Positions 1 to 64,000 of a DNA stretch of 64,000 bases are shown piece by piece. Made by a program: the position numbers and the translations under genes. Within the stretch, counting starts at the first letter, position 1. Every line of letters begins with the position of its first letter. The notes under the pieces were generated by a model. It saw nothing but the letters and a program-made list of their open reading frames with translations. It did not search any database and had not been told where the DNA came from. The DNA comes from a virus, in IMG/VR virus record IMGVR_UViG_3300021420_000017, positions 62,001 to 126,000 of that record; one strand, given 5' to 3'.

Positions 1-19
1 TTAGAATGGGGGGCGGGCA

Positions 20-235
20 ATGATCGAGTGGATCGTCAATGTGTGTCGCATCGCGTGGGTCAACATGTTGGTGTCGCATCGACTGTGGACACCCAGAAGT
101 AAGAGGCGATCGGACATCACGCCGGAGATGTTGTTCGCTAAGCCGATCATGAGTTGCGCCTACTGTCATCACCGATTCCCGAGTCCCATCAGACCCAGTG
201 AGCTGGTCTTTCATATCCGAGATGAGTGTCCGTGA
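20..235 (+). CDS. Small Cys/His (zinc-finger-like) protein
   Basis: A 71-aa protein I do not recognise. Its C-terminal third has a CAYC pair (about residues 46-49), then His 66 and Cys 70, spaced like a small treble-clef or C2HC zinc site, so nucleic-acid or protein binding is possible. The stop overlaps the GTG start of the next gene, as in a phage operon. The ATG follows a purine-rich GGGGGGCGGGC stretch that could serve as a ribosome site. It lies at the window edge, so its promoter is not visible. Confidence 0.55.
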   Translation: MIEWIVNVCRIAWVNMLVSHRLWTPRSKRRSDITPEMLFAKPIMSCAYCHHRFPSPIRPSELVFHIRDECP

Positions 236-417
236 GGAGCCCGGAGGAGGCGCGCGAGATCGCTTCTCTGAGTGGTTTCAGGCGCGAGTTGTATGAGTGG
301 CTTCGCTTACGACGCAAGACCCATAGTGACGCTTTTCGGGCCGCCAGTCTCCGCTGCTGCAATCCTGAGACTGGCTCCGGCCACACCGAGGAATGTCGGG
401 CGAGTTGGTCCTTGTGA
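226..417 (+). CDS. Hypothetical small protein
   Basis: A 63-aa protein from a GTG start, basic in its first half (FRRELYEWLRLRRK) and ending in a CC...H..EC cluster that could bind one metal ion. It overlaps the gene before by 10 nt and the gene after by 25 nt, which suits translational coupling. No family is recognised. The existence call rests on position and on coding continuity, so confidence is moderate. Confidence 0.45.
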   Translation: MSVRSPEEAREIASLSGFRRELYEWLRLRRKTHSDAFRAASLRCCNPETGSGHTEECRASWSL

Positions 418-740
418 GCACTGACAGCATGTTCGATATCCAGATGGGCATCTACCGCCACTACAAGGGACCGCTCTACCAGGTGATCGGGCTGGCCCAT
501 GACGCGAACGCGATGGACCTGTTCGTGAGTGAGGCCAGCAAGTTTGGGTGCGGCCAGCACTGCTACCTCGGTGAGCGCACGGTGGTGGTCTACATGCCGC
601 TCCAGCTCGACGGCGCGCACCCGGGGCCGAGAATGGCCGTCCGGACGCTAGAAGACTTCGTGGCTCGCGTCGGGCCGAGGAAGATGACCAAGCGGTTCGA
701 GTACCTCGGCCCCGTTCTGATTGCCGAGATGCTCCAATGA
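393..740 (+). CDS. DUF1653-domain protein
   Basis: A 115-aa protein whose centre matches the DUF1653 pattern: a short strand with G-x-YRHYKGPLYQVIGLA (about residues 19-35), then the VVVYMPLQL segment and a final RTLEDF motif. DUF1653 is a small all-beta domain common in bacteria and phages with no established biochemical role. The sequence has an insertion (FGCGQHCYLGE) before the last strands compared with the usual 60-70-aa domain. It sits in a run of overlapping small genes. Family assignment is fairly firm, function unknown. Confidence 0.75.
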   Translation: MSGELVLVSTDSMFDIQMGIYRHYKGPLYQVIGLAHDANAMDLFVSEASKFGCGQHCYLGERTVVVYMPLQLDGAHPGPRMAVRTLEDFVARVGPRKMTKRFEYLGPVLIAEMLQ

Positions 741-918
741 CGCGCAGGCGAGCGCCCCGGTGAGTCAGGAGCGCCTTTCGATTTTCAATGCGGATCGCTG
801 TGCGTGTCAGTTAGGGTTCTGCCAGAACAGGGCGACAGTAGATTGCTTGTGTGACAGTTGCTGGCTAGAGTACTCAGCGATGCGAAACATGTACTTAACC
901 TCTGAGGAGTGGCACTGA
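721..918 (+). CDS. Cysteine-rich small protein
   Basis: A 65-aa protein with seven cysteines, six of them between residues 27 and 47 in C.C....C.......C.C..C spacing, suggesting a compact zinc-binding module. It is drawn from a TTG codon that overlaps the previous gene by 20 nt. A GTG at 760 in the same frame (VSQERLSIF) is an equally possible start and would give 52 aa with all but one of the cysteines. The stop overlaps the ATG of the next gene (TGATGAG). Function unknown. Confidence 0.5.
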   Translation: MPRCSNDAQASAPVSQERLSIFNADRCACQLGFCQNRATVDCLCDSCWLEYSAMRNMYLTSEEWH

Positions 919-1268
919 TGAGCCAGACTGATCCTGATGAAGCAAAAGAGGATGAGCCGATCAACTACATGGATATCAAGGAGTTCCGTGAGTTAGGATT
1001 CCTGCAAGAGGTGAATCGACTCTTCTTTCATCCCCTAGGTCTAGCACTAGAGGTGGTAGTAGAAGAGGACGGAGATGAACACCTAGGCGGCATCTGGGAC
1101 TACCGCGATGATCCTGAGGGCATAATATTTCTCGGTGGAGCAATCGATGAGAGCAAGGCAGTTCGAGTGATCGAGGAGCGGGCACGACACGCTCCAGCCC
1201 GCATGAAGATGTTCGGTCAAGTCATTCAGCCAGGCGATCTGGGCGACCGCGCTGAGAGTTCTCCGTGA
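918..1268 (+). CDS. Conserved phage protein, unknown function
   Basis: A 116-aa acidic soluble protein beginning MSQTDPDEAKEDEP. The ATG at 918 is preferred over a start nine bases upstream because GAGGAG lies just before it at ordinary spacing and it overlaps the upstream stop. The core (INYMDIKEFRELGFLQEVNRL and HLGGIWDYRDDPEGI) looks like a compact alpha/beta fold seen in hypothetical proteins of actinobacteriophages, but no function can be named. The end overlaps the GTG of the next gene by 4 nt. Confidence 0.7.
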   Translation: MSQTDPDEAKEDEPINYMDIKEFRELGFLQEVNRLFFHPLGLALEVVVEEDGDEHLGGIWDYRDDPEGIIFLGGAIDESKAVRVIEERARHAPARMKMFGQVIQPGDLGDRAESSP

Positions 1269-1687
1269 TCTTCTGGGATCATGGACGGGTGTTGATCGAT
1301 ATTGGCATTGGAGCCGGATTCGGTTCGTTCAATTGGTGGCGGCGCAACTCGATGGCGCAGATGCAGTTCGTCACCCTTGCCTGCGCTGCGCTTCTGGCGA
1401 TATGCGCAGTCTTGGTCGTGGTGTGGACCAATGTGTTCCCGTACGGTTGTTCTATCCAGGTAATCGTGTTTCTTGCTATCTATTGGCGTAACGGGCCGCG
1501 TGGTCGGAAGAGGATCGCCAAGCTGATCGGTGCGAAGGCCAAGGCCGAAGTCGTCCCCAGTCCGTTCTCCGGTGAGCGCATGATGCGCTGTGCGATCTGT
1601 GGAGGACGGGTGTGGTTTGCGTGGCTGTGGAGATCGAGGTTCCACCAGATATGCGCCGACATCTATCTGCGTGATCGATTGCGCTAG
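1265..1687 (+). CDS. Predicted two-helix membrane protein with CxxC
   Basis: A 140-aa protein starting at a GTG that overlaps the upstream stop. Hydrophobic stretches at about residues 33-55 (LACAALLAICAVLVVVW) and 62-73 (SIQVIVFLAIYW) predict two close membrane passes, followed by a basic linker (RGRKRIAKLIGAKAKAE) and a C-terminal CAICGG pair. The likely topology is two membrane helices with a cytoplasmic basic tail. It could be a membrane accessory or exclusion protein. No family was recognised. Confidence 0.6.
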   Translation: MIFWDHGRVLIDIGIGAGFGSFNWWRRNSMAQMQFVTLACAALLAICAVLVVVWTNVFPYGCSIQVIVFLAIYWRNGPRGRKRIAKLIGAKAKAEVVPSPFSGERMMRCAICGGRVWFAWLWRSRFHQICADIYLRDRLR

Positions 1688-1697
1688 CATGGGCGCC

Positions 1698-1868
1698 ATG
1701 ATGATCGAACCTGATTCCCAGACACCCGAAGACGACACATCCTTCTGGGAGTCCCAGCCCGGCGTGCACGAGGACATCGACTCCGGTCGAGCAGCAGCAC
1801 CTGACGAGCTGTACGACGAATCGGCAGTGCGGCGACGCTACGGTGTTGCAACCCCCGACGGGCAATGA
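1698..1868 (+). CDS. Small acidic hypothetical protein
   Basis: A 56-aa acidic protein (MMIEPDSQTPEDDTSFW...RRYGVATPDGQ). The start at 1698 is favoured because TAGCAT (1685-1690), a plausible -10 box, lies seven bases upstream, the spacing of leaderless actinobacterial messages. ATG 1689 in the same frame is the alternative. It ends six bases before the end of the convergent minus-strand NAD operon, so it is the last gene of the first rightward unit. Function unknown. Confidence 0.5.
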   Translation: MMIEPDSQTPEDDTSFWESQPGVHEDIDSGRAAAPDELYDESAVRRRYGVATPDGQ

Positions 1869-1874
1869 GCAGAC

Positions 1875-1892
1875 CTAGTCCACAGGGACTAG
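1875..1892. terminator. Short hairpin between convergent units
   Basis: CTAGTCC (1875-1881) and GGACTAG (1886-1892) form a 7-bp stem with an ACAG loop exactly between the rightward unit ending at 1868 and the leftward NAD operon, whose stop codon is part of the stem. No U-run follows on either strand, so at best it is a weak bidirectional terminator or RNA-end stabiliser. Confidence 0.35.
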
Positions 1893-2150
1893 TAGTTCTG
1901 TCACGGGGCGGACCTCAGCAACACTGCCTATTTCGCATCGAAAGATAGTGCGTGACGTCTCGTCTCTCTGGTAAGACTCCACCGCCTTGTTCTGGTGGGG
2001 CGTGATCAGTTCTACGGCGAAGTCACCCGGGCCTAGTGTTTTGAGCACTACGTAGACACGGTTGCTTATAGCGTTGCGAGCGTCTCCGGGAGTGGCTTTC
2101 CTTGATGTCATCACTGAGGTTCGATTCCAATCGTTGGGTTTCATTCTCAT
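1875..2150 (-). CDS. Fourth gene of the NAD operon, unknown
   Basis: A 91-aa protein beginning MRMKPNDWNRTS. The reading frame is open further upstream, but that part is the shadow of the regulator gene. The ATG at 2150 overlaps the regulator's TGA as ATGA and is the natural coupled start. The protein has no membrane segment. Its second half (RVYVVLKTLGPGDFAVELITP and SRTIFRCEIGSVAEVRPVTEL) looks like a small beta-rich domain. Being coupled to a NAD-salvage regulator suggests a role in the same pathway or in anti-defence, but no motif supports a specific reaction. Confidence 0.6.
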   Translation of the reverse strand: MRMKPNDWNRTSVMTSRKATPGDARNAISNRVYVVLKTLGPGDFAVELITPHQNKAVESYQRDETSRTIFRCEIGSVAEVRPVTELLVPVD

Positions 2151-2794
2151 GGCGTGAAACGCCACCATGCTTGAGGGCGCCCAGGCTGGCCTGAGACCCG
2201 GATAGATGATGGCTCGATCCTCTCTAGGAACGGCGTTCTCGTGAGCAGGCGATGGATGGTGGAGCGGCGCTGCTTCTCTCCATAGACAGCATCCACCAGG
2301 CGGGTCATCTGCCCGGTGCTGAACTCGGCTCCCAGTAGCGCTTCCAGCGCGTACCGATCGGCCCAGACCAGCTCGCGGAGCTTGAGTAGCGCACTGGCGA
2401 TGATGGCGTTGTGGTCGAAGGGCAGCTCGGGGAGCGCGTCGGCATTGAGGGCGAGCCAGGTACAGGGCCAGTGAAAGAAGTGCCCTCGCTGATGAATAAT
2501 GGCGATGCAAGAGATAGCGACCGTTGGGCCTCTCACATCGCGCTTGGGAGTGTCATGCACCTGATTGACGATCAGGTAGTCGGTTTCATGCAGGGTGACT
2601 CTCAGTTTGATATCTAGGGCTCTCGTAGCAGCTTCTAGAACGGTCTCGTCCTGGAACATTAGGACTCCGGGCAGCGCTAGTTCGCCCCAGTGCGGCTCGT
2701 TGGCCCTGAGGTTAAGCCCGATGCTTAGCCCCCGGTCGGCGTGGTAGCGCAGGGCCACCACGTCGACCGAGAGCATGGGGTTGGATTCAGTCAC
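2147..2794 (-). CDS. NrtR-like regulator (dead Nudix + winged helix)
   Basis: A 215-aa protein starting at GTG directly after the TAA of the NAMPT-like gene. Residues 8-150 look like a Nudix fold: a LPG...DETVLEAATRAL segment aligns with the Nudix box at about 42-64. The box has lost its catalytic residues: the second glycine is Val 44, and the REXXEE part reads RALDIK, so hydrolysis is not expected. Residues 160-215 (STGQMTRLVDAVYGEKQ, then HRLLTRTPFLERI) match the winged helix that follows the Nudix domain in NrtR, which senses ADP-ribose-type ligands and represses NAD genes. Position in a NAD operon supports this. Likely role: repressor or sensor acting at the palindrome at 5216-5228. Confidence 0.75.
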   Translation of the reverse strand: MTESNPMLSVDVVALRYHADRGLSIGLNLRANEPHWGELALPGVLMFQDETVLEAATRALDIKLRVTLHETDYLIVNQVHDTPKRDVRGPTVAISCIAIIHQRGHFFHWPCTWLALNADALPELPFDHNAIIASALLKLRELVWADRYALEALLGAEFSTGQMTRLVDAVYGEKQRRSTIHRLLTRTPFLERIEPSSIRVSGQPGRPQAWWRFTP

Positions 2795-4321
2795 TTAGTT
2801 GCGCCAGGCTTCGTAGTCGGCTGTCCCTGCGCGCAGGGTGGCCCTCACGCTGGCGAAGCTCTGTGACCAGATGAACTGCCCGTCCTCCCAAACCGGTCGC
2901 AGCAGGCTCTGGGATTCTTGAGCTGGGCTCGCGCACTCATCGAGGTAGTAGCCAGCCTTGTCGTAGCCCGCGCGGACCGCCAGACGCCCCGTGGCGGACT
3001 TCTTGATGCCGTCGTCGGTGATCGGGTCCTTGAACAGGTTGTGGCCCTCTCCGTCGATCTCAGCCCAGGTCGCCTTCATCGCGAAGCCGAAGGTGTCGCG
3101 GGTCACGTGCTGGTAGGAGAAGGAGCCCACGCCCAGGACGATGTTGGTCGAGGCGAAGCCCTTGGCAGCCAGCCGCTCGGTCATCTGCTGCGCCCGGTCG
3201 TAGTTGATCGAGTCGCCGTAGATCATGCCGATGTGGGGGTCCAGCTCTTTGTAGCCCGCCTCGTTGACCGGGCCGCCGAAGGTCTCCCACAGCAGCTCGG
3301 CGACGCCCTTCTCGGCGGGGGTGCGATCATCGGTGACGATCTGGTTGGGGCTGCCCCACGGATCTTCTTGGGGTGCAAATTTGGTCCCACAGATGATGTC
3401 GACCGGGTTCCCACTGTCGGGCCTGATGACGAGCTTGCCGTCGCGGGCCATGATGCGGTCCTTGAGCTTGGGCAGGATCTCGGTTAATACTTTCCAGAGA
3501 TCCCAGGTATCTGAAACAACCGAGACGATACCGCTTGGGTAGAGGTCGAGCAGGCGCTCGAAGGTGGCAAGCTCGTCTTCCTTGCTTCCGGCACACATGA
3601 CCGAATGCTCCGTTGCAGCCACACTTCCACCTACGAGTCCGTTATCGCCGGGGTAGAAGTTCTCGACGTACTCCAGCGCGGGGATGGAGTCAGTGCCCGT
3701 GAAGCTGAGCAGGTGGCCCGCGCCTGAGGCAGCAGCGGCCTCTATGCTGGCCATCCCGCGCAGGCTGAAGTCGTGGCCCTGCCAATCCACTGCGGCAGCC
3801 GGAGCACCCGTCTCCCGGGCGCGCCAGTCGAGCAGACGACGCAGGTGCCAAGCCGTGGTGGCCGAGGTGCAGGGCATCCAGATCTGGGCTGATAGGACGG
3901 ACTCGATGTAGTTGACCAGCCAGAAGAAGTCCGGGTGGGTGTTCTCGACCGTGAACATCGGCACCCGCAGTGGGGTGAGCGTGCCCTCGGGCAGGGCGCA
4001 GAAGCGCAGTGGCAGGTAACCCAACCGGTGCAGCGCGCGGATGTGCTCGGTGCCGATGTCGTTGGGCCCGAGCACTGCTGTGGTCATGGCCTCGTACTCG
4101 CGCGCCACGTCGGCCTCCTCGCGGCTGAACCACCGCTCGAACTGGTCGATGCAGTAGTCCTGCAGGAAGGCCTGTAGGCCGAAGAAGACGACCCGATCCA
4201 CGCCCTCGACCCGGCTGGAACGAGGGGTGAAGTTGGAGTAGACCCGTGTAGTCTTGTCCGGGTATTGGCGCCTATGATCGAGCTTGTACGCATCTATCGC
4301 TTGCATCGGGTTGAACTGCAT
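2795..4321 (-). CDS. nadV: Nicotinamide phosphoribosyltransferase (NAMPT/NadV) family
   Basis: A 508-aa protein, close to the 460-500 aa usual for this family. Family signatures in order: DAYKLDH-like N-terminus (10-16), a GHDFSLRGM motif (182-190), FTGTDS (207-212), ATEHSVM with the phospho-accepting His 239, PSGIVSVVSDTWD with Asp 271, IRPDSGNP (299-306) and GDSI near 355. The enzyme joins nicotinamide to a pyrophosphorylated ribose donor: NMN if the donor is PRPP, or NAD+ directly if the donor is ADP-ribose-pyrophosphate (the Namat variant of the NARP1 pathway). Its ATG overlaps the stop of the PRPP-synthetase-like gene by one base. The sequence alone cannot separate the two donor types, but no NMN adenylyltransferase is seen in the window, which favours the second. 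Confidence 0.93.
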   Translation of the reverse strand: MQFNPMQAIDAYKLDHRRQYPDKTTRVYSNFTPRSSRVEGVDRVVFFGLQAFLQDYCIDQFERWFSREEADVAREYEAMTTAVLGPNDIGTEHIRALHRLGYLPLRFCALPEGTLTPLRVPMFTVENTHPDFFWLVNYIESVLSAQIWMPCTSATTAWHLRRLLDWRARETGAPAAAVDWQGHDFSLRGMASIEAAAASGAGHLLSFTGTDSIPALEYVENFYPGDNGLVGGSVAATEHSVMCAGSKEDELATFERLLDLYPSGIVSVVSDTWDLWKVLTEILPKLKDRIMARDGKLVIRPDSGNPVDIICGTKFAPQEDPWGSPNQIVTDDRTPAEKGVAELLWETFGGPVNEAGYKELDPHIGMIYGDSINYDRAQQMTERLAAKGFASTNIVLGVGSFSYQHVTRDTFGFAMKATWAEIDGEGHNLFKDPITDDGIKKSATGRLAVRAGYDKAGYYLDECASPAQESQSLLRPVWEDGQFIWSQSFASVRATLRAGTADYEAWRN

Positions 4322-5193
4322 CAGGACTCCTGGAGAGTGATGTGGTTGATGAGGGTGCCGAAGAGCGACTTGACTAGTGCCGGGTAGGTATGCGAATCGG
4401 AGCCAGGATGGGAGTCGGTGGTGTGGATCGCGCCGTAGTTGGCACTGAGCTTCTCGAAGCCAGCGGAGAAGATCCCGTGGCTGACCCAGAGTGCTAGTTG
4501 CTCGCGCGGAACGTTGATGGCTTCGGCGAGGCCCAGGAAGGTTCCCCCGCCATCGCAGATGTCATCCACGACGAGGAACGACACGCCTTCGGGTAGGGGT
4601 TCACAGGTGAAGCCCGAGAGCTTGCCGGTGACGAAGTCGCGGTGCTTCATGGCCTGGTAGACGGGAACGTCGAGCTGATTTGCGACCAGTTCTGCGCGCT
4701 TGCGTGCGCCTACGTCCGGGCAGATCACTCCAGCGAACGGCTCATCGTAGGGATCCAGGGAGTACGCCAGACTGTGCCAGAACTCGCTGCTGAGATTGTT
4801 AAGCCCCACCACGGTCAGGTTGTTGATCAGAGCGGGCATGACATCGGAGTGGGGATCGAAGCAGATGATCTGCTCCAGCCCTAGTGAGTTGAGGAAGTCC
4901 GCGTAGACCTTGGCTCCGAGTGGGATCCCACGGTCCTGACGCGCGCCGGGCAGGTAGGGGATCAGTGCGATCCGCTTGTGTCCGACCCGCCTCATTGCAT
5001 CGGCCCACATGGCGAGCTTCATCAGGTCGTCGCCTGAGGCTCCGCGCAGGTAGGCGACCTGGATGGGCCAATCACTGGCTCCTGCCGCTGGAAGGTGGGC
5101 TTCTCCGCCCGGGAATTGGATAAAGCGATGATGTGCTTCGCGGATCGGCCTCCCGGCTTGGTCGTGGGGGGTCTCGTACAGGTCGATTGACAT
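4321..5193 (-). CDS. prs: PRPP-synthetase-like enzyme (Prs or Adps type)
   Basis: A 290-aa protein, slightly short for a 310-320 aa PRPP synthetase. Motifs: PGARQDR (82-88) for ATP, FDPHSD (112-117), CPDVGARKRAE (158-168), KHRDFVTGKLSGF catalytic loop (183-195) and a PRPP-type loop VVDDICDGGGTF (208-219). The family transfers pyrophosphate from ATP to a ribose 5-phosphate. In phage NARP1 operons the homologue (Adps) acts on ADP-ribose instead. First gene of the leftward operon, read from a promoter only a few bases upstream, so the message is probably leaderless. The adjacent NAMPT-like gene would use its product. Confidence 0.9.
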   Translation of the reverse strand: MSIDLYETPHDQAGRPIREAHHRFIQFPGGEAHLPAAGASDWPIQVAYLRGASGDDLMKLAMWADAMRRVGHKRIALIPYLPGARQDRGIPLGAKVYADFLNSLGLEQIICFDPHSDVMPALINNLTVVGLNNLSSEFWHSLAYSLDPYDEPFAGVICPDVGARKRAELVANQLDVPVYQAMKHRDFVTGKLSGFTCEPLPEGVSFLVVDDICDGGGTFLGLAEAINVPREQLALWVSHGIFSAGFEKLSANYGAIHTTDSHPGSDSHTYPALVKSLFGTLINHITLQES

Positions 5194-5200
5194 GGGCCGA

Positions 5201-5231
5201 ACCGTAGCAGATAAAACTCACGGTGAGTCAA
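5201..5231 (-). promoter_or_regulatory. Promoter of the NAD operon
   Basis: Read leftward: TTGACT (5231-5226), a 19-nt spacer, then TACGGT (5206-5201), seven bases before the ATG at 5193. The spacer is 1-2 nt long for sigma-70, and the -10/ATG distance predicts a leaderless transcript. Confidence 0.6.
5216..5228. promoter_or_regulatory. Palindromic operator in the NAD promoter
   Basis: ACTCACGGTGAGT is a perfect 13-bp palindrome around a central G. It lies across the -35 end and spacer of the NAD-operon promoter, where bound protein would block RNA polymerase. The NrtR-like product of the same operon is the obvious candidate ligand-dependent repressor. No second copy was found in the window, though a palindrome at 17289-17305 shares the CACGGTG centre. 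Confidence 0.55.
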
Positions 5232-5339
5232 ACTGCGTGGTAGGACACATAGTTGCGTTCCGCTTTGTACTCAGCGCAAGTCACGATATGTTCTCATGCA
5301 AATCGTCGCCAATCCAGACTTCACATAGGAGTGAGCGCA

Positions 5340-5531
5340 GTGGTCTCTACCGGCGTGCTGCCCGATTATCTGATCTGGGCCGGGGTCGCGGGTCTCATGT
5401 TCGTGATCGGAGGCGGGCTGGTCGCTGCTCTATCTGATCACGATCACGCAGACCCTCTTCATGTTGAAGAGGGTGCTCAGGCGCAGTCGAGGGTACAAGG
5501 TTTGATACTCATGATCGAACCGCTAGGCTGA
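5340..5531 (+). CDS. Single-pass membrane protein
   Basis: A 63-aa protein from GTG 5340, placed eight bases after an AGGAG site at 5327-5331. Nearly the whole first half (YLIWAGVAGLMFVIGGGLVAAL, about residues 11-32, short of 20 in its core) is one membrane helix, followed by an acidic His-containing tail. It is divergent from the NAD operon. The small size and simple topology fit many phage membrane accessory proteins. Function unknown. Confidence 0.55.
   Translation: MVSTGVLPDYLIWAGVAGLMFVIGGGLVAALSDHDHADPLHVEEGAQAQSRVQGLILMIEPLG
5502..5529 (+). promoter_or_regulatory. Sigma-70-type promoter
   Basis: TTGATA (5502-5507), a 16-nt spacer and TAGGCT (5524-5529) lie 34 bases upstream of the ATG at 5564. 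The boxes fit host housekeeping promoters of actinobacteria and nearly repeat those found before the gene at 51186. It overlaps the end of the upstream membrane-protein gene. Confidence 0.6.
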
Positions 5532-5563
5532 TCGCATCGCCAACCGAGGAATGAGACGAACTG

Positions 5564-6367
5564 ATGAGTAAGCCAAACCCCAACGCTCGACCGGTAGTCG
5601 AGCCCGTGGTCGAGGGTCGCTACGAGACGCATCCTGCCTTCGGTCACATCTACGTCAATCGGGTGTCCTCCAACCCCGGTGCGGTGCTGTTCGACTCCGA
5701 CATCAAGCACCAGCACTACATGACCCTCCGGCTCTCCACCGCTGAACGGAAGCGGGACCTCAGCCAGGACTGGATCAACCCGCGAGAGCGCCTGTTTGAG
5801 GTGGCGATGAGCGAGGCGCAGTGGGCCAGTTTCGTCAGCTCTGTTGGCTCCTCCGGCGTGCCGTGCACGATCGTGTCCACGCCGGATCAACACCGCGTGC
5901 CGGGGCTGCCATTCGCGCCTCGGACGGCTGAGTCGATGGCCGAGGTGCGGGGAGCGGCGGACAAGGCATACGGGAAGATCAAGGCTGCGCTGACGCAGTA
6001 CGAGAACACGCCGAGCGTGCCCAAGAAGGCCAAGGACGCTGCGTTGAGCAATCTGCACTTAGCGATCCACCACGCCACGGCTGACGTCGCCTTTGTGGGC
6101 AAAAGCCTGGTCGAGCACACCGAGAACGTGGTCCAGTGCGCCCGCGCGGACATCGAGGCGATGGTCGTCCAGCACGCTCAGCAGATCGGGATCGACCCGG
6201 CGAATGTCACCGCGCCGCTGATCTTGGAGTCGGGCAATGATGCCAACCTGGCAGAGCGCACACAGCACACGCCATGGCGTGTCGATTCCCGTCTGGTCGA
6301 CCGAGATGGTCTGGTGTTGCCGGACGTCAATACTGTTCGGGTCGACTTCCCGGATTCGATTGTCTGA
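5564..6367 (+). CDS. Conserved phage protein, unknown
   Basis: A 267-aa soluble protein. Residues 17-110 contain a well-formed alpha/beta core (GHIYVNRVSS, GAVLFDSDIKHQHYMTLRL, WINPRERLFEVAMSEAQW), and residues 120-200 are helical (AADKAYGKIKAALTQYENT; ADIEAMVVQHAQQIG). It resembles uncharacterised proteins shared by large actinobacteriophages, but I cannot name a function. It follows a clear sigma-70 promoter and starts a rightward block. The stop overlaps the next ATG by one base. Confidence 0.75.
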   Translation: MSKPNPNARPVVEPVVEGRYETHPAFGHIYVNRVSSNPGAVLFDSDIKHQHYMTLRLSTAERKRDLSQDWINPRERLFEVAMSEAQWASFVSSVGSSGVPCTIVSTPDQHRVPGLPFAPRTAESMAEVRGAADKAYGKIKAALTQYENTPSVPKKAKDAALSNLHLAIHHATADVAFVGKSLVEHTENVVQCARADIEAMVVQHAQQIGIDPANVTAPLILESGNDANLAERTQHTPWRVDSRLVDRDGLVLPDVNTVRVDFPDSIV

Positions 6368-6576
6368 TGGAGATTACTTTCGAGCTGCCGGATAGATCGT
6401 GTCGAACTATGGAGATGCCGCTTGGTTTGCGTACTCCCTGCATAGGGGAGTATGTGGCTGGTATCCCCCGCACGGCACCCGGGACGAACTTCATCGTCGT
6501 TGATGTAGTTCAGGATTTCGGCCGAATGTATGAGGGCAGAGATGAAGAGCCTTTCGTTTATGTGAAGTTGCATTGA
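6367..6576 (+). CDS. Small beta-rich hypothetical protein
   Basis: A 69-aa protein (MEITFELPDRSCRT...PFVYVKLH). The ATG at 6367 overlaps the preceding stop as TGATG, which decides the start over a longer frame that runs back into the upstream gene. Alternating hydrophobic residues suggest a small beta-barrel or beta-sandwich. No family or motif is recognised. Confidence 0.6.
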   Translation: MEITFELPDRSCRTMEMPLGLRTPCIGEYVAGIPRTAPGTNFIVVDVVQDFGRMYEGRDEEPFVYVKLH

Positions 6577-6650
6577 TCCGTGCTACTTTTTACTCGCTGA
6601 CTGATCCGATACCCTTAGTCTGAGTCGCCAAACGATACAAAGGAGAACTG

Positions 6651-7346
6651 ATGACCCTGAACACCCGCATCGCGGTCCTGCAGCCTGTCCCAGTCAAAGA
6701 ACTGTTCGATTGGGTCAACACCAATCTGCTCAAGGCCGAGAACCCGATGACCTATGACGAGCAGGAACACGCACATGACTACGCCGCGTGGAAGGCGGCC
6801 GGTGGCGGGAAGGCAGATCTCCGGCAGTTCCAGATCCCGATCGAGGGCGCCCACTGGACCATGGGAAATCAGATGGGCCAAGGTTTCGCTGCGATCTTCG
6901 AGATCGAGTACCGCCCGGATGGTCCGCTCTACGCCGAAGATGAGTATTACTACGACGAGGATCGTTTCCCCGACCTGGCCGAGGCCAAGGGCTGGGATGC
7001 TTACCCGGCCTCGCAGATCCCCGAGGGTCAGCGAGGTCGGCTCGCTCACCCGGCCATGGCCATGCAGATCGTCTTCGACACTGGTTACAGCTACCAGCAC
7101 GAGACCATGGGTTTCGGTTGCGGCACGCTGCATGCGATCTACATCAACCTGATCGGGAGCTGGCTCGCTGAGCGCGGGGTGGGTTATCGCTGGTACAACG
7201 AGTTCAATGGAACCTGGAATGATGCTGGGACCGAGCAGAACCTGATCGGCGGCGGTGATGAGGCAAAAGCCTGGTTCGAGCGCGTGGTCAAGCCCGCGAT
7301 CATTGCCCGGGCTGTTCAGGACGGCGCGATGGCGAAGTTCCTCTGA
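6651..7346 (+). CDS. Conserved phage protein, unknown
   Basis: A 231-aa protein with a good AAGGAG ribosome site six bases before the ATG. It is acidic and aromatic-rich in the middle (EDEYYYDEDRFPDL, about 98-111), and its second half (GYSYQHETMGFGCGTLHAIYINLIGSWL) is conserved-looking. No catalytic signature is seen. Its stop overlaps the ATG of the next gene by one base, so the two are co-translated. Confidence 0.7.
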   Translation: MTLNTRIAVLQPVPVKELFDWVNTNLLKAENPMTYDEQEHAHDYAAWKAAGGGKADLRQFQIPIEGAHWTMGNQMGQGFAAIFEIEYRPDGPLYAEDEYYYDEDRFPDLAEAKGWDAYPASQIPEGQRGRLAHPAMAMQIVFDTGYSYQHETMGFGCGTLHAIYINLIGSWLAERGVGYRWYNEFNGTWNDAGTEQNLIGGGDEAKAWFERVVKPAIIARAVQDGAMAKFL

Positions 7347-8071
7347 TGGGTACCGATATCACTCTCTTCGTTGAGGTGCGCAAGAGCAAGGATGAGCCGT
7401 GGCAGAAGTTAGGGAAGCAGTTCCCGTATCCCTACTACAAACCCGAGCAAGAGTCTCTTACTGATCCCGATGGCTATGAATGGAATCCGCAGTTTAGCGA
7501 TCAGCCGTATCACGGGCACAACTATGATTTGTTCGCGGTGCTGGCTGATGTGCGTAACGGCCGTGGATTCGCCGGGGCGGTGACCGGCGAGCGAATCAAG
7601 CCGATCTCTGAGCCGCGCGGCATGCCGGACGACCTCTCGCCAGAGATGCGGAAGATCGCGGAGGAAGAGTTTTATCACAGCAGCTCATGGCTGATGCTGC
7701 GGGAGGTCTTGGATTACAACTGGGATGTGCCCAAGGTCAATACTGGCGTGCTACGAGCTGGTCAGTACGAAGCACTCAAGCGAGGCGTGAATCCTCAGTA
7801 TTGGTCTAGTGCAGTGAGCGGCCCAGGCAGCACGACCTACAGCGCAGTGGAGTACGAGGCCGGTCTTGCTGATGGCTCGATCGTCGTGGTCGAGGAGAAG
7901 TCGAAGGGTGACGTGCTGTTCGTGCGGTCCAACACCTACGTGCATACCAATTGGCTCCAAGAGGGCGGCCTGCGGGCGAGCATCGATGATGAGTGGTTCC
8001 GGATGACCTCGGGGCTCGCTGATGCCTATGGGCCGGACAACTGCCGTCTCGTGTTCGGGTTCGACTCCTGA
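7346..8071 (+). CDS. Conserved phage protein (MGTDITLFVEVR family)
   Basis: A 241-aa protein. The N-terminal MGTDITLFVEVR and the NYDLFAVLADVRNGRGFAG segment (about 62-80), followed by a conserved PISEPRGMPDDLS stretch, are hallmarks of a widespread hypothetical protein family of tailed phages. No function is established. The protein has no membrane segment. It overlaps the genes on both sides by a single base, indicating a tightly coupled operon. Confidence 0.7.
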   Translation: MGTDITLFVEVRKSKDEPWQKLGKQFPYPYYKPEQESLTDPDGYEWNPQFSDQPYHGHNYDLFAVLADVRNGRGFAGAVTGERIKPISEPRGMPDDLSPEMRKIAEEEFYHSSSWLMLREVLDYNWDVPKVNTGVLRAGQYEALKRGVNPQYWSSAVSGPGSTTYSAVEYEAGLADGSIVVVEEKSKGDVLFVRSNTYVHTNWLQEGGLRASIDDEWFRMTSGLADAYGPDNCRLVFGFDS

Positions 8072-8466
8072 TGGCCCGGGATGAGCCGGGCGGTATCACT
8101 GTCGAGGACATCCGGGCGATTGCTGCGCGCCTGAACGACTGGTGCGATGAGCAGAGTCCCGATCCGGGCGCGGTGACTGCGCTGGGTTCGATCGCAGGTG
8201 AGCTGACTGCGATGGTTCGCGCCTCGGCTGCGCGCGGTGAGTTCCGCAAGTCAGGACCTCCTGCGGTGCCTGAGTATTTCGATCCCGAGAGAGACATGCC
8301 GCCTGATGGAGCGGAGCTGCGTCGAGGGCGTTCGGTGATTCGTTACGAAGAATCACATTCGTGGTGGCAGGTTAGTCTGGGCGGCTTTATAGCGGGGCCT
8401 GTTGCGAGAACTTTCTCTCCCGAAGGTATCGAGATCGCCAAGCGCTGGGCGGCGCAACATGACTAG
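8071..8466 (+). CDS. Hypothetical protein
   Basis: A 131-aa protein starting at an ATG that overlaps the upstream TGA. The first half is helical (TVEDIRAIAARLNDWCDEQ; GAVTALGSIAGELTAMVRAS). The second half contains a short beta segment with two adjacent tryptophans (SHSWWQVSLGGF). No family is recognised. It overlaps the next ATG by 8 nt. Confidence 0.6.
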   Translation: MARDEPGGITVEDIRAIAARLNDWCDEQSPDPGAVTALGSIAGELTAMVRASAARGEFRKSGPPAVPEYFDPERDMPPDGAELRRGRSVIRYEESHSWWQVSLGGFIAGPVARTFSPEGIEIAKRWAAQHD

Positions 8467-8914
8467 ACAGCCTCTTCGGCCCATGCAGGATCTGATGATG
8501 GAGGTGCTGGCAGCCCGGCATAGGTTGGGTGAGCCCTTCTGGCCGATTGCCCAGTCCCCGGCCCACACGCTGACACTCAAGCAGCTCAAGAGCCTTGGGC
8601 TCGTGGAGTATGAGCATGGGCGCGCCTCGGGCTTCTGGGAGGCTCAGTTAACGCCCAGGGGACGCAGGGAGTACATGACTGGCTCCTACCGGTCGCCTGC
8701 TGCGACGATGATCTACGCGGTGAGTCGTCACACTCGCATCGGATCTCGCGAGCTTGAGGGGGTCTATTCCAACGTGGAGGCGGCGCAGGCAGCCTTTCCC
8801 AATGCAGTGTGGAATCACCACATTGGATATAAGCAGAGACAGGAGTGGACATGGGAGGTCGGCGACATGATCGATTCCGTTGTCCACATCAGAGAAGGAG
8901 TACTGCGGGGATGA
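8459..8914 (+). CDS. Winged-helix-like hypothetical protein
   Basis: A 151-aa protein. Residues 4-70 (LRPMQDLMMEVLAARHRLG..., LTLKQLKSLGLVEYEHGR, WEAQLTPRGRREYM) have the rhythm of a winged helix: three helices, then LKSLGLVEYE and a strand ending with the typical LTPRGR. This suggests DNA binding. The rest is mixed alpha/beta without a recognised motif. ATG 8459 overlaps the previous stop, and an in-frame start further upstream is rejected because it lies inside that gene. Confidence 0.6.
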   Translation: MTRQPLRPMQDLMMEVLAARHRLGEPFWPIAQSPAHTLTLKQLKSLGLVEYEHGRASGFWEAQLTPRGRREYMTGSYRSPAATMIYAVSRHTRIGSRELEGVYSNVEAAQAAFPNAVWNHHIGYKQRQEWTWEVGDMIDSVVHIREGVLRG

Positions 8915-9201
8915 CCAAACCGACATGGGGCGATATGCGAGCCCAGAGAGATCCCGAATGGGACGCTGAGCAAGTAGCGAGGGTCGATCCCGAGGAGCCG
9001 GTAGAGGGGACGGTACTGCGCTTCACCAAGGCTCGCTGGGGCAAGCCCTATAGCTACGCGGCGATCAGGGCGGTGGATGTGTGGTATCTGACCAACGGTC
9101 AGCATTACCTCTGGCGCGAGCTGCTCGACTTCATCCAGAAGGGTGAGGATGTCGAGGTTGTGGTGGAGAAGTTCTTGCCTCATGCCCCGTCCGGAGATTG
9201 A
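8911..9201 (+). CDS. Hypothetical protein
   Basis: A 96-aa protein beginning MTKPTWGDMRAQ. The ATG at 8911 overlaps the previous TGA and follows GAGAAGGAG at 12 nt. The central VEGTVLRFTKARWGKPYSYAA and VDVWYLTNGQ segments look like a small beta-barrel fold. Function is unknown. Its last bases overlap the ATG of the next gene. Confidence 0.6.
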   Translation: MTKPTWGDMRAQRDPEWDAEQVARVDPEEPVEGTVLRFTKARWGKPYSYAAIRAVDVWYLTNGQHYLWRELLDFIQKGEDVEVVVEKFLPHAPSGD

Positions 9202-9367
9202 GCGAAGTAAGGCTCAGATCGTCTTCTCCGGCGGCCCGTTGGATGGCTGCGAGGGAAAGGTGATGGGCTGGATGGAACATGCCGGGGTGATCGACTGCCA
9301 CCGGGCGGGACGCTACGTGCGCGACGGTTCTTATTGGGAATGGTTTTCAGATAGGAGCGATGAGTGA
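9182..9367 (+). CDS. Small hypothetical protein
   Basis: A 61-aa protein (MPRPEIERSKAQIVFSGGPL...). The QIVFSGGPLDGCEGKV stretch is a motif seen in small uncharacterised phage and bacterial proteins. ATG 9182 lies within the end of the previous gene, as is common here. A longer version starting inside that gene is not supported. Function unknown. Confidence 0.5.
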   Translation: MPRPEIERSKAQIVFSGGPLDGCEGKVMGWMEHAGVIDCHRAGRYVRDGSYWEWFSDRSDE

Positions 9368-9789
9368 CGGAACCTCGCTGCGGTTCGGTGATTGATCACG
9401 CACCGCACATGTTCATGATGATGCCTGGGCGCAAGTTCTCAACGTGTCCGGGCTCGGGGGAGGTCGCTCTCAGTCAGGTTGAGACGCCCCAGATCGCTCC
9501 TCTGGCCCAGTTGGAAGAGGCAGTGCGCTCAGTGCACATCGAGCATGCTCAGATGGCTCGCCTGCTGGTGACCTGTACCTGCCCGGAGCAGGCGGCCAAC
9601 GTGGAAGATTGTCCGGTCCACGGGGCCGTGAGGGCCTTCGATTCGCTGGCCGGGATTCTCAACGCCGCTCCCCGGCAACTGCGGGAGATCTTGGAGGACT
9701 ACGACCCCGATGAGGGATCGGTCGAGCTAGTGATCGAGCGTTTCGCTCAGTGGTTGGAGATAGCTGTGTCGCAAGCCCTGATCTACTAA
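9364..9789 (+). CDS. Hypothetical protein with Cys/His clusters
   Basis: A 141-aa protein from GTG 9364, with AGGAG at 9354-9358 upstream and a 4-nt overlap with the previous stop. The first 30 residues contain Cys 6, His 13 and Cys 28, and residues 60-80 contain CTCPEQ...DCPVHG, a spacing that could hold zinc. The remainder is helical (LREILEDY...VELVIERFAQWLEI). No family is recognised. Confidence 0.55.
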   Translation: MTEPRCGSVIDHAPHMFMMMPGRKFSTCPGSGEVALSQVETPQIAPLAQLEEAVRSVHIEHAQMARLLVTCTCPEQAANVEDCPVHGAVRAFDSLAGILNAAPRQLREILEDYDPDEGSVELVIERFAQWLEIAVSQALIY

Positions 9790-9809
9790 CGGATAGGTAA
9801 GATACGAGG

Positions 9810-10049
9810 ATGGGTGAAGTCAAGATCATGGCAGAAGGAGACTCAGCACTTCTGGCGAAGCTCAAGGACACCTTCGAGCCCGCCAATGTTGAGTGGTTAA
9901 AGACAGAGTGCTGTCGTCGGTGTCGGCATACGACGCTCAAGGTGCCGAAGTTCAGCACTGACGGCAAGCTCATGATGATGGGCTGTCCTGAGTGCCAGTA
10001 CGTCAACATCGAAGACGTGCCTCGTGCGATTGTGAGAAAGACGACATGA
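9810..10049 (+). CDS. Zinc-ribbon protein
   Basis: A 79-aa protein with CCRRC (about 34-38) and GCPECQY (about 58-64), the two knuckles of a zinc ribbon separated by about 22 residues. Such small ribbons bind DNA, RNA or protein. TAAGAT at 9798-9803 lies six bases before the ATG, so the gene may be read from its own leaderless promoter. The ATG of the following gene overlaps its stop. Confidence 0.6.
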   Translation: MGEVKIMAEGDSALLAKLKDTFEPANVEWLKTECCRRCRHTTLKVPKFSTDGKLMMMGCPECQYVNIEDVPRAIVRKTT

Positions 10050-10408
10050 CCGAAGCGGGATTGGATGCGGCGGCTTGGATTCAGTTGGCTGTAGGCGAGC
10101 TGGACTACCAGATCGATAACAAATGGCCTCCCCTCCGGAGAATGGCTTTCACGCAGAGCAACGCCAGAATGCGGAACTATCTCTCTAGCGCGAAAAGCGC
10201 CATCGAGGCCGAACAGGTGCAGGACGCAGGCGCGAAGTCTTCTCAGCAAGTCGCAGATACTGCGCTGCTCACCCGCGTGGCTGAATGCGTCGATCTGCTG
10301 GAACAGGCGATACAGCAAGGGGTCTATGCCAGCGGTGGTATCGAGAAGATGGTCGGAGAGGATACACTCCGACCGATCATTGAGAAGCTGCGCAGCAACC
10401 CGGAATGA
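10046..10408 (+). CDS. Helical hypothetical protein
   Basis: A 120-aa, mostly helical protein (MTEAGLDAAAWIQLAVGELD; LTRVAECVDLLEQAIQQG). ATG 10046 overlaps the upstream TGA as ATGA and is preferred to a start 54 bases earlier inside the zinc-ribbon gene. The N-terminal part resembles small helical-bundle proteins found in phage early regions. No function can be named. Confidence 0.55.
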   Translation: MTEAGLDAAAWIQLAVGELDYQIDNKWPPLRRMAFTQSNARMRNYLSSAKSAIEAEQVQDAGAKSSQQVADTALLTRVAECVDLLEQAIQQGVYASGGIEKMVGEDTLRPIIEKLRSNPE

Positions 10409-10620
10409 GCGTCGAGCACCTGCTGGACCAGGCCCAGAACGCAAGTAGGGCGATCGAGTTCTATGAGCAGATGATGCGCAACGCTGCTGAGGATCGGCGC
10501 GTGGCGATCCGCTCTCTGTGCACGCAACTGGGCATACGAGAGTCGTCTGAGTTACTGGGAGTATCAGTCGCCAGAGTGCGCAAGCTCATGGGCGAAGCGA
10601 GGATCGATCAGCTAATCTGA
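10405..10620 (+). CDS. Small helix-turn-helix protein
   Basis: A 71-aa protein whose C-terminal half reads as a helix-turn-helix (IRSLCTQLGIRESSELLGVSVARVRKLM split over about 34-62, with the turn at LLGVSVARVRK). The N-terminal half is a single helix that could dimerise. A small DNA-binding regulator is likely. ATGA overlap with the gene before; a strong promoter begins inside its stop region and reads away from it. Confidence 0.6.
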   Translation: MSVEHLLDQAQNASRAIEFYEQMMRNAAEDRRVAIRSLCTQLGIRESSELLGVSVARVRKLMGEARIDQLI

Positions 10621-10645
10621 CAATGATCATTTGAAGTGATACGGT
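10617..10645 (+). promoter_or_regulatory. Sigma-70-type promoter
   Basis: CTGACA (10617-10622), exactly 17 nt, then TACGGT (10640-10645). Box sequences and spacing are near ideal for an actinobacterial housekeeping promoter. It drives the gene at 10674. Confidence 0.7.
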
Positions 10646-10673
10646 ACGACCACCTACCCGAAGGAGAACAGAA

Positions 10674-11012
10674 GTGGCTTCAGTCAAGGTTCATGAACTC
10701 AAGTTCGGCGAGCTTCCTCGGATGCGAGACACAGCCGACAAGTGGGGCGGTCATGAGGACATCGCCGCCGCGCTCAAGGCCAACAAGGATGTCTGGACCT
10801 TGGTGGAACTCAAGGTCAAGACCGGGAAGGCAGTCCGGATCGCCACCCTGATCAAGACGGGTGTTGCTCCGGGATTTGCCGCTGACGAGATGGGTGAGTT
10901 TCAGGCATCTACTCGTCGGAGCAAGATCGAACCAGGCGCTGAAGGCACTGAAGAGGGGAAGTACTACGACGTCTACGCCCGGTATCACTTCACTGGGCCG
11001 ATCGTCAAGTAG
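10674..11012 (+). CDS. Hypothetical protein
   Basis: A 112-aa protein from GTG 10674, preceded by AAGGAG at 10 nt and by a near-consensus promoter. The segment VWTLVELKVKTGKAVRIATLIKTG is a beta-rich core resembling small single-domain phage proteins, and the end (GKYYDVYARYHFT) is aromatic. Its own promoter and downstream hairpin make it a single-gene transcription unit, probably strongly expressed early. Function unknown. Confidence 0.65.
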   Translation: MASVKVHELKFGELPRMRDTADKWGGHEDIAAALKANKDVWTLVELKVKTGKAVRIATLIKTGVAPGFAADEMGEFQASTRRSKIEPGAEGTEEGKYYDVYARYHFTGPIVK

Positions 11013-11078
11013 GTAGGTACTGCTTCTCTTAGTCGGATCAGCCCGCAGAGGTATGGGCCAGCCGCTGAGAGAATAAAG

Positions 11079-11136
11079 GCGCGTTCCGTCCGGGTGCAGG
11101 ATGGTCGGGGGATCCCCGCCCCCGGGCGGAACGCGC
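11079..11136 (+). terminator. Long hairpin, probable terminator
   Basis: A 16-bp stem (11079-11094 with 11121-11136, one G-U pair) closes a 26-nt loop that can itself fold (GGGGATCCCC). It is followed by GTTGTGTTT, a modest U-rich tail. It lies 66 nt after the gene ending at 11012 and 41 nt before the next ATG, so it could also act as a processing site. Confidence 0.65.
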
Positions 11137-11177
11137 GTTGTGTTTCCGTCGCCAAAACCCTTAAGGAGATACTCATC

Positions 11178-11627
11178 ATGACCGTGAGCCACCGTAGAGC
11201 GCGGCATTCCGCGATGCGCAAGATGCCGCTGGAGTTCCTATACTGCCGGGATCGCAGCATCGGCCACGACTGGGATGTGGGCCACCCCGAGACGACGTTC
11301 CAGTTCGGCGTGGTGACCAACCGCAAGGGCATGCAGGAGATCCTGCGCAAGTCCCGGTGCGAGCGCTGCCAGATGCTCCGAGAGGAGCACTTCAGCCACA
11401 TCGGGCCCAATGGCCGGGCCGTGAAGACGCACACCGTCTACACCGCCCCAGAGGGCTACAGCCTGCCCCAGGATCCGGATCTCGGGCCCGTGCGCTCAGC
11501 TGACGTCTGGGCCGAGCAGATGCGCCGGGCCAAGGTCAAGTTCGACCCGGCGAAGGTGACGGTCGCCCTAGGGGAAGAGACCGCCGCGCCGGTGCGCAAG
11601 ATTCGGCTCAAGAGTGTGAGCGCATGA
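11178..11627 (+). CDS. Conserved phage protein with zinc motif
   Basis: A 149-aa basic protein with a strong AAGGAG site before ATG 11178. Residues 13-30 (MRKMPLEFLYCRDRSIGHDWD) and a later CERCQM pair (about 59-64) suggest one zinc site formed by Cys and His. Similar small proteins, named only as hypothetical, occur near thymidylate synthase genes of actinobacteriophages. Its stop overlaps the ATG of the displaced thyX 5' fragment, showing that it originally preceded thyX directly. Confidence 0.65.
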   Translation: MTVSHRRARHSAMRKMPLEFLYCRDRSIGHDWDVGHPETTFQFGVVTNRKGMQEILRKSRCERCQMLREEHFSHIGPNGRAVKTHTVYTAPEGYSLPQDPDLGPVRSADVWAEQMRRAKVKFDPAKVTVALGEETAAPVRKIRLKSVSA

Positions 11628-11761
11628 GCGCCAGGATCACCCTTCTTGCTGCCACCAAGTTCTATGAGCCCCCGGCGCACATACCGTGGTCGCCGGACTC
11701 CTCGGCCACTGGCGGGGAGGCATTGGCGGAGTTTGCCGGAAGAGCCTGTTCAACGAAATGA
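11624..11761 (+). pseudogene. Displaced 5' end of the original thyX
   Basis: A 45-codon open fragment (MSARITLLAATKFYE...) whose end, GGEALAEFAGRAC, aligns with GGEGLAEAAGRSC in the intact thyX downstream, the segment just before the YQSW motif. After RAC the homology stops and three foreign codons lead to a TGA that overlaps the HNH gene start. It sits where thyX should begin (ATGA overlap with the gene before) and has the GC-rich codon use of the phage. I read it as the native thyX N-terminus cut off by insertion of the HNH cassette. Confidence 0.75.
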
Positions 11762-12448
11762 GTTTGGGAACAGTAGTCTCGCCCATCCCCAATAAAACCT
11801 TGGCCGAACGTCTCAAGCGACGTTTGATCCGACAGCCGAACGGGTGCCTGGAGTGGGCCGGATACATCTGCTCCCAGACGGGGTATGGAAAGATAGCGAA
11901 TACTCCAGGGGCACCTATTTCAGTTCATGTAGCCGTATGGATCGTGCAGGTTGGCCCTGTACCTGCGGGGCTCGTAGTCAGGCACAAGTGCGACAACAGA
12001 GCGTGTGGTGATATAGACCACCTCCTGGTCGGTACTCAGGCAGATAATGTTCGAGACATGGTTAGTAGAGGACGTACTAATAACTATGTAGAAAACAAGG
12101 TGTGCCCTGCTGGTCATAAATATGATGAGCAAGACAGCGAAGGTTTCAGAGGTTGTTCGGTATGTAGATTACGGAGAGCCAGGAAAGCTTCATTACAGCG
12201 GAGGATCGCTAGAGGTAAGGTGCCGCTTGGTTCTTACTGTCATGGCTGTTGGTTTCTCTCTACGAGGTGTCAGTGCAGGACTCTGTTGTTAGGCAATCAT
12301 CTATTAGGGATAGAGAGTCACACCACATGAAAGTAACTTTGATAGCGAAGACAGAACTACTGCTAGATGCGGTAGCGGATTCAATGCAGGGTTTTCGGCC
12401 GGATCGTGGAGGGGGCGAAGGATTAGCTGAGGCCGCAGGAAGGTCCTG
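11750..12448 (+). mobile_element. HNH homing cassette with replacement thyX 5' end
   Basis: Boundaries are inferred: the left edge is where the displaced fragment stops matching ThyX (after the RAC codons, 11749), and the right edge is the equivalent point in the intact gene (before the YQSW codons, 12449). It contains the HNH gene and a fresh coding sequence for the first 41 residues of ThyX. The whole stretch is clearly richer in A+T than the DNA on either side, supporting acquisition as one piece. Confidence 0.6.
11758..12330 (+). CDS. HNH homing endonuclease
   Basis: A 190-aa protein. The HNH_3-type core runs over about residues 18-110: PNGCLEWAGY...GYGKI, HVAVWIVQVGPVPAG, then VVRHKCDNRACGDIDHLLVGTQADN, in which HKCDN.ACGDIDHL carries the metal and catalytic His/Asn residues. 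The C-terminus has two further Cys pairs (CPAGHKY...CSVC, and CHGC...CQC), probably a second zinc-stabilised DNA-binding domain. Such free-standing enzymes cut a specific allele and spread by repair. ATG 11758 overlaps the end of the displaced thyX fragment and its stop overlaps the intact thyX start. Confidence 0.85.
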   Translation: MSLGTVVSPIPNKTLAERLKRRLIRQPNGCLEWAGYICSQTGYGKIANTPGAPISVHVAVWIVQVGPVPAGLVVRHKCDNRACGDIDHLLVGTQADNVRDMVSRGRTNNYVENKVCPAGHKYDEQDSEGFRGCSVCRLRRARKASLQRRIARGKVPLGSYCHGCWFLSTRCQCRTLLLGNHLLGIESHTT

Positions 12449-13079
12449 CTACCAGTCCTGGGATAGGCCCAACCCAGCCACCGCGACCAATGCGGGCTAC
12501 CTGGCTCACATCCTCGACGTGGCTCACCTCAGCGTGCTGGAGCACGGGAGCGCGAGCTACTACATCGAGGGCATCAGTCGGTCATTGAGCCACGAACTGG
12601 TACGACACAGACATTTTAGTTACAGCCAGCTTTCGCAGAGATATGTCGATAGTAACGACGTTCAGTTTGTAATGCCTCCCGAGGTAGTAGGGAACCAGGA
12701 GATAGAGAACATTTTTCAGGCCAGCTTCGCGGGTCAGATGGACGATTACAGCGATCTCATGGAATACCTGGCGGACATGCTCATAGACGAGCCGGGCAGC
12801 AAGACCGAGAAGCGCAAGCGGGCCCGTCAGACTGCCCGCGCGGTGCTGGGCAACTTCACCGAGACCAAGATCGTGGTCACCGGCAACTACCGGGCCTGGC
12901 GGCACTTCGTGCACATGCGGGCCACCGCTGGGGCGGATACCGAGATCCGCGCGCTGGCCATTCAGATCCTGCGCTCACTGCAGACCGTGGTTGCGCCGAA
13001 CGTGTTCAGCGACTTCGTGATCGAGCCTTACCTGGACACTGAGATCGCCACGTCGAGCAAGGGCGCCGAGTTCGAGTGA
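12327..13079 (+). CDS. thyX: Flavin-dependent thymidylate synthase ThyX
   Basis: A 250-aa protein, typical for ThyX. It makes dTMP from dUMP with methylenetetrahydrofolate, FAD and NADPH as a homotetramer in the cytoplasm. The signature RHRHFSYSQLSQRY (93-106) carries the ThyX motif with S103 and R105; VLEHGSASYYIEGISR (70-85) and NYRAWRHFVHMR (about 196-207) are the other conserved blocks. The first 41 residues come from the HNH cassette and are AT-rich, and a second AT-rich patch covers the signature motif (12590-12725). The start overlaps the HNH stop. It is coupled to the nucleotidyltransferase gene by GTGA. Confidence 0.95.
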   Translation: MKVTLIAKTELLLDAVADSMQGFRPDRGGGEGLAEAAGRSCYQSWDRPNPATATNAGYLAHILDVAHLSVLEHGSASYYIEGISRSLSHELVRHRHFSYSQLSQRYVDSNDVQFVMPPEVVGNQEIENIFQASFAGQMDDYSDLMEYLADMLIDEPGSKTEKRKRARQTARAVLGNFTETKIVVTGNYRAWRHFVHMRATAGADTEIRALAIQILRSLQTVVAPNVFSDFVIEPYLDTEIATSSKGAEFE

Positions 13080-14116
13080 AGACTGCCATGATTGGGCACG
13101 CCCATGAGGGCAAGCCGCTGATGGTGCTCACCAAAGACACCGACCTCACACTCGATGAGGCACTGGCTGGCCGGATCTTGCAGACCGAGGTCGGCTCGAC
13201 CCTGTACGGCGTGAGTGTCGAAGGCACCGACGATCGAGACGAGATGGGTATCTGCGTCGAGCCGCCTGATTACGTGGTCGGGCTGAAGCGCTTCGAGCAC
13301 TTGATCGTGCGCACCCAGCCAGACGGTGCGCGCTCGGGACCGGGCGATCTGGATCTGACCCTTTACAGCCTGCGCAAGTGGATGAAGCTCGCACTGGCGG
13401 GCAATCCGACCGTGCTCATGCCCCTGTTCGCGCCGGAGCCGAACTCGGTGATGGTCAACTCCGATGCGGGTCGAGCCCTGCGGGCCAATGCTCACCGCTT
13501 CGTCTCGGAGAGGGCCGCAGGATCCTTCCTGGGCTACATGACCAGTCAGCGAGCACAGCTCACTGGCGAGCGCCCGAGGAAGCATACCAATAGGCCTGAA
13601 CTGATCGAAAAGTATGGGTATGACACAAAGTTTGCATACCATACCATTCGTATAGGTCTTCAGGGTATTGAGTTCCTGAAGACCGGGCATATCACTCTCC
13701 CTATCCCCGAGTCGTCTCGCGAGAGACTATTGGATCTGCGCATGGGAGCTTTCGACCTGGAAGTCGCTCTGACCTGGATGCGAGCCGTCGAGGTGGGGCT
13801 GGTGAATGCCGCTGAGGGAGTGGCTGGCCAGCGAGCCGACCACGAGTGGGCCGACGAGTTCTTGACAACGCTTGGGGCTGGTGACATGACTGATCAGAAT
13901 GGAACCTACGATCCAGACGCGATTCTGTCCGATCCGAACTCGCTCCAGGTGCATCGGATGTATGCCGAGATCAATGTCGGCATACGGGATCGAGGCGAGC
14001 AGTGGAGTAAGTGCGCGAACTGCGGTGAGCCGTATCAGTGGACTGAGGACTGGAGCGAGTCGACAGTGTGCTCCCAGCGCTGCTTCGATGAGTTCTCCGC
14101 GTCTCTGTTTGAATGA
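13076..14116 (+). CDS. RlaP-like nucleotidyltransferase with C-terminal zinc finger
   Basis: A 346-aa protein from GTG 13076. GSTLYGVSVEGTDDRDEMGI (40-59) is the DNA-polymerase-beta-type nucleotidyltransferase motif (GS then D-x-D at 53/55), in the form found in the RlaP family. HTNRPELIEKYGYDTKFAYH (about 164-183) is the family's second conserved block. Residues 305-335 add a CANCGEP...CSQRC zinc finger, not usual in the bacterial proteins. Members may repair or modify RNA or small molecules; the substrate is not known. A conspicuous AT-rich patch (13590-13735) covers the second conserved block. Confidence 0.85.
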   Translation: MKTAMIGHAHEGKPLMVLTKDTDLTLDEALAGRILQTEVGSTLYGVSVEGTDDRDEMGICVEPPDYVVGLKRFEHLIVRTQPDGARSGPGDLDLTLYSLRKWMKLALAGNPTVLMPLFAPEPNSVMVNSDAGRALRANAHRFVSERAAGSFLGYMTSQRAQLTGERPRKHTNRPELIEKYGYDTKFAYHTIRIGLQGIEFLKTGHITLPIPESSRERLLDLRMGAFDLEVALTWMRAVEVGLVNAAEGVAGQRADHEWADEFLTTLGAGDMTDQNGTYDPDAILSDPNSLQVHRMYAEINVGIRDRGEQWSKCANCGEPYQWTEDWSESTVCSQRCFDEFSASLFE

Positions 14117-14400
14117 GCGGCATGACGGACTCTGATCTTCCGGATTGGGTGGTCTTTCGCTTCAGCGACGATATGCCCGTGTCTCATCGGCCGCCGGACC
14201 TAGATGGGCTCTGGATCGATCGAAATGACGTGCCTTCGACGCAGTCCATCGAGGCCGCGCGTCGAGCCAGCGAGCAGGGGCGCCGCTATCTTGTAGGAGA
14301 GGCGGTTGCACATCCGACCGAGCGGCTGGAAGTCAGCGAGGACGGTCGGGTCGCGCAGGTCTGGGAGATCCGACCGCTCTGGAAGAGTGACGAGCAGTAG
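14113..14400 (+). CDS. Hypothetical protein
   Basis: A 95-aa protein (MSGMTDSDLPDWVVFRF...PLWKSDEQ) coupled by ATGA to the nucleotidyltransferase gene. Mixed charged and aromatic residues; no motif recognised. Its terminal bases contain the TAGGAG ribosome site of the sigma-like gene that follows, so its translation may influence that gene. Confidence 0.55.
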   Translation: MSGMTDSDLPDWVVFRFSDDMPVSHRPPDLDGLWIDRNDVPSTQSIEAARRASEQGRRYLVGEAVAHPTERLEVSEDGRVAQVWEIRPLWKSDEQ

Positions 14401-14407
14401 GAGATTT

Positions 14408-14989
14408 GTGAGCGGGCTTCAGGATGGTTTCGGTGACGGGCTCACTGTCACCGAGCGGATCGAGCAGTTGGACCGGCTCAATCGCATCAGGGCGGCCGAG
14501 CACGCTCATCCCCAGGCCGAGTCTGATGATCTGACTCAAGAGGGCCGCATTGTGGTCTGGGAGGTCGCGAGCAAGCGTCCTGAGTCGACGCGGGAGTACC
14601 TGAGCGCCGCTGCCGCGATGCGGATCCGGGAGGTCGCCAACCGCCAGACCTGGACGGGTCACACCCGGGCTCATGGCCAGCCCACCGATCCGCTGCGCAA
14701 CCGGGCGAAGGAGAGCCTGGATGATCCGGACTACACCCTGATCGAGGCCCTGCAGGCGCCTGCGTGGCTGGCGGCGGCCGAGCTGGCCTACCACCACGGG
14801 GAGATCCTGGACGCAATCAACGCTCTGCCCCCGGCTCACCGAGATTATGTCTACCTGCGCTTCTGGGGCGGCTATTCCAACCCCGAGATCGCACCCCTGA
14901 TCCAACGCGACGCGGGCAACCTAGCCCGGATGTGGACTCACTCGATCGCGCCCGCGCTGGCCGCTCAGTTGGCCCATCTCGCCGGATAA
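14408..14989 (+). CDS. Phage sigma-70-family factor (regions 2 and 4)
   Basis: A 193-aa protein from GTG 14408, seven bases after TAGGAG. Residues 36-80 (ESDDLTQEGRIVVWEVASKR..., AAAMRIREVANRQ) match sigma region 2 with the DLxQEG core-binding helix. Residues 132-185 (ILDAINALPPAHRDYVYLRF, WGGYSNPEIAPLIQRD) match region 4 with its helix-turn-helix. Region 3 is absent, as in ECF or phage sigma factors such as T4 gp55. It would redirect host RNA polymerase. The repeated two-block element before the late genes is the natural target. Region 2.4 residues cannot be matched to the -10 box by eye, so the pairing is inference. Confidence 0.75.
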   Translation: MSGLQDGFGDGLTVTERIEQLDRLNRIRAAEHAHPQAESDDLTQEGRIVVWEVASKRPESTREYLSAAAAMRIREVANRQTWTGHTRAHGQPTDPLRNRAKESLDDPDYTLIEALQAPAWLAAAELAYHHGEILDAINALPPAHRDYVYLRFWGGYSNPEIAPLIQRDAGNLARMWTHSIAPALAAQLAHLAG

Positions 14990-15067
14990 AGAGAAACTTC
15001 AACTGGTTAATATTTCATATTGGCATTACCATTCTGACTTATCAGCCTCGATCGAGATGAGATTCCC

Positions 15068-15721
15068 ATGCCGAAGAAGGTTTCCGAAGAGGGTCCCCCG
15101 AGTGCGCCCGAGCCGGATAAGCCGAGGATACGGATGCGGAGATCGGGGCAGATGGTTCCCGTGGGGATCGAAACTTTGACGATGGATGAGGTGTGGAAAA
15201 CAGTAGCAGCGGCCCCATTGATTGATCCAAAGATCAGCGAAAGAGAACGAGTCCCAATCAATGATGTGAGGATCGGATTGTTCCTTATCAACAAGAATGC
15301 GGAAGAGCATTGTCTCGCGGAGGAAAGAGCTGAAGCAAGTCGTCGTAACATAGGCAAGAACAGTAATCGCGCTACAATAAGCGTAGTCGATGATCTTGCC
15401 ATAGATGAAGACATCGCTATTGCAGCGATTGCTCAGAGCGTTCTTGATCAGATGAGCAAGATCAGTTCTCGTGAACGTATCTATCGGGCGGCGCTGGACC
15501 AGGCCCGGGATGACATTGACTCTTTTCTAACTCAGATAAAGAACAAGTCCAGCAAGAGACTCGAATCTGTGCGCATCAAGGCTATGAAGTTGTTCAAGTC
15601 GAGAAAGAAGGACCCAGGACAGGTTGGGACCGACAGGGTCTCTCAATCGGTTAATGCTTCTCTGGATGACGTGGTCTTCCTCGATCTTCTGGATGACGCG
15701 GTCTTCCTCGATCTTGAATGA
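15068..15721 (+). CDS. AT-rich hypothetical protein with C-terminal repeat
   Basis: A 217-aa protein with codon use more AT-rich than its neighbours, especially after residue 35. A Pro-rich, basic N-terminus is followed by helical segments (AEERAEASRRNIGK; SRERIYRAALDQARDDIDSFL) and a basic stretch (SSKRLESVRIKAMKLFKSRKKD). It ends with two nine-residue repeats (LDDVVFLDL, LDDAVFLDL). The mixture suggests recent gain. I do not recognise a family. Confidence 0.55.
   Translation: MPKKVSEEGPPSAPEPDKPRIRMRRSGQMVPVGIETLTMDEVWKTVAAAPLIDPKISERERVPINDVRIGLFLINKNAEEHCLAEERAEASRRNIGKNSNRATISVVDDLAIDEDIAIAAIAQSVLDQMSKISSRERIYRAALDQARDDIDSFLTQIKNKSSKRLESVRIKAMKLFKSRKKDPGQVGTDRVSQSVNASLDDVVFLDLLDDAVFLDLE
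15662..15715 (+). repeat. 27-bp tandem duplication inside a gene
   Basis: Two in-frame copies (15662-15688 and 15689-15715) differ at one base (GTG versus GCG codon). They encode the acidic-hydrophobic nonapeptide repeat at the protein C-terminus. Slippage or an unequal duplication is the simplest origin. Confidence 0.9.
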
Positions 15722-15739
15722 TGACTTGATCGGCAAGCC

Positions 15740-15761
15740 CGGCTACCGTTTGAGGTAGCCG
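15740..15761 (+). terminator. Hairpin after the AT-rich gene
   Basis: CGGCTACC (15740-15747) pairs with GGTAGCCG (15754-15761) across a GTTTGA loop. It lies 18 nt after a stop codon. No U-run follows, so termination would be weak. TATGCT at 15768-15773, seven bases before the next GTG, may be a -10 box. Confidence 0.45.
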
Positions 15762-15779
15762 ATCCCCTATGCTATCCGC

Positions 15780-16568
15780 GTGACCTCCCTGTCCTACCAA
15801 GAGCGGCTACTGATCGATAAGATCGCTGAGGGAATCTCCTCGCTCCTGAACTCCCCGCACGCCGAGCGTGAGTCTCTACGTGTACTTCACCGAAAAGTAG
15901 ATCGACTACTCCACCCCATCATCATTCGTATTCGGGTCGGCCTTGTCCGGGGTCAAGATGGCTCCCTGCCGACCACTCAGCCAGAAGGGCCCACAATGCA
16001 GCTCACCGACACCCAGCAGGTCGACTACACCATCGAGGTCGATGACACCAAGGGGTATGCGGTTCCCGGCGCCGCGCTCGCAGCCTCGGTGGACAACCCC
16101 GCCGTGGCGACTGTCACCCAGACTGGTTCGACCTTCACCGTCGTCGCTGGTCAGCCTGGCAGTGCGGTCGTCACTTTCACCGTCGGGGGACTGACCGCCA
16201 CCGAGGCGATCGACGTCGTCGCCGGTGGAGTGGCCACCATCAAGGTGACTGCTGGCACTCCGGTGGATCAGCCCGTTGCCGTTCCGGTCGTTCCCGCCGC
16301 GACCGCCGTGGTTGCCTCACCCGTCACTCCGCCCGAGCCGGTCGTGTCCTCGGATCTCACAGCGACCTCGCCGGTTCCGACGCCTTCCATTGCCACTCCG
16401 GTAGATCCCACTGTGACCTCGCCGACGGCAGTCCCGGCTACGGATGCCACTCCCCCGGCAGCTCCGGTCGTCGCTCCCGATCCGGTAGATGTTCCTGCTC
16501 CGGTTGTTCCGGCTTCTGTTATCGCGGCCGACCCCACCGTGGCTCCGCAGACAGACACCACGGCCTAA
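15780..16568 (+). CDS. Ig-like (Big_2-type) protein with Pro/Ala/Val-rich tail
   Basis: A 262-aa protein. Residues 1-50 are helical and basic; residues 75-150 (TQQVDYTIEVDDTKGY..., NPAVATVTQTGSTFTVVAG, GSAVVTFTVGG) form one bacterial Ig-like domain. The remaining 110 residues are a low-complexity Pro/Val/Ala/Thr tail. Such domains decorate phage capsids or tails and bind carbohydrate weakly. The GTG at 15780 sits seven bases after TATGCT, which suits a leaderless start. ATG 15996 (MQLTDTQQ) is an alternative that would give only the Ig domain and tail. A strong terminator follows. Confidence 0.7.
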   Translation: MTSLSYQERLLIDKIAEGISSLLNSPHAERESLRVLHRKVDRLLHPIIIRIRVGLVRGQDGSLPTTQPEGPTMQLTDTQQVDYTIEVDDTKGYAVPGAALAASVDNPAVATVTQTGSTFTVVAGQPGSAVVTFTVGGLTATEAIDVVAGGVATIKVTAGTPVDQPVAVPVVPAATAVVASPVTPPEPVVSSDLTATSPVPTPSIATPVDPTVTSPTAVPATDATPPAAPVVAPDPVDVPAPVVPASVIAADPTVAPQTDTTA

Positions 16569-16618
16569 CCCCTGGACCCCCGGCGGGTGCTGGCCCCCGC
16601 TTCGCCAGTCGGGTTAGC

Positions 16619-16660
16619 GAAGCCCCACTCGATTTCGGTCGGGTGGGGCTTCGTGTTTTA
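16619..16660 (+). terminator. Intrinsic terminator after the Ig-like gene
   Basis: CGAAGCCCCAC (16619-16629) pairs perfectly with GTGGGGCTTCG (16643-16653), followed by TGTTTTA. This is a classical rho-independent terminator and closes the rightward early/middle block. Confidence 0.85.
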
Positions 16661-16670
16661 AGCGAATGGT

Positions 16671-16868
16671 GTAAGGTCATCCACGCCTGCTCGTCTCCTC
16701 GTAGCAGCCGCGCCTGTTGTGTTCGGACCCGCGCCTCGTGCAAGACGCCGTCGAAGGTAGAGACACCTCGGCGAATGTCTGGGTCCGAACACTGCAGAAG
16801 TCGCTCAGTTCATGAATGGCAGAAGCCGATCCGAGGACCAGTTACCGGGTCCTCGGATCGGCTTCTGC
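16671..16868 (+). ncRNA. Candidate structured non-coding RNA
   Basis: No convincing gene exists from 16661 to 16898. TAAGGT (16671-16676) could be a -10 box, GTGTTCGGACCC (16719-16730) pairs with GGGTCCGAACAC (16781-16792) across a 50-nt loop, and the segment ends in the 21-bp hairpin at 16819-16868. Promoter-like start, internal long stem and terminal hairpin resemble a small RNA of roughly 190 nt. No known RNA family is recognised and a -35 box is not clear. Confidence 0.35.
16819..16868. terminator. Perfect 21-bp hairpin between convergent units
   Basis: 16819-16839 and 16848-16868 are exact reverse complements around an 8-nt loop. The hairpin separates rightward transcription from the leftward genes starting at 16899 and can fold from either strand. 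U-runs are lacking, so it may work as a barrier or RNase III site as much as a terminator. Confidence 0.7.
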
Positions 16869-16898
16869 GTAGGGCACCAGTTCGCAGCCTCGTATCCG

Positions 16899-17276
16899 TC
16901 ACCAATAGTGCCACATGGCGGCTCCTCGTGGGCGGTAGGGTGCGATATCTTCCTCCCCCGTGCGGAGAGCCATCCGAACTCGCTGGCGCTCGGCGCGGTG
17001 CATCCTGTTGGCTTCCCAACGGACCCCCTTGGGCCGCCAGTACCAGTTGCTGTCGTAATAGGCCCGATAGGGCTGCTCATCATCACAGCGGGGCTTGATG
17101 GCCCAGGTGAAGGTATGGCGGAACCGGGGTGAGTACGCGCGTTCCCGGGGCCACCAGGAGCGGTGGTGATTGTTCCGGGGCCGGTAGTCGCACTCGCCAT
17201 GGGTGTGGTCGTGGGACTCGTGACCGTAGCGGTTGAGTTTGACCCACTCGGGGTCGGTCTTGTCGGTGCGGGACAT
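16899..17276 (-). CDS. Basic, aromatic-rich hypothetical protein
   Basis: A 125-aa protein very rich in Arg, His, Trp and Tyr (for example YDSNWYWRPKGVRWEANRMHR). It starts MSRTDKTDPEWVKLNRYG with GGGAAGG upstream. Its composition suggests nucleic-acid contact or a small structural role. It is the last gene of a short leftward unit and stands 30 bases before the perfect hairpin. A long palindrome lies just upstream. No family recognised. Confidence 0.6.
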   Translation of the reverse strand: MSRTDKTDPEWVKLNRYGHESHDHTHGECDYRPRNNHHRSWWPRERAYSPRFRHTFTWAIKPRCDDEQPYRAYYDSNWYWRPKGVRWEANRMHRAERQRVRMALRTGEEDIAPYRPRGAAMWHYW

Positions 17277-17288
17277 CGATGCCTTCCC

Positions 17289-17305
17289 GCTGACACGGTG
17301 TCAGC
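17289..17305. promoter_or_regulatory. 17-bp palindrome upstream of a minus-strand gene
   Basis: GCTGACACGGTGTCAGC is a perfect palindrome about a central G, 12 bases before the start codon at 17276. Leftward, TATAGA (about 17310-17305) could be a -10 box, putting the palindrome over the transcription start. An operator or a 5'-UTR hairpin are both possible. It shares CACGGTG with the NAD operator. Confidence 0.5.
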
Positions 17306-17331
17306 TCTATAACGACATCGCGCACCTCCTA

Positions 17332-17583
17332 CTACCAGTCATCGTTGATCTCGCATTGATCCCAGGCCAGGTCGGCCACGTGCTTCTCGCCGTAGGTTTT
17401 GCGCACCAAGTCCTTGGCGAACTCGATCCACTCTTCTTGGTCATCGGTGTAGGGGTGAGTGAACTCGAACTTGCGCTGGGATCCCCGGTACTGCTCCTCG
17501 CCGTCCTGAAGGATCTCCACGGTGTGTCCGCAGCAGCCGGTCTCGCAGCCGTAGCTGTCGTGGTAGACGATCACCTTGGCCAC
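17332..17583 (-). CDS. Small acidic hypothetical protein
   Basis: An 83-aa acidic protein (MAKVIVYHDSYGCETGCCGH...). The early YGCETGCCGH cluster gives three Cys and two His within 15 residues, a possible metal site. It starts at GTG 17583 with CGGAGC upstream. It lies in the same leftward group as the genes at 17656 and 16899. No family recognised. Confidence 0.6.
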   Translation of the reverse strand: MAKVIVYHDSYGCETGCCGHTVEILQDGEEQYRGSQRKFEFTHPYTDDQEEWIEFAKDLVRKTYGEKHVADLAWDQCEINDDW

Positions 17584-17655
17584 GTTCGGGCTCCGATCAT
17601 TTCAGGTGGGCAGCCGAGCACAATAACAGATCTTGGTTGGGAGTAGTGAAAGCTC

Positions 17656-17919
17656 TTATTCGGTGCTTGTGGGCTTAGAAACAGGAGTCTCCCCCAGCCG
17701 CTCCAAGAGCTTGATCAGTGAGTCGATCTGGTGCGGCCAGACCGCGAGGGTTCCGGTGCCCATGTTGGATCCACCGACGCGCCAGTAGTGACTCTCCCCG
17801 GCTTCGTCGTATGGGACTGCAGTCGCCCGGATGGTCTCGCTGAAGGCCGGGTCGTCTTCGTCTGGGATTGTGATCTCTACTACCGGGGTCAGATAGGTGA
17901 CGGTCTCAGTTGTAGTCAT
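17656..17919 (-). CDS. Small hypothetical protein
   Basis: An 87-aa protein (MTTTETVTYLTPVVEITIPDE...). GAAGGAG at normal distance before the ATG at 17919 decides the start over a slightly longer frame. An alternating pattern of hydrophobic residues in the first half suggests beta structure, and the second half ends in a helix (HQIDSLIKLLERLGET). No family recognised. Confidence 0.65.
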   Translation of the reverse strand: MTTTETVTYLTPVVEITIPDEDDPAFSETIRATAVPYDEAGESHYWRVGGSNMGTGTLAVWPHQIDSLIKLLERLGETPVSKPTSTE

Positions 17920-17976
17920 AGCGCTCCTTCGATCGGGCAACTGATCAGAATAGCAGAGCTGCGAGGCGAGAGAGTT

Positions 17977-18219
17977 CTAGCCTATGACTTGGTAGAGCCC
18001 ATGCTGAGCTGCAACGAGTTGGATCGCATCGTGAGACGCAGGGTCACGCAGCGCAAGAGACTCAAGGTCAGATTGAGCATTGCGGTAAGACTTGATGTTG
18101 AGGCCGAACCCAATGATGACTTTGTGCGGTCGCTGGGTGAGCATGATGCCAAACTCGTTGATCCGGACATGACGGCTGTGCCGGTCTGAACGTGGGCATT
18201 CGGGAAACGATTTGCACAT
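17977..18219 (-). CDS. Small hypothetical protein
   Basis: An 80-aa protein starting MCKSFPECPRSDRHSRH, with GGAAGAGC before ATG 18219. Cys 2 and Cys 8 plus three His in the first 20 residues might bind metal. The opposite strand also has a 152-codon open frame here, but it begins inside another gene and has no ribosome site, so this strand is preferred. Moderate confidence only. Confidence 0.45.
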   Translation of the reverse strand: MCKSFPECPRSDRHSRHVRINEFGIMLTQRPHKVIIGFGLNIKSYRNAQSDLESLALRDPASHDAIQLVAAQHGLYQVIG

Positions 18220-18407
18220 CAGCGCTCTTCCGCTCTGTTCTGCGTTGATGATTGGTTGCGCTCCAGGAGTCCGACAGAGTTCCCCGCCCCTGGGGAAGGT
18301 TCCATAGGGGCTCGGTCCTCGCAGCAAGGACATCGGAGTTGCGCAACTCCGGAGTCATGACCGAGCTGGAGCACCTCGGTCATCCGCAGAACCCTCTGTG
18401 TTTCTCG
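18220..18407. other. Intergenic stretch with two palindromes
   Basis: Between the minus-strand gene and the tRNA there is no plausible gene. A perfect 18-bp palindrome CGGAGTTGCGCAACTCCG lies at 18334-18351, followed at once by a 9-bp stem ATGACCGAG/CTCGGTCAT (18357-18365 with 18375-18383). On the minus strand these follow the tRNA and may be its processing or termination structure, or an operator. Confidence 0.5.
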
Positions 18408-18479
18408 TCGGGGTGACTGGATTCGAACCAGTGACTTTCCGGTTCACGCCGGATGCTCTGTCCGCTGAGCTACGCCCCA
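18408..18479 (-). tRNA. tRNA-like gene with 6-nt anticodon loop
   Basis: On the minus strand a cloverleaf is visible. The acceptor is TGGGGCG with CACCCCG (one C-A mismatch and an end U-G). The D-arm GCTC...GAGC, a 5-bp anticodon stem TCCGG/CCGGA and a perfect T-arm ACTGG-TTCGAAT-CCAGT follow. The anticodon loop is CGTGAA, only six bases, so the anticodon cannot be read with confidence. CCA is not encoded. It may be a degenerate tRNA, a tRNA of changed decoding, or a decoy. Its own promoter lies upstream, so it is probably transcribed. Confidence 0.7.
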
Positions 18480-18497
18480 GTGTTGTGATGCAGGGCG

Positions 18498-18525
18498 ATA
18501 CTAGCAGCCATCGTGATCGTTTCAA
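18498..18525 (-). promoter_or_regulatory. Promoter of the tRNA-like gene
   Basis: Leftward TTGAAA (18525-18520), 16 nt, TAGTAT (18503-18498), about 19 nt before the tRNA 5' end. Strong sigma-70-type match. On the other strand TAGGGT (18533-18538) could serve the rightward gene at 18580. Confidence 0.65.
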
Positions 18526-18579
18526 ACGGTTGCTAGGGTGCTCGTTGCACCCCGACCGCAACTGACCCCTGGAGATCGT

Positions 18580-18861
18580 ATGTCTGAGAGCACTGTCGTG
18601 TCGCAACCGGAACGCGCTGGACGCGAGGGCGATAGTCAAGGGTTGCCCACTCCGAACAACGAGATCGATACGCAGTCTATAGCGATACGGTTGATCTCGG
18701 ATCGACGTGATATTGGAATTAAGCGATATGGAACTGCGCTGCAGCCGAACAATAATCGTGACTCTCTGTGGGATGCGATAGAAGAGTCCTTGGATATGTT
18801 CGTCTATCTGCTTAACTACTGGCGCGAACAGAATCCGGGAGCCTCGATACCAGGACTCTGA
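18580..18861 (+). CDS. MazG-like / DUF5664-type small protein
   Basis: A 93-aa protein with GGAG before ATG 18580. Its second half (RRDIGIKRYGTALQPNNNRDSLWDAIEESLDMFVYLLNYW read in parts over about 42-82) has the pattern KYG..L....GRD.L.DA.EE.LDM..YL. That pattern is typical of short phage proteins related to MazG-type all-alpha nucleotide pyrophosphohydrolases. Only part of the EExxE metal site is present. A house-cleaning or regulatory nucleotide-binding role is possible. It precedes the first late promoter. Confidence 0.6.
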   Translation: MSESTVVSQPERAGREGDSQGLPTPNNEIDTQSIAIRLISDRRDIGIKRYGTALQPNNNRDSLWDAIEESLDMFVYLLNYWREQNPGASIPGL

Positions 18862-18902
18862 AGCCGGTATCTCTGAGGCCATCAGCGAATCCGCCGCTGT
18901 TC

Positions 18903-18938
18903 ATGCCCGAGGGTGAATCCGCCCACCTGAAGTAGTGA
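18903..18938 (+). promoter_or_regulatory. Late promoter 1
   Basis: ATGCCC (18903-18908; a 4/6 match to the upstream block), 19 nt, then TGAAGTAGTGA (18928-18938). First copy of the two-block element; it stands 30 nt before the first late gene at 18969. Confidence 0.75.
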
Positions 18939-18968
18939 GGGCAAGTTTTCCTACGAAAGGTGTGTGCG

Positions 18969-20732
18969 GTGGCGGGACGCGACGTGCACGAGGTCGTACG
19001 CCAGTACGAGCATGCGCCCAGTCAGGAACCGATGCATGGCCAACTAGGCCAGATCCGGCGAGCCCCCTCCACCGATCAGAAGAAGACACGGCGCGAGCTG
19101 CAACGCAAGGCCGACCTGGAGGACTCCATCGTGACCCAGCCACAGTCCCGCACGGCGGCTATCGCCGATCTGCTGGGCCGAGCCAGCGTGGCTCGCACTC
19201 AGCCCGAGCGAGAGAGCCTGATGCTGCAGGTGGAGAGCCTGCGCACTGAGGCCGCCGCCGAGCACGAGGCCGAGTACGGCTTTCAGGTCGGAGCGGCGAA
19301 GGTCCGTGACACCCTGGTGCCCGGTCATGGCTACGAGCGGATGAGCGAAGAGACAGACTGGATCATCGGTCTGACGTCGACCGCCAGCCTCACCGAGGCC
19401 AGCCAGGAGATGGTGGCTCAGGCCACGATGTGGTTCGACCGGGTGCCGGTCATGGTCAAGGAGTATCCCGAGGAGTTCGGCGAGCAGGCCCGCAACATGG
19501 GCCGCCGCCTGGCTGGTCAGTTCGGCGAGCAGGCTGAGGCCGCTGAGCAGGCCTTCCTCACCGAGGCCGGGCGCCTGCACACCCAGGCAGTGCGCAACGG
19601 GGCGTTCGCCATCGCAAAGGAGGCTGAGCTGGACGCCGCCCTCGGTGGTTTCTCCTACGACGCGAACAGCGAACAGATCACTGACCCCACGACCCCCAAG
19701 CGCAGTCATGCCGCGCTCCTGGCGGACATGATGCTGCAGGCCCAGGCCGCCAGCTCGCTGCCCCAGGTGGCCGACGGCACCAACCCGGCCCCTGGGGACA
19801 CCTTCTCCACCCTCAATGGCGGGGGCGGCGTGCCTCCTGAGGCGACCGACTCCAACCGGGCACCCGCCTTGCAGGAGATCCAGAACTACACCGGCTGGGA
19901 CGGTTCCTCGGTCGTGCCGCCCAATGACAACCACGCAGACATCGACAATCACGCTGGCGGCCCCGTCAATGCCGCTAGTCCCCAGCCCGGCTTCCCGGTC
20001 GGCGCTTCACTGCAGCACACCGTTCACAAGGAGAGTCACATGGCCCAGGTGCACGTCGCGTGCCCGACCTGCGGCGGCCACGGCAAGGTGGCTACCCGCG
20101 CGCACGATCCCAAGACGGCCTACTCGGGCCTGCCTCAGATCGATCAGATCGTCAACGCCGATGACAGCCCCGGGGAGAGCCCATTCCCGGAGCAGGTCGC
20201 TTTCCCGGTGGTCTGGAACCCGAATACAGTGCCCGGCACTATCAACCAGGCCGAGCAGCAGATCGCCCAGCGCAACCAGCAGTCCCCGATTGCCTCCGGC
20301 GGGACGGGTCGCCCCTCGTCCGCCACGTCGAGTCGGCATGAGGCCAACGGCCGGGACAACTCCGGCTGGATCGGCGACATGGGCGCCAAGGGAACCGACT
20401 ACCCGGGCTATTCGACCCCCAACTACGGTGGACCTGGCAACCTCGGCCAGCCGGACCCGGTCTATGGCGAGGGCGGCGACAACGGCAACCAGCCGCTCAA
20501 GCCCTACGGTGCGCAGGAGGCCAACGACTACACGAATAACCCGGGCCAGAACTGGCAGCCTGGCCAACCGACGGCCGATGACCAGGCCTCCTCGACCGTG
20601 ACCCCCGCCGTCAACACAGGCGCGGGCATGACGGGTACCGCGAGTCGCAATCCCTACATCGCCGCCGCGCAGCAGGAGATCTTGCGTCAGCAGTCCATCA
20701 TCCGCGCCCAGATGGCTTCGCAGGGTCGCTGA
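18969..20732 (+). CDS. Large virion-associated protein with DnaJ-type zinc knuckle
   Basis: A 587-aa protein, first of the late block. The GTG at 18969 is chosen because GAAAGG (18955-18960) lies eight bases upstream. A GTG at 18960 would overlap that site. Residues 30-250 are helical and acidic, resembling a scaffold or internal head protein. Residues 250-350 are Pro/Gly/Asn-rich, a CPTCGGHGKV knuckle follows near 363, and a long low-complexity Gly/Pro/Asn/Gln tail ends with a helix (AAAQQEILRQQSIIRAQM). No family recognised. The low-complexity tail and place before the portal suggest a structural role. Confidence 0.65.
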   Translation: MAGRDVHEVVRQYEHAPSQEPMHGQLGQIRRAPSTDQKKTRRELQRKADLEDSIVTQPQSRTAAIADLLGRASVARTQPERESLMLQVESLRTEAAAEHEAEYGFQVGAAKVRDTLVPGHGYERMSEETDWIIGLTSTASLTEASQEMVAQATMWFDRVPVMVKEYPEEFGEQARNMGRRLAGQFGEQAEAAEQAFLTEAGRLHTQAVRNGAFAIAKEAELDAALGGFSYDANSEQITDPTTPKRSHAALLADMMLQAQAASSLPQVADGTNPAPGDTFSTLNGGGGVPPEATDSNRAPALQEIQNYTGWDGSSVVPPNDNHADIDNHAGGPVNAASPQPGFPVGASLQHTVHKESHMAQVHVACPTCGGHGKVATRAHDPKTAYSGLPQIDQIVNADDSPGESPFPEQVAFPVVWNPNTVPGTINQAEQQIAQRNQQSPIASGGTGRPSSATSSRHEANGRDNSGWIGDMGAKGTDYPGYSTPNYGGPGNLGQPDPVYGEGGDNGNQPLKPYGAQEANDYTNNPGQNWQPGQPTADDQASSTVTPAVNTGAGMTGTASRNPYIAAAQQEILRQQSIIRAQMASQGR

Positions 20733-20737
20733 CCGTA

Positions 20738-21019
20738 GTGAACTTCCGGCTGGCAGTCAAAAGGATCGAAGCCGATCTGGACCCGGATCGTGCAACATCT
20801 GTGCCATGGCCGACAAATAGGCCAGTGGTGCATCAGCCGTTGCCCAGCACGGATGGTCTCGACCCGGCTGCTCCCGGTGGGCCCTCTCCCTTCAACTCGG
20901 GGGCGGGGCCCTACGGGGAGCCGGTGGCAACAGATCCTCTGCGAGATACCCCTATCGCCCAGGGTATGCCGATTCCTCACAAATTGGGCCCGGACCTTGA
21001 CCAAACGACACTTCAGTAG
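20738..21019 (+). CDS. Pro-rich small virion-type protein
   Basis: A 93-aa Pro/Gly-rich protein from GTG 20738, five bases after the previous stop. Motifs such as PFNSGAGPYGEPV resemble the low-complexity tail of the large protein before it, and it ends KLGPDLDQTTLQ. It is probably co-translated with its neighbours and packaged or used in head assembly. Function unknown. Confidence 0.5.
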   Translation: MNFRLAVKRIEADLDPDRATSVPWPTNRPVVHQPLPSTDGLDPAAPGGPSPFNSGAGPYGEPVATDPLRDTPIAQGMPIPHKLGPDLDQTTLQ

Positions 21020-21030
21020 AGGAAAACGGG

Positions 21031-23634
21031 ATGACTGACTCATTTGCCATCAATGCCCTGTGGGATGGGGTCACCCGTGACTTCGACGCTGAGCAGGCTC
21101 ACGAGCGCTTCGTGCGGGGCAAGGTCGCGGTTGCCAGTCACTGGCCCTTCCTCGCGGTCGCGCAGAGCCCCGAGGAGTTCGATCAGCGGATGGCTCTCGC
21201 TCTGCCCGCGATCGAGGCCAAGCTCGACCCGGCGGTGGCGCAGCAGGTCATCGACTCCCTGGTTGAGGACTGGCAGATCATGCGCGAGGCACACCTAGCA
21301 GCGATGCCCAGTATTGAGGTCCAGGGGCGTCACCGCGCGGTCGTGGAGGTCGGGGAGCAGTTCTTCCACGCCGCCTCCCAGAAGTGGCTCACCGTGGTCG
21401 CTGGACCCGATGGAGAGCCCATCGCGGTCGAGCCGCATGTTGCCCACCTGGCCTACATCGACCCCAGTGATGCCCAGCGTTACTCGACCTACCCCAATCT
21501 CAACCCGCCGGTGAACAACGGCGGCATGCCGGTCGACCCGGATGGCTTCGTGGCCAGTCCAGATCCCGACCAGGCGGGCAAGAGCGATGCGGTCATCCAG
21601 CAGCGCCAGCTCACCCCGGGAGCCTGGACCGTCACCCCGGGCAGTGAATACCCGCAGCACGTCATGCCCCAGTCCGAGCAGTACGGCTACCAGTCCACTG
21701 GCTCTTACAAAGATATTGACAAGAATGGTTGTCCTGACTGTGGGACTAAGTGGGTAGACGGAAAGCTTCAGCACAAGAAAGATTGCCCCACTCTCAAGGA
21801 GTTTGACCCGCATCACGAGTCTTCGCGCCACACAAGCGGAGTCGTCACCACTGGCTGGACGCAGGCTTCGCTCGATCAGTTGCTGGCGGGGATGGGTCAG
21901 TTCGACAAGCTCGCGGGCGATCGATACCACGTGATTGAGGGACGTGGCGAGGCCGAGTTCCCTTCCGATCCCGATGGTTATCAGGATGGTCTGCGCGACG
22001 CGCATTACCATCACTCGCGTGGTGGTTACGACTTCCGCAATGACCCCGAGTTCGCCGACCAGTCCGACGGCTATCAGACTGGCTATCACAAGGGCAAAGC
22101 AGAAGCTACTGATGGTTACCCTCATCGGGCCGTCCGGCACATAGCAGGCGAAGGCGTCGTGCCCACGCCAGGCCCAAACCCGAACTACTTCAGTCAGGGC
22201 ACCAATGGGCTCATGGGCGACATGGGCTACCCGACTGATCCAGGCCCGGAACCGCTAACCCACAATCAAGTAGATGACTTCTACGGCGCGGTTCCACCGC
22301 TGGTCAGCTCAGGCACGGATGGCTCCCAGAACGGCCCCTATAGTCTGCAGGACCCGCAGGCGATGGCTCCGACCGCGAGCCGCCGCCCTTTAGCTGAGCG
22401 CACGGCAGCCACTGATCGTCGGTGGGATGATTTGGCGACTTACAAGGCCGATCCGGATCGACAGGGCCCGTCGCCTAAGCATTATCATGATGGTTTTCTC
22501 GATGGCGTACTCGGGCGGGATGGTACTCACCACAAACACCCGAAAGCTGAAGAGAGCTATCAGCTCGGTCACGGGCACGGGCGATCTGTGCCAAATGATT
22601 TGCGCTCTTGGGTTGCTGATGGCGGAGATATCAAGCAGTCTGTTTTAGTGACGGCAGCCTTCAATGACAGTCACGTGAGTGATTACGTCAACTGGGCTCA
22701 AGGGGAAGGTCATGATCCGGATCATCCCAAGACGCTGAAGCGGTATGAGCAGCGCCCGGGTATCGGAAAGGCACACACCAACTTCCTGGCAGATCAGCTC
22801 TATATCGGTAGCGGTGATCAGGACTGGCGCAAGAGCGCAATGACCGACGGTCGGATCGTCGGTCATTGCGATCACTGTTCGAAGCCCGTCCGTCTGCACA
22901 CCGAGAACGGTGAGCACGAGCTGCGTCACCTGCATAGCGGCTCGAACTGGTGCGCGCCCAAGGCCACCGATTCGCTCTCGGTGGCGAAGGTGTCTTCACA
23001 GTTTTTCGATCCCACCGACCCGAGTGTGCGCACTGCGGCCATCGGCGACCCGCAGGACATGAGCGGCCAAGGTGTGGACCCGATGCCAGGTGGCCAGGGT
23101 CTCACCCAAGACTCTTCTGGGACCGCTGATGCCAATGTGCCGGTGCCTGATCCGATGAGCAGCACCGGCAGCCTCCAGGCCTGGGCGAATCAGTACATCA
23201 AGCGGCAGGGCGACTCCTGGGTCATCACTCAGAAGGGGACCGGCAAGGTTCTCTCCCACCATGACAGTCAGGAAGAGGCCGAGGCCAGCTTCCGGGCGAT
23301 GATGGAGTCCAAGCACGGGGTTTCTCTGCGCGCTCAGGCCGACGGAGTCAGCATCGAGCGTCCTACAGCAGAAAACCCGACTGGGCGAGGCTCGGATGAG
23401 TTCCAGGCCACACATTGGGACAACATAGTGCAACAGCGACCAATGCAGGCGCCTGATGGCAGCGGTGGTCGCAATATCAACTCGCCCGTCTTGCCTGCCG
23501 CTCCGATCCGCACGATTGACACGAATCGGCCTGGCGGTCGGAATCCGCAGCAGGACGAGGTCGGAGAGAACCAGAACGAGGATTCGCGTGAGGCCTCGTT
23601 GCGCACCCTGGCGCAGATCATGGAGGCCGACTAA
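21031..23634 (+). CDS. Large zinc-knuckle virion protein with Y-G-H repeats
   Basis: An 867-aa protein. Residues 1-100 are helical. Around 235-260 there is a CPDCGT...CP zinc site in an AT-richer patch. Around 310-360 and 490-530 there are two copies of a Gly/His/Tyr module (DGYQDGLRDAHYH... and HYHDGFLDGVLGRDG..., each ending in Y-x-x-G-x-x-x-G). Near 610 is CDHCSKPVRLH with a later HSGSNWC. Residues 715-760 (GSLQAWANQYIKRQGDSWVI, then VLSHHDSQEEAEASFRAM) look like a small DUF-type domain reading cell or protein surfaces. Last of a modular late trio. Function unknown; a structural or injected protein is likely. Confidence 0.65.
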   Translation: MTDSFAINALWDGVTRDFDAEQAHERFVRGKVAVASHWPFLAVAQSPEEFDQRMALALPAIEAKLDPAVAQQVIDSLVEDWQIMREAHLAAMPSIEVQGRHRAVVEVGEQFFHAASQKWLTVVAGPDGEPIAVEPHVAHLAYIDPSDAQRYSTYPNLNPPVNNGGMPVDPDGFVASPDPDQAGKSDAVIQQRQLTPGAWTVTPGSEYPQHVMPQSEQYGYQSTGSYKDIDKNGCPDCGTKWVDGKLQHKKDCPTLKEFDPHHESSRHTSGVVTTGWTQASLDQLLAGMGQFDKLAGDRYHVIEGRGEAEFPSDPDGYQDGLRDAHYHHSRGGYDFRNDPEFADQSDGYQTGYHKGKAEATDGYPHRAVRHIAGEGVVPTPGPNPNYFSQGTNGLMGDMGYPTDPGPEPLTHNQVDDFYGAVPPLVSSGTDGSQNGPYSLQDPQAMAPTASRRPLAERTAATDRRWDDLATYKADPDRQGPSPKHYHDGFLDGVLGRDGTHHKHPKAEESYQLGHGHGRSVPNDLRSWVADGGDIKQSVLVTAAFNDSHVSDYVNWAQGEGHDPDHPKTLKRYEQRPGIGKAHTNFLADQLYIGSGDQDWRKSAMTDGRIVGHCDHCSKPVRLHTENGEHELRHLHSGSNWCAPKATDSLSVAKVSSQFFDPTDPSVRTAAIGDPQDMSGQGVDPMPGGQGLTQDSSGTADANVPVPDPMSSTGSLQAWANQYIKRQGDSWVITQKGTGKVLSHHDSQEEAEASFRAMMESKHGVSLRAQADGVSIERPTAENPTGRGSDEFQATHWDNIVQQRPMQAPDGSGGRNINSPVLPAAPIRTIDTNRPGGRNPQQDEVGENQNEDSREASLRTLAQIMEAD

Positions 23635-24795
23635 ATGAGTAGCGCAGTTCAGATCTTCTGCGGCAACTGCGGAGCGCAGGGGGCGGTCAACAAGGTCACT
23701 GCGAGCTTGCAGTGTGTGTGTGGCTCGACCGACCTGGGTCTCGTCGGGGTCGATACCCCCAAGGTGGTGACCGCCAGCGACTATGGCCACGAGGAAGAAG
23801 ACTTCGATCTGGGCTTCGAGCACGGGGCGAACGGTCATCCCAAGTCCGGCGCGAGTGAGGCCTATCATTTCGGTCACGATCGCGGTGTCAGCTACGCCCA
23901 CTCCACGGGCCGCTTCCGCACCGACCACGAGAACTATGGCAAGGAAGCCGCTCAACACGTCGCCTACCCGCAAGGGCCGGGTACGGGCTGGGGTAAGCCG
24001 CAGGATCTGACTCGGGGCTGGAGCGAGTACCAGGGCCCCCTTCCCGGGGGCAACCCGCAGTCCTCGGCGCCGGTCAGTGATAACGCCGTCTGCCCGGCCT
24101 GTCATGGGGCGGGCTGGGATCCGATGGACTCCACCGTCACCTGCCGGGAGTGCAATGGCACGGGTCAGGTCAACGCGCCCACCTCCAAGCCGCCGGTGGA
24201 AAGCTATGACGCCACCACTTCAGGGCCGCCGGTGGGCGGTGCTCGTTGGGCTAGCACTCGCACGGCGGGGCGCACTTCCACCGACGTTCTGGGCAGTCCG
24301 GAGCAGCACATCCGTGCCACCACCCCGGGCTACAGCGAGCGGGGCGGCTACCGGCCTGAGGGAGAGGTCGATCCGAACAACGCAGCGACCTTCTACCCCA
24401 AGGCCGACACGTATTCGCCGTTGATCCAGAGCCGGGAGCAGCCAGCCTACGAGCATGGCAACAAGCCCTACCAGATGGACTCTTCCTCCTGCCCGAACTG
24501 CGACCACAGCCCGACCGAGCTGCGCAAGGACAAGAACGAGGACGCCTGGGCCGTCTGCCCGCACTGCGGGCCGCTGGCCAACATCGACAAGCACCCCGAG
24601 ATCAATCCCTACGCATGGCCCCATGGCTTCACCCCGGACCGCTCGATGAAGACCTCGGCCCTGCTCGGGCGCAACAAGCGCACCGGCAAGCTGTTGCGCA
24701 TCGTGGCCACCGTGGCGAGTACGAACCCGGGCCTGCATCCGGGAGAAGTCGTCCGCCTGGCGCGCATGAGCGTTGCCTCGTTCGCGGAGAAGTAG
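23635..24795 (+). CDS. Multi-zinc-ribbon virion protein
   Basis: A 386-aa protein containing at least three zinc modules: CGNCGAQGAV...CVCGS (about 8-31), a DnaJ-like CPACHGAGWD...CRECNGTGQV (about 155-180) and CPNCDHSPTEL...CPHCGPL (about 285-312). Between them lies one copy of the Gly/His/Tyr module (FDLGFEHGANGH...AYHFGHDRGVSYAH, about 58-90). The ends are basic. The ATG follows the previous stop by a TAAATG junction. Likely a virion or head-assembly protein; no exact family. Confidence 0.65.
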   Translation: MSSAVQIFCGNCGAQGAVNKVTASLQCVCGSTDLGLVGVDTPKVVTASDYGHEEEDFDLGFEHGANGHPKSGASEAYHFGHDRGVSYAHSTGRFRTDHENYGKEAAQHVAYPQGPGTGWGKPQDLTRGWSEYQGPLPGGNPQSSAPVSDNAVCPACHGAGWDPMDSTVTCRECNGTGQVNAPTSKPPVESYDATTSGPPVGGARWASTRTAGRTSTDVLGSPEQHIRATTPGYSERGGYRPEGEVDPNNAATFYPKADTYSPLIQSREQPAYEHGNKPYQMDSSSCPNCDHSPTELRKDKNEDAWAVCPHCGPLANIDKHPEINPYAWPHGFTPDRSMKTSALLGRNKRTGKLLRIVATVASTNPGLHPGEVVRLARMSVASFAEK

Positions 24796-24808
24796 GACCG
24801 ACCCGGAG

Positions 24809-25276
24809 ATGATCTCTCTCTACGAAGGGGACGCCGTCAGCTATGTCGGCGCGGCAATGCCGCCTGCGCACGGCAAATTGCTTTTTTTCGCCTCCGAGCA
24901 GGCCGCGCATGTGAAGTGGTCTGATGGACCCTTCGAGGGCAAGATCGCGATCGTTGATATCTGGGACCTGATGCCGGTCGAGTCCGCCCAGGTCCTGGCC
25001 AGCCTCGACCCGAACAGCCCCAACGCGCTGCGCCGAGTGATGGCTTCCCAGGGCGAAAGCGGGGCGGTGAACTTCCTAGTTAGCGCGAATCAGGTGGAGG
25101 GCTGGACCGGGATCGCTCGTGAAACGCTGAACTTTGTGCAGGCCAAACTGCGCAGTGATGCCTCTATGGATATGGCTTACGAACAACTTTCGGCCGCCGA
25201 GATTGATTCACTGATCGCTTTCTCTAGCCGTGTTTTGCTTAAAGATGCCTTCGGCGAACTGAACGAGGCGGACTAA
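24809..25276 (+). CDS. Late protein, beta domain plus helical tail
   Basis: A 155-aa protein. ATG 24809 (MISLYEGDAVSYV) is preferred to a frame beginning inside the gene before. Residues 1-55 look like a small SH3-like barrel (GDAVSYVGAAMPPAHGKLLFF...KWSDGPFEGKIAIVDIWDLMPV); residues 60-155 are helical. The barrel resembles those in phage hypothetical proteins that bind substrate DNA or protein. Co-transcribed with the zinc-ribbon genes around it. Confidence 0.6.
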   Translation: MISLYEGDAVSYVGAAMPPAHGKLLFFASEQAAHVKWSDGPFEGKIAIVDIWDLMPVESAQVLASLDPNSPNALRRVMASQGESGAVNFLVSANQVEGWTGIARETLNFVQAKLRSDASMDMAYEQLSAAEIDSLIAFSSRVLLKDAFGELNEAD

Positions 25277-25278
25277 TC

Positions 25279-25965
25279 ATGTCTGTTAGCAACGGATGGG
25301 AATCAAGCATGGAGCACGGCATCCGTTACGTTCACCACCAGGGCTACTCCGGTGCAACCGCTCAAGTCTTAGTGGAACCCCCCAAACTCACGGTGCTGGC
25401 GCACGTCTCCGGAAACAGCATCGACTGTCTGCATTGTCCGTTTTGTGGCAGTGGTGCTATAGTAGCGAGAAGTGACGGAACGATTGAATGTTCCTTTTGC
25501 ACCTCTTGCTTTACTGTTCAGGTCCAGCCGCAGTTCCCGGCTTTCCCGATGACGACCCAGGGCCAGCCCTACCCGTGGCCGGGCCAGCCTGATCCCGCCT
25601 CCGTGGTGGCTCCTGGGAGTGCTCCGATGGCTCCTGGTGACCCGCTCGGCGGAGGTATCGGGGGAGCCCCGGAAGACATCAACGCGGTTGATCCCAACGA
25701 CCCGGATGCTGATGGGGCGGATGAGAGCGGGGACGATAGCGACGCTCCTCCCTGGCTCAAGGGCAAGAGTGGCGATTCCGATGCCGGAGACGATAAGAAG
25801 GCCCAGGTGGGGGGCAAGAGCGCTCCTCCATTCGTCAAGAAGAAGTCCTATCTCACCGTCACCGGCGCGCAGTTGTCCGAGCAGGACTACATCCGCCACC
25901 TGGCCATCGCTCACGCCCAGGACAAGAGACGAGTTGCCAGCCTGGTGAAGGCGAGCCGCACGTGA
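25279..25965 (+). CDS. Zinc-ribbon protein with acidic linker
   Basis: A 228-aa protein. Residues 50-76 form a TFIIS-like zinc ribbon (CPFCGSGAIV...TIECSFCTSCF). A Pro-rich segment and a strongly acidic linker (about 135-165) follow, then a conserved C-terminal helix region (LSEQDYIRHLAIAHAQDKRRVASLVKA split over about 197-224). The layout suggests a bridging protein in the virion or on the packaging complex. GTGA overlap with the gene after. Confidence 0.6.
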   Translation: MSVSNGWESSMEHGIRYVHHQGYSGATAQVLVEPPKLTVLAHVSGNSIDCLHCPFCGSGAIVARSDGTIECSFCTSCFTVQVQPQFPAFPMTTQGQPYPWPGQPDPASVVAPGSAPMAPGDPLGGGIGGAPEDINAVDPNDPDADGADESGDDSDAPPWLKGKSGDSDAGDDKKAQVGGKSAPPFVKKKSYLTVTGAQLSEQDYIRHLAIAHAQDKRRVASLVKASRT

Positions 25966-26282
25966 GCGGCAGCATCACCATCAACGCAGCATTGGCGCAG
26001 GCGGGCGTCCCGGACGAGACATTTGCGATAGCCATCGGCCATCCCTGCATGGGGGCGAAGTTCCACAGCCCTCGACCGTTGGTTACTCGGCGATTCTTTG
26101 ATGTGGATTACGTATTCGTCAATGAGGTGTGGCTCTGTCCCACTTGTTACGAAAACCTCAAAGTCCTCCTTCACTTAGCGGGCAAAGTCGAAGCATTGGA
26201 GTGGACCATTCTCCGCGAGTTCGGCAATCAGCTACGCGCACTGGGCATGACCATCGCGCAGAACCGCAGGCAGGAAGACTGA
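25962..26282 (+). CDS. Hypothetical protein with CPTC knuckle
   Basis: A 106-aa protein. An early helix (SITINAALAQAGVPDETFA) is followed by HPCMGAKFHS and, near residue 61, VWLCPTCYENL, so one zinc site could be formed by H/C from both parts. The end is a helix (EWTILREFGNQLRALGM). Overlaps on both sides place it in the operon leading to the portal gene. No family recognised. Confidence 0.55.
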   Translation: MSGSITINAALAQAGVPDETFAIAIGHPCMGAKFHSPRPLVTRRFFDVDYVFVNEVWLCPTCYENLKVLLHLAGKVEALEWTILREFGNQLRALGMTIAQNRRQED

Positions 26283-29023
26283 TGGCGGACTTTGCAATCA
26301 ACGACCGGCGAGGTAAGGGCACCGGTCGGAGCAATGACGACCTGTCGCACTCGCGCCTGACCCGCAATGGAATGAATGTGCGCCGGGCCGTGGATGAGCA
26401 GGCGGCCAAGTCGAACATGTTCGGCGCTCCTCGGATGAACCGCGACAAAGAGACCCTCGATCACCTGAGCCGGGCCAAGATGTCGATGAGCCGCCGCGCC
26501 AGTCAGGGCACCGGGGTGAACAACGCGCCCAGTATGCAGATGGCTTCGGGTCGCCCACGCGACCCGATGTGGTACTGGAAGCAAAACAACATTCCGTTCA
26601 ACTTCACTGAACCAGCCGAGATGCAACGGATTAGGGAGTTTTGCAATACTCCCGACGCGCCGGTGACAATGGCCGATGGCACCACCAAGCCGCTCGGGCA
26701 GATCGTAGCCGGGGACAAGGTCAAGGGCTGGGACTACCTCGTGCACGCCACCAACCCGTGGGCCGGTGGCGGCTGGAGTTACGGCGGCAACGGGGGCAAG
26801 GTTCGTGAGTACGTCAGTGCCACTGTGCTAGCCACCAGCACCCGCACGGCTCCGTCGGTGGTCCGGCTGACGATGGCCTCCGGAGCGCAGATCACCTGCA
26901 CTCCGGATCACCTGTGGGCCAATCCTTACTACGGCCAGCAGGTGCAGTACAACGGCCCCTTCCCTCCCAACATGGCCAGCTCGACTGCGCTGATGAGCAC
27001 CGAGTACGCCCCGGCTCAGGTGGGGACCGAACTGCTTAATGTCGGGGCCGCCACGATGGACAAGGTCATCTCGATCGAGGATCTGGGCCCTGGCACAGTG
27101 GTCTCGATGCAGACCACCACGGGCAACTACATCGTCTGGGGAATGGCTTCTAAAAACTGCCGTCTGCTCTATGTTACTCACCCCATCATTGCGGCATGCG
27201 TAGACATCTTCGCTAAGTTTCCGCTGCAAGGATTACACTTTGAATCGAAAGACGATCAGCTTACTGATTTCTATAGCGAACTATTCTTTGATCAGTTGCA
27301 CTATGAAGACCACCTACTTGATATAGGTACTGAATACTGGAACTGCGGCGAGACGTTCTCTTTAGGGGCATGGAACGACACACTGGGTATCTGGGAGGGC
27401 GATCAGCTCATCAATCCGGATGACGTTGAGATTGAAAACGCGCTCTTCCTCAACGAGCCCCGCTTCCTTATGCGCCTGCCAGCGAGCCTGCGCAAGATCC
27501 TTACTACTCGAACTCCGCGTTATGCCTATGAGCAGATCGTGCGTAGCTTCCCCGAGCTGCTGCAGTATGTCGGCCAGGACGACCTCATGCCGGTCTCCAG
27601 CGTCATCCTCAAGCAGTTGCGGTTCAAGGCCGACCGGTTCAGCAACCGGGGCATCCCGATCCTCATGCGTGGCTTCCGGGCCATCATGCAGGAGGAAATG
27701 CTCAACAGCGCGCTGGACTCCATCGCCGACCGTCTCTATACCCCGCTCATCCTGACCAAGTTGGGAGCCACGGCGGCTGACCTGGGCACCACGGTTCCCT
27801 GGATCCCGGACCAGGACGAGATGGAAGAGTTCAACGTCGCGTTGGATGCCGCTCTGGCGGCCGACTTCCGGGCCCTGACCTACCACTGGGCTATCGACAT
27901 GCAGCCCGTCTTTGGCCGAGAGAATGTGCCTGATCTTTCCAACGACTTCGATCGGCTCACCGAGCGGCTTCTGATGGTATTCGGACTAAGTCAGACAATG
28001 CTCACAGGAGCCTCAGCAGGGGAAACTTACGCCGCTGATGCCCTAAACAGGGATGTAGTAACACAACTCCTCAGTCATTATCAGCGCAGCCTTGGTCAGT
28101 TCTATACAGATCGAGCACTCATCGTCGCTGAGGCGCAGGAGCATTATGACTACGAAGTGCGCGGGGGCAAGCGTTATCTGATTACCGAAGAGATCTATGA
28201 GATCGATGAGGAAAGCGGAGAGGAACGCATTGTCGAACAGCCGAAGCTCCTGGTCCCCGAACTCAAGTTCAAAATCCTCAACCTCACTGATGAGGATGCG
28301 GAACGGCAATTCATGGAATCACTGGCCGAGGCGGGTGTGCCCGTCCCCTACCGTGCGCGTATCTCCACGACCGGCCTGGATTTCAACGAGATGGTCGAAC
28401 AGCGGTCGAGGGAACAGGTCGCTCTAGCCGTCGCAGAGCAGGAGACGCGCAAGAAGACCTTCCTTGCACTGCGGGCCGCCGGGTTGCCCGTGCCCAGCGA
28501 TCTGATGGATGACTTCAGCCCCAAGGCGATCCCCGCCGACGGTACCAATCCGCCACTGGGGTCCATGGGAGATGAGGTTATCCCGGGGCTCGGTCAGCAG
28601 CCACTTGGTCTTCCGGCTCTGTCGCCCACGCCGGACGATCTGGCTCAGGCTGATCCGAATGCTGATCCCAATGCGGTGCCCAGCGACCAGGACGCGAACA
28701 TGGATGGCATTCCGGACTCCGAGCAGAATCCCGACCTGCAGCAACCCGGAGATGACGTGCCGCCTGAGTCGAATGAGGAGAAGGCCGACATGCCCAAGTC
28801 GGCCCAGCTCCAGAAGACCGCAGCGCTGCCTAAGTTCGGTATCAAGCAGATCACGAAGGACTATTACGTCCCGATCGACAACTCGGAGGAAGAGTCAACC
28901 AGGGACCACCGGCCGGACGGGATGTTCGGGACACCGAAGCATGTGGGCCTGAGACGCCACCTCGCGCCCCTCATCCCGGACGACATCAAGTTGAGTCATC
29001 TAGCCCCGGACGGGGATGAGTAA
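26282..29023 (+). CDS. Portal protein interrupted by a mini-intein
   Basis: A 913-aa precursor from ATG 26282, which overlaps the previous stop. Extein residues 95-120 plus 293-700 match large-actinophage portal proteins (MWYWKQNNIPFNFTEPAEM, then YVTHPIIAACVDIFAKFPLQG, GFRAIMQEEMLNSALDSIADRL, LMVFGLSQTMLTGASAGETY). The portal forms the dodecameric DNA entry ring of the head. A 172-aa intein (121-292) follows REF and must be spliced out, giving about 741 aa. The C-terminus is a long Asp/Pro-rich tail (about 790-860), then a basic ending. AT-rich patches flank the intein and cover later conserved motifs. Confidence 0.85.
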   Translation: MADFAINDRRGKGTGRSNDDLSHSRLTRNGMNVRRAVDEQAAKSNMFGAPRMNRDKETLDHLSRAKMSMSRRASQGTGVNNAPSMQMASGRPRDPMWYWKQNNIPFNFTEPAEMQRIREFCNTPDAPVTMADGTTKPLGQIVAGDKVKGWDYLVHATNPWAGGGWSYGGNGGKVREYVSATVLATSTRTAPSVVRLTMASGAQITCTPDHLWANPYYGQQVQYNGPFPPNMASSTALMSTEYAPAQVGTELLNVGAATMDKVISIEDLGPGTVVSMQTTTGNYIVWGMASKNCRLLYVTHPIIAACVDIFAKFPLQGLHFESKDDQLTDFYSELFFDQLHYEDHLLDIGTEYWNCGETFSLGAWNDTLGIWEGDQLINPDDVEIENALFLNEPRFLMRLPASLRKILTTRTPRYAYEQIVRSFPELLQYVGQDDLMPVSSVILKQLRFKADRFSNRGIPILMRGFRAIMQEEMLNSALDSIADRLYTPLILTKLGATAADLGTTVPWIPDQDEMEEFNVALDAALAADFRALTYHWAIDMQPVFGRENVPDLSNDFDRLTERLLMVFGLSQTMLTGASAGETYAADALNRDVVTQLLSHYQRSLGQFYTDRALIVAEAQEHYDYEVRGGKRYLITEEIYEIDEESGEERIVEQPKLLVPELKFKILNLTDEDAERQFMESLAEAGVPVPYRARISTTGLDFNEMVEQRSREQVALAVAEQETRKKTFLALRAAGLPVPSDLMDDFSPKAIPADGTNPPLGSMGDEVIPGLGQQPLGLPALSPTPDDLAQADPNADPNAVPSDQDANMDGIPDSEQNPDLQQPGDDVPPESNEEKADMPKSAQLQKTAALPKFGIKQITKDYYVPIDNSEEESTRDHRPDGMFGTPKHVGLRRHLAPLIPDDIKLSHLAPDGDE
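26642..27157 (+). other. Mini-intein in the portal gene
   Basis: A 172-residue intein. Block A starts at Cys 121 (CNTPDAPVTMADGTTKPLGQ), block B is TCTPDHLW with the T-x-x-H motif, and the C-terminal block reads VVSMQTTTGNYIVWGMASKN before Cys 293. No homing endonuclease domain is present. The penultimate residue is Lys instead of the usual His, the terminal Asn and +1 Cys are intact. The intein DNA is GC-rich, its flanks are not. Confidence 0.88.
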
Positions 29024-29041
29024 TCGGACCGTTTAAAGTGA

Positions 29042-29078
29042 CTGTCTGATTTGATCTTGGAACGGATACAAGTAGTGA
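29042..29078 (+). promoter_or_regulatory. Weak late promoter (variant)
   Basis: CTGTCT (29042-29047), 20 nt, ACAAGTAGTGA (29068-29078). The downstream block keeps AAGTAGTGA. It precedes the three membrane-protein genes by 87 nt. No gene is visible in 29024-29164. Confidence 0.6.
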
Positions 29079-29164
29079 CAGATCAATAACTGCGCGCAGA
29101 AGGTCGAGCCTCCGATGACGTGGTTGCCCGTAACCTTCATCCATAACGACGGGATGGCTCGTGC

Positions 29165-29488
29165 GTGAGCAGCAGCAATGTACTCAGCATAATTGAGGTG
29201 CTCTCCGCGATGTCTGTTCCTCTAGGAACTGGAGCGGTTGCTTATGTCCGATGGCGTAAGAACGCGGAAGAGGCACGGCATCAGCGGGAGCAAGCTGCTA
29301 CGACAGCAGCTAATCGGGCTGCAGCAGATGCAAGAACAGAAGAAAAAGCCATGCGCGATCAGTTGCTGAAGGCGAAAGATGACGAGATCGCTCGAATCAA
29401 TCTGATGCTGCAGCAGGAGCAGGCAGAGAACTCGCGGCTACAGGGGATGTTCCTAAATAGACCGCCCAATGGAGAAGGTGGGTCATGA
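29165..29488 (+). CDS. Membrane-anchored coiled-coil protein
   Basis: A 107-aa protein from GTG 29165. An N-terminal hydrophobic stretch (VLSIIEVLSAMSVPLGTGAVAYV, about 6-28) is followed by a long charged coiled coil (about 32-92). Small phage proteins with this plan include holin- or spanin-like and membrane-anchoring proteins, but no lysis signature is present and a separate holin-like gene lies at 56723. AT-richer than neighbours. It is the first of three membrane genes inserted between portal and the next virion gene. Confidence 0.6.
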   Translation: MSSSNVLSIIEVLSAMSVPLGTGAVAYVRWRKNAEEARHQREQAATTAANRAAADARTEEKAMRDQLLKAKDDEIARINLMLQQEQAENSRLQGMFLNRPPNGEGGS

Positions 29489-29982
29489 ACCATGAGTTCA
29501 AAGATTCCCCTGAATCGTTAGACCCTGTAGTGGCTCCCGCTGTTAAGTCAGCGATGCTGGAGACAGACCCTCCGGCTGTTCGTCGCAGACTTACTTTCTT
29601 CGTTCTATTGATCTTGGGTCTGCTCATCGTGATTTCTACGGGGGCCGCTGTAGTGGTGGTAGTCGACACCATCAAACTAGATACTTATACCTACTGCCAG
29701 GCGCATGTGAATAATTTAAATCGGTTGGTGGCAGATGACGACCGCAAAGTGAATGATGATCTCGCGCAAGCCAACAATGCATTGAACGAAGCCGACGCCG
29801 CCTTGTTTAAGGCTATTTTGGGCGCGCAGTCTCCACTCTCTCGCGAAGACTTCATTGCAGCATACGCGAGGTATACTCAAGCATATGCTGCATACCAATC
29901 AGAGTTGAGTATCTATACAACCGAGCGAGCTAACAATGATCGCATCCGTACTGCTAATCAGCTAACCAGCGGAAAGTGCTGA
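29485..29982 (+). CDS. Type II membrane protein
   Basis: A 165-aa protein. The N-terminal SLDPVVAPAVKSAM motif is cytoplasmic, followed by one strong membrane helix (about 37-60, LTFFVLLILGLLIVISTGAA) and a 105-residue, mostly helical outside domain with two widely spaced Cys (about 71 and 165). The same DPVV-PAV motif starts the next protein, so the two probably share a cytoplasmic partner. A role in superinfection exclusion or envelope interaction fits the topology. AT-rich codon use suggests acquisition. Confidence 0.6.
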   Translation: MNHEFKDSPESLDPVVAPAVKSAMLETDPPAVRRRLTFFVLLILGLLIVISTGAAVVVVVDTIKLDTYTYCQAHVNNLNRLVADDDRKVNDDLAQANNALNEADAALFKAILGAQSPLSREDFIAAYARYTQAYAAYQSELSIYTTERANNDRIRTANQLTSGKC

Positions 29983-29983
29983 G

Positions 29984-30820
29984 ATGGGTAATCACACCCC
30001 GGGAAACGATAACCTCTTCGGATTAGACGATGAGTCGCATCAGGATCCGGTAGTGCAGCCAGCGGTTACTGAGGCGATGCAGACGTCGAGAAGCGTATCC
30101 CACCGAAACGGAGGGCTGCGCGCGGCGATCATCGTTTTTATCGCGACCGCGCTGTTGATGTTCGGGGGCTATCTGCTTCTGCATGAGCAGACAGACTCGG
30201 TCAAGAGCGATCTCGCCTCCACTGAGCTACAGCTTGCGCAAACCCAGCAACAGCAGCAGGAAGACCACAAGGTCGCCGAGCAACTGGGTACCCAGCTACA
30301 GCAGCATGGGATTGCCCCCAGCGTCACCCCGAGCCCCGCCCCCACGCAGGTGGTGACCGGCGAGCGAGGGCCGGGCCCCACGACAGACCAGGTGGCCAAC
30401 GCCGTCTCGCTCTACTGCGCGGCTAACAGCAACTGCACCCCGCCAGCGGTGACACAGGCCCAGGTGGCGGCAGCGATCAATACCTACTGCGAAGCCAACG
30501 GGAAGTGCCAGGGGCCTGCCGGGGTCGTCGGCTCGCCCGGTCCGCAAGGGACACCCGGCCCGCAAGGCAATACCGGACCTGGGCCCAGTCCTACTCAAGT
30601 CGCGACTGCGGTGAGCGCCTACTGCGCGGCCAATAACGGTTGTGTTGGCCCCGTCGGCTCGACCGGACCTACGGGACCTCCTGGCCCCAGCGGAGTGACT
30701 GGGCCGCCTCCCAAGCAGTACACCGTGCGGGTCCCGGGAGTGTTGAGCACTCCCACTGAGACATGTAACCCCAATCCGTCCCCAGCCCCCTCAAATCAGC
30801 CCGCTTATACTTGTTCATAG
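29984..30820 (+). CDS. Membrane-anchored collagen-like protein with Cys repeats
   Basis: A 278-aa protein. DPVVQPAVTEAM near residue 20 repeats the motif of the previous protein. One membrane helix (about 47-67), a Gln-rich coiled coil (about 70-110), then three 20-23-residue repeats of the form QVA-A-(S/N)-YC-AN--C (about 134, 157 and 205), interleaved with Gly-x-y collagen-like stretches (GSPGPQGTPGPQGNTG; GPTGPPGPSGVTG). The exposed part would be a trimeric stalk stabilised by disulfides. It resembles a surface adhesin more than a virion protein, though virion use cannot be excluded. Confidence 0.65.
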   Translation: MGNHTPGNDNLFGLDDESHQDPVVQPAVTEAMQTSRSVSHRNGGLRAAIIVFIATALLMFGGYLLLHEQTDSVKSDLASTELQLAQTQQQQQEDHKVAEQLGTQLQQHGIAPSVTPSPAPTQVVTGERGPGPTTDQVANAVSLYCAANSNCTPPAVTQAQVAAAINTYCEANGKCQGPAGVVGSPGPQGTPGPQGNTGPGPSPTQVATAVSAYCAANNGCVGPVGSTGPTGPPGPSGVTGPPPKQYTVRVPGVLSTPTETCNPNPSPAPSNQPAYTCS

Positions 30821-30823
30821 CCG

Positions 30824-30859
30824 CTGCCTCGTCTGTCCTCAGAGCACCTGAAGTAGTGA
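30824..30859 (+). promoter_or_regulatory. Late promoter 2
   Basis: CTGCCT (30824-30829), 19 nt, TGAAGTAGTGA (30849-30859), 25 nt before the GTG at 30885. Confidence 0.8.
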
Positions 30860-30884
30860 AGAGCCCATCGGAAGAGGAGACGGC

Positions 30885-33800
30885 GTGATCCGCAAGCTGT
30901 CGCATGAGACATTGGGCTATCAGCGGCTTGCCCAGATCGGTGAAGTGTATCGCGCCTTCGGCCCGGGCGATGCGGTCATGACGATCGATGGACTGCCGGG
31001 CGAGATCACCGCCGTGCTCGACGGACCATTCCCGCAGACCGAGGAGTACGAGGTCGCCCTCAATGGCGGTGCCGGTGGTGGGCGATACACCGCTGGGCAG
31101 CTCCGGGCACTCGGCAGTCTGACTGGCTTGAGTGCGCTCGCGCTCGCCGTGGACTCCGACGATGAGCAGACCGGCTCGGGCGACACCAGTGACGACCTGA
31201 ACCCCTACGAGGCTACGGTCGGGCTGCACACCGCTGACCTGGATTACGCCGAGCTGCACGACATCCTGCACGAGCGGCGCCCGAACGAGAACATCCGGAT
31301 CTTCGCCTCGCGCACGGCCGCGCTGAACGAGCCCTTCGATGAGGAGTCTGACCCCAACGAGGCAATGGGCGAGACCAATGCCGACGGGGCCGAGCTGAAC
31401 AGGCTGGATCGCGCCGAGCAGCAGGGCAGTCAGCATCCGGCGGTCGAGGACATCGGCCAGCCCGATTCCTGCAGCTACTGCGGCAGTCCGGAGTTCGATG
31501 AGTTCACCAACACCGGGCGGGGCACGCGAGCCCGGTGTGCCCAGTGCGGGGCCACCATGACGAGCTGGGGCGGCCAGTGGCAGCCCGATCCGCCTAACTC
31601 GCCGGAGAATGCTGCCAGTCGTCAGGGCGACCCTCGGGCCACGATCAATGACCTCGGCGCGGTGAGGGGAACTCTTCAGGCCGACTTCGCCGCGCAAGTG
31701 ATGGCTCGGTATGAACTCCTGAGCACGGGTGATCCGGCCTTGTGTGCCATTGCGGCCAACCCGCATGCCGATGCGGTCGCGGCACTGCTGGGTATCCAGC
31801 ATACCGGTGATGGCCAGTTCCGGACCTTCACCCCCGATGAGCGTGAGCAGTTCTTCCAGACCCGGCAGGCTAATCTTGCTGATCCGGACCTGAACTTTCA
31901 CATGACCGCATCGTGGCGCGACGTGCGCGAGAAAGCCAAGCGAATCAAGGATTCAGGTGGAGTCCGCATCTTGGCTGCGAATAACTCCACGGTCGTGGGT
32001 GAGGTGCAGGGCGATACCGCACTGTACGAAAGTTCGTTGAACTATGTCCCTGGGACAAAGAAGATCGCCTACTGGGGATGTGGTTGCAAATGGGCTTCGT
32101 ATAGTTGGGGAAGAAGTCCTGCGTATCGTAGGTTTGAGGGCAGACAATGCTTCTTGCCCGGGACTCAGGTATCTCTGGCTGATGGCACCCGTAAGCCGAT
32201 TGAGCAGATAGCACCTGGCGACCGGGTGCTAACTCATGATGGAGTCGGTACGGTCCACAATCTATGGGAAAACGATTACTCCGGCGTGATCGTTGGGATT
32301 ACCAGGGCCGGGTCTCCTGATGTTGTGTGGGCTACTGAAGACCATGGTGTGCTCGCTAATATTGCTCCTCGTTTGTACCTAAATGATCTGGCTTCAACAC
32401 GTACCTACCGAAATCGGAAGGTACTTAACGACAAGTCACAGTGGAAGCGTACTGAGGCAGGACATCTCCAGGCTGGCGATTGGTTGATGGGTACCTATAC
32501 AGCCGAGACAACCACAGATTTAAGGGACTGGTCAGCAGCCTCATTGCACTCTGATCTTCAGGTACAAGGAGACCGTGTCGTCTTTGTCAGCTCTCCCCGG
32601 GCACTTCACCAGATAGGCAGAACTTACAATCGAGGCAGTGTTCCACTGAATCTGCAGTCTTCGGCCTTTGCCACCCTGTTGGGCTGGTATTTAGCGGAAG
32701 GTAGTGTGGCCGACTTTGACCGTAATGGCATCCCAAAGATCATCGAATGGACTTTGCATGCCGATGAGACTGAGTATGCCGATGAGATTCGAGCATCGCT
32801 ACGTGATCTGGGATGCGGAGAGCCGCGTTGGTACGGTCCTACCAAGAAGATTCAGAAGCAGACAATAAAGGTCAGCAATACAGCTCTCGCGTTAGTCCTT
32901 AGTCATTTGGCGGGAGTTGCTGCTCCAATCAAGCGACTCGATCAGAAGATCATGACGACAGAAGTGGCATTCCAGCAGGATCTGATGATTGCTTATCTAA
33001 AGGGCGATGGGTGGGAGTCTAAAGCTGGGACAGCCTCGCATGCTTTAGCCAAGCAACTTGTTACGCTAGGCGCAAGAACCTCCTCGTTCATTCCCAGGAT
33101 GTCGGTTCAGATCAATAATCGTGGTCCCCAGAATCGAGCGCCGGGTAACCCGTTCTACTCCGTTGAGACATCTGGGCTGTTCATGCAGGGGCGAGAACGA
33201 CTACAGGACAACTACTATGCAACGCGCATAAGCGCGGTCGAGCGCAGACAGTACTGCGGACCCGTCTACAATCTCAATGTTGATTACCAACACACTTACG
33301 CGGTAGATGACTTGGTTGTGTTTAACTGCAGTCATGTTACTGCATTGCAGTATGAAGCACAGAGTCGTGGTATGTTCGGGCGCGCCATCGACCATGACGA
33401 GGAGCGCCTGCCCGGGCAATATCAGCGCAGTCCCGTCACGGTGGAGTACGACCGGTCCCGGGAGAAGAACCTCAACCGGCGCTCGGTGCCGCCGGGAAAC
33501 ATGCGCCGGACGTTCGGCTCGCACCTGGTCACAGCGGCGCTGAGTTTCACCCACCACGGCGACCCGGTGGATGCCGACCAGCATGGCGACCTGATGAACC
33601 GCGAGGGCACCCAGGGTCGCATCACCGCCCATGACGAGGATGGCAACGAGGTCGGCGAGATCCACTATGCGCTGCACCCGCACCACGACCAGGAGGGTGG
33701 GCTCATTCGCTCTGAGGTCACCGGTGGCCACGGCCCGCATCTGTTCTCCGCGCTGGAGGACCACCTGCGCGAGCGGGGTCTGGCGCAGGGTATCTGGAGC

Positions 33801-35792
33801 CACGACGACGAGGGCCATGATCAGGCTCATCAGATGGGCCTGACGCCGCACTACGCGATGCTGACTCCGCTGTCTCCGATCCAGGTCTTCGCTATGGTGA
33901 TGGTCGAGTCGCAGGACGAGCCCGAGGCCATCTTCAGCATGCTCGCGGGCTATGGCGTCACCGGTGAGCCTGCTCTGAGCCTGGTCTCCCAGGCTGCGGC
34001 GGTCGACACGGGCGACGATGACGGCGGCGGCGTGATGCCCGGCGATGACATCCCGCGTATTCAACTCCGCGACCAGACCGAGCAGAAGAAGAAGCCGGGC
34101 CACGAACTGCACCACACCAACGACTCGCGCATGCACGCGCCCGACTTCGGCAAGGACGTGCCCAACTTCGGTCATCTCGTGTGGTGCGACCAGTGCGCGG
34201 GCAGCGGCTGTGGTCACTGCGGCGGTACCGGCCAGGTCGTGCCCGCGCTGGCTCCGGCTGCTGGCCCGGGAGTCGGGGATATGAGCGCGACCACCAGTCC
34301 GGAGTCTGATGAGAGCCAGGATGCGGGCTCGGACATCACCAGCGGTGGCTTCGACAACACCGGCATACTGCGCCAGGCTGACTACACCGCTGATTCGTTC
34401 CTGACCGGACCTCCGGCGCAGAACTACCAAGCCGAGACTCCGCACTCGAACTCACCTAACCCCGGTTCGACTGGTTGGGGCACCTCAGCCGACCCGGTGG
34501 GCTGGGAAGCTCCGATCATCGGGAACGACTTTTCCAACTTCACCTACACCGGGAAGGCCGAGGGTCAGCCGAGCTTCGATCCGCCGACGGTCTCTGGAGT
34601 CGCACTCAAGGCAGCCGATACCGGCCGGGTCTGGATGCAACAGCGCAGTCTGGAGGACGAGAACGATCCAGCTCGCGGTACCTGGGAGATGCCAGGCGGC
34701 CATCATGAGCCGGGCGATCTCACGAGTCTTCATGCCGGTATCCGAGAGTTTGAAGAGGAGACCGGGCACCCATTCCCCGAGGGTGGCCATCTGAGCCACA
34801 CGTGGCGCTCTGGTCCCTACCTCGGTCATGTCGTCGTTGTGCCGTCCGAGTCAGCGCTGGACATGTCCAAGGGGCGTCAGACAGTAAATCCGGATGACCC
34901 AGGGGGCGATCATCACGAGCAGGGCGCCTGGTGGGATCCGGATGACGCGAAGAAGAACCCGGCACTTCGCGCGGAGTTGAAGAAGGCCAGTCCCTTCGAC
35001 GGGATCAAGAAGGCTGCTGTCTTCCTGACCCTGGATCGAGCGCGTGAGGTCGCGCGTCAGGAGGAGCTGCGCACTGGTAAAACCTTCGAGCAACTACTGC
35101 GCGAGCGCGTGGCTCAGCAAGAGGCTTATTTCGCGATCCTGCATGACGAGCCTGAGCCCGCGCTGCCTCAGACCGATGGCGCGACCGATGAGGATGCTGA
35201 TCTGTCGGCCGCCCTGGCCCAACCCGGAGAGAACGACACCGATCCCAAGGGTGACATCGGCAGCATCCCGGGCGGCATGATGCTCTCAGCTCAGCCCGAC
35301 CAGCCTTGGGGCTACTCCAGTCCAGACCCGTGGGCTGCGCCGGGCACCGGTGGGTCGGCTGATGTCGATACCCCCGAAGACTCGAACACGATGAATGCAC
35401 CGTTTCACAATGAGGCGTCCCTCATTCGAGATGACATGAGTGACGACGAGGTCATTGCGGCCTTCCAGTCCACTGCGGCGGCTCGTGCTCTTGCCGCAGA
35501 GTCCGATACAGGACCGCAGAGCGATCGAGCAGCGGCAATGGCGGGTGCGACCAGGGCACCGAAGCAGGGCGACTACTCTGACTCGCAGATTGCGGCAGCG
35601 GCCCAGACAGTCCTCCAGAAGGCCGCGATGAAGGACTTCAGCTTTGCCGAGCAGCAGGAGTTGATCAGCGAGGGAGCGAACAGCGGCGTGCGGGCTCGCA
35701 ACTTCGGCGACCTCAAGATCGCAGGCACCCACTACGAGCACCTAGATACAAATAGCGCACTCATTGACGATGATCAGTTCCTCCTCGCGTAA
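30885..35792 (+). CDS. Giant virion protein: SWIM finger, intein and Nudix domain
   Basis: A 1635-aa precursor. Order: N-terminal beta domain (20-90), zinc ribbon CSYCGSPEF...CAQCGATM (196-224), a SWIM-type finger WGCGCKWASYSWG...CSH (397-404 and 815-817) split by a 393-aa LAGLIDADG intein (422-814), a His-rich region, and a DnaJ-like knuckle CDQCAGSGCGHCGGTGQ (about 1102-1118). A Nudix hydrolase domain follows (about 1240-1360; GGHHEPGD...REFEEETGH), then an acidic, Pro-rich C-terminus. The spliced protein would be about 1242 aa. The Nudix box has the REFEEETG part intact with a one-residue shift in front. Likely a large head or injected protein; its activities are inferred from motifs. Confidence 0.75.
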   Translation: MIRKLSHETLGYQRLAQIGEVYRAFGPGDAVMTIDGLPGEITAVLDGPFPQTEEYEVALNGGAGGGRYTAGQLRALGSLTGLSALALAVDSDDEQTGSGDTSDDLNPYEATVGLHTADLDYAELHDILHERRPNENIRIFASRTAALNEPFDEESDPNEAMGETNADGAELNRLDRAEQQGSQHPAVEDIGQPDSCSYCGSPEFDEFTNTGRGTRARCAQCGATMTSWGGQWQPDPPNSPENAASRQGDPRATINDLGAVRGTLQADFAAQVMARYELLSTGDPALCAIAANPHADAVAALLGIQHTGDGQFRTFTPDEREQFFQTRQANLADPDLNFHMTASWRDVREKAKRIKDSGGVRILAANNSTVVGEVQGDTALYESSLNYVPGTKKIAYWGCGCKWASYSWGRSPAYRRFEGRQCFLPGTQVSLADGTRKPIEQIAPGDRVLTHDGVGTVHNLWENDYSGVIVGITRAGSPDVVWATEDHGVLANIAPRLYLNDLASTRTYRNRKVLNDKSQWKRTEAGHLQAGDWLMGTYTAETTTDLRDWSAASLHSDLQVQGDRVVFVSSPRALHQIGRTYNRGSVPLNLQSSAFATLLGWYLAEGSVADFDRNGIPKIIEWTLHADETEYADEIRASLRDLGCGEPRWYGPTKKIQKQTIKVSNTALALVLSHLAGVAAPIKRLDQKIMTTEVAFQQDLMIAYLKGDGWESKAGTASHALAKQLVTLGARTSSFIPRMSVQINNRGPQNRAPGNPFYSVETSGLFMQGRERLQDNYYATRISAVERRQYCGPVYNLNVDYQHTYAVDDLVVFNCSHVTALQYEAQSRGMFGRAIDHDEERLPGQYQRSPVTVEYDRSREKNLNRRSVPPGNMRRTFGSHLVTAALSFTHHGDPVDADQHGDLMNREGTQGRITAHDEDGNEVGEIHYALHPHHDQEGGLIRSEVTGGHGPHLFSALEDHLRERGLAQGIWSHDDEGHDQAHQMGLTPHYAMLTPLSPIQVFAMVMVESQDEPEAIFSMLAGYGVTGEPALSLVSQAAAVDTGDDDGGGVMPGDDIPRIQLRDQTEQKKKPGHELHHTNDSRMHAPDFGKDVPNFGHLVWCDQCAGSGCGHCGGTGQVVPALAPAAGPGVGDMSATTSPESDESQDAGSDITSGGFDNTGILRQADYTADSFLTGPPAQNYQAETPHSNSPNPGSTGWGTSADPVGWEAPIIGNDFSNFTYTGKAEGQPSFDPPTVSGVALKAADTGRVWMQQRSLEDENDPARGTWEMPGGHHEPGDLTSLHAGIREFEEETGHPFPEGGHLSHTWRSGPYLGHVVVVPSESALDMSKGRQTVNPDDPGGDHHEQGAWWDPDDAKKNPALRAELKKASPFDGIKKAAVFLTLDRAREVARQEELRTGKTFEQLLRERVAQQEAYFAILHDEPEPALPQTDGATDEDADLSAALAQPGENDTDPKGDIGSIPGGMMLSAQPDQPWGYSSPDPWAAPGTGGSADVDTPEDSNTMNAPFHNEASLIRDDMSDDEVIAAFQSTAAARALAAESDTGPQSDRAAAMAGATRAPKQGDYSDSQIAAAAQTVLQKAAMKDFSFAEQQELISEGANSGVRARNFGDLKIAGTHYEHLDTNSALIDDDQFLLA
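32148..33326 (+). other. LAGLIDADG intein inside the SWIM finger
   Basis: A 393-residue intein. Block A is CFLPGTQVSLADGTRKPIEQ from Cys 422, and block B has WATEDHGVLA. The two LAGLIDADG helices are LLGWYLAEGS (about 598-607) and LMIAYLKGDG (about 700-709), giving a full DOD homing endonuclease. The C-terminal block is VYNLNVDYQHTYAVDDLVVFN, then Cys 815. The penultimate residue is Phe instead of His. The +1 Cys is the third metal ligand of the SWIM motif. AT-rich relative to the host gene. Confidence 0.9.
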
Positions 35793-35800
35793 GGACCCCC

Positions 35801-36193
35801 ATGACTCAGCCTGAATCGCCGCTGCTCAACGCAGCCCAGTTCCCTCTCACCTCGCCCGTGGAGCTGGTGCAGCTAGAGGCCGAGATCAATAGCGTGGTGG
35901 GCGCAGGGGTGACCGGCTTCGCTCTGACGGGTCCGGCCGATCCCAGTCAGCCGATTAGCACGACCAATCAGGCCATTCTCTGGGTCAGTCCGGCCAATCT
36001 TGATCTGGCTTCGATCGGCACCGTCGTGGACTCGCATTCGCCGAATGAGCCGACGCAGACCCCCTTCATGGACCTGCTCGTCAAGCTCGCGGCCGAGCCC
36101 GATGCCGCACTCACTGAGGACGAGAAAGACCTCCTGCTACGCGGGACCGCGCAGCTCGCGCACCGATTGATTGCCGGTCGGCCGATTCTCTAG
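35801..36193 (+). CDS. Late hypothetical protein
   Basis: A 130-aa protein beginning MTQPESPLLNAAQFPL, eight bases after the previous stop with AAGGA upstream. Residues 35-90 are beta-rich and the C-terminal 30 residues (ALTEDEKDLLLRGTAQLAHRLI) form a helix. It is part of the unit that starts at late promoter 2. No family recognised. Confidence 0.55.
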   Translation: MTQPESPLLNAAQFPLTSPVELVQLEAEINSVVGAGVTGFALTGPADPSQPISTTNQAILWVSPANLDLASIGTVVDSHSPNEPTQTPFMDLLVKLAAEPDAALTEDEKDLLLRGTAQLAHRLIAGRPIL

Positions 36194-36206
36194 GAGTTGG
36201 ATTCGC

Positions 36207-36278
36207 ATGCAGGCTCTTATCATCGTTATCGCACTACTTTTCGGGATCGGTTTGCTTGCAGCGATGGTGGCGGGATGA
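36207..36278 (+). CDS. 23-residue membrane microprotein
   Basis: An ATG at 36207, ten bases after AGGAG, opens a 23-codon frame encoding MQALIIVIALLFGIGLLAAM plus VAG, one membrane helix with almost no flanks. Such tiny single-helix proteins occur in phage late regions and can modulate lysis or membrane complexes. The ribosome site and pure hydrophobic content argue that it is real, though length gives little statistical support. Confidence 0.5.
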   Translation: MQALIIVIALLFGIGLLAAMVAG

Positions 36279-36285
36279 CGCGCTG

Positions 36286-36597
36286 ATGCGTCCCCAGGCC
36301 TGGGTGATCGAGGAGCGCGAGGACAACACCTACAGCGTCCTGCGCGCGGGCAAGCTGATCGCGACAGGTCTGCGCTCGACCGCCAACGCGGTGGCTTTCG
36401 TTCGTGCCCGCCATCGGCCGGGCGAGCGGATCTATCACGCCGAGCCCGATGGCTACCGCAACGAGATCACCGCCCAGATCGTCGGGCCCCGTGCTACCCC
36501 GGCGGTGACTCATCTGTCCACCGCCGACTACTGGCGCCTGCGCACTGCACGCTTGCGCAAAGCCCGTCATGAGCGGGAAGAGCCCGGCTCGTCCTGA
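36286..36597 (+). CDS. Basic late hypothetical protein
   Basis: A 103-aa basic protein (MRPQAWVIEEREDNTYSVLR). The first 50 residues form a small beta domain resembling those of phage host-interaction proteins, then a helical basic tail (YWRLRTARLRKARHEREE). ATG 36286 is chosen over an upstream TTG. It ends one base before the -35 block of late promoter 3. Confidence 0.5.
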   Translation: MRPQAWVIEEREDNTYSVLRAGKLIATGLRSTANAVAFVRARHRPGERIYHAEPDGYRNEITAQIVGPRATPAVTHLSTADYWRLRTARLRKARHEREEPGSS

Positions 36598-36633
36598 CTG
36601 CCTGATCCCGGCCTGGAACGCCTGAAGTAGTGA
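36598..36633 (+). promoter_or_regulatory. Late promoter 3
   Basis: CTGCCT (36598-36603), 19 nt, TGAAGTAGTGA (36623-36633). It drives the protease, decoration and capsid genes beginning 22 nt downstream. The core is flanked by near-complementary arms (ACGCCT and AGGCGT). Confidence 0.85.
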
Positions 36634-36655
36634 GGCGTCCGGGAAAGGGGTCGGT

Positions 36656-39178
36656 GTGTTTCGTGTGTTCGGTTCAGCCCAAGTGCTGTCCGTGGCGCGG
36701 GGTCAGATCCCGATGTCCAAGAGTGCCCACCGAGTGTCGTTCGACTTCGTCCCCAAAGAGGGGATGGTCTATGTCCGATCTCGTGCAATTAGTTCAAGAT
36801 GTAATGATAACTTCGATTACTTCGGCCCTGACGATATTGCGAAGTCTTACCAGACTTTCATTGGTAAGCCGGTTTTCGTCAACCATGTGAACTCAGATCA
36901 CCGGCGCGCGCGAGGCCTCATTATCGATGCCGCGCTGCACCGGGACATCAACCCCGATGGTTCGCCCGACACCTGGGCCGAAGTGCTCATGGAGATCGAC
37001 GCACTCACCTACCCCAAGCTGGGTAAGGCCCTCCTGTCTGGCGCGATCGATCGCACCTCGATGGGGACAGACGTCCAGATCTCTAAGTGCTCGATCTGTC
37101 ACAACGAGGCCACCAACCCGTTGGAATACTGCCTGCATATACCCTCCAAAAAGGGTAAAAGAATACTAACTCTCGATCCAGTTACAGGACGCAGAGAAGA
37201 CAAATTGGTCTATGAGATCTGTATCGGGTTGAACTTCTTCGAGAACTCCCTGCTCGTTGAGCCCCCTGCGGATCCGACGGCTTTCCGACTTGGGCAGGTT
37301 GTGGTAGGCCCAGGGCTAGAGCACCTGGGCAGCTTCTCTCATACGGCATCGGTCGCAGACCCCACTCGTATTACCCCGGTTCAGGTCGAGTTGCTGAAGC
37401 AGGCGGCCGAGGAGCGTCCGGCGTACATCTGGGGCTCTTCGGCCAAGCCCACCCGTCCGTTGCTCGTCACTGGTGGGCTCTATGGCCATTACTCGACCCC
37501 GCTTGTCTGGGATCTGCTCAAGCAGGCCCAGCTAGAAATCAAGGCTGCGAATTGGCAAAATGAATTGGGGCTCGACATGCAGCGATCGGCTTATGGCGAG
37601 ACCAAAGCCCCGACCGACGTCGATACCCTTCGCGATGAGAGCTGCCCGGTCTGCGGGAACGACACCGCCTACGCGGGCCGAGAGTGCCAAGTCTGTGGGT
37701 ATGTGTCTCCCCCCAAGGTCTTCGGCGACCCTGACGTCGACAAGGCCAAGCAGCTCGACACCCTCAAGCAGGATATCGATGACGACCTCGACACAGTGGA
37801 TCCCTCCCGCAATGGGGCACCGATCGGGGATGCGGTCGGCGACGAGGAATCCGCGCTAGAAGGCGATGACCCGGCTAGCCCGGACCTGGAGTGCACCAAC
37901 TGTGGAACCGGGATCCGCCCGGCAGTCCCACAGACCTCCGACTCAGACCCCGGCGACGACGCGGCGGCCACTGGTCCGACCGAGGGCGATCCGTGCCCGG
38001 TCTGCGGAAAGGGCGAGCTGGCGGCCAGCTCGACATCGCCAGATTCGCAAGCCAAAGACGATGAAGAAGATCCCGACGCGGATCCGGACGACGAGGACCA
38101 GCAGCCCGGCGAGGAAGACGCCGAAGACAGCACCGCGATAGGAGACGGGAAACTCCCTGCCTCGAAGAATGCTCGGGCTCCGAAGTACCGAGAGCACCAC
38201 TCATCAATCCGCCACAGTGAAGGGGTCCCAGTAGCCATGGCGCCACGACCAGTACTCGCCGCGATGATCGAGCAGCAGAAGATCATCGACAACCAGCAGG
38301 CCTATATCGCCTCCCTCATGCAGCGCGATGCCGAACGAGAGAACGCCCTGGCTTCGCAGGCAACCAAGATTCAGCGCCTGACGGCGGGCCTGACCGTGCT
38401 GGCCAACCACCTGGGCCCGGAAGTTCTGGGACAGGTCAAGGTCGCCATGATCCGCAAGCGCGCGGATGAGCAGAACCCGGCTCAGCCGGTGCCGGAACCG
38501 GCTCCTGTGCCTCCGAGTCAGACCACCCTCGATGCCAAGACGCCGGAGGCATTCGCCGACGTCACCGCGCCGGGCATGGTGCCCGGGAGCAACCAGGATG
38601 TGGCGGCCGATGCGGTCTCCACCGCCTACACCCCGGGCACGGACATTCCCTCCCCCGGGGTCAAGCAGCTCGTGGATGTCACCGCCCCGGTGGATGGCAC
38701 TCAGGGACCGCGCCCGATCAACGAGACGCGCACCGAGGTCAATGTGCGTACCGGCAACCCGATGAACCCGCAGGTGGCCTACCCGGTCAACGGCCCGTTC
38801 GCCCAGACCCAGCGCACCAGTTCGATCGACTCCGACTCGAACCTGCGCCAGATGGCTTCCATCCGCCTCGCCCGACTCCGCATTGCGGCTGGAATCGCCC
38901 CCGAGGGAGAAGACGACCTGAGCCTGGGTGCCCGGATCGCGAGTAACAGCGATCTGAGCATGGAACTGATCAACGTCGAGACCGCCACCCTCAACAACGT
39001 CACTCAAGCCGCCAGTCGCAAGCAGGGGTCTGCGAATGCCCCTCGGGGACTGGTTCCCCGTTCGGCCGGTCTGCAGCGCACGGTGCCCGCCATGGGTTCC
39101 GCGACCCCGCTTTCCGCGTCCGCCTCGACCACCAGCAATGACGACGAAGACCTTGCTGCCGCACTGGCTTTCGGCTGA
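36656..39178 (+). CDS. Prohead protease / scaffold fusion with zinc ribbons
   Basis: An 840-aa protein. Residues 25-200 look like a capsid maturation protease of large myovirus-like phages. FIGKPVFVNHVNSDHRRARG (about 69-88) carries the expected catalytic His, and SGAIDRTSMGTDV (about 130-142) the expected Ser region, with a CSICHN...CLHI zinc clip. Residues 330-460 contain three CxxC ribbons (CPVCGNDTAY...CQVCGYV; CTNCGTGI; CPVCGKGELA), then a very acidic stretch. Residues 540-650 form a coiled-coil scaffold-like core, followed by a Pro/Gly-rich tail. Such fusions assemble and then digest the internal scaffold. AT-rich patches cover the conserved protease segment (36775-36890, 37135-37220). 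Confidence 0.75.
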   Translation: MFRVFGSAQVLSVARGQIPMSKSAHRVSFDFVPKEGMVYVRSRAISSRCNDNFDYFGPDDIAKSYQTFIGKPVFVNHVNSDHRRARGLIIDAALHRDINPDGSPDTWAEVLMEIDALTYPKLGKALLSGAIDRTSMGTDVQISKCSICHNEATNPLEYCLHIPSKKGKRILTLDPVTGRREDKLVYEICIGLNFFENSLLVEPPADPTAFRLGQVVVGPGLEHLGSFSHTASVADPTRITPVQVELLKQAAEERPAYIWGSSAKPTRPLLVTGGLYGHYSTPLVWDLLKQAQLEIKAANWQNELGLDMQRSAYGETKAPTDVDTLRDESCPVCGNDTAYAGRECQVCGYVSPPKVFGDPDVDKAKQLDTLKQDIDDDLDTVDPSRNGAPIGDAVGDEESALEGDDPASPDLECTNCGTGIRPAVPQTSDSDPGDDAAATGPTEGDPCPVCGKGELAASSTSPDSQAKDDEEDPDADPDDEDQQPGEEDAEDSTAIGDGKLPASKNARAPKYREHHSSIRHSEGVPVAMAPRPVLAAMIEQQKIIDNQQAYIASLMQRDAERENALASQATKIQRLTAGLTVLANHLGPEVLGQVKVAMIRKRADEQNPAQPVPEPAPVPPSQTTLDAKTPEAFADVTAPGMVPGSNQDVAADAVSTAYTPGTDIPSPGVKQLVDVTAPVDGTQGPRPINETRTEVNVRTGNPMNPQVAYPVNGPFAQTQRTSSIDSDSNLRQMASIRLARLRIAAGIAPEGEDDLSLGARIASNSDLSMELINVETATLNNVTQAASRKQGSANAPRGLVPRSAGLQRTVPAMGSATPLSASASTTSNDDEDLAAALAFG

Positions 39179-39194
39179 TTTACCCACCATCCCT

Positions 39195-39229
39195 GTCTAG
39201 CCGCCCGGTCAGACAGATAAGCAGTGAAG
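39195..39229 (+). promoter_or_regulatory. Weak late promoter before the decoration/capsid genes
   Basis: CTGTCT (39195-39200), 18 nt, ATAAGCAGTGA (39219-39229; 8 of 11 match). It lies in a 125-nt gap without a gene and would give an additional transcript for the capsid genes. Confidence 0.45.
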
Positions 39230-39303
39230 GACCCAGAACCAAGCTCAGCGGTGCAGTCCGATGAGCAACTCCAAGGTCTTTGCATAGAGAGGACTGTATC
39301 GCC

Positions 39304-39819
39304 GTGTTGCGAGTTCCCCTAGGGCTCAATTACATCAAGCGCACCCTGCGCCCACTCCTGGCGAACACCCAGGCGACTCCCACCAGCGTCTACCTGGATC
39401 CCGCCTGGGACCGCTCGGTCGACATCGTGCCCGGGATGGCCATGATGAAGACCGCAGGACAGAACGTCACCCTGCTCAATGGCACCGGGATTCCCTACGG
39501 TCTGGCGACCTTCTACGAGGCGCCGGTCATGGGGATCACCGAGATCACCAACCAGGGCGTCAATGCCTGTGCGGTTCAGGTGCTCGGGCCGGATGCGCAG
39601 TTCGAGGTACTGGCCCCGGCCTTTGACACTTCGTTGTCCTGGGTCGATCCGGGCGACGGCACGATCGTGCTCGTCTACGCCTACACCACCGGCGCGAACC
39701 GGGGCAAGCTCTGCCTGGTTGGCAGCACCGGCGCCAGCACCACCCCGATCGCGCGCCTCATCGCGGTCAGCTCGGCTTCCAAGATCGTCATCGGCGGCCT
39801 TCAGGGACGTGTCGGTTAA
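39304..39819 (+). CDS. Probable head decoration / capsid-stabilising protein
   Basis: A 171-aa protein from GTG 39304 (VLRVPLGLNYIKRTLRPLL). It lies directly before the major capsid gene, a usual place for a decoration protein. It is beta-rich with many Gly and Thr (GMAMMKTAGQNVTLLNGTG; DPGDGTIVLVYAYTTGAN). No membrane segment. A start nine residues earlier is possible but has no better ribosome site. Function inferred from place and composition. Confidence 0.65.
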   Translation: MLRVPLGLNYIKRTLRPLLANTQATPTSVYLDPAWDRSVDIVPGMAMMKTAGQNVTLLNGTGIPYGLATFYEAPVMGITEITNQGVNACAVQVLGPDAQFEVLAPAFDTSLSWVDPGDGTIVLVYAYTTGANRGKLCLVGSTGASTTPIARLIAVSSASKIVIGGLQGRVG

Positions 39820-39861
39820 TCCCGGCACCCACCCACGTCCACAGGAATAGGAGATAAACGG

Positions 39862-40836
39862 ATGACCACCACGATGGTCCCCCAGGGCATCAAGCCGCCG
39901 ATGTCGTCTGACGACTATGTGAGCGCGATCTTGGCCCGCCACGAGGGCAAGAAGGCCTCCTCGTCCAGCAAGCTGACCGCCATCGCGCGAGTGCTCGCTG
40001 ATGAGGTCAGCGGCTTCAAGCGCCTGGGCGTCGGCATGATCGGCCCGATCCAGCTCAAGCTGCGCTACCAGGGCATCACCCGCAACGTGCTGGTCGAGGA
40101 CCCGGTGACCCCGGGCACCCCGGTCGAGTACGACGTGTGGGACGACCTGGGCCAGGCGTACGTGCTCTCGGGCCACGACGGCGAAGTCAATATCACGATC
40201 TTCGAAGGCAAGCGTGTGCGGGTCGACTTCTTCCGGATCGCGGCTCAGGCCCAGATCCGCAAGGAAGACCTGATGTACCTGCGCATCAACGCCGTCGAGC
40301 AGGCCCAGGACGAGACCAAGCAGTCGATCCTCAAGCAGGAGGACTCCCGGCTGATGGTCGTGCTCCAGGGCGCGCTGAACGACTACAGCACCCGCCCGGA
40401 TCACACGATCACCCCCAACCACACCATCACCGAGACCTCGGGTTACTTCACCCCGACCTCGCTGTACACGGCGGTGGCCCAGACCGACATGCACGAGCTG
40501 GTCGCCAGCCGCATGCTGGTCAACCCCTATGACTACCGGGACTTCTTCCGGTGGGACATCAACACGACTGGTTGGGCCTTCAAGGACCGGGTCGTCGCGG
40601 GTGAGACCATCACCAGCTTCGGTGAGTTCCAGTTCCAGCGCTCGATCATGGTTCCGCAGAAGACCATGTACCTGCTGCCCGAGCCGAACTTCCTCGGTGT
40701 CTTCCCCGTCCTCTACAGCCTGGACGTTGAAGAGAACCACGTGGTGGATCGCTTCATGCGGGGATGGGTGTTCGATGAGATGGTTGCACAAATTGTGCTA
40801 AATCCTCGTGGAATAGCAGCAGTCGTAAAGCCCTAA
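39862..40836 (+). CDS. Major capsid protein
   Basis: A 324-aa protein with AGGAG before ATG 39862. It has the layout of HK97-fold capsid proteins of large actinophages: a helical N-arm (DDYVSAILARHEGKKASSSS), long E-loop strands (VEYDVWDDLGQAYVLSGHDGEV), a spine-helix region (KEDLMYLRINAVEQAQDETK) and a C-terminal beta segment (DRFMRGWVFDEM). It lies after protease and decoration genes. The last 17 codons (VAQIVLNPRGIAAVVKP) are AT-rich and begin exactly where a 66-bp inverted repeat ends, so this tail is joined to the gene by the cassette downstream. A strong terminator follows. Confidence 0.88.
   Translation: MTTTMVPQGIKPPMSSDDYVSAILARHEGKKASSSSKLTAIARVLADEVSGFKRLGVGMIGPIQLKLRYQGITRNVLVEDPVTPGTPVEYDVWDDLGQAYVLSGHDGEVNITIFEGKRVRVDFFRIAAQAQIRKEDLMYLRINAVEQAQDETKQSILKQEDSRLMVVLQGALNDYSTRPDHTITPNHTITETSGYFTPTSLYTAVAQTDMHELVASRMLVNPYDYRDFFRWDINTTGWAFKDRVVAGETITSFGEFQFQRSIMVPQKTMYLLPEPNFLGVFPVLYSLDVEENHVVDRFMRGWVFDEMVAQIVLNPRGIAAVVKP
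40719..40784 (+). repeat. 66-bp inverted repeat, capsid copy
   Basis: Identical, in reverse complement, to 43108-43173. It covers 22 codons near the end of the capsid gene (LDVEENHVVDRFMRGWVFDEM plus part of Val). The ten-base end ATGAGATGGT (40775-40784) occurs a third time, inverted, at 40840-40849. Confidence 0.95.
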
Positions 40837-40879
40837 ACTACCATCTCATGAAATCGTAGCACAGTAAGATACAGACAAC

Positions 40880-40912
40880 AAGAGCCCCACGCCATCGCGG
40901 CGTGGGGCTCTT
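40880..40912. terminator. Bidirectional terminator after the capsid gene
   Basis: AAGAGCCCCACGCC (40880-40893) pairs perfectly with GGCGTGGGGCTCTT (40899-40912) across ATCGC, followed by GTTGTTG. It ends the capsid transcript and, read from the other strand, the cassette operon, whose last gene stops at 40934. Confidence 0.88.
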
Positions 40913-40933
40913 GTTGTTGCGTCGATCCATAGG

Positions 40934-41377
40934 CTATCTCGTCACGTATTCGCAGTCCTTCTCGGTGAAGTCGCTGCGCAGTCCGGCAAGATACTCGCCC
41001 AGGAAATATGTAGCGGAATCATGAGTCTTGTCTTGCTCGACTAGTTTTTCCAACTCTTCCAGGATCTGGGTGGCCGTACTGGAGGTCAGAACCAACAACC
41101 TGACCCCAGTTGAGGCGAACCACTCCCAAGACAACAAGTCGAATGTCGTTGGCTGCCGTTCTTCGTCTACGACATCGAGAGCCAATCCCGACTCTGGAAT
41201 CCAGAGTGAGGGAGAATAGGATCCGCGCACGCTAAAAGTTCGATCAATCCAACTCACAGGCGCATTTCGGTAAGTATCCACCTCATGCTGCGCGAGTGTG
41301 CATGCTTGAATCCAATCGCGAGGGTCGGTCAGCGTACTGATTACGTGAGTCGGATAATACTGTTGGTCCTTGATCAT
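40934..41377 (-). CDS. Cassette protein, degenerate nuclease-like
   Basis: A 147-aa protein, ATGA-coupled to the nuclease gene. Its middle (SLWIPESGLALDVVDEERQP, then SWEWFASTGVRLLVLTSSTA) has the same order of elements as the neighbour's nuclease core (W-x-P, hydrophobic strand with acidic residues, A-x-x-A/S-T-G-R/V-x-L-V-L), but the ETK catalytic triad is not evident. It may be a partner subunit or a protection protein derived from the nuclease. Family assignment is tentative. Confidence 0.55.
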   Translation of the reverse strand: MIKDQQYYPTHVISTLTDPRDWIQACTLAQHEVDTYRNAPVSWIDRTFSVRGSYSPSLWIPESGLALDVVDEERQPTTFDLLSWEWFASTGVRLLVLTSSTATQILEELEKLVEQDKTHDSATYFLGEYLAGLRSDFTEKDCEYVTR

Positions 41378-42066
41378 CGGTTACGCTCCTGAGCTATAAG
41401 TGATTGAATAGACTCGCTGAAGTTTTCTCCTGATAGTTTCCGTAAGTCTTCTTTGAATAAGACGACCAGTAAACGACCAGTTGCTCTATAGGCAGCCCAT
41501 TGAGCGTGCATGTTGGCTCGTGGTACTCCCTTAGTCTCTACCGCTACCTCATACTGAGGGAGCCAAAAGTCGGGATCGTAGTTAGACAGATCGTTGGATT
41601 TATCCCAGGGAATCAGGAAGCGCTCATCGAATCGCTCTATTCGAACTTTGGATATTTTGGCTAGTCCCCAAAATAGCGCCTCGTAGGAAGACTGAAGCAC
41701 GATAACATGCTCAGTCTGATCATCGATGGTCTTGATGTTTTGGTGCACTTTCAGTCCACGTCGAGCACATGCCTGATTGTGGAACTGCCGATGAGAAGAG
41801 GCTCGGTGTTCGAACTCAATGCCACACCACCCACACTTTGAGGTGGTCCATTTCGATTCGTCTCGCTGGCGCCTGACCGAGGCCGCTCTCCGGCATTCAT
41901 GACTGTGGTAGAGACGATTGGCCGCAGAGACAGGTTTGTCGCAGGCGGGGTTGGCGCATTTGGGTCGAGGTTGATCTACCCGGCGCGCGCGATTGTTTCC
42001 TCCGTGATGATTCCTAGAGATCTGGGGGACGGGTAGTGGCTTAGCTGCCCAGTTGTCGTCACTCAT
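41374..42066 (-). CDS. Zinc-finger PD-(D/E)XK-type endonuclease
   Basis: A 230-aa protein. Residues 35-60 (CANPACDKPVSAANRLYHSHECRRA) and 75-103 (SKCGWCGIEFEHRA...HNQACARR) are two zinc fingers. Residues 160-215 carry the nuclease core: YDPDFWLPQYEVAVETKGVP with D-x(12-14)-E-x-K, then a helix and the strand RLLVVLFKED. Such enzymes cut DNA with Mg2+. The order of genes suggests that the tandem helix-turn-helix protein supplies specificity and this protein cleavage. ATGA overlap with the upstream gene. Confidence 0.7.
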   Translation of the reverse strand: MSDDNWAAKPLPVPQISRNHHGGNNRARRVDQPRPKCANPACDKPVSAANRLYHSHECRRAASVRRQRDESKWTTSKCGWCGIEFEHRASSHRQFHNQACARRGLKVHQNIKTIDDQTEHVIVLQSSYEALFWGLAKISKVRIERFDERFLIPWDKSNDLSNYDPDFWLPQYEVAVETKGVPRANMHAQWAAYRATGRLLVVLFKEDLRKLSGENFSESIQSLIAQERNR

Positions 42067-42995
42067 GCTCTGGGCTTCCTTCCAGGAGAGCGAACTTGGC
42101 GTCCTTCAGCCACGAGCCACCCACGCACCGTCTGATAGGACCTCCCTAGGGTGTCGCAGACATCGGAAAGGGTCATACCCATGTCGAAATAGCGAACTGC
42201 CTCAGCAGCTTGTTCGCGGTCGCGGAGATAAATCCCTCCCTCGGTAGTGATTCCACGTTCTTCAATAATCTTGCGCACGGCATCTTGGGAGATATTAAGT
42301 TCTTTAGCAACTTCTACTATAGTATTACCTTTAAGGTACGACTCGGCGATCTCGTCCGATCTATCTGGTTTAAGACGAGCAGGGCGCTCCTTGTTGATGG
42401 GGGTCAGCCCTAGCTCTCGTAGCCATATCTCTGCGGTTCCGTAGTGGATTCCCAGTTGGGTCGCGATATCGAAGGCAGCTATCCCCGCATGATGAAGAGC
42501 GATGACGTTGGGGAGAAGGGAGGGCTTTTTCCCGATTTTGCGTCCTCCGACTTGGAACCGGAACCCCTCCTTGGCGAGCCACCGACTGACGGAGTCCGGG
42601 GTAAATCCGAATCGATCCGCGATGGACTCGCGAGATTCCCCTGCCCGAGCGGCCTTGAGCATTGTTGGAATGGCATCCTCACGACGGCGTTGATCCTCGG
42701 AGTAAGCCGTGAGGCCTTCTTGCCTGAGCCAACGACTCAGAGTCGTGTAGGGCACGTTGATCTCGTCTGCGATCTCGGGTGCAGTCCTCTTCTTCGCAAT
42801 GAGAGTTTGGATCAGCGGGAGATGCTGGCGCTTAGCGCTGCGCTTGGCCGCAGTGAGAGACAGACCCGCCTCTTTGAGGAGTATTCTGACACGATATGCC
42901 GGAATCTCTGCGGAGACTGAGATCTCTTCGGCGTTCGCCCCTTGGTGGTGCGCTCTGACGATGTAGCTCAGGAGATCAGGGCTGATAGGATCCAC
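42063..42995 (-). CDS. Six-fold tandem helix-turn-helix DNA-binding protein
   Basis: A 310-aa protein. GTG 42995 follows AGGAAGG at seven bases and is preferred to a TTG twelve codons upstream. It consists of six repeats of about 42-50 residues, each a helix-turn-helix of the form I..L...G.S...IA..LG.....V..WL...GL (for example IAKKRTAPEIADEINVPYTT and LKGNTIVEVAKELNISQDAV). A protein with six such units in a row should read a long DNA site. First gene of the cassette operon. It is probably the target-recognition subunit. Confidence 0.8.
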   Translation of the reverse strand: MDPISPDLLSYIVRAHHQGANAEEISVSAEIPAYRVRILLKEAGLSLTAAKRSAKRQHLPLIQTLIAKKRTAPEIADEINVPYTTLSRWLRQEGLTAYSEDQRRREDAIPTMLKAARAGESRESIADRFGFTPDSVSRWLAKEGFRFQVGGRKIGKKPSLLPNVIALHHAGIAAFDIATQLGIHYGTAEIWLRELGLTPINKERPARLKPDRSDEIAESYLKGNTIVEVAKELNISQDAVRKIIEERGITTEGGIYLRDREQAAEAVRYFDMGMTLSDVCDTLGRSYQTVRGWLVAEGRQVRSPGRKPRA

Positions 42996-43061
42996 AATGA
43001 AGCCTTCCTGTTGGTGCTGGTGTCTCGACAACCCCAGTCTTCAGGAAGGTTTCCCTATTTG

Positions 43062-43173
43062 TCAAATCGAGTAGGAACTCATCCCACTGTTAATAGCGAT
43101 TCGGAAGACCATCTCATCGAACACCCATCCCCGCATGAAGCGATCCACCACGTGGTTCTCTTCAACGTCCAGG
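43062..43173 (-). pseudogene. Inverted capsid 3' end with alternative C-terminus
   Basis: Read leftward, the 66-bp repeat encodes the same capsid residues (LDVEENHVVDRFMRGWVFDEM), then continues in frame as VFRIAINSGMSSYSI and a TGA (43064-43062). There is no start codon, so it is silent in this orientation. Inversion of the cassette would place it on the end of the capsid gene. Confidence 0.8.
43108..43173 (-). repeat. 66-bp inverted repeat, distal copy
   Basis: Perfect reverse complement of 40719-40784, without a single mismatch, indicating either recent duplication or ongoing gene conversion. Confidence 0.95.
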
Positions 43174-43199
43174 GAGCCCCAAAGGAGATGCTATGACCC

Positions 43200-43517
43200 A
43201 TGAAACCGACGTTGAGCCCCGACGGCGACTGGAAGGAGGGAGAGGAGTTCGACTACCCCGACGACAACACCTCGGCTGACTGCGGAGGCTGCGATCAGCA
43301 CTGGCAAGTGCATGATCACATGAAGTGGATCGCTGACGGCTGCGCGACACTGAAGGATGTCATCGCGCATGTGGAGGCCTTCGCGGCTCACCTATGGGCG
43401 CGCAAGGAGGCTGGCTACGAGCTTGCGGATCTGGTGGACAACGGTCACATCATCTACAAGCAGTTCGAGGATGATCCCCGGGAAGAGCAGTTTCGGGTCG
43501 AGCGCAGCGCTAGCTGA
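43200..43517 (+). CDS. Small late protein with Cys/His cluster
   Basis: A 105-aa acidic protein from ATG 43200, 12 bases after AAAGGAG. NTSADCGGCDQHWQVHDHMKW (about 23-43) gives two Cys and several His, and a later Cys at 49, suggesting a zinc site. It probably followed the capsid gene directly before the cassette arrived. A strong terminator follows. Function unknown. Confidence 0.6.
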   Translation: MKPTLSPDGDWKEGEEFDYPDDNTSADCGGCDQHWQVHDHMKWIADGCATLKDVIAHVEAFAAHLWARKEAGYELADLVDNGHIIYKQFEDDPREEQFRVERSAS

Positions 43518-43573
43518 GAAGGTCTGGCGCTGCTAGAGTCCGTCTCGGGCCTACCCAGGCTTCGACCCTTAGC

Positions 43574-43616
43574 CCAAGACCGGGACCTCTCCTTCGCGGA
43601 GGGGTCCCGGTCTTGG
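43574..43616 (+). terminator. Strong intrinsic terminator
   Basis: A 19-bp stem with one G-U pair (43574-43592 with 43598-43616), loop TTCGC, followed by TTTG. It closes the capsid unit. The following 110 nt before the next gene contain no gene. Confidence 0.88.
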
Positions 43617-43731
43617 TTTGTCTCCCCGACAGGATCCGTCCGAGACGATAGCGCTTCATCCATGGTCGGACGAGATCGTAGGCATAGCGTCTTGTGTGAC
43701 ACCTGGATGACTTTGACCCTTTAGGCGCCGG

Positions 43732-43737
43732 TAGGAT
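43732..43737 (+). promoter_or_regulatory. Probable -10 box of a leaderless gene
   Basis: TAGGAT lies exactly seven bases before ATG 43745. A -35 is only weakly seen (TGACTT or TTGACC at poor spacing). The box decides the start at 43745 rather than 43736. Confidence 0.4.
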
Positions 43738-43744
43738 GCGCGGT

Positions 43745-44245
43745 ATGAGCACCCCCGTCCTCACTCCAGGTCAGTACGTCACGGTGCCCGGCAGCGGCTT
43801 CGTCTGCTGGTGCATCCGAAAGATCACCCGATCCCCGGTGGCGCATGCCTTCCTCTACGTGGGCCCGCAGGCCGACGGGACCGACATGGTGGAGGCTGAG
43901 CCCGGCGGGGTGCGCTTCGGCCGCACGAGCGACTACCCGGTGCGCTATGTCTCTGGGCGAGTGCTGGATCCAGCGGTCGCGAAGGCGATTGCGGAGACCG
44001 GGATCGCGATGGCGAGCAAGGACACTGACTACAACTTCCTGGCGGACTTCTATCTCGGGCTGCGCGAGGGTGCGCGACTACCTGTTCCCCAGACTCTGTT
44101 CCGGCTCGCCTCGACCGGTAAACACGTCGAGTGCGCGCAGCTTGTCGATTACGCATACCTCGTAAATGGGGCACATCTCTTCGAGGACGGGCGCTCGCCC
44201 GGCGCTGTCTCCCCGGGCGACCTGTGGCGGTTGGACTACCACTGA
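43745..44245 (+). CDS. Permuted NlpC/P60 (YiiX-like) peptidase-fold protein
   Basis: A 166-aa protein beginning MSTPVLTPGQYV. The order GSGFVCWCIRKITRSPVAHAFLYVG (with His near 33), an EAEPGGVRFG strand, and later KHVECAQLVDYAYLVNG (Cys near 129) is that of the circularly permuted NlpC/P60 (YiiX-like, LRAT-type) cysteine peptidase fold. Members cleave or transfer acyl or amide groups, some on the cell wall. It might be a wall hydrolase used in entry or lysis. It has its own leaderless promoter-like start and terminators on both sides, so it may be a moron. Confidence 0.7.
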   Translation: MSTPVLTPGQYVTVPGSGFVCWCIRKITRSPVAHAFLYVGPQADGTDMVEAEPGGVRFGRTSDYPVRYVSGRVLDPAVAKAIAETGIAMASKDTDYNFLADFYLGLREGARLPVPQTLFRLASTGKHVECAQLVDYAYLVNGAHLFEDGRSPGAVSPGDLWRLDYH

Positions 44246-44267
44246 CCTGCTCCGCGCGGGATGGATG

Positions 44268-44303
44268 CTGCCCTCCGCGCCGCTGGAGCCCCTGAAGTAG
44301 TGA
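44268..44303 (+). promoter_or_regulatory. Late promoter 4
   Basis: CTGCCC (44268-44273), 19 nt, TGAAGTAGTGA (44293-44303). It stands 70 nt before the first tail-fibre-block gene, the longest leader of the set; the leader contains no gene. Confidence 0.8.
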
Positions 44304-44373
44304 AGAGGACTCTGCCTCGTGATGCGGGTCTTCTTCGGGTCGGTGCTCAACTCAACCAGCGCGGAGCTGAACT

Positions 44374-45048
44374 GTGACGGCTGATTTCAAGCAGGGCGCC
44401 TCTCTTCTCGGAGGCGTGCTGGCCTCGGGGTGCGTGAATCCCACCTATGCCTGCGCTTTCACTGGCTCTCCGACCGGTGGCACCTTCACCGTATCCATCA
44501 CCACCGGGATCGGTGGTGTCTCAAATACTCAGTCCACCGGGGCGATCACCTACTCCGCGAGCCTGACAGCGGCCTCGATTCAGGCCACGGTGCAGGCACT
44601 GCCCGGGATGTCGAGCGTCATGGTGACGGGCCCCAACGGCGGCCCTTTCACGTTCACCATCCCGAACTCGCTGGGCGTGTCGACAGTGTCGATCTCGGCG
44701 CAGGCCCTGACCGGTGGATCCACTCCTTCGGCCGCGATCACGAGCAATGGGGTTTCGACCTTGCTCTACGCGGTCCCCGTCGCCTCAGCCGTCAAGGTCG
44801 CGACATTCTACGTCAGCGCGGCGGCCGGGCAGGCAGGCTACCTATCGATCTCCGTGATCCCCAATGGGGGCGCGCAAGACGGAACTCACGTTGCCGTTCC
44901 GGGCTACCCACTCGTGGCCTACGACTTCCTGAGTCAGGAGGACGTCCTGTCCGTCGTTAAGGGCGCGATGTGGGATGCCGGGACCCAGTTGTATCTCTAC
45001 TGCCCGGCCGCCGTCACCTATGGTCTCACCGGGGCGGTGTCGTCCTAG
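44374..45048 (+). CDS. Structural protein, tail-fibre block
   Basis: A 224-aa Gly/Ser/Thr-rich protein from GTG 44374. Beta-strand pattern throughout (GTFTVSITTG, AITYSASLTAASIQATVQAL, GPFTFTIPNSLGVSTVSISAQ), with the AASIQATVQALPGM element often found in phage neck and tail proteins. TAGTG junction with the next gene. It may be a fibre-attachment or neck protein. Confidence 0.6.
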   Translation: MTADFKQGASLLGGVLASGCVNPTYACAFTGSPTGGTFTVSITTGIGGVSNTQSTGAITYSASLTAASIQATVQALPGMSSVMVTGPNGGPFTFTIPNSLGVSTVSISAQALTGGSTPSAAITSNGVSTLLYAVPVASAVKVATFYVSAAAGQAGYLSISVIPNGGAQDGTHVAVPGYPLVAYDFLSQEDVLSVVKGAMWDAGTQLYLYCPAAVTYGLTGAVSS

Positions 45049-47120
45049 TGCCCGGCTTTTCCGCTCTGAATAAGCGCACGCCGCGCACCAACCCGGCCGA
45101 CGCTCGCTATGACGCCAACGGGGCAGCGTCCGCAGCGATTGCATCCTCTGCACAGAAGGCCAATAACGGGTCAGACTTCGCGGACCCCGGATCGACCCGA
45201 TCGAACCTACAAGTTCCGATGCTCGGTCCATGCAAAGCCGTCGCGACAGCAAATATCACCCTGTCGGGAACGCAGGTAGTCGACGGCTATGCGGCAGGGG
45301 TCGGAGACCAGATTCTCGCGAGCGCGCAGACACTGGGCGCCCAGAATGGCCCCTGGGTGGTCGCTACCGGGGCCTGGACTCGTCCCACTGATTATGCGAG
45401 CGGTTCGGTCATCAAGGGGCGCATGCTCCAGGTCAACACTGGCTCAACAGCCAACATCGGTCTCTGGACGATGTTGGCTTCTACCTCGGTGACAGTCGAT
45501 ACCACAGCCACGACGTGGGTTCCAGCAGGTCAGGCGCGCAACGATGCAAGGTACGACGTGGCTGGCGCCGCTGCCACGGCGCAGACAGCAGCGCAGGCGT
45601 ACACGGACTCTGAAACGACACGGGCGCAGACAGCAGAGCTGCTGGCAGCCAAGAAGTCCGCAAACCTTTCTGACCTGACAAGCACCTCGACGGCGAGAGC
45701 CAACATCAGCGCGGCCAAGTCGGGTGTGAACAGTGACATCACCAGTCTGACGGGGCTCACGACCCCGTTGGCGGTCTCCGAGGGCGGCACGGGCAGCGCC
45801 TCCCAGAACTTCGTTGATCTCTCGACAGCCCAGACGGTTGCGGGTGTCAAGACGTTCTCCAGCGCGCCGGTGGTTCCTGCCGCCTCGTTCCCCGAGTCGG
45901 CCGTCACCGGCTTGGTTGCCGACCTCGCGGCCAAGGCACCACTTGCCTCTCCCACTTTCACCGGGACGGTCACTACTCCTGTCCCGGTCAACGCGACCGA
46001 CGCCGCGACGAAGGCCTATGTCGACTCGGTTGCCGCCGGATTATCAACGAAGGCATCATGTCGTGTCGCTACGACCGCCTCGCTTCCGGCCAACACCTAT
46101 GCGAGCGGAGTACTGACTGCTAATGCCTTTGGAGCTTTGACGGTCGATACGGTTGCCGTTTCGGTTGGCGACAGAATTAACGTCAAGAATGAAACGGCCC
46201 AGGCTAACAACGGGCTGTATGTGGTCACTGCGACGGGGAGTGCGGGAGCGACCTATGTGCTTACCCGCACCTCGGACATGAACACCGGGGCGCAGATCCC
46301 GGGTGCCTTCGTCTTCATTGAGCAGGGATCTGCGAACAGCAGTTCTGGTTGGGTGGTCGGCGCCGCCGGTCCCTACACGCTCGGAACGACAGCCATCATT
46401 TGGACCCAGTTTTCCGGTGCCGGTGAGATCACTGTCGACTCGACCCTCACCGAGGCAGGTAACCAGATCTCTCGCTCGGCGATCACAGGTGACGTCTCAG
46501 TCCCTGCTGGATCAAACGTGGCAACGCTGGCCACAGCAAACGCCAATACGGGCTCCTTCGGCACGGCATCTCAGGTCCCGACGCTGACGCTGGATGGCAA
46601 GGGGCGGACGACGGCAGCAGCCAACACGTCGATCCAGATCGCGGAATCCCAGGTCACTGGACTGACTGCCGACTTGGCCGCGCGGAGTACCACTTTAGTT
46701 CTTAAGCCCGTGCAAACGGCCTCATTTACTGCAGTGGTAGGGAATATCTACCCGATTAATGCCAACAACGCTGTGATAGTCACGCTCCCCACCGCTCCTG
46801 CGGACAAGTCGATCGTTCAGTTCAAGGTCACTATCGGATCCACTGTCGGGTTGCCCACCGGTGGCCAACTCAATAATCCGGTTATTTACAACACCGGTGG
46901 CTCAGATGTCATCAATGTGGCTGGTGGCGTTACCACTGGGCATTTATATCTGTTAGACCAGGCCGTTACCCTTCAATATGATCAGACGACCGCCGTCTGG
47001 ATAGCTACCGGTGACGATTTACCGCTCGCTCAGCTCGATGCCCGCTATGGGCCTTCGACTCTTGATGGGGGCGCCCCGGGCGTACCAAATACTGACACCT
47101 ACGACGGAGGGGCACCATGA
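45048..47120 (+). CDS. Large tail-fibre protein
   Basis: A 690-aa protein from GTG 45048, which shares bases with the previous TAG. Residues 35-165 carry a fibre module (KANNGSDFADPG..., ITLSGTQVVDGYAAGVGDQI, NGPWVVATGAWTRPTDYAS, TSVTVDTTATTW) that is repeated in the fibre at 49813 and more distantly at 60838. The middle has ANLSDLTSTSTARANI and other phage-fibre repeats; the C-terminus ends with LDGGAPGVPNTDTYDGGAP, echoing the N-termini of the next fibres. It should trimerise and form part of the adsorption apparatus. Confidence 0.75.
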   Translation: MPGFSALNKRTPRTNPADARYDANGAASAAIASSAQKANNGSDFADPGSTRSNLQVPMLGPCKAVATANITLSGTQVVDGYAAGVGDQILASAQTLGAQNGPWVVATGAWTRPTDYASGSVIKGRMLQVNTGSTANIGLWTMLASTSVTVDTTATTWVPAGQARNDARYDVAGAAATAQTAAQAYTDSETTRAQTAELLAAKKSANLSDLTSTSTARANISAAKSGVNSDITSLTGLTTPLAVSEGGTGSASQNFVDLSTAQTVAGVKTFSSAPVVPAASFPESAVTGLVADLAAKAPLASPTFTGTVTTPVPVNATDAATKAYVDSVAAGLSTKASCRVATTASLPANTYASGVLTANAFGALTVDTVAVSVGDRINVKNETAQANNGLYVVTATGSAGATYVLTRTSDMNTGAQIPGAFVFIEQGSANSSSGWVVGAAGPYTLGTTAIIWTQFSGAGEITVDSTLTEAGNQISRSAITGDVSVPAGSNVATLATANANTGSFGTASQVPTLTLDGKGRTTAAANTSIQIAESQVTGLTADLAARSTTLVLKPVQTASFTAVVGNIYPINANNAVIVTLPTAPADKSIVQFKVTIGSTVGLPTGGQLNNPVIYNTGGSDVINVAGGVTTGHLYLLDQAVTLQYDQTTAVWIATGDDLPLAQLDARYGPSTLDGGAPGVPNTDTYDGGAP

Positions 47121-47623
47121 GCACGTTGCTCGGCGACATCCTGATGAAGCGTGGAACTGCAGCACAGTGGACTGCCGCCAACGACGTTCTCCGTGCCAGC
47201 GAGCATGGATATGAGACAGATACCCACAAGCAAAAGATCGGCGATGGCACCACTGCGTGGAACTCACTGGCTTACACTTCCGGGCCAGGCCTTTGGTCGC
47301 TGCTGATCGAGAATGTCAATGCGGTCGCGACATCCGGTGCTGCGGTGACCATTCCCGACGTCACTGTCGCCACGCTCAACCGCGTGGTGTTGACCGCCAA
47401 CTGCACTCTGACGTTTCCTACTGCTGCTGCGGGTAAGACTTTTCTGATCGCTCTCGTTCAGGACGGGACCGGTTCTCGGACCGCGACCTGGCCGAGCACA
47501 GTGAAGTGGCCTTCCGGGACCACGCCGACGCTGACGGCGACGGCAAACAAGACCGACCTGTTTTCGTTCTCCTGCTTGGATGGAACGAACTGGCTATCCT
47601 TGGTTGTCGGCCAGGCGTTCTAA
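47117..47623 (+). CDS. Short tail-fibre protein, hyaluronidase-type head
   Basis: A 168-aa protein. The N-terminal motif KRGTAAQWTAANDVLRASEHGYETDTHKQKIGDG in two parts (about 11-28 and 29-45) is the R-x(n)-E-x-G-x-x-T-D-x-x-x-x-K-I-G-D-G repeat common in phage tail fibres and hyaluronate lyases. The rest is a beta-rich carbohydrate-contact type domain ending FSCLDGTNWLSLVVGQ. ATGA and TAATG overlaps tie it to its neighbours. Confidence 0.7.
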   Translation: MSTLLGDILMKRGTAAQWTAANDVLRASEHGYETDTHKQKIGDGTTAWNSLAYTSGPGLWSLLIENVNAVATSGAAVTIPDVTVATLNRVVLTANCTLTFPTAAAGKTFLIALVQDGTGSRTATWPSTVKWPSGTTPTLTATANKTDLFSFSCLDGTNWLSLVVGQAF

Positions 47624-48282
47624 TGCGAGCTTCGCATCTCGTCCTGTGTCAACCTCCTCCCAGTGGAGGTAGCGGTATTGCTGTACGCAGTTTCGCATTA
47701 GCCCACACCATTGCTATCGGTCAGGGCCCGGCTATCACGTCAGCCACATATAATGGCGGCGTTACTCCGGTGGCGGGCGATTTGCTGATTGCGTTTGTTA
47801 GTATTCGAGACGCTGGTGGTTTAGGCGAGGCTGGTCCGATTAATACGCCCACCAACTGGACTGCGCGGGGTCATATCGATACTTCGCCGGATAACTTCTC
47901 GTTAGCGATGTTCAGCAGGATAGCGACTGCGACGAGTGCCGATAACATTACACCCGCCAGTTCTACTGATGCGGACTTCGAGGATGACTACGACGTCGCG
48001 GTTATTGCAGTGAAGAACACAGCGGGAGTAAGTGGCACCCCACCCACTCCAGTGAATAGTAGCACCGCGCCATCTACGGGATCTGTAGGAGATCTTCTTA
48101 TTGGAGGCTGGTTTCAATATCCCGCAGGGTCAAACACGGGACTTCCTGGGTCCATGACTCAGATCGTGTCCGATAATACTGACGACCCACAGCTCTCAGT
48201 TGGATACGAGCTGCTTGCCAGTCCTGGGACACGAACTGGGACTGGCACATACGCGGCAGTCATCGCGGCAGCCCACCTCTGA
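47623..48282 (+). CDS. Beta-sandwich fibre-associated protein
   Basis: A 219-aa protein beginning MRASHLVLCQPPPSGG. AIGQGPAITSATYNGGVTPV, AGDLLIAFVSIRD, NTPTNWTARG, FSLAMFSRIATATSADNITP and GDLLIGGWFQYPAG have the pattern of a jelly-roll domain repeatedly found in phage receptor-binding proteins. The ATG at 47623 shares bases with the preceding TAA. AT-rich patches (47690-47970) suggest horizontal replacement of this tip domain. Confidence 0.6.
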   Translation: MRASHLVLCQPPPSGGSGIAVRSFALAHTIAIGQGPAITSATYNGGVTPVAGDLLIAFVSIRDAGGLGEAGPINTPTNWTARGHIDTSPDNFSLAMFSRIATATSADNITPASSTDADFEDDYDVAVIAVKNTAGVSGTPPTPVNSSTAPSTGSVGDLLIGGWFQYPAGSNTGLPGSMTQIVSDNTDDPQLSVGYELLASPGTRTGTGTYAAVIAAAHL

Positions 48283-48297
48283 TGAGGAGCCGGTGAT

Positions 48298-49758
48298 ATG
48301 GCTACGCTAGTTGATGGAGGAGCCCCGTCGGGGGCTAGCACATCCGACACCATCAGCGGCGGCCCCGACAATGACGTCACACTGCCCATCGCGCAGACCG
48401 ACGTCACGGGGCTCGTCGCAGCGCTGGGGGCCAAGGCGGACGCGACGGCCACTACGACAGCTCTGGCCGCGAAGGCGAATGAGACCGAGCTGGCTGCCTA
48501 CGTCAAGACGATCAATCATGCCTCTCCTGATGGCTCAGGCGACGTGGAAGTGGTCATACCGTCAGCCACGGGAGTGGTCCCTTATCACAATCACAACCAC
48601 CTCGTAGAGCCTCTGGGGGTTGTTAAACACACTGCATCGATGTTGGCGGCCGAGTTCACGATCACTCAAGGCTTGAACGTCTTCATCGTGAATGCCAACT
48701 CGACATTCACCATCGAGGCCCCGCAGTTCGCCGACTCGGAATACAGTCCGACCAGTGGCGCCCGTACACCCTTCGGGTCGGCCGGACCCGAGTGGTACTC
48801 CACTGCCGCCGGTGGGAGCCAGTTCGGCGCGTTCCCGTTCGAGACGCGGCATATCATCGACGTCGCCGTGATCCAGGATGACGTCGGCGGTCATAGCGTC
48901 ACGTTCCAGAACCTTTTCGAGGGTGCGCCCGTGGCGCTGACCACCGGCGCGACCTACCCCGGTCCGGCAACCACTACTGCGAATGCTGTTTCATTTTGGC
49001 GATTCACTTGGTATGGGCTCCCTCTTGGTTGGGTGCGCGACCTCCTCGGTGATGGTGCCGCAATGACGATAAAGCCTCTGCCATCATCGACATCCACCTA
49101 TATCCGAGGCCACTACGTCAGCACGTGCAGTGCTGCTGACGCCACAGCTATCGTTACCAACCTCAAGATGATCCCGCTGAACGCCAGGAAGGTTCTCTAC
49201 GCGGCGGGCCTATACGCCGAACTTGCGCCGGGCAACCAGTCCCCGAGTTTGATCTGCATCCATAGCGGCGATCTGCCGGGAAGTCGATCTCAAACAGGTT
49301 CCCGACCTCTGACCAGCTTCACCCGGCTCGTGTCTCCAAATGGCAGCGGTGTCGGTGCGGCCTCTTGGACAAACAACGTCAATCCCGTGCTACATGAGTC
49401 TGGCCACGCACTGGACTTCATCCTCTATCGCAATGGCGTACCGGTCAGCGGGACGACGTACTACCGTGTGGGCGATGATCCGAGATTCATCTCTTTGTAC
49501 AATACCTGTGTTCCTCGTTCTTGGACTGGACGCAACGACTACTACCTCGTTGACAATGCCTTCTCAGCCGGGGGGATCGGCAAGAATGAGTGGATGGCCC
49601 AGATGCTGGGCTGTTACACGTACTATTTGTATCTGACGAACAACTCGTTATCGGACGCGACTCTCCTCGAAACCGAGTGGAGTGGCGCAGCGCCGGACGA
49701 CATCATCGCCACCTTCAAAACGACCGCAGCCTCAGCGTTATCAGCATGGTTGTCGTAG
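48298..49758 (+). CDS. Tail-fibre protein with HEXXH metalloprotease domain
   Basis: A 486-aa protein. N-terminal MATLVDGGAPSGASTSD is a fibre-attachment signature shared with the fibre at 49813. Residues 35-110 carry a trimerising stretch. Residues 110-240 form a beta domain. Residues 280-480 hold a metalloprotease-like domain: HESGH (366-370) gives two zinc ligands and the catalytic Glu 367, Asp 373 follows, and KNEWMAQMLGCYTYY supplies Glu 431 as third ligand. The spacing and the H-E-x-G-H-x-x-D / E-x-x-A pattern resemble anthrax-lethal-factor-type (ATLF/Pro-Pro) peptidases. A fibre-borne protease could cut a surface protein during adsorption. Confidence 0.75.
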   Translation: MATLVDGGAPSGASTSDTISGGPDNDVTLPIAQTDVTGLVAALGAKADATATTTALAAKANETELAAYVKTINHASPDGSGDVEVVIPSATGVVPYHNHNHLVEPLGVVKHTASMLAAEFTITQGLNVFIVNANSTFTIEAPQFADSEYSPTSGARTPFGSAGPEWYSTAAGGSQFGAFPFETRHIIDVAVIQDDVGGHSVTFQNLFEGAPVALTTGATYPGPATTTANAVSFWRFTWYGLPLGWVRDLLGDGAAMTIKPLPSSTSTYIRGHYVSTCSAADATAIVTNLKMIPLNARKVLYAAGLYAELAPGNQSPSLICIHSGDLPGSRSQTGSRPLTSFTRLVSPNGSGVGAASWTNNVNPVLHESGHALDFILYRNGVPVSGTTYYRVGDDPRFISLYNTCVPRSWTGRNDYYLVDNAFSAGGIGKNEWMAQMLGCYTYYLYLTNNSLSDATLLETEWSGAAPDDIIATFKTTAASALSAWLS

Positions 49759-49812
49759 CTCATCCGCGATGTGGCGTCGATCGTTTGTCCCGGCATATAG
49801 AAAGAGGTTGAT

Positions 49813-51126
49813 ATGGCTACGTTGGCCGATGGAGGCGCTCCCTCGGGAGTAAGCATCTCAGATTCCATCATCACGACGGCCCTGGTCGCGAAGGCTGATC
49901 TCGTTGGCGGGATAGTGCCCGAGACGGAACTGGCGGGGTATGCGAAGAAGGCCAATAACGGGTCAGACTTCGCGGACCCCGGGTCAGTGCGGGCGAACCT
50001 GAATGAGCCGGTGCTCGGCTCATGTCAGGCCGTCGCGACAGCAAATATCACCTTGTCGGGAACGCAGACGATTGATGGTTACGCGGCTGTCGCAGGAGAT
50101 CGCATCCTTGCCACTGCGCAGACCACGGGCTCGCAAAACGGCCCCTGGCTAGTCGCTTCAGGAGCCTGGACTCGTCCTACTGACTATGCGAGCAGTGCGG
50201 TCGTGACTGGTCGCACCGTCCAGGTGCGCACGGGCTCGGCTTCGAATATCGGCCTGTGGACATTGCTCACCTCAACATCTGTGACGGTCGACACGACAGC
50301 GACCACGTGGTCGCTGGCTGGCCGAGCAGCAGGCGATGCGAGGTACGTCATAGGTCTAGCGGGGGCTGCCGTCATTACGACCTCGGCGACGCCTGTTGGC
50401 GGGAAGAAGAACTCTTACAATGCCTCGGGCGGCTCACTCACTCCAAGCCTGCCTGCCCTATCGGGATTGTCGGCTGGTCCGACCGAGTATTACGTTGAGA
50501 AAAGTATTGCAGACACCAGTGCAAATACCATTACCTTTGTGTGTGCCGGTGCGGACACTTTTGATTACAGCCCAACTGCGACCAGTCTTCAGCTCGTTGA
50601 GCCCAGTGAATGGTATGTGTTAGTGGTCGTATCGATTAGTGGCACGAAGTATTGGTCTATCAAAGGGATGGGGGCGGGCCGGTTTCTGAACGACGCGCGG
50701 TATGCATCTGGGACGCTTCTGGCCACGGCAACTGGCGCCACTGGTTCTGGGTCGCTGACATCGACGTCGACTAACTACGTTGTCGGGAGTAGCGCGGTCA
50801 CAATAGTGCTTGCGTCACAGCGGCGCCTGCGGATCGCGGTTAACGCGCTGATCATCCCGGGCTCGTCTACCCCGGGTACTTATACCGTCTTCCCGGCCTA
50901 CAACTCAGGGGGGTACAACCTCGCCGGAGCAGGTCAAGTGGGTTCTTGGGGTGCGCAGGGGAGCACGACTAACAACCAGGGAATAACCATCTCTAAGGAA
51001 GACAACATTCTGTTGTCGGCCGGTACTTATACGTTTTATCCGATAATCCAGCGGCTGTCGGGCGGGTCTACGACAGATACAGCGAACTACGGTTACGTTG
51101 CCGTCTACGATGCAGGGCCATCGTAA
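49813..51126 (+). CDS. Tail-fibre protein, paralogue
   Basis: A 437-aa protein. MATLADGGAPSGVSISDS repeats the N-terminus of the metalloprotease fibre. Residues 45-180 repeat the fibre module of the 690-aa protein almost word for word (KKANNGSDFADPGSVR, NGPWLVASGAWTRPTDYAS, TSVTVDTTATTW). Residues 200-290 and 300-437 are beta-rich tip domains (RLRIAVNALIIPGSSTPGTY). Gene duplication and tip exchange are evident. The shared N-terminus implies attachment to the same site. Confidence 0.72.
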   Translation: MATLADGGAPSGVSISDSIITTALVAKADLVGGIVPETELAGYAKKANNGSDFADPGSVRANLNEPVLGSCQAVATANITLSGTQTIDGYAAVAGDRILATAQTTGSQNGPWLVASGAWTRPTDYASSAVVTGRTVQVRTGSASNIGLWTLLTSTSVTVDTTATTWSLAGRAAGDARYVIGLAGAAVITTSATPVGGKKNSYNASGGSLTPSLPALSGLSAGPTEYYVEKSIADTSANTITFVCAGADTFDYSPTATSLQLVEPSEWYVLVVVSISGTKYWSIKGMGAGRFLNDARYASGTLLATATGATGSGSLTSTSTNYVVGSSAVTIVLASQRRLRIAVNALIIPGSSTPGTYTVFPAYNSGGYNLAGAGQVGSWGAQGSTTNNQGITISKEDNILLSAGTYTFYPIIQRLSGGSTTDTANYGYVAVYDAGPS

Positions 51127-51151
51127 CGGGATGATCCATCGATCCGACCAC

Positions 51152-51179
51152 TTGATACTCGCCTCGATCTTGGTAGGTT
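51152..51179 (+). promoter_or_regulatory. Host-type promoter in the late region
   Basis: TTGATA (51152-51157), 16 nt, TAGGTT (51174-51179), six bases before ATG 51186. It closely resembles the promoter at 5502-5529 and differs from the phage late promoter. A leaderless message is predicted. Confidence 0.65.
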
Positions 51180-51185
51180 CGGTTC

Positions 51186-51809
51186 ATGAGAAAAGACCCT
51201 GATACCCCGATCTACAGTCCTAATGCGGTAGAGATCCGCGATGGTGCGGTGCACTACCACTTCGCGGATAAGGATCTGCAGAGCTACATGGAGACCAACT
51301 ACGGCTTCGTGTGGGACCCGGATCACGACTGCGGGCCCAACCTCTACACCGGCGTTCATCACTATGGGGCCTACGTAGCCAAGGCGAGCTGGATGCCGGA
51401 CGGAAGTCTGCATATTGGCATCAACCAGGGCATCCGGGCCTGGCACAACACTCAGCCGGAGTTGGTTCGGCAAGACGAACTCGCCAAGGAGAAGGCCACC
51501 AACGCCAAAGTCCTCGGGATCGGCATCTGGCAGACCATCGGCTTCATCGCCTTCCTGATCGCGATGGGCACAAGCAGTCATGCGGATACGAACTTCGCCC
51601 CAATCTTCATCATCGGGTGGATCATCTGGATCTTCCTGGGCTTCCTCCCGGTGATCATCAACTACGAGCCCAAGAGTGAGCTGGGCAAGTTCATTCACGA
51701 GATCAGTCCCTATATCGGGGCCGCGATCGTGGCCAAGCACGTCTACGATCGCCACGAGAAGAGGCAGGCCGAGCAGATCGCGGACGCGGTCCGAAGGGGA
51801 CTCCTCTAA
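51186..51809 (+). CDS. Two-pass membrane protein (candidate moron)
   Basis: A 207-aa protein. Residues 1-90 are soluble and His/Trp-rich (YGFVWDPDHDCGPNLYTGVHHYG). Two membrane helices follow (about 110-126, IWQTIGFIAFLIAMG, and 138-158, FIIGWIIWIFLGFLPVII), then a helical basic tail. It has its own sigma-70-type promoter directly before the ATG and lies between fibre units, so it could be expressed in a lysogen or early and alter the host envelope. No family recognised. Confidence 0.65.
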   Translation: MRKDPDTPIYSPNAVEIRDGAVHYHFADKDLQSYMETNYGFVWDPDHDCGPNLYTGVHHYGAYVAKASWMPDGSLHIGINQGIRAWHNTQPELVRQDELAKEKATNAKVLGIGIWQTIGFIAFLIAMGTSSHADTNFAPIFIIGWIIWIFLGFLPVIINYEPKSELGKFIHEISPYIGAAIVAKHVYDRHEKRQAEQIADAVRRGLL

Positions 51810-51822
51810 CGGGCGACCGGCC

Positions 51823-51858
51823 CTGTCTCAGGCGGTCTTGCGGGACCTGAAGTAGTGA
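51823..51858 (+). promoter_or_regulatory. Late promoter 5
   Basis: CTGTCT (51823-51828), 19 nt, TGAAGTAGTGA (51848-51858), 42 nt before the GTG at 51901. Confidence 0.85.
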
Positions 51859-51900
51859 GGGCCACTCCAGGCGGCCATCCACACACCTGAGAGGTTCATC

Positions 51901-52485
51901 GTGGGAAAGCAAGTTACCGTTTTGAGCGGTTTCACTGATGTCGCTCTGCCGAAGATCTACACGGTCCCGGTCTCCTCGGCGGTCGCGGGCACTCCTGCCC
52001 AGACGGTCCAGGTACTCGGCGTCGGCGGCTACAACGCGGGCGACACGGTGACCCTGACCGACGCTGAGTATGCCGCGCTCTCGGCCGCCGTCACCCGGGC
52101 CCTGGGCAGCCCCACCACCGTGGCGCAGCCCTTCCGCCCCTCGGCCGATCCGACGTCCTCCAAGGCCACTGTGGCGGCCACCACGTCGGGCACCATCGCC
52201 CTGGCGCTGGGCTACAACATCGTAGGCCCGGTGACCGGAGCCACCGTGCTGACGCTGCCCGCTGCGGGTGCGGGCTGGACGGCGGGATCGCGCTCGACGG
52301 TCAGCGTCAAGATCACTCAGGACGCGACCGGCTCCCGGGCGATCACGCACCCGACCGGGGTCCGCTGGTTCGGGGGATCTGCTCCCACTGCGACCACCAC
52401 GGCCAGCAAGGCGGATTACTTCGAGTATTTCAGCGATGACGGTGGAGTGACCGTGTACGGGCGAGTGCTCGGGCAGAGTGCCTGA
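51901..52485 (+). CDS. Virion protein related to the 62010 fibre
   Basis: A 194-aa protein from GTG 51901 with GAGAGG upstream. MGKQVTVLSGFTDVALPKIY and GDTVTLTDAEYAALSAAVTRAL parallel the start of the fibre at 62010 (MGKTVQVKFGFTDVLLPESP; ATITDAEYSSLSVAVIRA), so both have the same N-terminal unit. The second half repeats the beta domain seen at the end of the 168-aa fibre (TVSVKITQDATGSRAITHPTG). It is a single-gene unit between a late promoter and a terminator. Confidence 0.65.
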   Translation: MGKQVTVLSGFTDVALPKIYTVPVSSAVAGTPAQTVQVLGVGGYNAGDTVTLTDAEYAALSAAVTRALGSPTTVAQPFRPSADPTSSKATVAATTSGTIALALGYNIVGPVTGATVLTLPAAGAGWTAGSRSTVSVKITQDATGSRAITHPTGVRWFGGSAPTATTTASKADYFEYFSDDGGVTVYGRVLGQSA

Positions 52486-52497
52486 TTGATGTGAGCT

Positions 52498-52540
52498 AAC
52501 AGCGCACCGAGGACTCCGCTCTGGTCCTCGGTGCGCTGTT
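52498..52540 (+). terminator. Perfect 17-bp terminator hairpin
   Basis: 52498-52514 pair without mismatch with 52524-52540 (9-nt loop), ending in GTTTCAT. The next late promoter starts ten bases later. Confidence 0.85.
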
Positions 52541-52549
52541 TCATCTGTC

Positions 52550-52585
52550 CTGTCTGAGTGATACCTGGGACAAGTGAAGTATCGA
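52550..52585 (+). promoter_or_regulatory. Late promoter 6 (variant)
   Basis: CTGTCT (52550-52555), 19 nt, TGAAGTATCGA (52575-52585). Upstream block and spacing are perfect; the last four bases of the downstream block differ. Confidence 0.7.
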
Positions 52586-52614
52586 CAGCCTCCATCGTGA
52601 AGGGAACCACCGAC

Positions 52615-53181
52615 ATGCCTGTGTCCGACCTCATCCGCGCCAGTGATTTGACCCGCATGGCCAATGAAGGCGCCACCATCGTGGTGCGTAATACTCAGCC
52701 CGGCATCACCACCCACACCGACGAGCTGCTCAAGCAGACGACCGAGTGGACTGGCGCAGGTGATACCAGCGGCGGGGATGTGCGCGAGGTCCCGGCAGCC
52801 TACCTCAAGAACCCGAGCTTCCGTGATGCGATCATGCGCGGGATCTATGTGGTCGAGGACGGTGAAGAATCGCTGATGAAGGCGGTCGAGTCCCTGCGAG
52901 CCGACTGGGACGGTCGCCAGCAGGCCAAGCTCGACTCCAACGAGACGCTGAAGCGCTCCTCCAACAAGTCGATCGGCAAGGGTGCCTCCTGCATCGCCCC
53001 CAAGGGCACGTCTCTGTGTGGCAACATCTCACTCGTGCTCGGCGACGAGGACAACCCCAAGCCGCCTCTGTGTGGCGAGCACGCGCACATGAGCACGCAG
53101 TACGCCCAGGTCCCCACCGGCCGTCTGGTCAACAACAAGGAAGAGAAGACCTGGCGGCGCGGCTCGGTCGCGGCTCACTAG
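52615..53181 (+). CDS. Late protein with C-terminal zinc site
   Basis: A 188-aa protein beginning MPVSDLIRASDLTRMANEGA with GAAGGG upstream. The first 120 residues are helical. Residues 125-165 contain CIAPKGTSLCGN...PLCGEHAHM, three Cys and two His that could bind zinc. The C-terminus is basic. It has its own promoter and the next gene follows closely. No family recognised. Confidence 0.6.
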   Translation: MPVSDLIRASDLTRMANEGATIVVRNTQPGITTHTDELLKQTTEWTGAGDTSGGDVREVPAAYLKNPSFRDAIMRGIYVVEDGEESLMKAVESLRADWDGRQQAKLDSNETLKRSSNKSIGKGASCIAPKGTSLCGNISLVLGDEDNPKPPLCGEHAHMSTQYAQVPTGRLVNNKEEKTWRRGSVAAH

Positions 53182-53226
53182 TAGCACCCTGCCCGGTCCC
53201 CACCTGTTGTGAAGGAGCACGAGAAC

Positions 53227-53742
53227 ATGGTTGACGAAACGGCGCCCGAGATCGCGCACAAGCCCTACTCCGAGCGCGACGACTGGATCCCGGATTCGCT
53301 GCATGTGACCGGCCATGTGGACACCACAGGGACTGGCGGAGACCTGGCCGGACGGATCGAGGAGATCTCCCCGGTCTTCGCTCAGGCACGCGCCTCCGCA
53401 TTCGCCTCAGCAGTGGCCTCGATCGACCACCAGGGTCCGGGTGCTCCCGAAGGGGTTGTGCTCCCGACAGAGGGCCGCGAGGTTGAGGATGCGGTGGACG
53501 AGCTGCGCATGGCGGCCGAGCAGGCCACCAGCAACCCCCAGTTGAGCACCGGACTGAGTCCGGCTCAGCAGGAGGCGGCTCAGTCCACTTCTCCGGTGGT
53601 CGAGCCCGAGTCTGAGCCCGAGTCGGTAGTCGAGGAAATCCAGCCGTCGGTTGAGCCCGTGATCCCGGTCGAAGAGCCCCAGCCTCAGGCTGAGCCGGTC
53701 AATCCTGAGCCCGACCACGCTGACCCGCTCGATAAGGTCTAG
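53227..53742 (+). CDS. Acidic late protein
   Basis: A 171-aa acidic protein beginning MVDETAPEIAHKPYSERDDW with GGAGC upstream; a GTG at 53209 in the same frame is less likely because the ribosome site would lie inside the gene. The end is Pro/Glu/Val-rich low complexity (VEPESEPESVVEEIQPSVEP). It resembles assembly chaperones or scaffold-like proteins but no family is clear. Confidence 0.6.
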   Translation: MVDETAPEIAHKPYSERDDWIPDSLHVTGHVDTTGTGGDLAGRIEEISPVFAQARASAFASAVASIDHQGPGAPEGVVLPTEGREVEDAVDELRMAAEQATSNPQLSTGLSPAQQEAAQSTSPVVEPESEPESVVEEIQPSVEPVIPVEEPQPQAEPVNPEPDHADPLDKV

Positions 53743-53759
53743 CTCGCTCAGTCCGTCTC

Positions 53760-53794
53760 ACAGGACCCCGGTCATTCATTGATCGGGGTCCTGT
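53760..53794 (+). terminator. Terminator hairpin
   Basis: ACAGGACCCCG (53760-53770) pairs with CGGGGTCCTGT (53784-53794) across 13 nt. The next late promoter overlaps its last bases. Confidence 0.7.
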
Positions 53795-53825
53795 GCTGTG
53801 TGTTGTGGATCATCTGAAGGAGTGA
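53791..53825 (+). promoter_or_regulatory. Late promoter 7 (variant)
   Basis: CTGTGC (53791-53796), 18 nt, TGAAGGAGTGA (53815-53825). The GGAG in the downstream block may double as the ribosome site for the ATG at 53838. Confidence 0.55.
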
Positions 53826-53837
53826 GGAGGTTCTGCT

Positions 53838-54026
53838 ATGAGCCGTCCACTGATCGATCGCACCGCGAGGGCAATGTACCGGGATGATCCTGGCGCCAAG
53901 AACAAGGCGGACTTTGAATCCCTGCCGCTCGGTGAGCAGATGCGCTACCAGAGACTGGCAGCCTCTGCGGTCTCGGTAGTGCTGCGCGAGCCGGTCACGG
54001 AGAAGGAGCTGGCCAGTCCGGGCTGA
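53838..54026 (+). CDS. Small helical late protein
   Basis: A 62-aa basic, helical protein (MSRPLIDRTARAMYRDDPGA...). It has its own late promoter variant and is followed five bases later by the next late promoter, so it is a single-gene unit. The helix LPLGEQMRYQRLAASAVSVVL might dimerise. No family recognised. Confidence 0.6.
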   Translation: MSRPLIDRTARAMYRDDPGAKNKADFESLPLGEQMRYQRLAASAVSVVLREPVTEKELASPG

Positions 54027-54030
54027 GGGC

Positions 54031-54066
54031 ATGCCTGCCGGGACCCGAGAGCACTTGAAGTAGTGA
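54031..54066 (+). promoter_or_regulatory. Late promoter 8
   Basis: ATGCCT (54031-54036), 19 nt, TGAAGTAGTGA (54056-54066), 40 nt before the GTG at 54107. Confidence 0.8.
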
Positions 54067-54106
54067 GGCGATCTTCTTCGTCTTGCTCTGAGGAGGGCCA
54101 CCGTCT

Positions 54107-54766
54107 GTGACTGCGAATAACTCGCCGCGCCTGGGGCTGATGCTGCCCAACAACGCTGACCCCTTCGATCCAGACGACTTCGTGGAGACCTTCACGGTCC
54201 TTGATGGGGCTCCGGGGGTGACTCCGATCGCCAACCTGGCCGCGCTGCCGACCGGCCTCACGACAGCCCAGCACATGTCGCAATACATCCAGGCCGACAA
54301 CGGCGCGATCTGGTATTGGTACAAACCCTCCTCGGGCACCCCGGGTGCGTGGATGCGATCCAATTCGGTCGGGATGCTGAGCCAGCGTTCCAACGGCGGC
54401 CTCGTTCAGTCAACCTCAACAGCAGCCCCTGGCGCAGTCGTTCTCGGGACCTCTGTTCCCTTGACCGCTCCCGGCGTGCGGGCGTTGCGGGTCGATATCG
54501 ATATTGATCAGATCAACAGCAGCGGTTCGAGCGGGCTCTATGCAGTTCTGCTTTATCAGGGCAGCACATTGGTAAAGACCTTCGATCGAGGCGGTCTTCC
54601 GGTGAGTATCCCGGGCGACTTCAACGCCAGCTATATCTACCCAGCTCCTGCGGCTGGGGCCTCGCTGTCTTTCGGAGTCTCAATCTGCACCGGCGGCCTT
54701 CTCGCACAAAACCCGACTGGAACAGTCTCTGCCTCCGGAACCACTCTGACAGTCTCTGAGATTTAA
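54107..54766 (+). CDS. Virion protein, fibre/neck type
   Basis: A 219-aa protein from GTG 54107 after GAGGAGG. Residues 8-85 (LGLMLPNNADPFDPDDFVET, IQADNGAIWYWYKPSSGTPG) resemble the base of phage tip proteins, with a jelly-roll C-domain (VRALRVDIDIDQINSSGSSG, SLSFGVSICTGG). Starts a unit that runs on to the adaptor, lysozyme and holin-like genes. Confidence 0.6.
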   Translation: MTANNSPRLGLMLPNNADPFDPDDFVETFTVLDGAPGVTPIANLAALPTGLTTAQHMSQYIQADNGAIWYWYKPSSGTPGAWMRSNSVGMLSQRSNGGLVQSTSTAAPGAVVLGTSVPLTAPGVRALRVDIDIDQINSSGSSGLYAVLLYQGSTLVKTFDRGGLPVSIPGDFNASYIYPAPAAGASLSFGVSICTGGLLAQNPTGTVSASGTTLTVSEI

Positions 54767-54768
54767 TA

Positions 54769-55632
54769 ATGCCAGAAGCTGATCGGCAGCAGATTCCGCA
54801 GTATCAGTCTGCTCCTCAGTATATTGGCTTGGCTGTTGCTGTCACGGGTGTGCCCACCGATGTTGATAGCAATATCGTCACTGTCACAGTGGTCAATGAA
54901 GACTCTCAATCGACCTTGTTTACTCGCACTGCAGCTCATGTTGGTCTAGGCCGCTACCAGATTCTCCTCAGCCAGACCGATACTGACGTGCTGGGTAACT
55001 ATGCTGCGAGTTGGATCTATGCTATCGCAGGGCAATCTCTCCTCTATACCAGCTACTACGCTGTCGGTGGCGCCGAGCCAGCTTACGATAACTTGACCGA
55101 TGACTTGAAGGCTATCGCCGACTCGGTCTATGCCAAGCTCGCTGACATGTTCGATTCACCCTCTGGTGGCCCCAACCTCTACACCTACTTCCAGTCGAAC
55201 TGGAGCCGAGGCCGTATCGCTCAGTGTATCGACTGGGCACTCGACCGGATCAATACCGCTGCTCAGCCCTACAGCAACTACAGCACGGTAGCGGGCGGGG
55301 CGGCCTTCCCCACGGCTCAGTGGGGAGCCCTGCTTCGGCAGGCCTGCTTCGTAGAGGCGCTCAAGCACTTGCGGCGCAGCTACGTCGAACAACCAGACTT
55401 TCAGGGATCGACAATCTCACGCTTGGATCGACGCGACTACTTCGATCGATGGGGTGTCGTGCTCGCTGACGAGGAGGCACTCTTGCGCCCCCAGCTAGAC
55501 CACTTCAAGATCAAGCAGATGGGTCTGGGTCGACCCGCAATCCTGGTCTCAGGCGGCGTCTATGGCCGTTACAGCCCCGTGGCGATGCCGGGCATGGCCG
55601 GGCGCCCTCACCTGAGTTTCGTGAACTACTGA
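54769..55632 (+). CDS. Neck/adaptor-type virion protein
   Basis: A 287-aa protein. Residues 15-110 form an Ig-like beta domain (AVAVTGVPTDVDSNIVTVTV, NYAASWIYAIAGQSLLYTSY), residues 110-260 are helical with a DNA-or-ring-type adaptor look (AIADSVYAKLADMFDS, GALLRQACFVEALKHLRRSY, RLDRRDYFDRWGVVL). The end has a Gly-rich loop as in the protease (VSGGVYGRYSPVAM). Probably a head-tail connector or baseplate-hub part. It overlaps the lysozyme start by one base. Confidence 0.6.
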   Translation: MPEADRQQIPQYQSAPQYIGLAVAVTGVPTDVDSNIVTVTVVNEDSQSTLFTRTAAHVGLGRYQILLSQTDTDVLGNYAASWIYAIAGQSLLYTSYYAVGGAEPAYDNLTDDLKAIADSVYAKLADMFDSPSGGPNLYTYFQSNWSRGRIAQCIDWALDRINTAAQPYSNYSTVAGGAAFPTAQWGALLRQACFVEALKHLRRSYVEQPDFQGSTISRLDRRDYFDRWGVVLADEEALLRPQLDHFKIKQMGLGRPAILVSGGVYGRYSPVAMPGMAGRPHLSFVNY

Positions 55633-56726
55633 TGGCCACGTTGGATGCCGCGACTCTTCCGGCTCGCTGGTCAGACACCTCGGAGTTCCAGGGCTCGGTG
55701 TATACCGATGCCTATGGTCACCGATGGGCATCCTTCCGCTGCATGGACGGATCCAGCTACGTCGATCAAAAGTTCGCGGCTAACCTCGCCTGGTGCCTCG
55801 CTGCCTACAAGGCCGGTCGTATCGAGGGCTACTACGTCTACTTCGTCTACCGTCCGGTCGGCGCGCAGACGCTGTTCAACGCCTGGACGGCCCAGCTCGG
55901 AGCGACGATCCCGCCCGGAGCTGTCCTGATGAAAGACGTCGAGTCCTGGGGCGGAGCGATCAGCGGAGACTGCTCGGCCGATTTGAACACCCTGTACGGG
56001 ATGCTCGCGGGGTACGCAAGAAACTTCGCCCGTGTGGTCGGCTATGGCAATCAAAATGATCTGACCAACCTCTGGCGCACCCGCGATTCACGGTGCAGGG
56101 TCCTGGTGGCCTCTTACGGAGACACCTGGGTCTATCAGAATGTGCCGGGCGCATTCGGGCAGCAATACGCCGACGGAGAAGCCAGATATGGCTACCCGAC
56201 AGGCTGGCCGATCGCCTCCGATCCGTTTGGAAACTGCGATCACAACGGAACGCCCAACTACACAGCAGTTCAGTTGGCAGCCCTGCATGGTGTCCAGCGA
56301 GGCTCGACCACGAGTGAGGATGACGATATGAGTTTTCGGCTTATGAAGGACGCGCCTGACCAAACAGGTGCGGTCTATGCCTACAACAATGCTGGCATGC
56401 TCTGGCACGTGCCTGGCCCAGACTGGCTGGCCGTCGTGTGGTCTCTGCCGGGTTGCGAAAACCCCGGGGCGGTGGACGTCTTCAGCCAGGCCCAGTTCGA
56501 TGCGACCAAGGGGATGCTGGACACCATCAATGGTGGCATCTCCGGAGACATCCCGAACATCCTGAGCTTGGCCACCGGGATTCAGCAAAAGGTGAGTGGG
56601 CTCGGTGCGGCCACCATCGATCCGATTCAGTTGAACAAGGCCGTGCTCGACGCGGTCAACGCCTCCCTGTCCGGATTCGGGATGAGCGGCACCGTCACTC
56701 TTCAGAAGGCAGGAACTCCGGCATGA
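55632..56726 (+). CDS. GH25-like lysozyme (endolysin or tail lysozyme)
   Basis: A 364-aa protein. Residues 12-230 match the glycoside hydrolase 25 muramidase fold: DTSEFQG (15-21) with Asp 15, RCMDGSSYVDQKFAANLAW (36-54), EGYYVYFVYRP (65-75) and LMKDVESW with catalytic Asp 102/Glu 104. It would cut the MurNAc-GlcNAc bond. No signal peptide is present. A linker precedes a C-terminal domain (235-360) with a membrane-tilted helix region (IQLNKAVLDAVNASLSGF) that may target wall or holin. The holin-like gene overlaps its end, so endolysin is the best reading. Confidence 0.82.
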   Translation: MATLDAATLPARWSDTSEFQGSVYTDAYGHRWASFRCMDGSSYVDQKFAANLAWCLAAYKAGRIEGYYVYFVYRPVGAQTLFNAWTAQLGATIPPGAVLMKDVESWGGAISGDCSADLNTLYGMLAGYARNFARVVGYGNQNDLTNLWRTRDSRCRVLVASYGDTWVYQNVPGAFGQQYADGEARYGYPTGWPIASDPFGNCDHNGTPNYTAVQLAALHGVQRGSTTSEDDDMSFRLMKDAPDQTGAVYAYNNAGMLWHVPGPDWLAVVWSLPGCENPGAVDVFSQAQFDATKGMLDTINGGISGDIPNILSLATGIQQKVSGLGAATIDPIQLNKAVLDAVNASLSGFGMSGTVTLQKAGTPA

Positions 56727-57319
56727 CACACGCTGTTTCCGCGCACGCGGACCAGACCCCCTCGACCTCGGTCAAGACAAACTGGTTCACTCGGATCACC
56801 GGTTGGGTCCTGAAGAAGGAACCCGTCGCGGTGGCATGGTCGGTGAGCATGGTGGGCGAGATCCTGGTCGGGCACCACATCGTCGGCGCAGCGAGCTGGA
56901 CGAGCCTCACCAACGTGATCCTGCCGGTGGCCACCACCGCAGGGGCCGCACTGCTGCGTGACACAGTGTTCAGCCCCAAGTCGGCAGCCGCGCTCCAGGC
57001 CACCGCCGACAGTTGGCAGGCCAAGGCTGAAGCAGTCGGTATCTTGAGCGAGGCCGATTTCGGGCGCCTGACACAGTGGATGAACCAGCACCTGCCAGCC
57101 CTCCTGCAGGCTCACGCCACCGCAGCGAGTACGAGCACGCCGATTGCGACGGTCGTCACCCCGGTCCCGGCTGCGAGCTTGCTGGAGGCCGCTCACGCCG
57201 TCTTCGGGACTACTCCTTCGGGATCGCTGGATCTGACCCCGCTTCCTCCTCTGCCGTCTCCGGCGGTAACGACACTGGCTACTCCTGCGACTGCGACCAT
57301 CACGCCGCCCCTGTCCTAA
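56723..57319 (+). CDS. Holin-like membrane protein
   Basis: A 198-aa protein, ATGA-coupled to the lysozyme gene. After a 32-residue cytoplasmic start and a basic KK, two hydrophobic helices (about 34-52, VAVAWSVSMVGEILVGHHIV, and 59-75, NVILPVATTAGAALL) form a hairpin, as in class II holins. A 120-residue helical and Pro/Thr-rich tail is longer than usual. Location after an endolysin supports the holin call; the tail may regulate timing. A late promoter overlaps its end. Confidence 0.7.
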   Translation: MTHAVSAHADQTPSTSVKTNWFTRITGWVLKKEPVAVAWSVSMVGEILVGHHIVGAASWTSLTNVILPVATTAGAALLRDTVFSPKSAAALQATADSWQAKAEAVGILSEADFGRLTQWMNQHLPALLQAHATAASTSTPIATVVTPVPAASLLEAAHAVFGTTPSGSLDLTPLPPLPSPAVTTLATPATATITPPLS

Positions 57320-57345
57320 CCTCGGGCGCGGCTCTGAAGTAGTGA
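57311..57345 (+). promoter_or_regulatory. Late promoter 9
   Basis: CTGTCC (57311-57316), 18 nt, TGAAGTAGTGA (57335-57345). The -35 block lies inside the last codons of the holin-like gene. A small hairpin CAGCCC-TGCC-GGGCTG follows. Confidence 0.8.
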
Positions 57346-57380
57346 CAGCCCTGCCGGGCTGAGAGAGATTGAGGCCGTCG

Positions 57381-57926
57381 ATGGCGATCAACACCGTGAC
57401 CCAGCGCAACACCTTGGCCACGGCCTACGGGACGGCTGGGGCCTACATCGGGCTCCTCTCGGCTCTGACTCTGCAGGGCGCCATCTCCATCGGGGCGGTC
57501 AGCTTCTCCTCCGACCTGTCGGTCGCGGTTGGGGATACCGTGGTGTTCGATCAGGGCCTGTCCACCCAGGAGGCGCGGGTCGTCTCGGCAGTCACGGGAA
57601 CGGGCCCCTATGCCGTCACCGTCCCGGCCACCACCTTCGCTCACTCCGCCGGAGCGTTGATCTCGCACCTGCCTGCCGCCGCTACCGGTCATGAGCTGGT
57701 CGGGGGTGCCTACGCGCGGGTTGCCTCGGGGTGGGGGTCCGTCGACAACTCGGCGATCGTCTCGACCCCGACCCCCATCAACGTCCCGATCGGGGCCAAG
57801 GTGGGCTCCGTGGCCATCTTCTCGGCCATCTCGGCAGGTGCCTATCTGGATGCCTCTGCGGTAGCGGGCCAGTTCTTCGCCACGGCCGGGACTTATACCC
57901 CGACGTATACCTATACCCAGGTCTAG
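57381..57926 (+). CDS. Beta-rich virion protein
   Basis: A 181-aa protein beginning MAINTVTQRNTLATAYGTAG with GAGGC upstream. AGAYIGLLSALTLQG and GHELVGGAYARVASGWGSVD are hallmarks of a small phage fibre or tail-tip family found in many actinophages; the first half adds an unusual GDTVVFDQGLSTQEARVVSA domain. It probably sits in the tail tip. First gene of the last unit in the window. Confidence 0.65.
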   Translation: MAINTVTQRNTLATAYGTAGAYIGLLSALTLQGAISIGAVSFSSDLSVAVGDTVVFDQGLSTQEARVVSAVTGTGPYAVTVPATTFAHSAGALISHLPAAATGHELVGGAYARVASGWGSVDNSAIVSTPTPINVPIGAKVGSVAIFSAISAGAYLDASAVAGQFFATAGTYTPTYTYTQV

Positions 57927-57948
57927 GCCATCGGGTGGGGGGTAGAGA

Positions 57949-59271
57949 ATGACCCTGCTGGGATACCACTACGAGACCGGCCCACAAAGCGCTGCGCTGA
58001 CTTCGGCCAACACCGGGGCGAGCCTCAGCACCATCAATGGCAGTGCGATCTTCGATTCTGCGTCCGCACTGAGTGGCAACTTCGGAGGCAAATACTCTTG
58101 TAATGCCAATGTTGTTTGTACTCAGCGTTTCTTGCCTAACGCCAGCAGTACATCGATGGCTTTTTCAGTCGGATTCGAGTTGCCATCAAGTCCGCTGAGC
58201 TTCGATGTGATGTTCTATACTCTTCGATACTCCTCTGGTGTCTCGCTGAGCCTATTCTGGTCTACAACCAATACCGTCTATATGACGGATGCGTCAGGTG
58301 CTAATCGCATCACGTTGATCACCGGAGCAAACCCGGGAACGAAATACCGAATCGCCGGTTCGGTGATCGTGGCTACGTCAACCACGGGCACTTACACGAT
58401 CAACACCTACGTGGGTCAGAGCACATCACCCATCAATAGCGCTCCGTTTCACAGCACTGCGTACAATCTTGGCACCTCGGCAATTTCTGCGGTCGACGTA
58501 GGTATTGTCAGCGCGAACTCACCTTCGGGCACCGTCGTCATGATTGACGATATCCAGTTCAATGACGGTTCGACTACTGAACCTCCCCCTTACTTTCCGC
58601 CACTCCCGCCCACGGCTGCGTTCTCTTTCAACCCGATCGGCCTGAGCGTCACCTTCGACGGGTCTGCCTCGGCAGCGGTCTCCCCCGCGACCCTGACTGG
58701 CTACAGTTGGGATTACGGCGACACCAACACCGGCACCGGAGTTACTCCGAGTCACACCTATGTCAATGCTGGGACTTACACCGTCAGGCTGACGGTGACC
58801 GACTCCAATTCGACCATGAGTTCGATCAGTCACTCAGTAGTGGTGGCTCCCCCGCGAGGGTCGGTCACGGTCGCTTCGGTGAACACCAGCACCGGATGGT
58901 CTCCTTCCCCGGGAGCGACCTCCTTGAGCGCACTGACCGATACCGACTCGACCACGTATCTCACCAGCTCGATCAACCCGAGCAATCAGGTATTGCTGCT
59001 GACGTCACAGTTTCTGACTCCGCCCCAGGCTGGCCAACCGCTCAATGTGGTGCTGGGCATCGATGTCCTCGCCTCGGTCTCGGGCGGTCTCGTTACGGCG
59101 TCCCTGATCGAGGGATCGACCACTCGCTCGACGCTGACCCCGAAGGCCATCCCGATCGGTTCGGGTGGTTCGGTGCAGGGCTCCGTCGTGTGTGCCTTCC
59201 CGGCGGCCGACATCGCTGCGGTGACCTCCTGGGCGGCGTTGAAGGTTCAGCTTCTGGTATCGGCGAGCTGA
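57949..59271 (+). CDS. Fibre protein with jelly-roll and PKD domain
   Basis: A 440-aa protein. Residues 15-215 have the strands of a LamG/jelly-roll carbohydrate-binding domain. Residues 215-300 are a PKD domain (AAFSFNPIGLSVTFDGSASA, GYSWDYGDTNTGTG, AGTYTVRLTVTDSNS). Residues 305-440 form a third beta domain (VASVNTSTGWSPSPGATSL). PKD domains usually space binding or catalytic modules on surfaces. An exposed adhesin on the tail is likely. Confidence 0.72.
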   Translation: MTLLGYHYETGPQSAALTSANTGASLSTINGSAIFDSASALSGNFGGKYSCNANVVCTQRFLPNASSTSMAFSVGFELPSSPLSFDVMFYTLRYSSGVSLSLFWSTTNTVYMTDASGANRITLITGANPGTKYRIAGSVIVATSTTGTYTINTYVGQSTSPINSAPFHSTAYNLGTSAISAVDVGIVSANSPSGTVVMIDDIQFNDGSTTEPPPYFPPLPPTAAFSFNPIGLSVTFDGSASAAVSPATLTGYSWDYGDTNTGTGVTPSHTYVNAGTYTVRLTVTDSNSTMSSISHSVVVAPPRGSVTVASVNTSTGWSPSPGATSLSALTDTDSTTYLTSSINPSNQVLLLTSQFLTPPQAGQPLNVVLGIDVLASVSGGLVTASLIEGSTTRSTLTPKAIPIGSGGSVQGSVVCAFPAADIAAVTSWAALKVQLLVSAS

Positions 59272-59274
59272 AGC

Positions 59275-59988
59275 GTGTCCGCGACAGTCCGTATTTCAGC
59301 CTTCTCGGCCTCGGTTGTCCAGAGCGCCAACACAGGCACCGGCAGCGGTGGGGCCAACACGTCGGGTCTGTCCTTGCTGGCGGCCGAGGCCAAGAACGGC
59401 ATTGGCGTCTCGACGGTCGTTGCCAGCGTGAGCAGCCCTCGCTCGATTCAGGCATCGGGACTGGGTCGGTCCTCGATCATCAGCTCTCCGGCTTCTGTAG
59501 GAATGCCCTCGGACTCCGGCGTGGGCAGTTCCTCGACCCATGGCGGCCCTCACCCTCAGGCCTCTCCCCAGGCCTCCGGGGCGGGCTCCAGCAGCGCCCT
59601 GCGCTTACCCTGGGCCCCGGCGACTGGGCAAGGGCAATCTAGTGCCGTTGGCTTGTTCAAGGCTTATTCAGTTGTGCCTCAATCTGGTAGCGGAGTGGAA
59701 ACTGGTACAGCTTCTCTCGCCGTCGCTAAATCGGTGTACGTGGTCGGATCGAACACGAAAATCTGCACTCGTACTTTCACCGGAGGCGCTCCGCTTTACT
59801 TCGCGTACGGTAGTGGCCTGGGTCTTAGTGTCGTTTCTGTGAGTAGAGCGATATTGGTCGGCTCAGTCCAGGGCTCCGGCGTCGGACAGGCGACTGTTAT
59901 ATCAGACGCCGATTTCAATCCTCCCCCTTCGCCCGTGGGCATTACCGTCAAGATCGATGGGGAATGGCAGATCTCCTATGGCACCTAG
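59275..59988 (+). CDS. Ser/Gly-rich low-complexity virion protein
   Basis: A 237-aa protein from GTG 59275, rich in repeating SGxG-S-S motifs (SGVGSSSTHG; ASGAGSSSALRL; SGSGVETGTAS), typical of flexible or beta-helical fibre parts. The last 25 residues (VGITVKIDGEWQISYG) look like a separate small beta domain. Overlaps the next gene by 11 nt. Confidence 0.55.
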   Translation: MSATVRISAFSASVVQSANTGTGSGGANTSGLSLLAAEAKNGIGVSTVVASVSSPRSIQASGLGRSSIISSPASVGMPSDSGVGSSSTHGGPHPQASPQASGAGSSSALRLPWAPATGQGQSSAVGLFKAYSVVPQSGSGVETGTASLAVAKSVYVVGSNTKICTRTFTGGAPLYFAYGSGLGLSVVSVSRAILVGSVQGSGVGQATVISDADFNPPPSPVGITVKIDGEWQISYGT

Positions 59989-60838
59989 TCAACTCCCCAA
60001 CGCGCAGCCGTTCTACGTGCGCGGAGTGCAGAACTGGGCCATCTCCCAGGAGCGCCAGCGCCATACCCAAGCGCTCTTCCAAGTAGGCGAAATGGTCATG
60101 TTCATCCTGCTCTGGAAAACGGAGGACTTCGAGGCAGGATTGGTCGATCGGTGCATTCGTTGTTCGCCCGTGAATGACTCGCTGATTGCCCGAACCAGCG
60201 CGGTCTATGAACAGCCGATCACCTACCGCTGCCCGGTGTGCTTCGGCACGACCTATGGCGAAGGGGTCCGAGCCAAGATCATTCGCCCTGCCATCATCAC
60301 CGACTCCGATGAGGATGAGCGCAAGAGCCCACGAGGGGTTCTGCATGCCGAGAGCGTGGTGGTGGAATCCACTGAGGATTTCCGCTCTCACACTGGTGAC
60401 TTCTTGCTTCGCCAGGATGGGTCCCGATGGATGCTGGGCGCGCCCGCTCGGATCATGATTCGGACCGGGATGCAACGTCCGACTCAGGCCGAGTCCTCAA
60501 TCGGTTATGCCCGCATCCCCGCCTCCCGCGAGGACGAGGCCAGCGTGGCGTTCATCATCCCTCCGGGCCCGGCCGAACTGGCACAGTTGCTTGCTCAGCC
60601 GGTGGGTTGGCCAAACATGACCGACACCGACGTCCTCAATGGGCCTCTGATTCCCTTCGAGGAGTACGTGCCTGCTGTGGTGCCCACGCCAGCGTCTGAT
60701 TTCGGATTTGACCTTGGTGAGGCCGAGCCAGTCTCAGATGCGAACCGACGCGACTTCGACTTCGACCTTGGTGGAGCTATGCCCAATCCAGATGCGCATC
60801 TACGTGATTCCGACTTCGATGATATGGGTGGTGCGTGA
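59978..60838 (+). CDS. Conserved virion protein with zinc clip
   Basis: A 286-aa protein beginning MAPSQLPNAQPFYVRG. Residues 30-110 contain CIRCSPVNDS and CPVCFGTTYGEG, a four-Cys zinc site, within an alpha/beta domain conserved among large actinophages. Then VLHAESVVVESTEDFRSHTG and GSRWMLGAPARIMIRTGMQR. The acidic tail repeats DFDFDLGGA-like motifs (DFGFDLGEAE, DFDFDLGGAM, DSDFDDMGGA), a likely binding peptide in three copies. Probably a neck or tail-completion protein. Confidence 0.65.
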   Translation: MAPSQLPNAQPFYVRGVQNWAISQERQRHTQALFQVGEMVMFILLWKTEDFEAGLVDRCIRCSPVNDSLIARTSAVYEQPITYRCPVCFGTTYGEGVRAKIIRPAIITDSDEDERKSPRGVLHAESVVVESTEDFRSHTGDFLLRQDGSRWMLGAPARIMIRTGMQRPTQAESSIGYARIPASREDEASVAFIIPPGPAELAQLLAQPVGWPNMTDTDVLNGPLIPFEEYVPAVVPTPASDFGFDLGEAEPVSDANRRDFDFDLGGAMPNPDAHLRDSDFDDMGGA

Positions 60839-61986
60839 TGTCCGGGATTCGCTTACAGCTACGGCATGACTCCAGTGCCAACTGGGCCTCCCAGAACCCG
60901 GTGCTCAAAGTGGGGGAGGCGGGCTGGGCTACTGACACCTATGAGCTGAGAATCGGCGACGGGGTCACCTCATGGATCAACCTTGACCCGGTCGGCGAGT
61001 TGAATCTGAGTGGCGTCACCACGATTACCGGGGTTTCCACCCCGGGAGCGGTCCTTACCCGGATCGATGCCACCACTGCGGGCTGGGCCGTACTGGGAAC
61101 GGCTTCGGCCCATGCCGCCACCGATTTCGATCCGGCCGGGGTCGCTTCTGCGGCTCTGGTGACGGCCAAGGCCTATACGGATACGGAAACGATCCGAGCT
61201 GAAGGAATCGAGGCCACCAAGCTCAATATTACCGATCCGTCGGTGACGAACGCGCGGACGCCTCTCCCGCATGCCGCGACCCATGCCAGCGGAGGAACCG
61301 ACCCGGTCAGTCCGGCCTCGATCGGGGCTGCAACGGCGACAGCCCTCAGCGCGGAGATCACCCGTGCGCTGGGCGCCGAGGCGACGATCTCCAACGCATT
61401 GGCGACCGCGTTGGCTGGGATGTCGCCTGCTGAGTTCCCCGCAGCTACTCAAGGCAGCGGGTTGACCCACTCCGGTGTTGGCCAGGTCGTCGGGGGCATC
61501 ACGATCACCGCAGGGATGCGGGTGTTGGATACCTTGTCCGGCGCAACCGCTGGCCTGTGGGTGGCGGCGGCGGGCGCCTGGTCTCGGCCCACCGACTTCG
61601 CCACGGGCTCCAATGCTCAGGGCAAGCTGGTCAACGTTGATTCCAGCGGGGGGCTATGGCTCTGTATCTCCTCCAGTCCCGTGACGGTGGATACGACGAC
61701 GCAGGTATGGAGCGAGATCGATGCCTCGGTGGTCATGGCCGGAGTGGGGCTCGCCAAGAGCGGCAACTCCTTCTCCGTGCTCTACGGAACTATTACGGGC
61801 ACTGCTGCGCAGGGTAATGACTCCCGGATCACCGGGGCGGCTCAGGTCGCGAACAATCTGTCCGATCTCGCCAACGAGGCAGCCGCCCGGACCAATCTCG
61901 GACTGGGAACAGCAGCGACTCATGCCGCTACCGACTTCGATCCGCGCGGGGCAGCCGCCGCACTTGCTCTTGTCTTCGCGGTATAA
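60838..61986 (+). CDS. Tail-fibre protein, hyaluronidase-type head
   Basis: A 382-aa protein. ATG 60838 follows the upstream stop within two bases. Residues 3-45 (LRHDSSANWASQNPVLKVGE, ATDTYELRIGDGVTSW) repeat the hyaluronidase-type head of the 168-aa fibre. Residues 180-290 are a remote copy of the ...AGAWSRPTDFATGS...VTVDTTTQVW module. The end carries NLSDLANEAAARTNLGLGTA, the common fibre repeat. TAA lies within a palindrome. Likely receptor-contacting. Confidence 0.7.
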   Translation: MSGIRLQLRHDSSANWASQNPVLKVGEAGWATDTYELRIGDGVTSWINLDPVGELNLSGVTTITGVSTPGAVLTRIDATTAGWAVLGTASAHAATDFDPAGVASAALVTAKAYTDTETIRAEGIEATKLNITDPSVTNARTPLPHAATHASGGTDPVSPASIGAATATALSAEITRALGAEATISNALATALAGMSPAEFPAATQGSGLTHSGVGQVVGGITITAGMRVLDTLSGATAGLWVAAAGAWSRPTDFATGSNAQGKLVNVDSSGGLWLCISSSPVTVDTTTQVWSEIDASVVMAGVGLAKSGNSFSVLYGTITGTAAQGNDSRITGAAQVANNLSDLANEAAARTNLGLGTAATHAATDFDPRGAAAALALVFAV

Positions 61987-61994
61987 ATAATACC
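61980..61994. promoter_or_regulatory. AT-rich 15-bp palindrome
   Basis: GGTATAAATAATACC, a perfect inverted repeat GGTAT/ATACC around AAATA, overlaps the stop of one fibre gene and stands 15 bases before the next ATG. It contains TATAAATA, like a T4 late box, but nothing else in this genome uses that box. Role unclear. Confidence 0.35.
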
Positions 61995-62009
61995 TAAAGG
62001 AGAACTCTG

Positions 62010-63404
62010 ATGGGCAAGACGGTGCAAGTGAAGTTTGGATTCACTGACGTATTACTTCCAGAGAGTCCTATTTACGGCACCAGGTATCAGGCTGGCCAGT
62101 CTGCTACCATTACTGATGCTGAATATTCATCGCTTTCAGTAGCAGTGATCCGTGCGATTACTGTGACCGCGACGGGTCTCTCTGATCCCATTCGCACTTC
62201 GCCTTCCTTACCGCCCTCTCTCACCGACGCTATATCTAAGAAATACGCCGATGCCACCTATGCGACTATTTCTGGTGATGGGGCCGAGGTCACGTCATTT
62301 CTTACTCGGACGGGCGCTGTTGTTGCGATGGCGGGGGACTACACCGCATCTCAGGTGGGGGCAGATGTTGCTGGCGCAGCAGCGGCGGCGATTGCTTCCT
62401 CAGTACAACGGGCATCTAATCTCTCAGATTTAACTTCTTTTGCTGCTGCTCGCACCAATATGGGCTTAGGGTCTGCATCAGTTCAGAACAGTAGCGCCTT
62501 TGATATTTCGGGTGCAGCTACTACCGCTCAGGCCGCCGCTATCGCTGTTTCGGTTCAGCGAGCGTCCAACTTGTCTGATCTCGCTTCCGCAGCAACAGCA
62601 AGAACCAATTTGGGACTTGGCACTGCTGCAACCCAGGCAAGTGGCGCCTTCGATTCATCGGGGGCGGCTGCGTCAGCCATAGCATCTTCAGCTCAACGAG
62701 CCGCGAACCTTTCAGATCTCGCTTCGGTAACGACAGCTCGCACGAACCTCGGGCTCGGAACTGCGGCCACTCAAGCCAGCGGCGCATTTGATGCTGTTGG
62801 CGCGGCTTCTACTGCTCAAACCGCAGCCGCTGCGTATTCGGATGCGGGGTTGCTTTCGGCTGCTGGCGCCTTTAGAGCCCCATTGATTGCCTTTCAATAC
62901 TATGGGGCAGTTACGAACGCTATAACTACTTTGGCATTGGCTAATAGCACTGCCTCCGGTGGTCGATTGGTAGTTGGACGCAGTTGCACCTTGACCACTA
63001 TCGGAGTTGAGGTCGTTACGGTTGGAGTATCTGGATCACTCATTCGACTCGGCATATACAAGATCAATCCGGCTACTGGCGCATTGATTTTCCTCCTCGA
63101 TGCGGGTACTGGCGACGGGACCATCCTAGGGATGATTTCGCTCTCTATCTCTCAGCCTGTCAGCGCGGGAGACAATCTTATTCTTGTCGCTTGTCAGCAG
63201 GGCAGTCCGGTTACATTGGCAGTATTGCGAAGTAACTCGGGTCAAGATCCGTACTTCGGTTCATCCGCGCCAATGACGATTTCTCAGAATGCTCTGATCG
63301 GTGCCACTCTTGCTGGTTCTGTCCCCGGAGCATTACCGACCTCAGCACTCACCTACACGGGGGCAACAAGTGTGCCCCGGGTGCTTGTTTCCGCAGCAGC
63401 CTAA
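62010..63404 (+). CDS. Tail-fibre protein with three NLSDL repeats
   Basis: A 464-aa protein with AAAGGAG before ATG 62010. The N-terminal unit matches that of the 194-aa protein. Residues 115-280 contain three near-identical repeats of about 46-49 residues (QRASNLSDL...ARTNLGLGTAATQASGAF), the usual trimeric shaft of phage fibres. Residues 290-464 are a beta-rich tip (CTLTTIGVEVVTVGVSGSLI, GTILGMISLSISQPVSAGDN). The AT-rich tip and GC-rich shaft hint at tip exchange. Confidence 0.75.
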   Translation: MGKTVQVKFGFTDVLLPESPIYGTRYQAGQSATITDAEYSSLSVAVIRAITVTATGLSDPIRTSPSLPPSLTDAISKKYADATYATISGDGAEVTSFLTRTGAVVAMAGDYTASQVGADVAGAAAAAIASSVQRASNLSDLTSFAAARTNMGLGSASVQNSSAFDISGAATTAQAAAIAVSVQRASNLSDLASAATARTNLGLGTAATQASGAFDSSGAAASAIASSAQRAANLSDLASVTTARTNLGLGTAATQASGAFDAVGAASTAQTAAAAYSDAGLLSAAGAFRAPLIAFQYYGAVTNAITTLALANSTASGGRLVVGRSCTLTTIGVEVVTVGVSGSLIRLGIYKINPATGALIFLLDAGTGDGTILGMISLSISQPVSAGDNLILVACQQGSPVTLAVLRSNSGQDPYFGSSAPMTISQNALIGATLAGSVPGALPTSALTYTGATSVPRVLVSAAA

Positions 63405-63757
63405 TGGACATCATGCGAGGCGACGTGATCCGGATCCCCGGGGGTGACGGGACCCACTACGCGACACTGATGTATTGGCACAGTGCGGACGGCGAGATGG
63501 AAGGCGAGCCGTTCGGTCTGATGGAGCACCATGCGCATCAGGTCACGGGCATGATCCACGGCGGCTATGTGGCCTGGCGCAAGCCTCAGATGCTTCAGGA
63601 CGACTACGCGGACAACTACCCGGTGATCAAGCACCAGCTCGTCAGTATCGAGCCGCTGGAGATCTCTCCTAGCTTGCTGTGTGCCTTCACCCCCGAGGGC
63701 GGCGAGCGGTGCTCTAGCCACGGATTCATCAGGGCCGGGTGCTGGCACGATGCCTGA
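63404..63757 (+). CDS. Late hypothetical protein
   Basis: A 117-aa protein (MDIMRGDVIRIPGGDGTHYA). The first 50 residues form a small beta domain with several His; the last 35 contain CAFTPEGGERCSSHG...CWHDA, a possible Cys3His2 zinc site. TAATG junction with the fibre before, and its end overlaps the next ATG. No family recognised. Confidence 0.55.
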   Translation: MDIMRGDVIRIPGGDGTHYATLMYWHSADGEMEGEPFGLMEHHAHQVTGMIHGGYVAWRKPQMLQDDYADNYPVIKHQLVSIEPLEISPSLLCAFTPEGGERCSSHGFIRAGCWHDA

Positions 63758-64000
63758 GCTGCTGCCTGAGATCAATCTGGCCGAGAGGCCGGATCGCATC
63801 GTCATGCTGGTCGATGAGGAGTCCGACACCGAGGAGCTTGCGAGCTTCGCGGTCGAGGTGGCACGCTCCCGGATGCCCAAGGTGACTGGAGCGATGGCCA
63901 AGAGCTTGCAGTCGATCTATGGAGACAACTACTTCGGCATCTACTTCCCCGACCGCAAAACGTGGTTCCTGGAGCAGGGCATCAAGCCCTTCACCATGAA
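63750..64000 (+). CDS. Conserved virion protein, 5' part only
   Basis: ATG 63750 opens a frame that runs off the window after 83 codons (MPELLPEINLAERPDRIVML...). The segment AKSLQSIYGDNYFGIYFPD followed by WFLEQGIKPFTM is like small capsid-connector proteins of siphoviruses and myoviruses (tail-completion or minor capsid family). It overlaps the previous gene by 8 nt. The rest lies beyond the window. Confidence 0.6.
   Translation, partial: MPELLPEINLAERPDRIVMLVDEESDTEELASFAVEVARSRMPKVTGAMAKSLQSIYGDNYFGIYFPDRKTWFLEQGIKPFTM

Follow-up and report, generated by a model that had tools for sequence, protein, structure and literature searches.

The window analysed here, a 64,000-nucleotide stretch of a 146,650-bp virus record, carries a major capsid gene whose product is 55–58% identical to the capsid proteins of Phabba and Myrna. 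Three genes lie directly beyond it on the opposite strand, enclosed by the two arms of a long inverted repeat:

39862..40836, plus strand: major capsid protein gene, 324 aa (PHROG major head protein, E = 1e-94)
40719..40784, plus strand: near arm of the repeat, capsid codons ...EENHVVDRFMRGWVFDEMV (repeat search); proposed binding site of the helix-turn-helix (HTH) array
40785..40836, plus strand: recoded capsid tail with its stop, contributed by the cassette (third-position GC; pattern repeated in cultured relatives)
40840..40849, minus strand: 10-bp inverted match to the repeat's inner end; possible remnant, not significant alone
40875..40917, no strand: hairpin of 19–20 bp separating two convergent genes; probably their shared terminator
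40934..41377, minus strand: orphan, 147 aa, third gene of the cassette operon; no family, no relative
41374..42066, minus strand: zinc-finger/PD-(D/E)XK nuclease, 230 aa (invariant E, YxPDF, KG and Cys residues)
42063..43031, minus strand: six tandem HTH units, 322 aa (six HTH matches); proposed DNA-reading subunit
43032..43107, minus strand: HTH-gene leader, with TTGACA at 43065-43060
43108..43173, minus strand: far arm of the repeat (repeat search); perfect capsid-target copy upstream of the HTH gene

The arms are 66 nt each, 100% complementary and 2,323 nt apart, and their sequence occurs just twice in the whole virus record; a chance origin is excluded. The perfect repeat described by the first-pass annotation is therefore real, and its readings of the near and far tails and of three antisense genes agree with ours. 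It had also pointed to a third, inverted copy of the repeat end, ATGAGATGGT, at 40840-40849: the match is present, but with a score of 10 against a 95% level of 11 for shuffled sequence it is, taken alone, no better than shuffled DNA.

The AlphaFold model of the 322-aa protein consists of six three-helix units, and the start of the nuclease gene overlaps the stop of the HTH gene (ATGA). The nuclease has a recognisable catalytic core in its conserved PD-(D/E)XK residues and its profile matches T7 endonuclease I (E = 1.9e-5), while a structure search returned insignificant matches only, among them the PD-(D/E)XK folds VRR-Nuc and TnsA. Single-sequence searches with the nuclease and the HTH protein gave almost no matches, and alignment-based scans gained little. 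The phage collection held no relatives of the orphan or of the downstream flank gene, no second contig carrying the window's capsid allele was found, and neither was an empty-site relative.

A nuclease family at the capsid-gene end

In 24 further distinct loci a member of the same nuclease family immediately follows the capsid gene; the family is practically absent from other positions across 42 records. The comparison set comprised 25 distinct cassette loci (the window included) and 61 capsid loci that lack the nuclease. All 24 related cassettes are in sense orientation, the antisense arrangement being found only in the window. In four of them (L007, L099, L109 and L146) the displaced native capsid tail is kept at the far, right-hand end of the cassette, which places the point of insertion at codons LNPR|G and, by sequence comparison, demonstrates the insertion itself; at the right junction of the window's cassette, no such remnant was detected.

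The recoding is equally evident. Every complete capsid relative ends in LN(P/A)RG(I/L/V), as does the window's near tail, in whose 11-codon core third-position GC is 0.09, against 0.91 in the body of the gene. The nuclease family is encoded by about 136 cultured mycobacteriophage records, and Bixzunavirus includes members with and members without the gene at one fixed site. In this genus 14 of the 39 sites of the capsid tail are variable, against 19/861 outside it (p = 3e-12), and the protein is identical; the comparison covers the last 39 capsid bases in the cultured mycobacteriophages inspected, where the variation is synonymous. Between Alice and ArcherS7 the tail differences are confined to the LNPRGI codons. 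Both the window and cultured relatives thus show a 3' end of the host gene that has been replaced synonymously. The recoded codons also occur in some capsid loci without this nuclease.

We consider the 2.3-kb insert likely to be a homing endonuclease cassette of the free-standing kind, which has settled in the final codons of the major capsid gene and carries an operator copy; the capsid gene is best explained as its target and host. The first-pass annotation had offered, as one of two options, a homing cassette carrying a duplicate of part of its target, and the shared nuclease and position, the recoded tails and the copies accompanying HTH arrays strongly support that option. From the sequence we infer cleavage, homing, binding and autoregulation as follows. 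The six-HTH protein and the nuclease would together form a split homing endonuclease, in which the HTH array would bind the codons for ...GWVFDEMV and the nuclease would cut farther along, where capsid genes free of the cassette have the LNPRG codons (the codons that appear respelled in 40785..40836 being the proposed cleavage site). Repair would then introduce the cassette along with a recoded tail that resists cutting. As comparison with relatives shows, the left end of the cassette provides the synonymous capsid tail and stop, and the switch point lies at the codons for LNPR|G; the re-spelled codons would keep the capsid gene working despite the insert. The 66-bp copy would represent the binding site minus the cleavage site and act as an operator for autoregulation. 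On this model, inverting between the repeats is not what the cassette is for. This homing model predicts neither the perfect 66-bp identity nor the antisense orientation of the window.

These patterns suggest that a family of homing nucleases has made repeated use of the best-conserved end of the capsid gene while sparing the host through synonymous codon changes, and that its traces can be seen in well over 100 sequenced genomes of laboratory mycobacteriophages. Annotation of the gene in those phages goes no further than 'HNH endonuclease', 'Holliday junction resolvase' or hypothetical, and the literature searched contained no publication on a capsid-end nuclease family or its recoding. Cultured pairs with and without the cassette, such as Alice and ArcherS7, make capsid-gene homing directly testable.

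The target copy upstream of the HTH gene

Copies of the capsid target track the HTH arrays. Of the cassettes with at least three HTH units, 9/9 have one upstream of the HTH gene, as against 0/16 of those with fewer (p = 5e-7), an association established by counting the window and 8/8 multi-HTH relatives, the latter representing only about four lineages. The distance from the copy to the start codon is 40–78 bp in all nine, the flipped window included, where the copy lies 76 bp upstream of the gene and ends before the LNPRG codons. The near arm corresponds to the core of the copies found in relatives; these are restricted to that conserved core, 27–44 bp long and degenerate, whereas in the window all 66 bp of the copy match. 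The core persists among cassettes whose proteins are only 44–48% identical, and in one locus (L011) the copy is direct, not inverted. In most loci TTGAC/TTGCA-like boxes lie between the copy and the gene; no full sigma-70 promoter match was found in the window's leader (43032..43107). Self-comparison revealed no clear target copy in two HTH-nuclease loci of other phages (L084 and L085).

By analogy with I-TevI, the copy is most likely the binding site of the HTH array reused as an operator, and the carried copy beside the HTH gene is probably a control switch; the far arm (43108..43173) is accordingly our proposed operator lacking the cleavage site.

Alternative readings of the repeat

The other option of the first-pass annotation was a phase-variable capsid, in which recombination across the 66 bp would flip the cassette, swap the tails and turn the cassette genes sense. 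In its favour, the repeats match perfectly over a length sufficient for homologous recombination, and each arm runs on in frame to a stop. The flipped form, however, would lose the LN(P/A)RG end, and a plausible product is therefore obtained in one orientation only. We reject a switchable capsid C-terminus, and regard it as highly improbable, because all complete capsid relatives have the LN(P/A)RG tail and no capsid gene was seen to carry the far tail, VFRIAINSGMSSYSI. Nor is recombination a conserved feature, since the copies in relatives are short and imperfect and one is direct; inversion at a low frequency in the window's own phage is conceivable. A programmed switch by a dedicated invertase was likewise set aside: no invertase or invertase catalytic domain was recognised among the cassette genes, which show only HTH similarity to invertase C-termini.

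More plausible, yet still unlikely, is that the copy is a functionless scar of break repair, an inverted duplication produced by foldback or template-switch synthesis once the capsid 3' end had been cut, and carried along by a homing element. The perfection and abrupt ends of the window's copy would fit such an origin, as would L024, where 24 nt of the capsid end recur as a perfect inverted copy next to a long terminator hairpin. A scar accounts poorly for the confinement of the copies to HTH-array cassettes, for a core kept among such divergent proteins, for the direct copy of L011 and for a copy that still lies upstream of the HTH gene in a flipped cassette. Least probable of all, to the point of being nearly negligible, is a transposon-like element with the 66-bp arms as terminal inverted repeats, a TnsA-like nuclease and a TnsD-like HTH protein. 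Apart from the non-significant structural resemblance to TnsA, this reading draws on weak matches of the HTH protein to transposase and TnsD models. We reject it because one arm belongs to the native coding sequence of the capsid gene, present in cassette-free relatives too, and no transposase catalytic domain was found; the single fixed insertion site with its recoded tail also argues against it. Pairing of capsid mRNA with the inverted copy was considered separately and discarded, as the window's copy is 2.3 kb away and past the terminator, and that of L011 is direct.

Relation to known homing systems and HTH arrays

A close parallel is provided by the post-capsid nucleases of Bixzunavirus (e.g., Alice gp93), which share the nuclease family, the position and the recoded capsid tails with the window, but are single sense-oriented proteins with no detected HTH array and no clear target copy. 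Fungal mitochondrial mORFs are nuclease elements within the 3' part of atp6, atp9, cox2 and nad3 (PMC3630166); like the cassette, they bring a synonymous replacement C-terminus, and they leave the native end downstream, as is seen in L007, L099, L109 and L146, but they encode LAGLIDADG or GIY-YIG nucleases, reside in mitochondria and are not reported there to have a target-copy operator (PMC3630166).

For phage T4 I-TevI autorepression has been demonstrated (PMC2988022). I-TevI, I-TevII and I-TevIII each have an upstream homing-site-like sequence that lacks a properly placed cleavage motif (PMC2988022), and the window likewise has such a sequence without the proposed cleavage site. Identity is 15/20 for the I-TevI operator (PMC2988022) and 66/66 for the putative operator of the window. 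The three T4 enzymes are GIY-YIG/HNH nucleases in group I introns (PMC2988022), whereas the cassette nuclease has another fold and the window is without introns: Rfam matched no intron family and nothing besides a tRNA, and a group I intron was discarded. We thus infer by analogy that the cassette works like I-TevI without being a member of that group. T4 segD resembles it as a free-standing, antisense homing nuclease gene adjoining the major capsid gene; it belongs to the GIY-YIG family and is uncharacterised, and the consulted part of PMC2988022 describes no recoded capsid end for it.

The 322-aa protein shares its tandem HTH units with Cbp1, a CRISPR-repeat-binding protein, and matches the Cbp1 model (NCBIfam NF040595) at E = 3e-18, with a score of 66 that is far under the curated cut-off of 140. 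We know of no nuclease partner for the Cbp1 family. The target copies that precede HTH arrays provide a way to read tandem-HTH recognition sites from sequence. Conceivably, though we lean against it, these readers are modular, with each HTH unit taking about 11 bp, or one helical turn. If so, the carried copy would report the recognition sequence of each reader, and the arrays would constitute a naturally varying DNA-binding module for long sites. Six units accompany 66 bp in the window, and three to four units accompany roughly 27–44 bp in the relatives.

The inverted repeat and the genes between its arms

The 66-bp perfect inverted repeat made of capsid codons that the first-pass annotation had described was recovered in full: a repeat search found two perfectly complementary 66-nt arms (40719-40784 and 43108-43173), spaced by 2,323 nt, which are the only copies in the whole 146,650-bp virus record. 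The near arm lies within the major capsid gene, whose product is 55-58% identical to the capsid proteins of the cluster C mycobacteriophages Phabba and Myrna. A third copy (10 bases) is present as claimed but by itself does not exceed shuffled expectation. The three antisense genes assigned to the cassette, a ~2.3-kb insert at the 3' end of the capsid gene, also held up (40934-43031):

39862-40836, + strand: major capsid gene (PHROG major head protein, E = 1e-94)
40719-40784, + strand: near arm, made of major capsid codons
40934-41377, antisense: third cassette gene, 147 aa, an orphan with no family or relative recognised in family searches and the phage collection
41374-42066, antisense: nuclease gene, 230 aa
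42063-43031, antisense: helix-turn-helix (HTH)-array gene, 322 aa

The cassette genes look translationally coupled, since neighbours share a four-base overlap (ATGA), and the entire cassette is AT-richer than its flanks (53% versus 63-64% GC). The nuclease family combines zinc-finger-like cysteines with a PD-(D/E)XK core, with E, YxPDF and KG invariant, and its profile matches T7 endonuclease I (E = 1.9e-5); a structure search with the AlphaFold model of the 230-aa protein (mean pLDDT 80.8) returned only non-significant matches, VRR-Nuc and TnsA among them. Relatives have HTH units, zinc fingers and nuclease fused in a single protein, whereas the window encodes its HTH array as a protein of its own. 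A profile identifies six HTH units in it, and its AlphaFold model contains six three-helix units (mean pLDDT 79.9) whose relative placement is uncertain because the pTM is 0.33.

Nucleases and recoded tails at the capsid 3' end

A profile built from the 230-aa nuclease picked up the family at 24 further distinct loci, always directly behind the capsid gene and in sense, and a whole-record search of 42 records found it in 11, essentially only at the capsid site (with one weak extra place). The cassette is thus a member of a family targeting the capsid 3' site. The weak second match (G040:C1:56955-57287) lies a few kb from the capsid site of the same phage. The nuclease is encoded in 138 records of the phage collection, 136 of them Mycobacterium, and the annotations opened place its gene directly behind the capsid gene in Alice, Rabinovish, RedWattleHog, Grungle, Wally, Trinitium, Bigswole, LinStu and QBert; ArcherS7 is without it. 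In Rabinovish (L167, 2366-3302) two overlapping genes are annotated for the nuclease, whose domains lie in two frames, probably a frameshift or a decaying cassette copy.

The first-pass annotation had also proposed a switch exchanging two capsid C-termini, the near tail VAQIVLNPRGIAAVVKP and the far tail VFRIAINSGMSSYSI, which continue the respective arms to a stop. All but one of the distinct capsid 3' ends fetched from relatives carry LN(P/A)RG(I/L/V), the exception being truncated (L018); in L017 the motif is followed by an extension. The near tail conforms to this pattern and is the real capsid tail, while the far tail occurs on no capsid gene among these 3' ends. Inversion would thus strip the capsid of an apparently essential end, and the cassette is very unlikely to be a capsid switch.

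The 11-codon core of the near tail has a third-position GC of 0.09, versus 0.91 in the remainder of the gene. The cultured relatives are the most telling comparison: in nine Bixzunavirus capsid genes, variable sites make up 14/39 of the last nucleotides versus 19/861 before them (Fisher p = 3e-12), although the terminal peptide LNPRGIVILRKA is identical; Alice and ArcherS7 differ in their last 39 nt by five synonymous changes, all inside the six codons LNPRGI. These differences suggest that the tail codons move with each cassette or adapt to it, LNPRGI being the protected spot. A 13-nt near-perfect palindrome, GCACAA-A-TTGTGC, within the window's recoded tail (40786-40798) may be chance or a binding site.

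In three relatives the final residues of the nuclease frame are those of the capsid itself (GIAAVVKS-stop in L007, LASITKS-stop in L099, IATITKTP-stop in L146), the displaced native tail apparently serving as nuclease C-terminus and stop codon; in L109, RRGIATITKS-stop lies 1.6 kb downstream. These remnants indicate that insertion split the capsid gene at or near the R/G junction of LNPRG, so that a recoded replacement tail stands to the left of the insert and what is left of the native one to its right. Searches for relatives of the same capsid allele or downstream flank found no empty site for the window's right junction. Fungal mitochondrial mobile ORF (mORF) elements follow the same logic: they bring a synonymously altered replacement C-terminus, and the native end stays silent downstream of it (PMC3630166).

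A target copy upstream of HTH genes

The capsid segment from -115 to -36 was compared, ungapped, with the 260 bases past the capsid stop (shuffled p <= 0.01). A target copy, the second copy of capsid 3' sequence carried by the cassette, was found in 8/8 relatives whose nuclease has at least three HTH units and in 0/16 with fewer; including the window, where the copy falls within 260 bases upstream of the HTH gene, the tally becomes 9/9 versus 0/16 (Fisher p = 5e-7, which overstates independence since the multi-HTH loci represent about four lineages). Cassette-free loci gave marginal scores (12-13) in 6/60.

The window's copy has no mismatch in 66 bp; those of relatives are degenerate and confined to a core (mean identity 75-84% at -80 to -61, 22-35% at -120 to -86), with otherwise unalike spacers around it. 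Between a copy and the HTH start codon downstream of it lie 40-78 bp (76 bp in the window), in most cases including a TTGAC- or TTGCA-like box; a promoter search of the window gave no full sigma-70 match. Relative to the other 24 loci, all in sense, the window's whole cassette is flipped. Its copy nevertheless lies upstream of the HTH gene, which ties the copy to that gene and not to the capsid gene.

The copy also ends before the LNPRG codons, so the proposed binding site would be present and the proposed cut site missing. The I-TevI operator follows the same plan: it is a homing-like site lacking a properly placed cleavage motif, and binding to it leads to autorepression (PMC2988022).

Two further loci bear on such copies. 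In L024, within 200 bases past the capsid stop, the last 24 bases of the capsid gene recur as a perfect inverted copy directly next to a very long, perfectly paired terminator hairpin, hinting at a trace of foldback DNA synthesis as the origin of an inverted copy. In Phabba (L164), a stretch of 38 bp about 167 bases past the stop weakly matches the capsid 3' region in direct orientation (score 16; shuffled 95% level 12); it may be what remains of a target copy, here with no nuclease.

Homing as the candidate mechanism

At the level of sequence, these comparisons show that a nuclease cassette has inserted site-specifically at the 3' end of the capsid gene, with a recoded tail, a displaced native tail in relatives and a copy upstream of HTH-array genes. 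They strongly support the other first-pass reading, a homing cassette with a duplicated piece of its target. The HTH array would bind the capsid target, the nuclease would cut at the LNPRG codons, and the cassette would spread by homing through break repair, with the HTH gene perhaps autoregulated via the target copy. Speculatively, each HTH unit might read ~11 bp: six units accompany 66 bp in the window, and three to four units roughly 27-44 bp elsewhere.

We regard the cassette as a free-standing homing endonuclease element, whose principle is familiar. What is unusual is that the recoded end of an essential gene occurs together with a long target copy and a six-HTH reader encoded apart from the nuclease. 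Beyond the mORF and I-TevI precedents, searches of mainly open-access papers turned up T4 segD, a nuclease gene that lies antisense next to the capsid gene of T4 (PMC2988022), but no account of recoded capsid ends or of this nuclease family from cluster C mycobacteriophages.

In two apparently unrelated phages, a related HTH-plus-nuclease ORF (L084, 4521-5684; L085, 3340-4764) follows a 483-aa gene, perhaps a capsid gene too. In L137 and L143 an antisense ORF (about +18 to +584 and +19 to +576 past the capsid stop) replaces the nuclease gene; by eye it resembles a NUMOD4/HNH homing nuclease, and the capsid tails likewise have unusual codons, making a second nuclease family at the same capsid hot spot possible.
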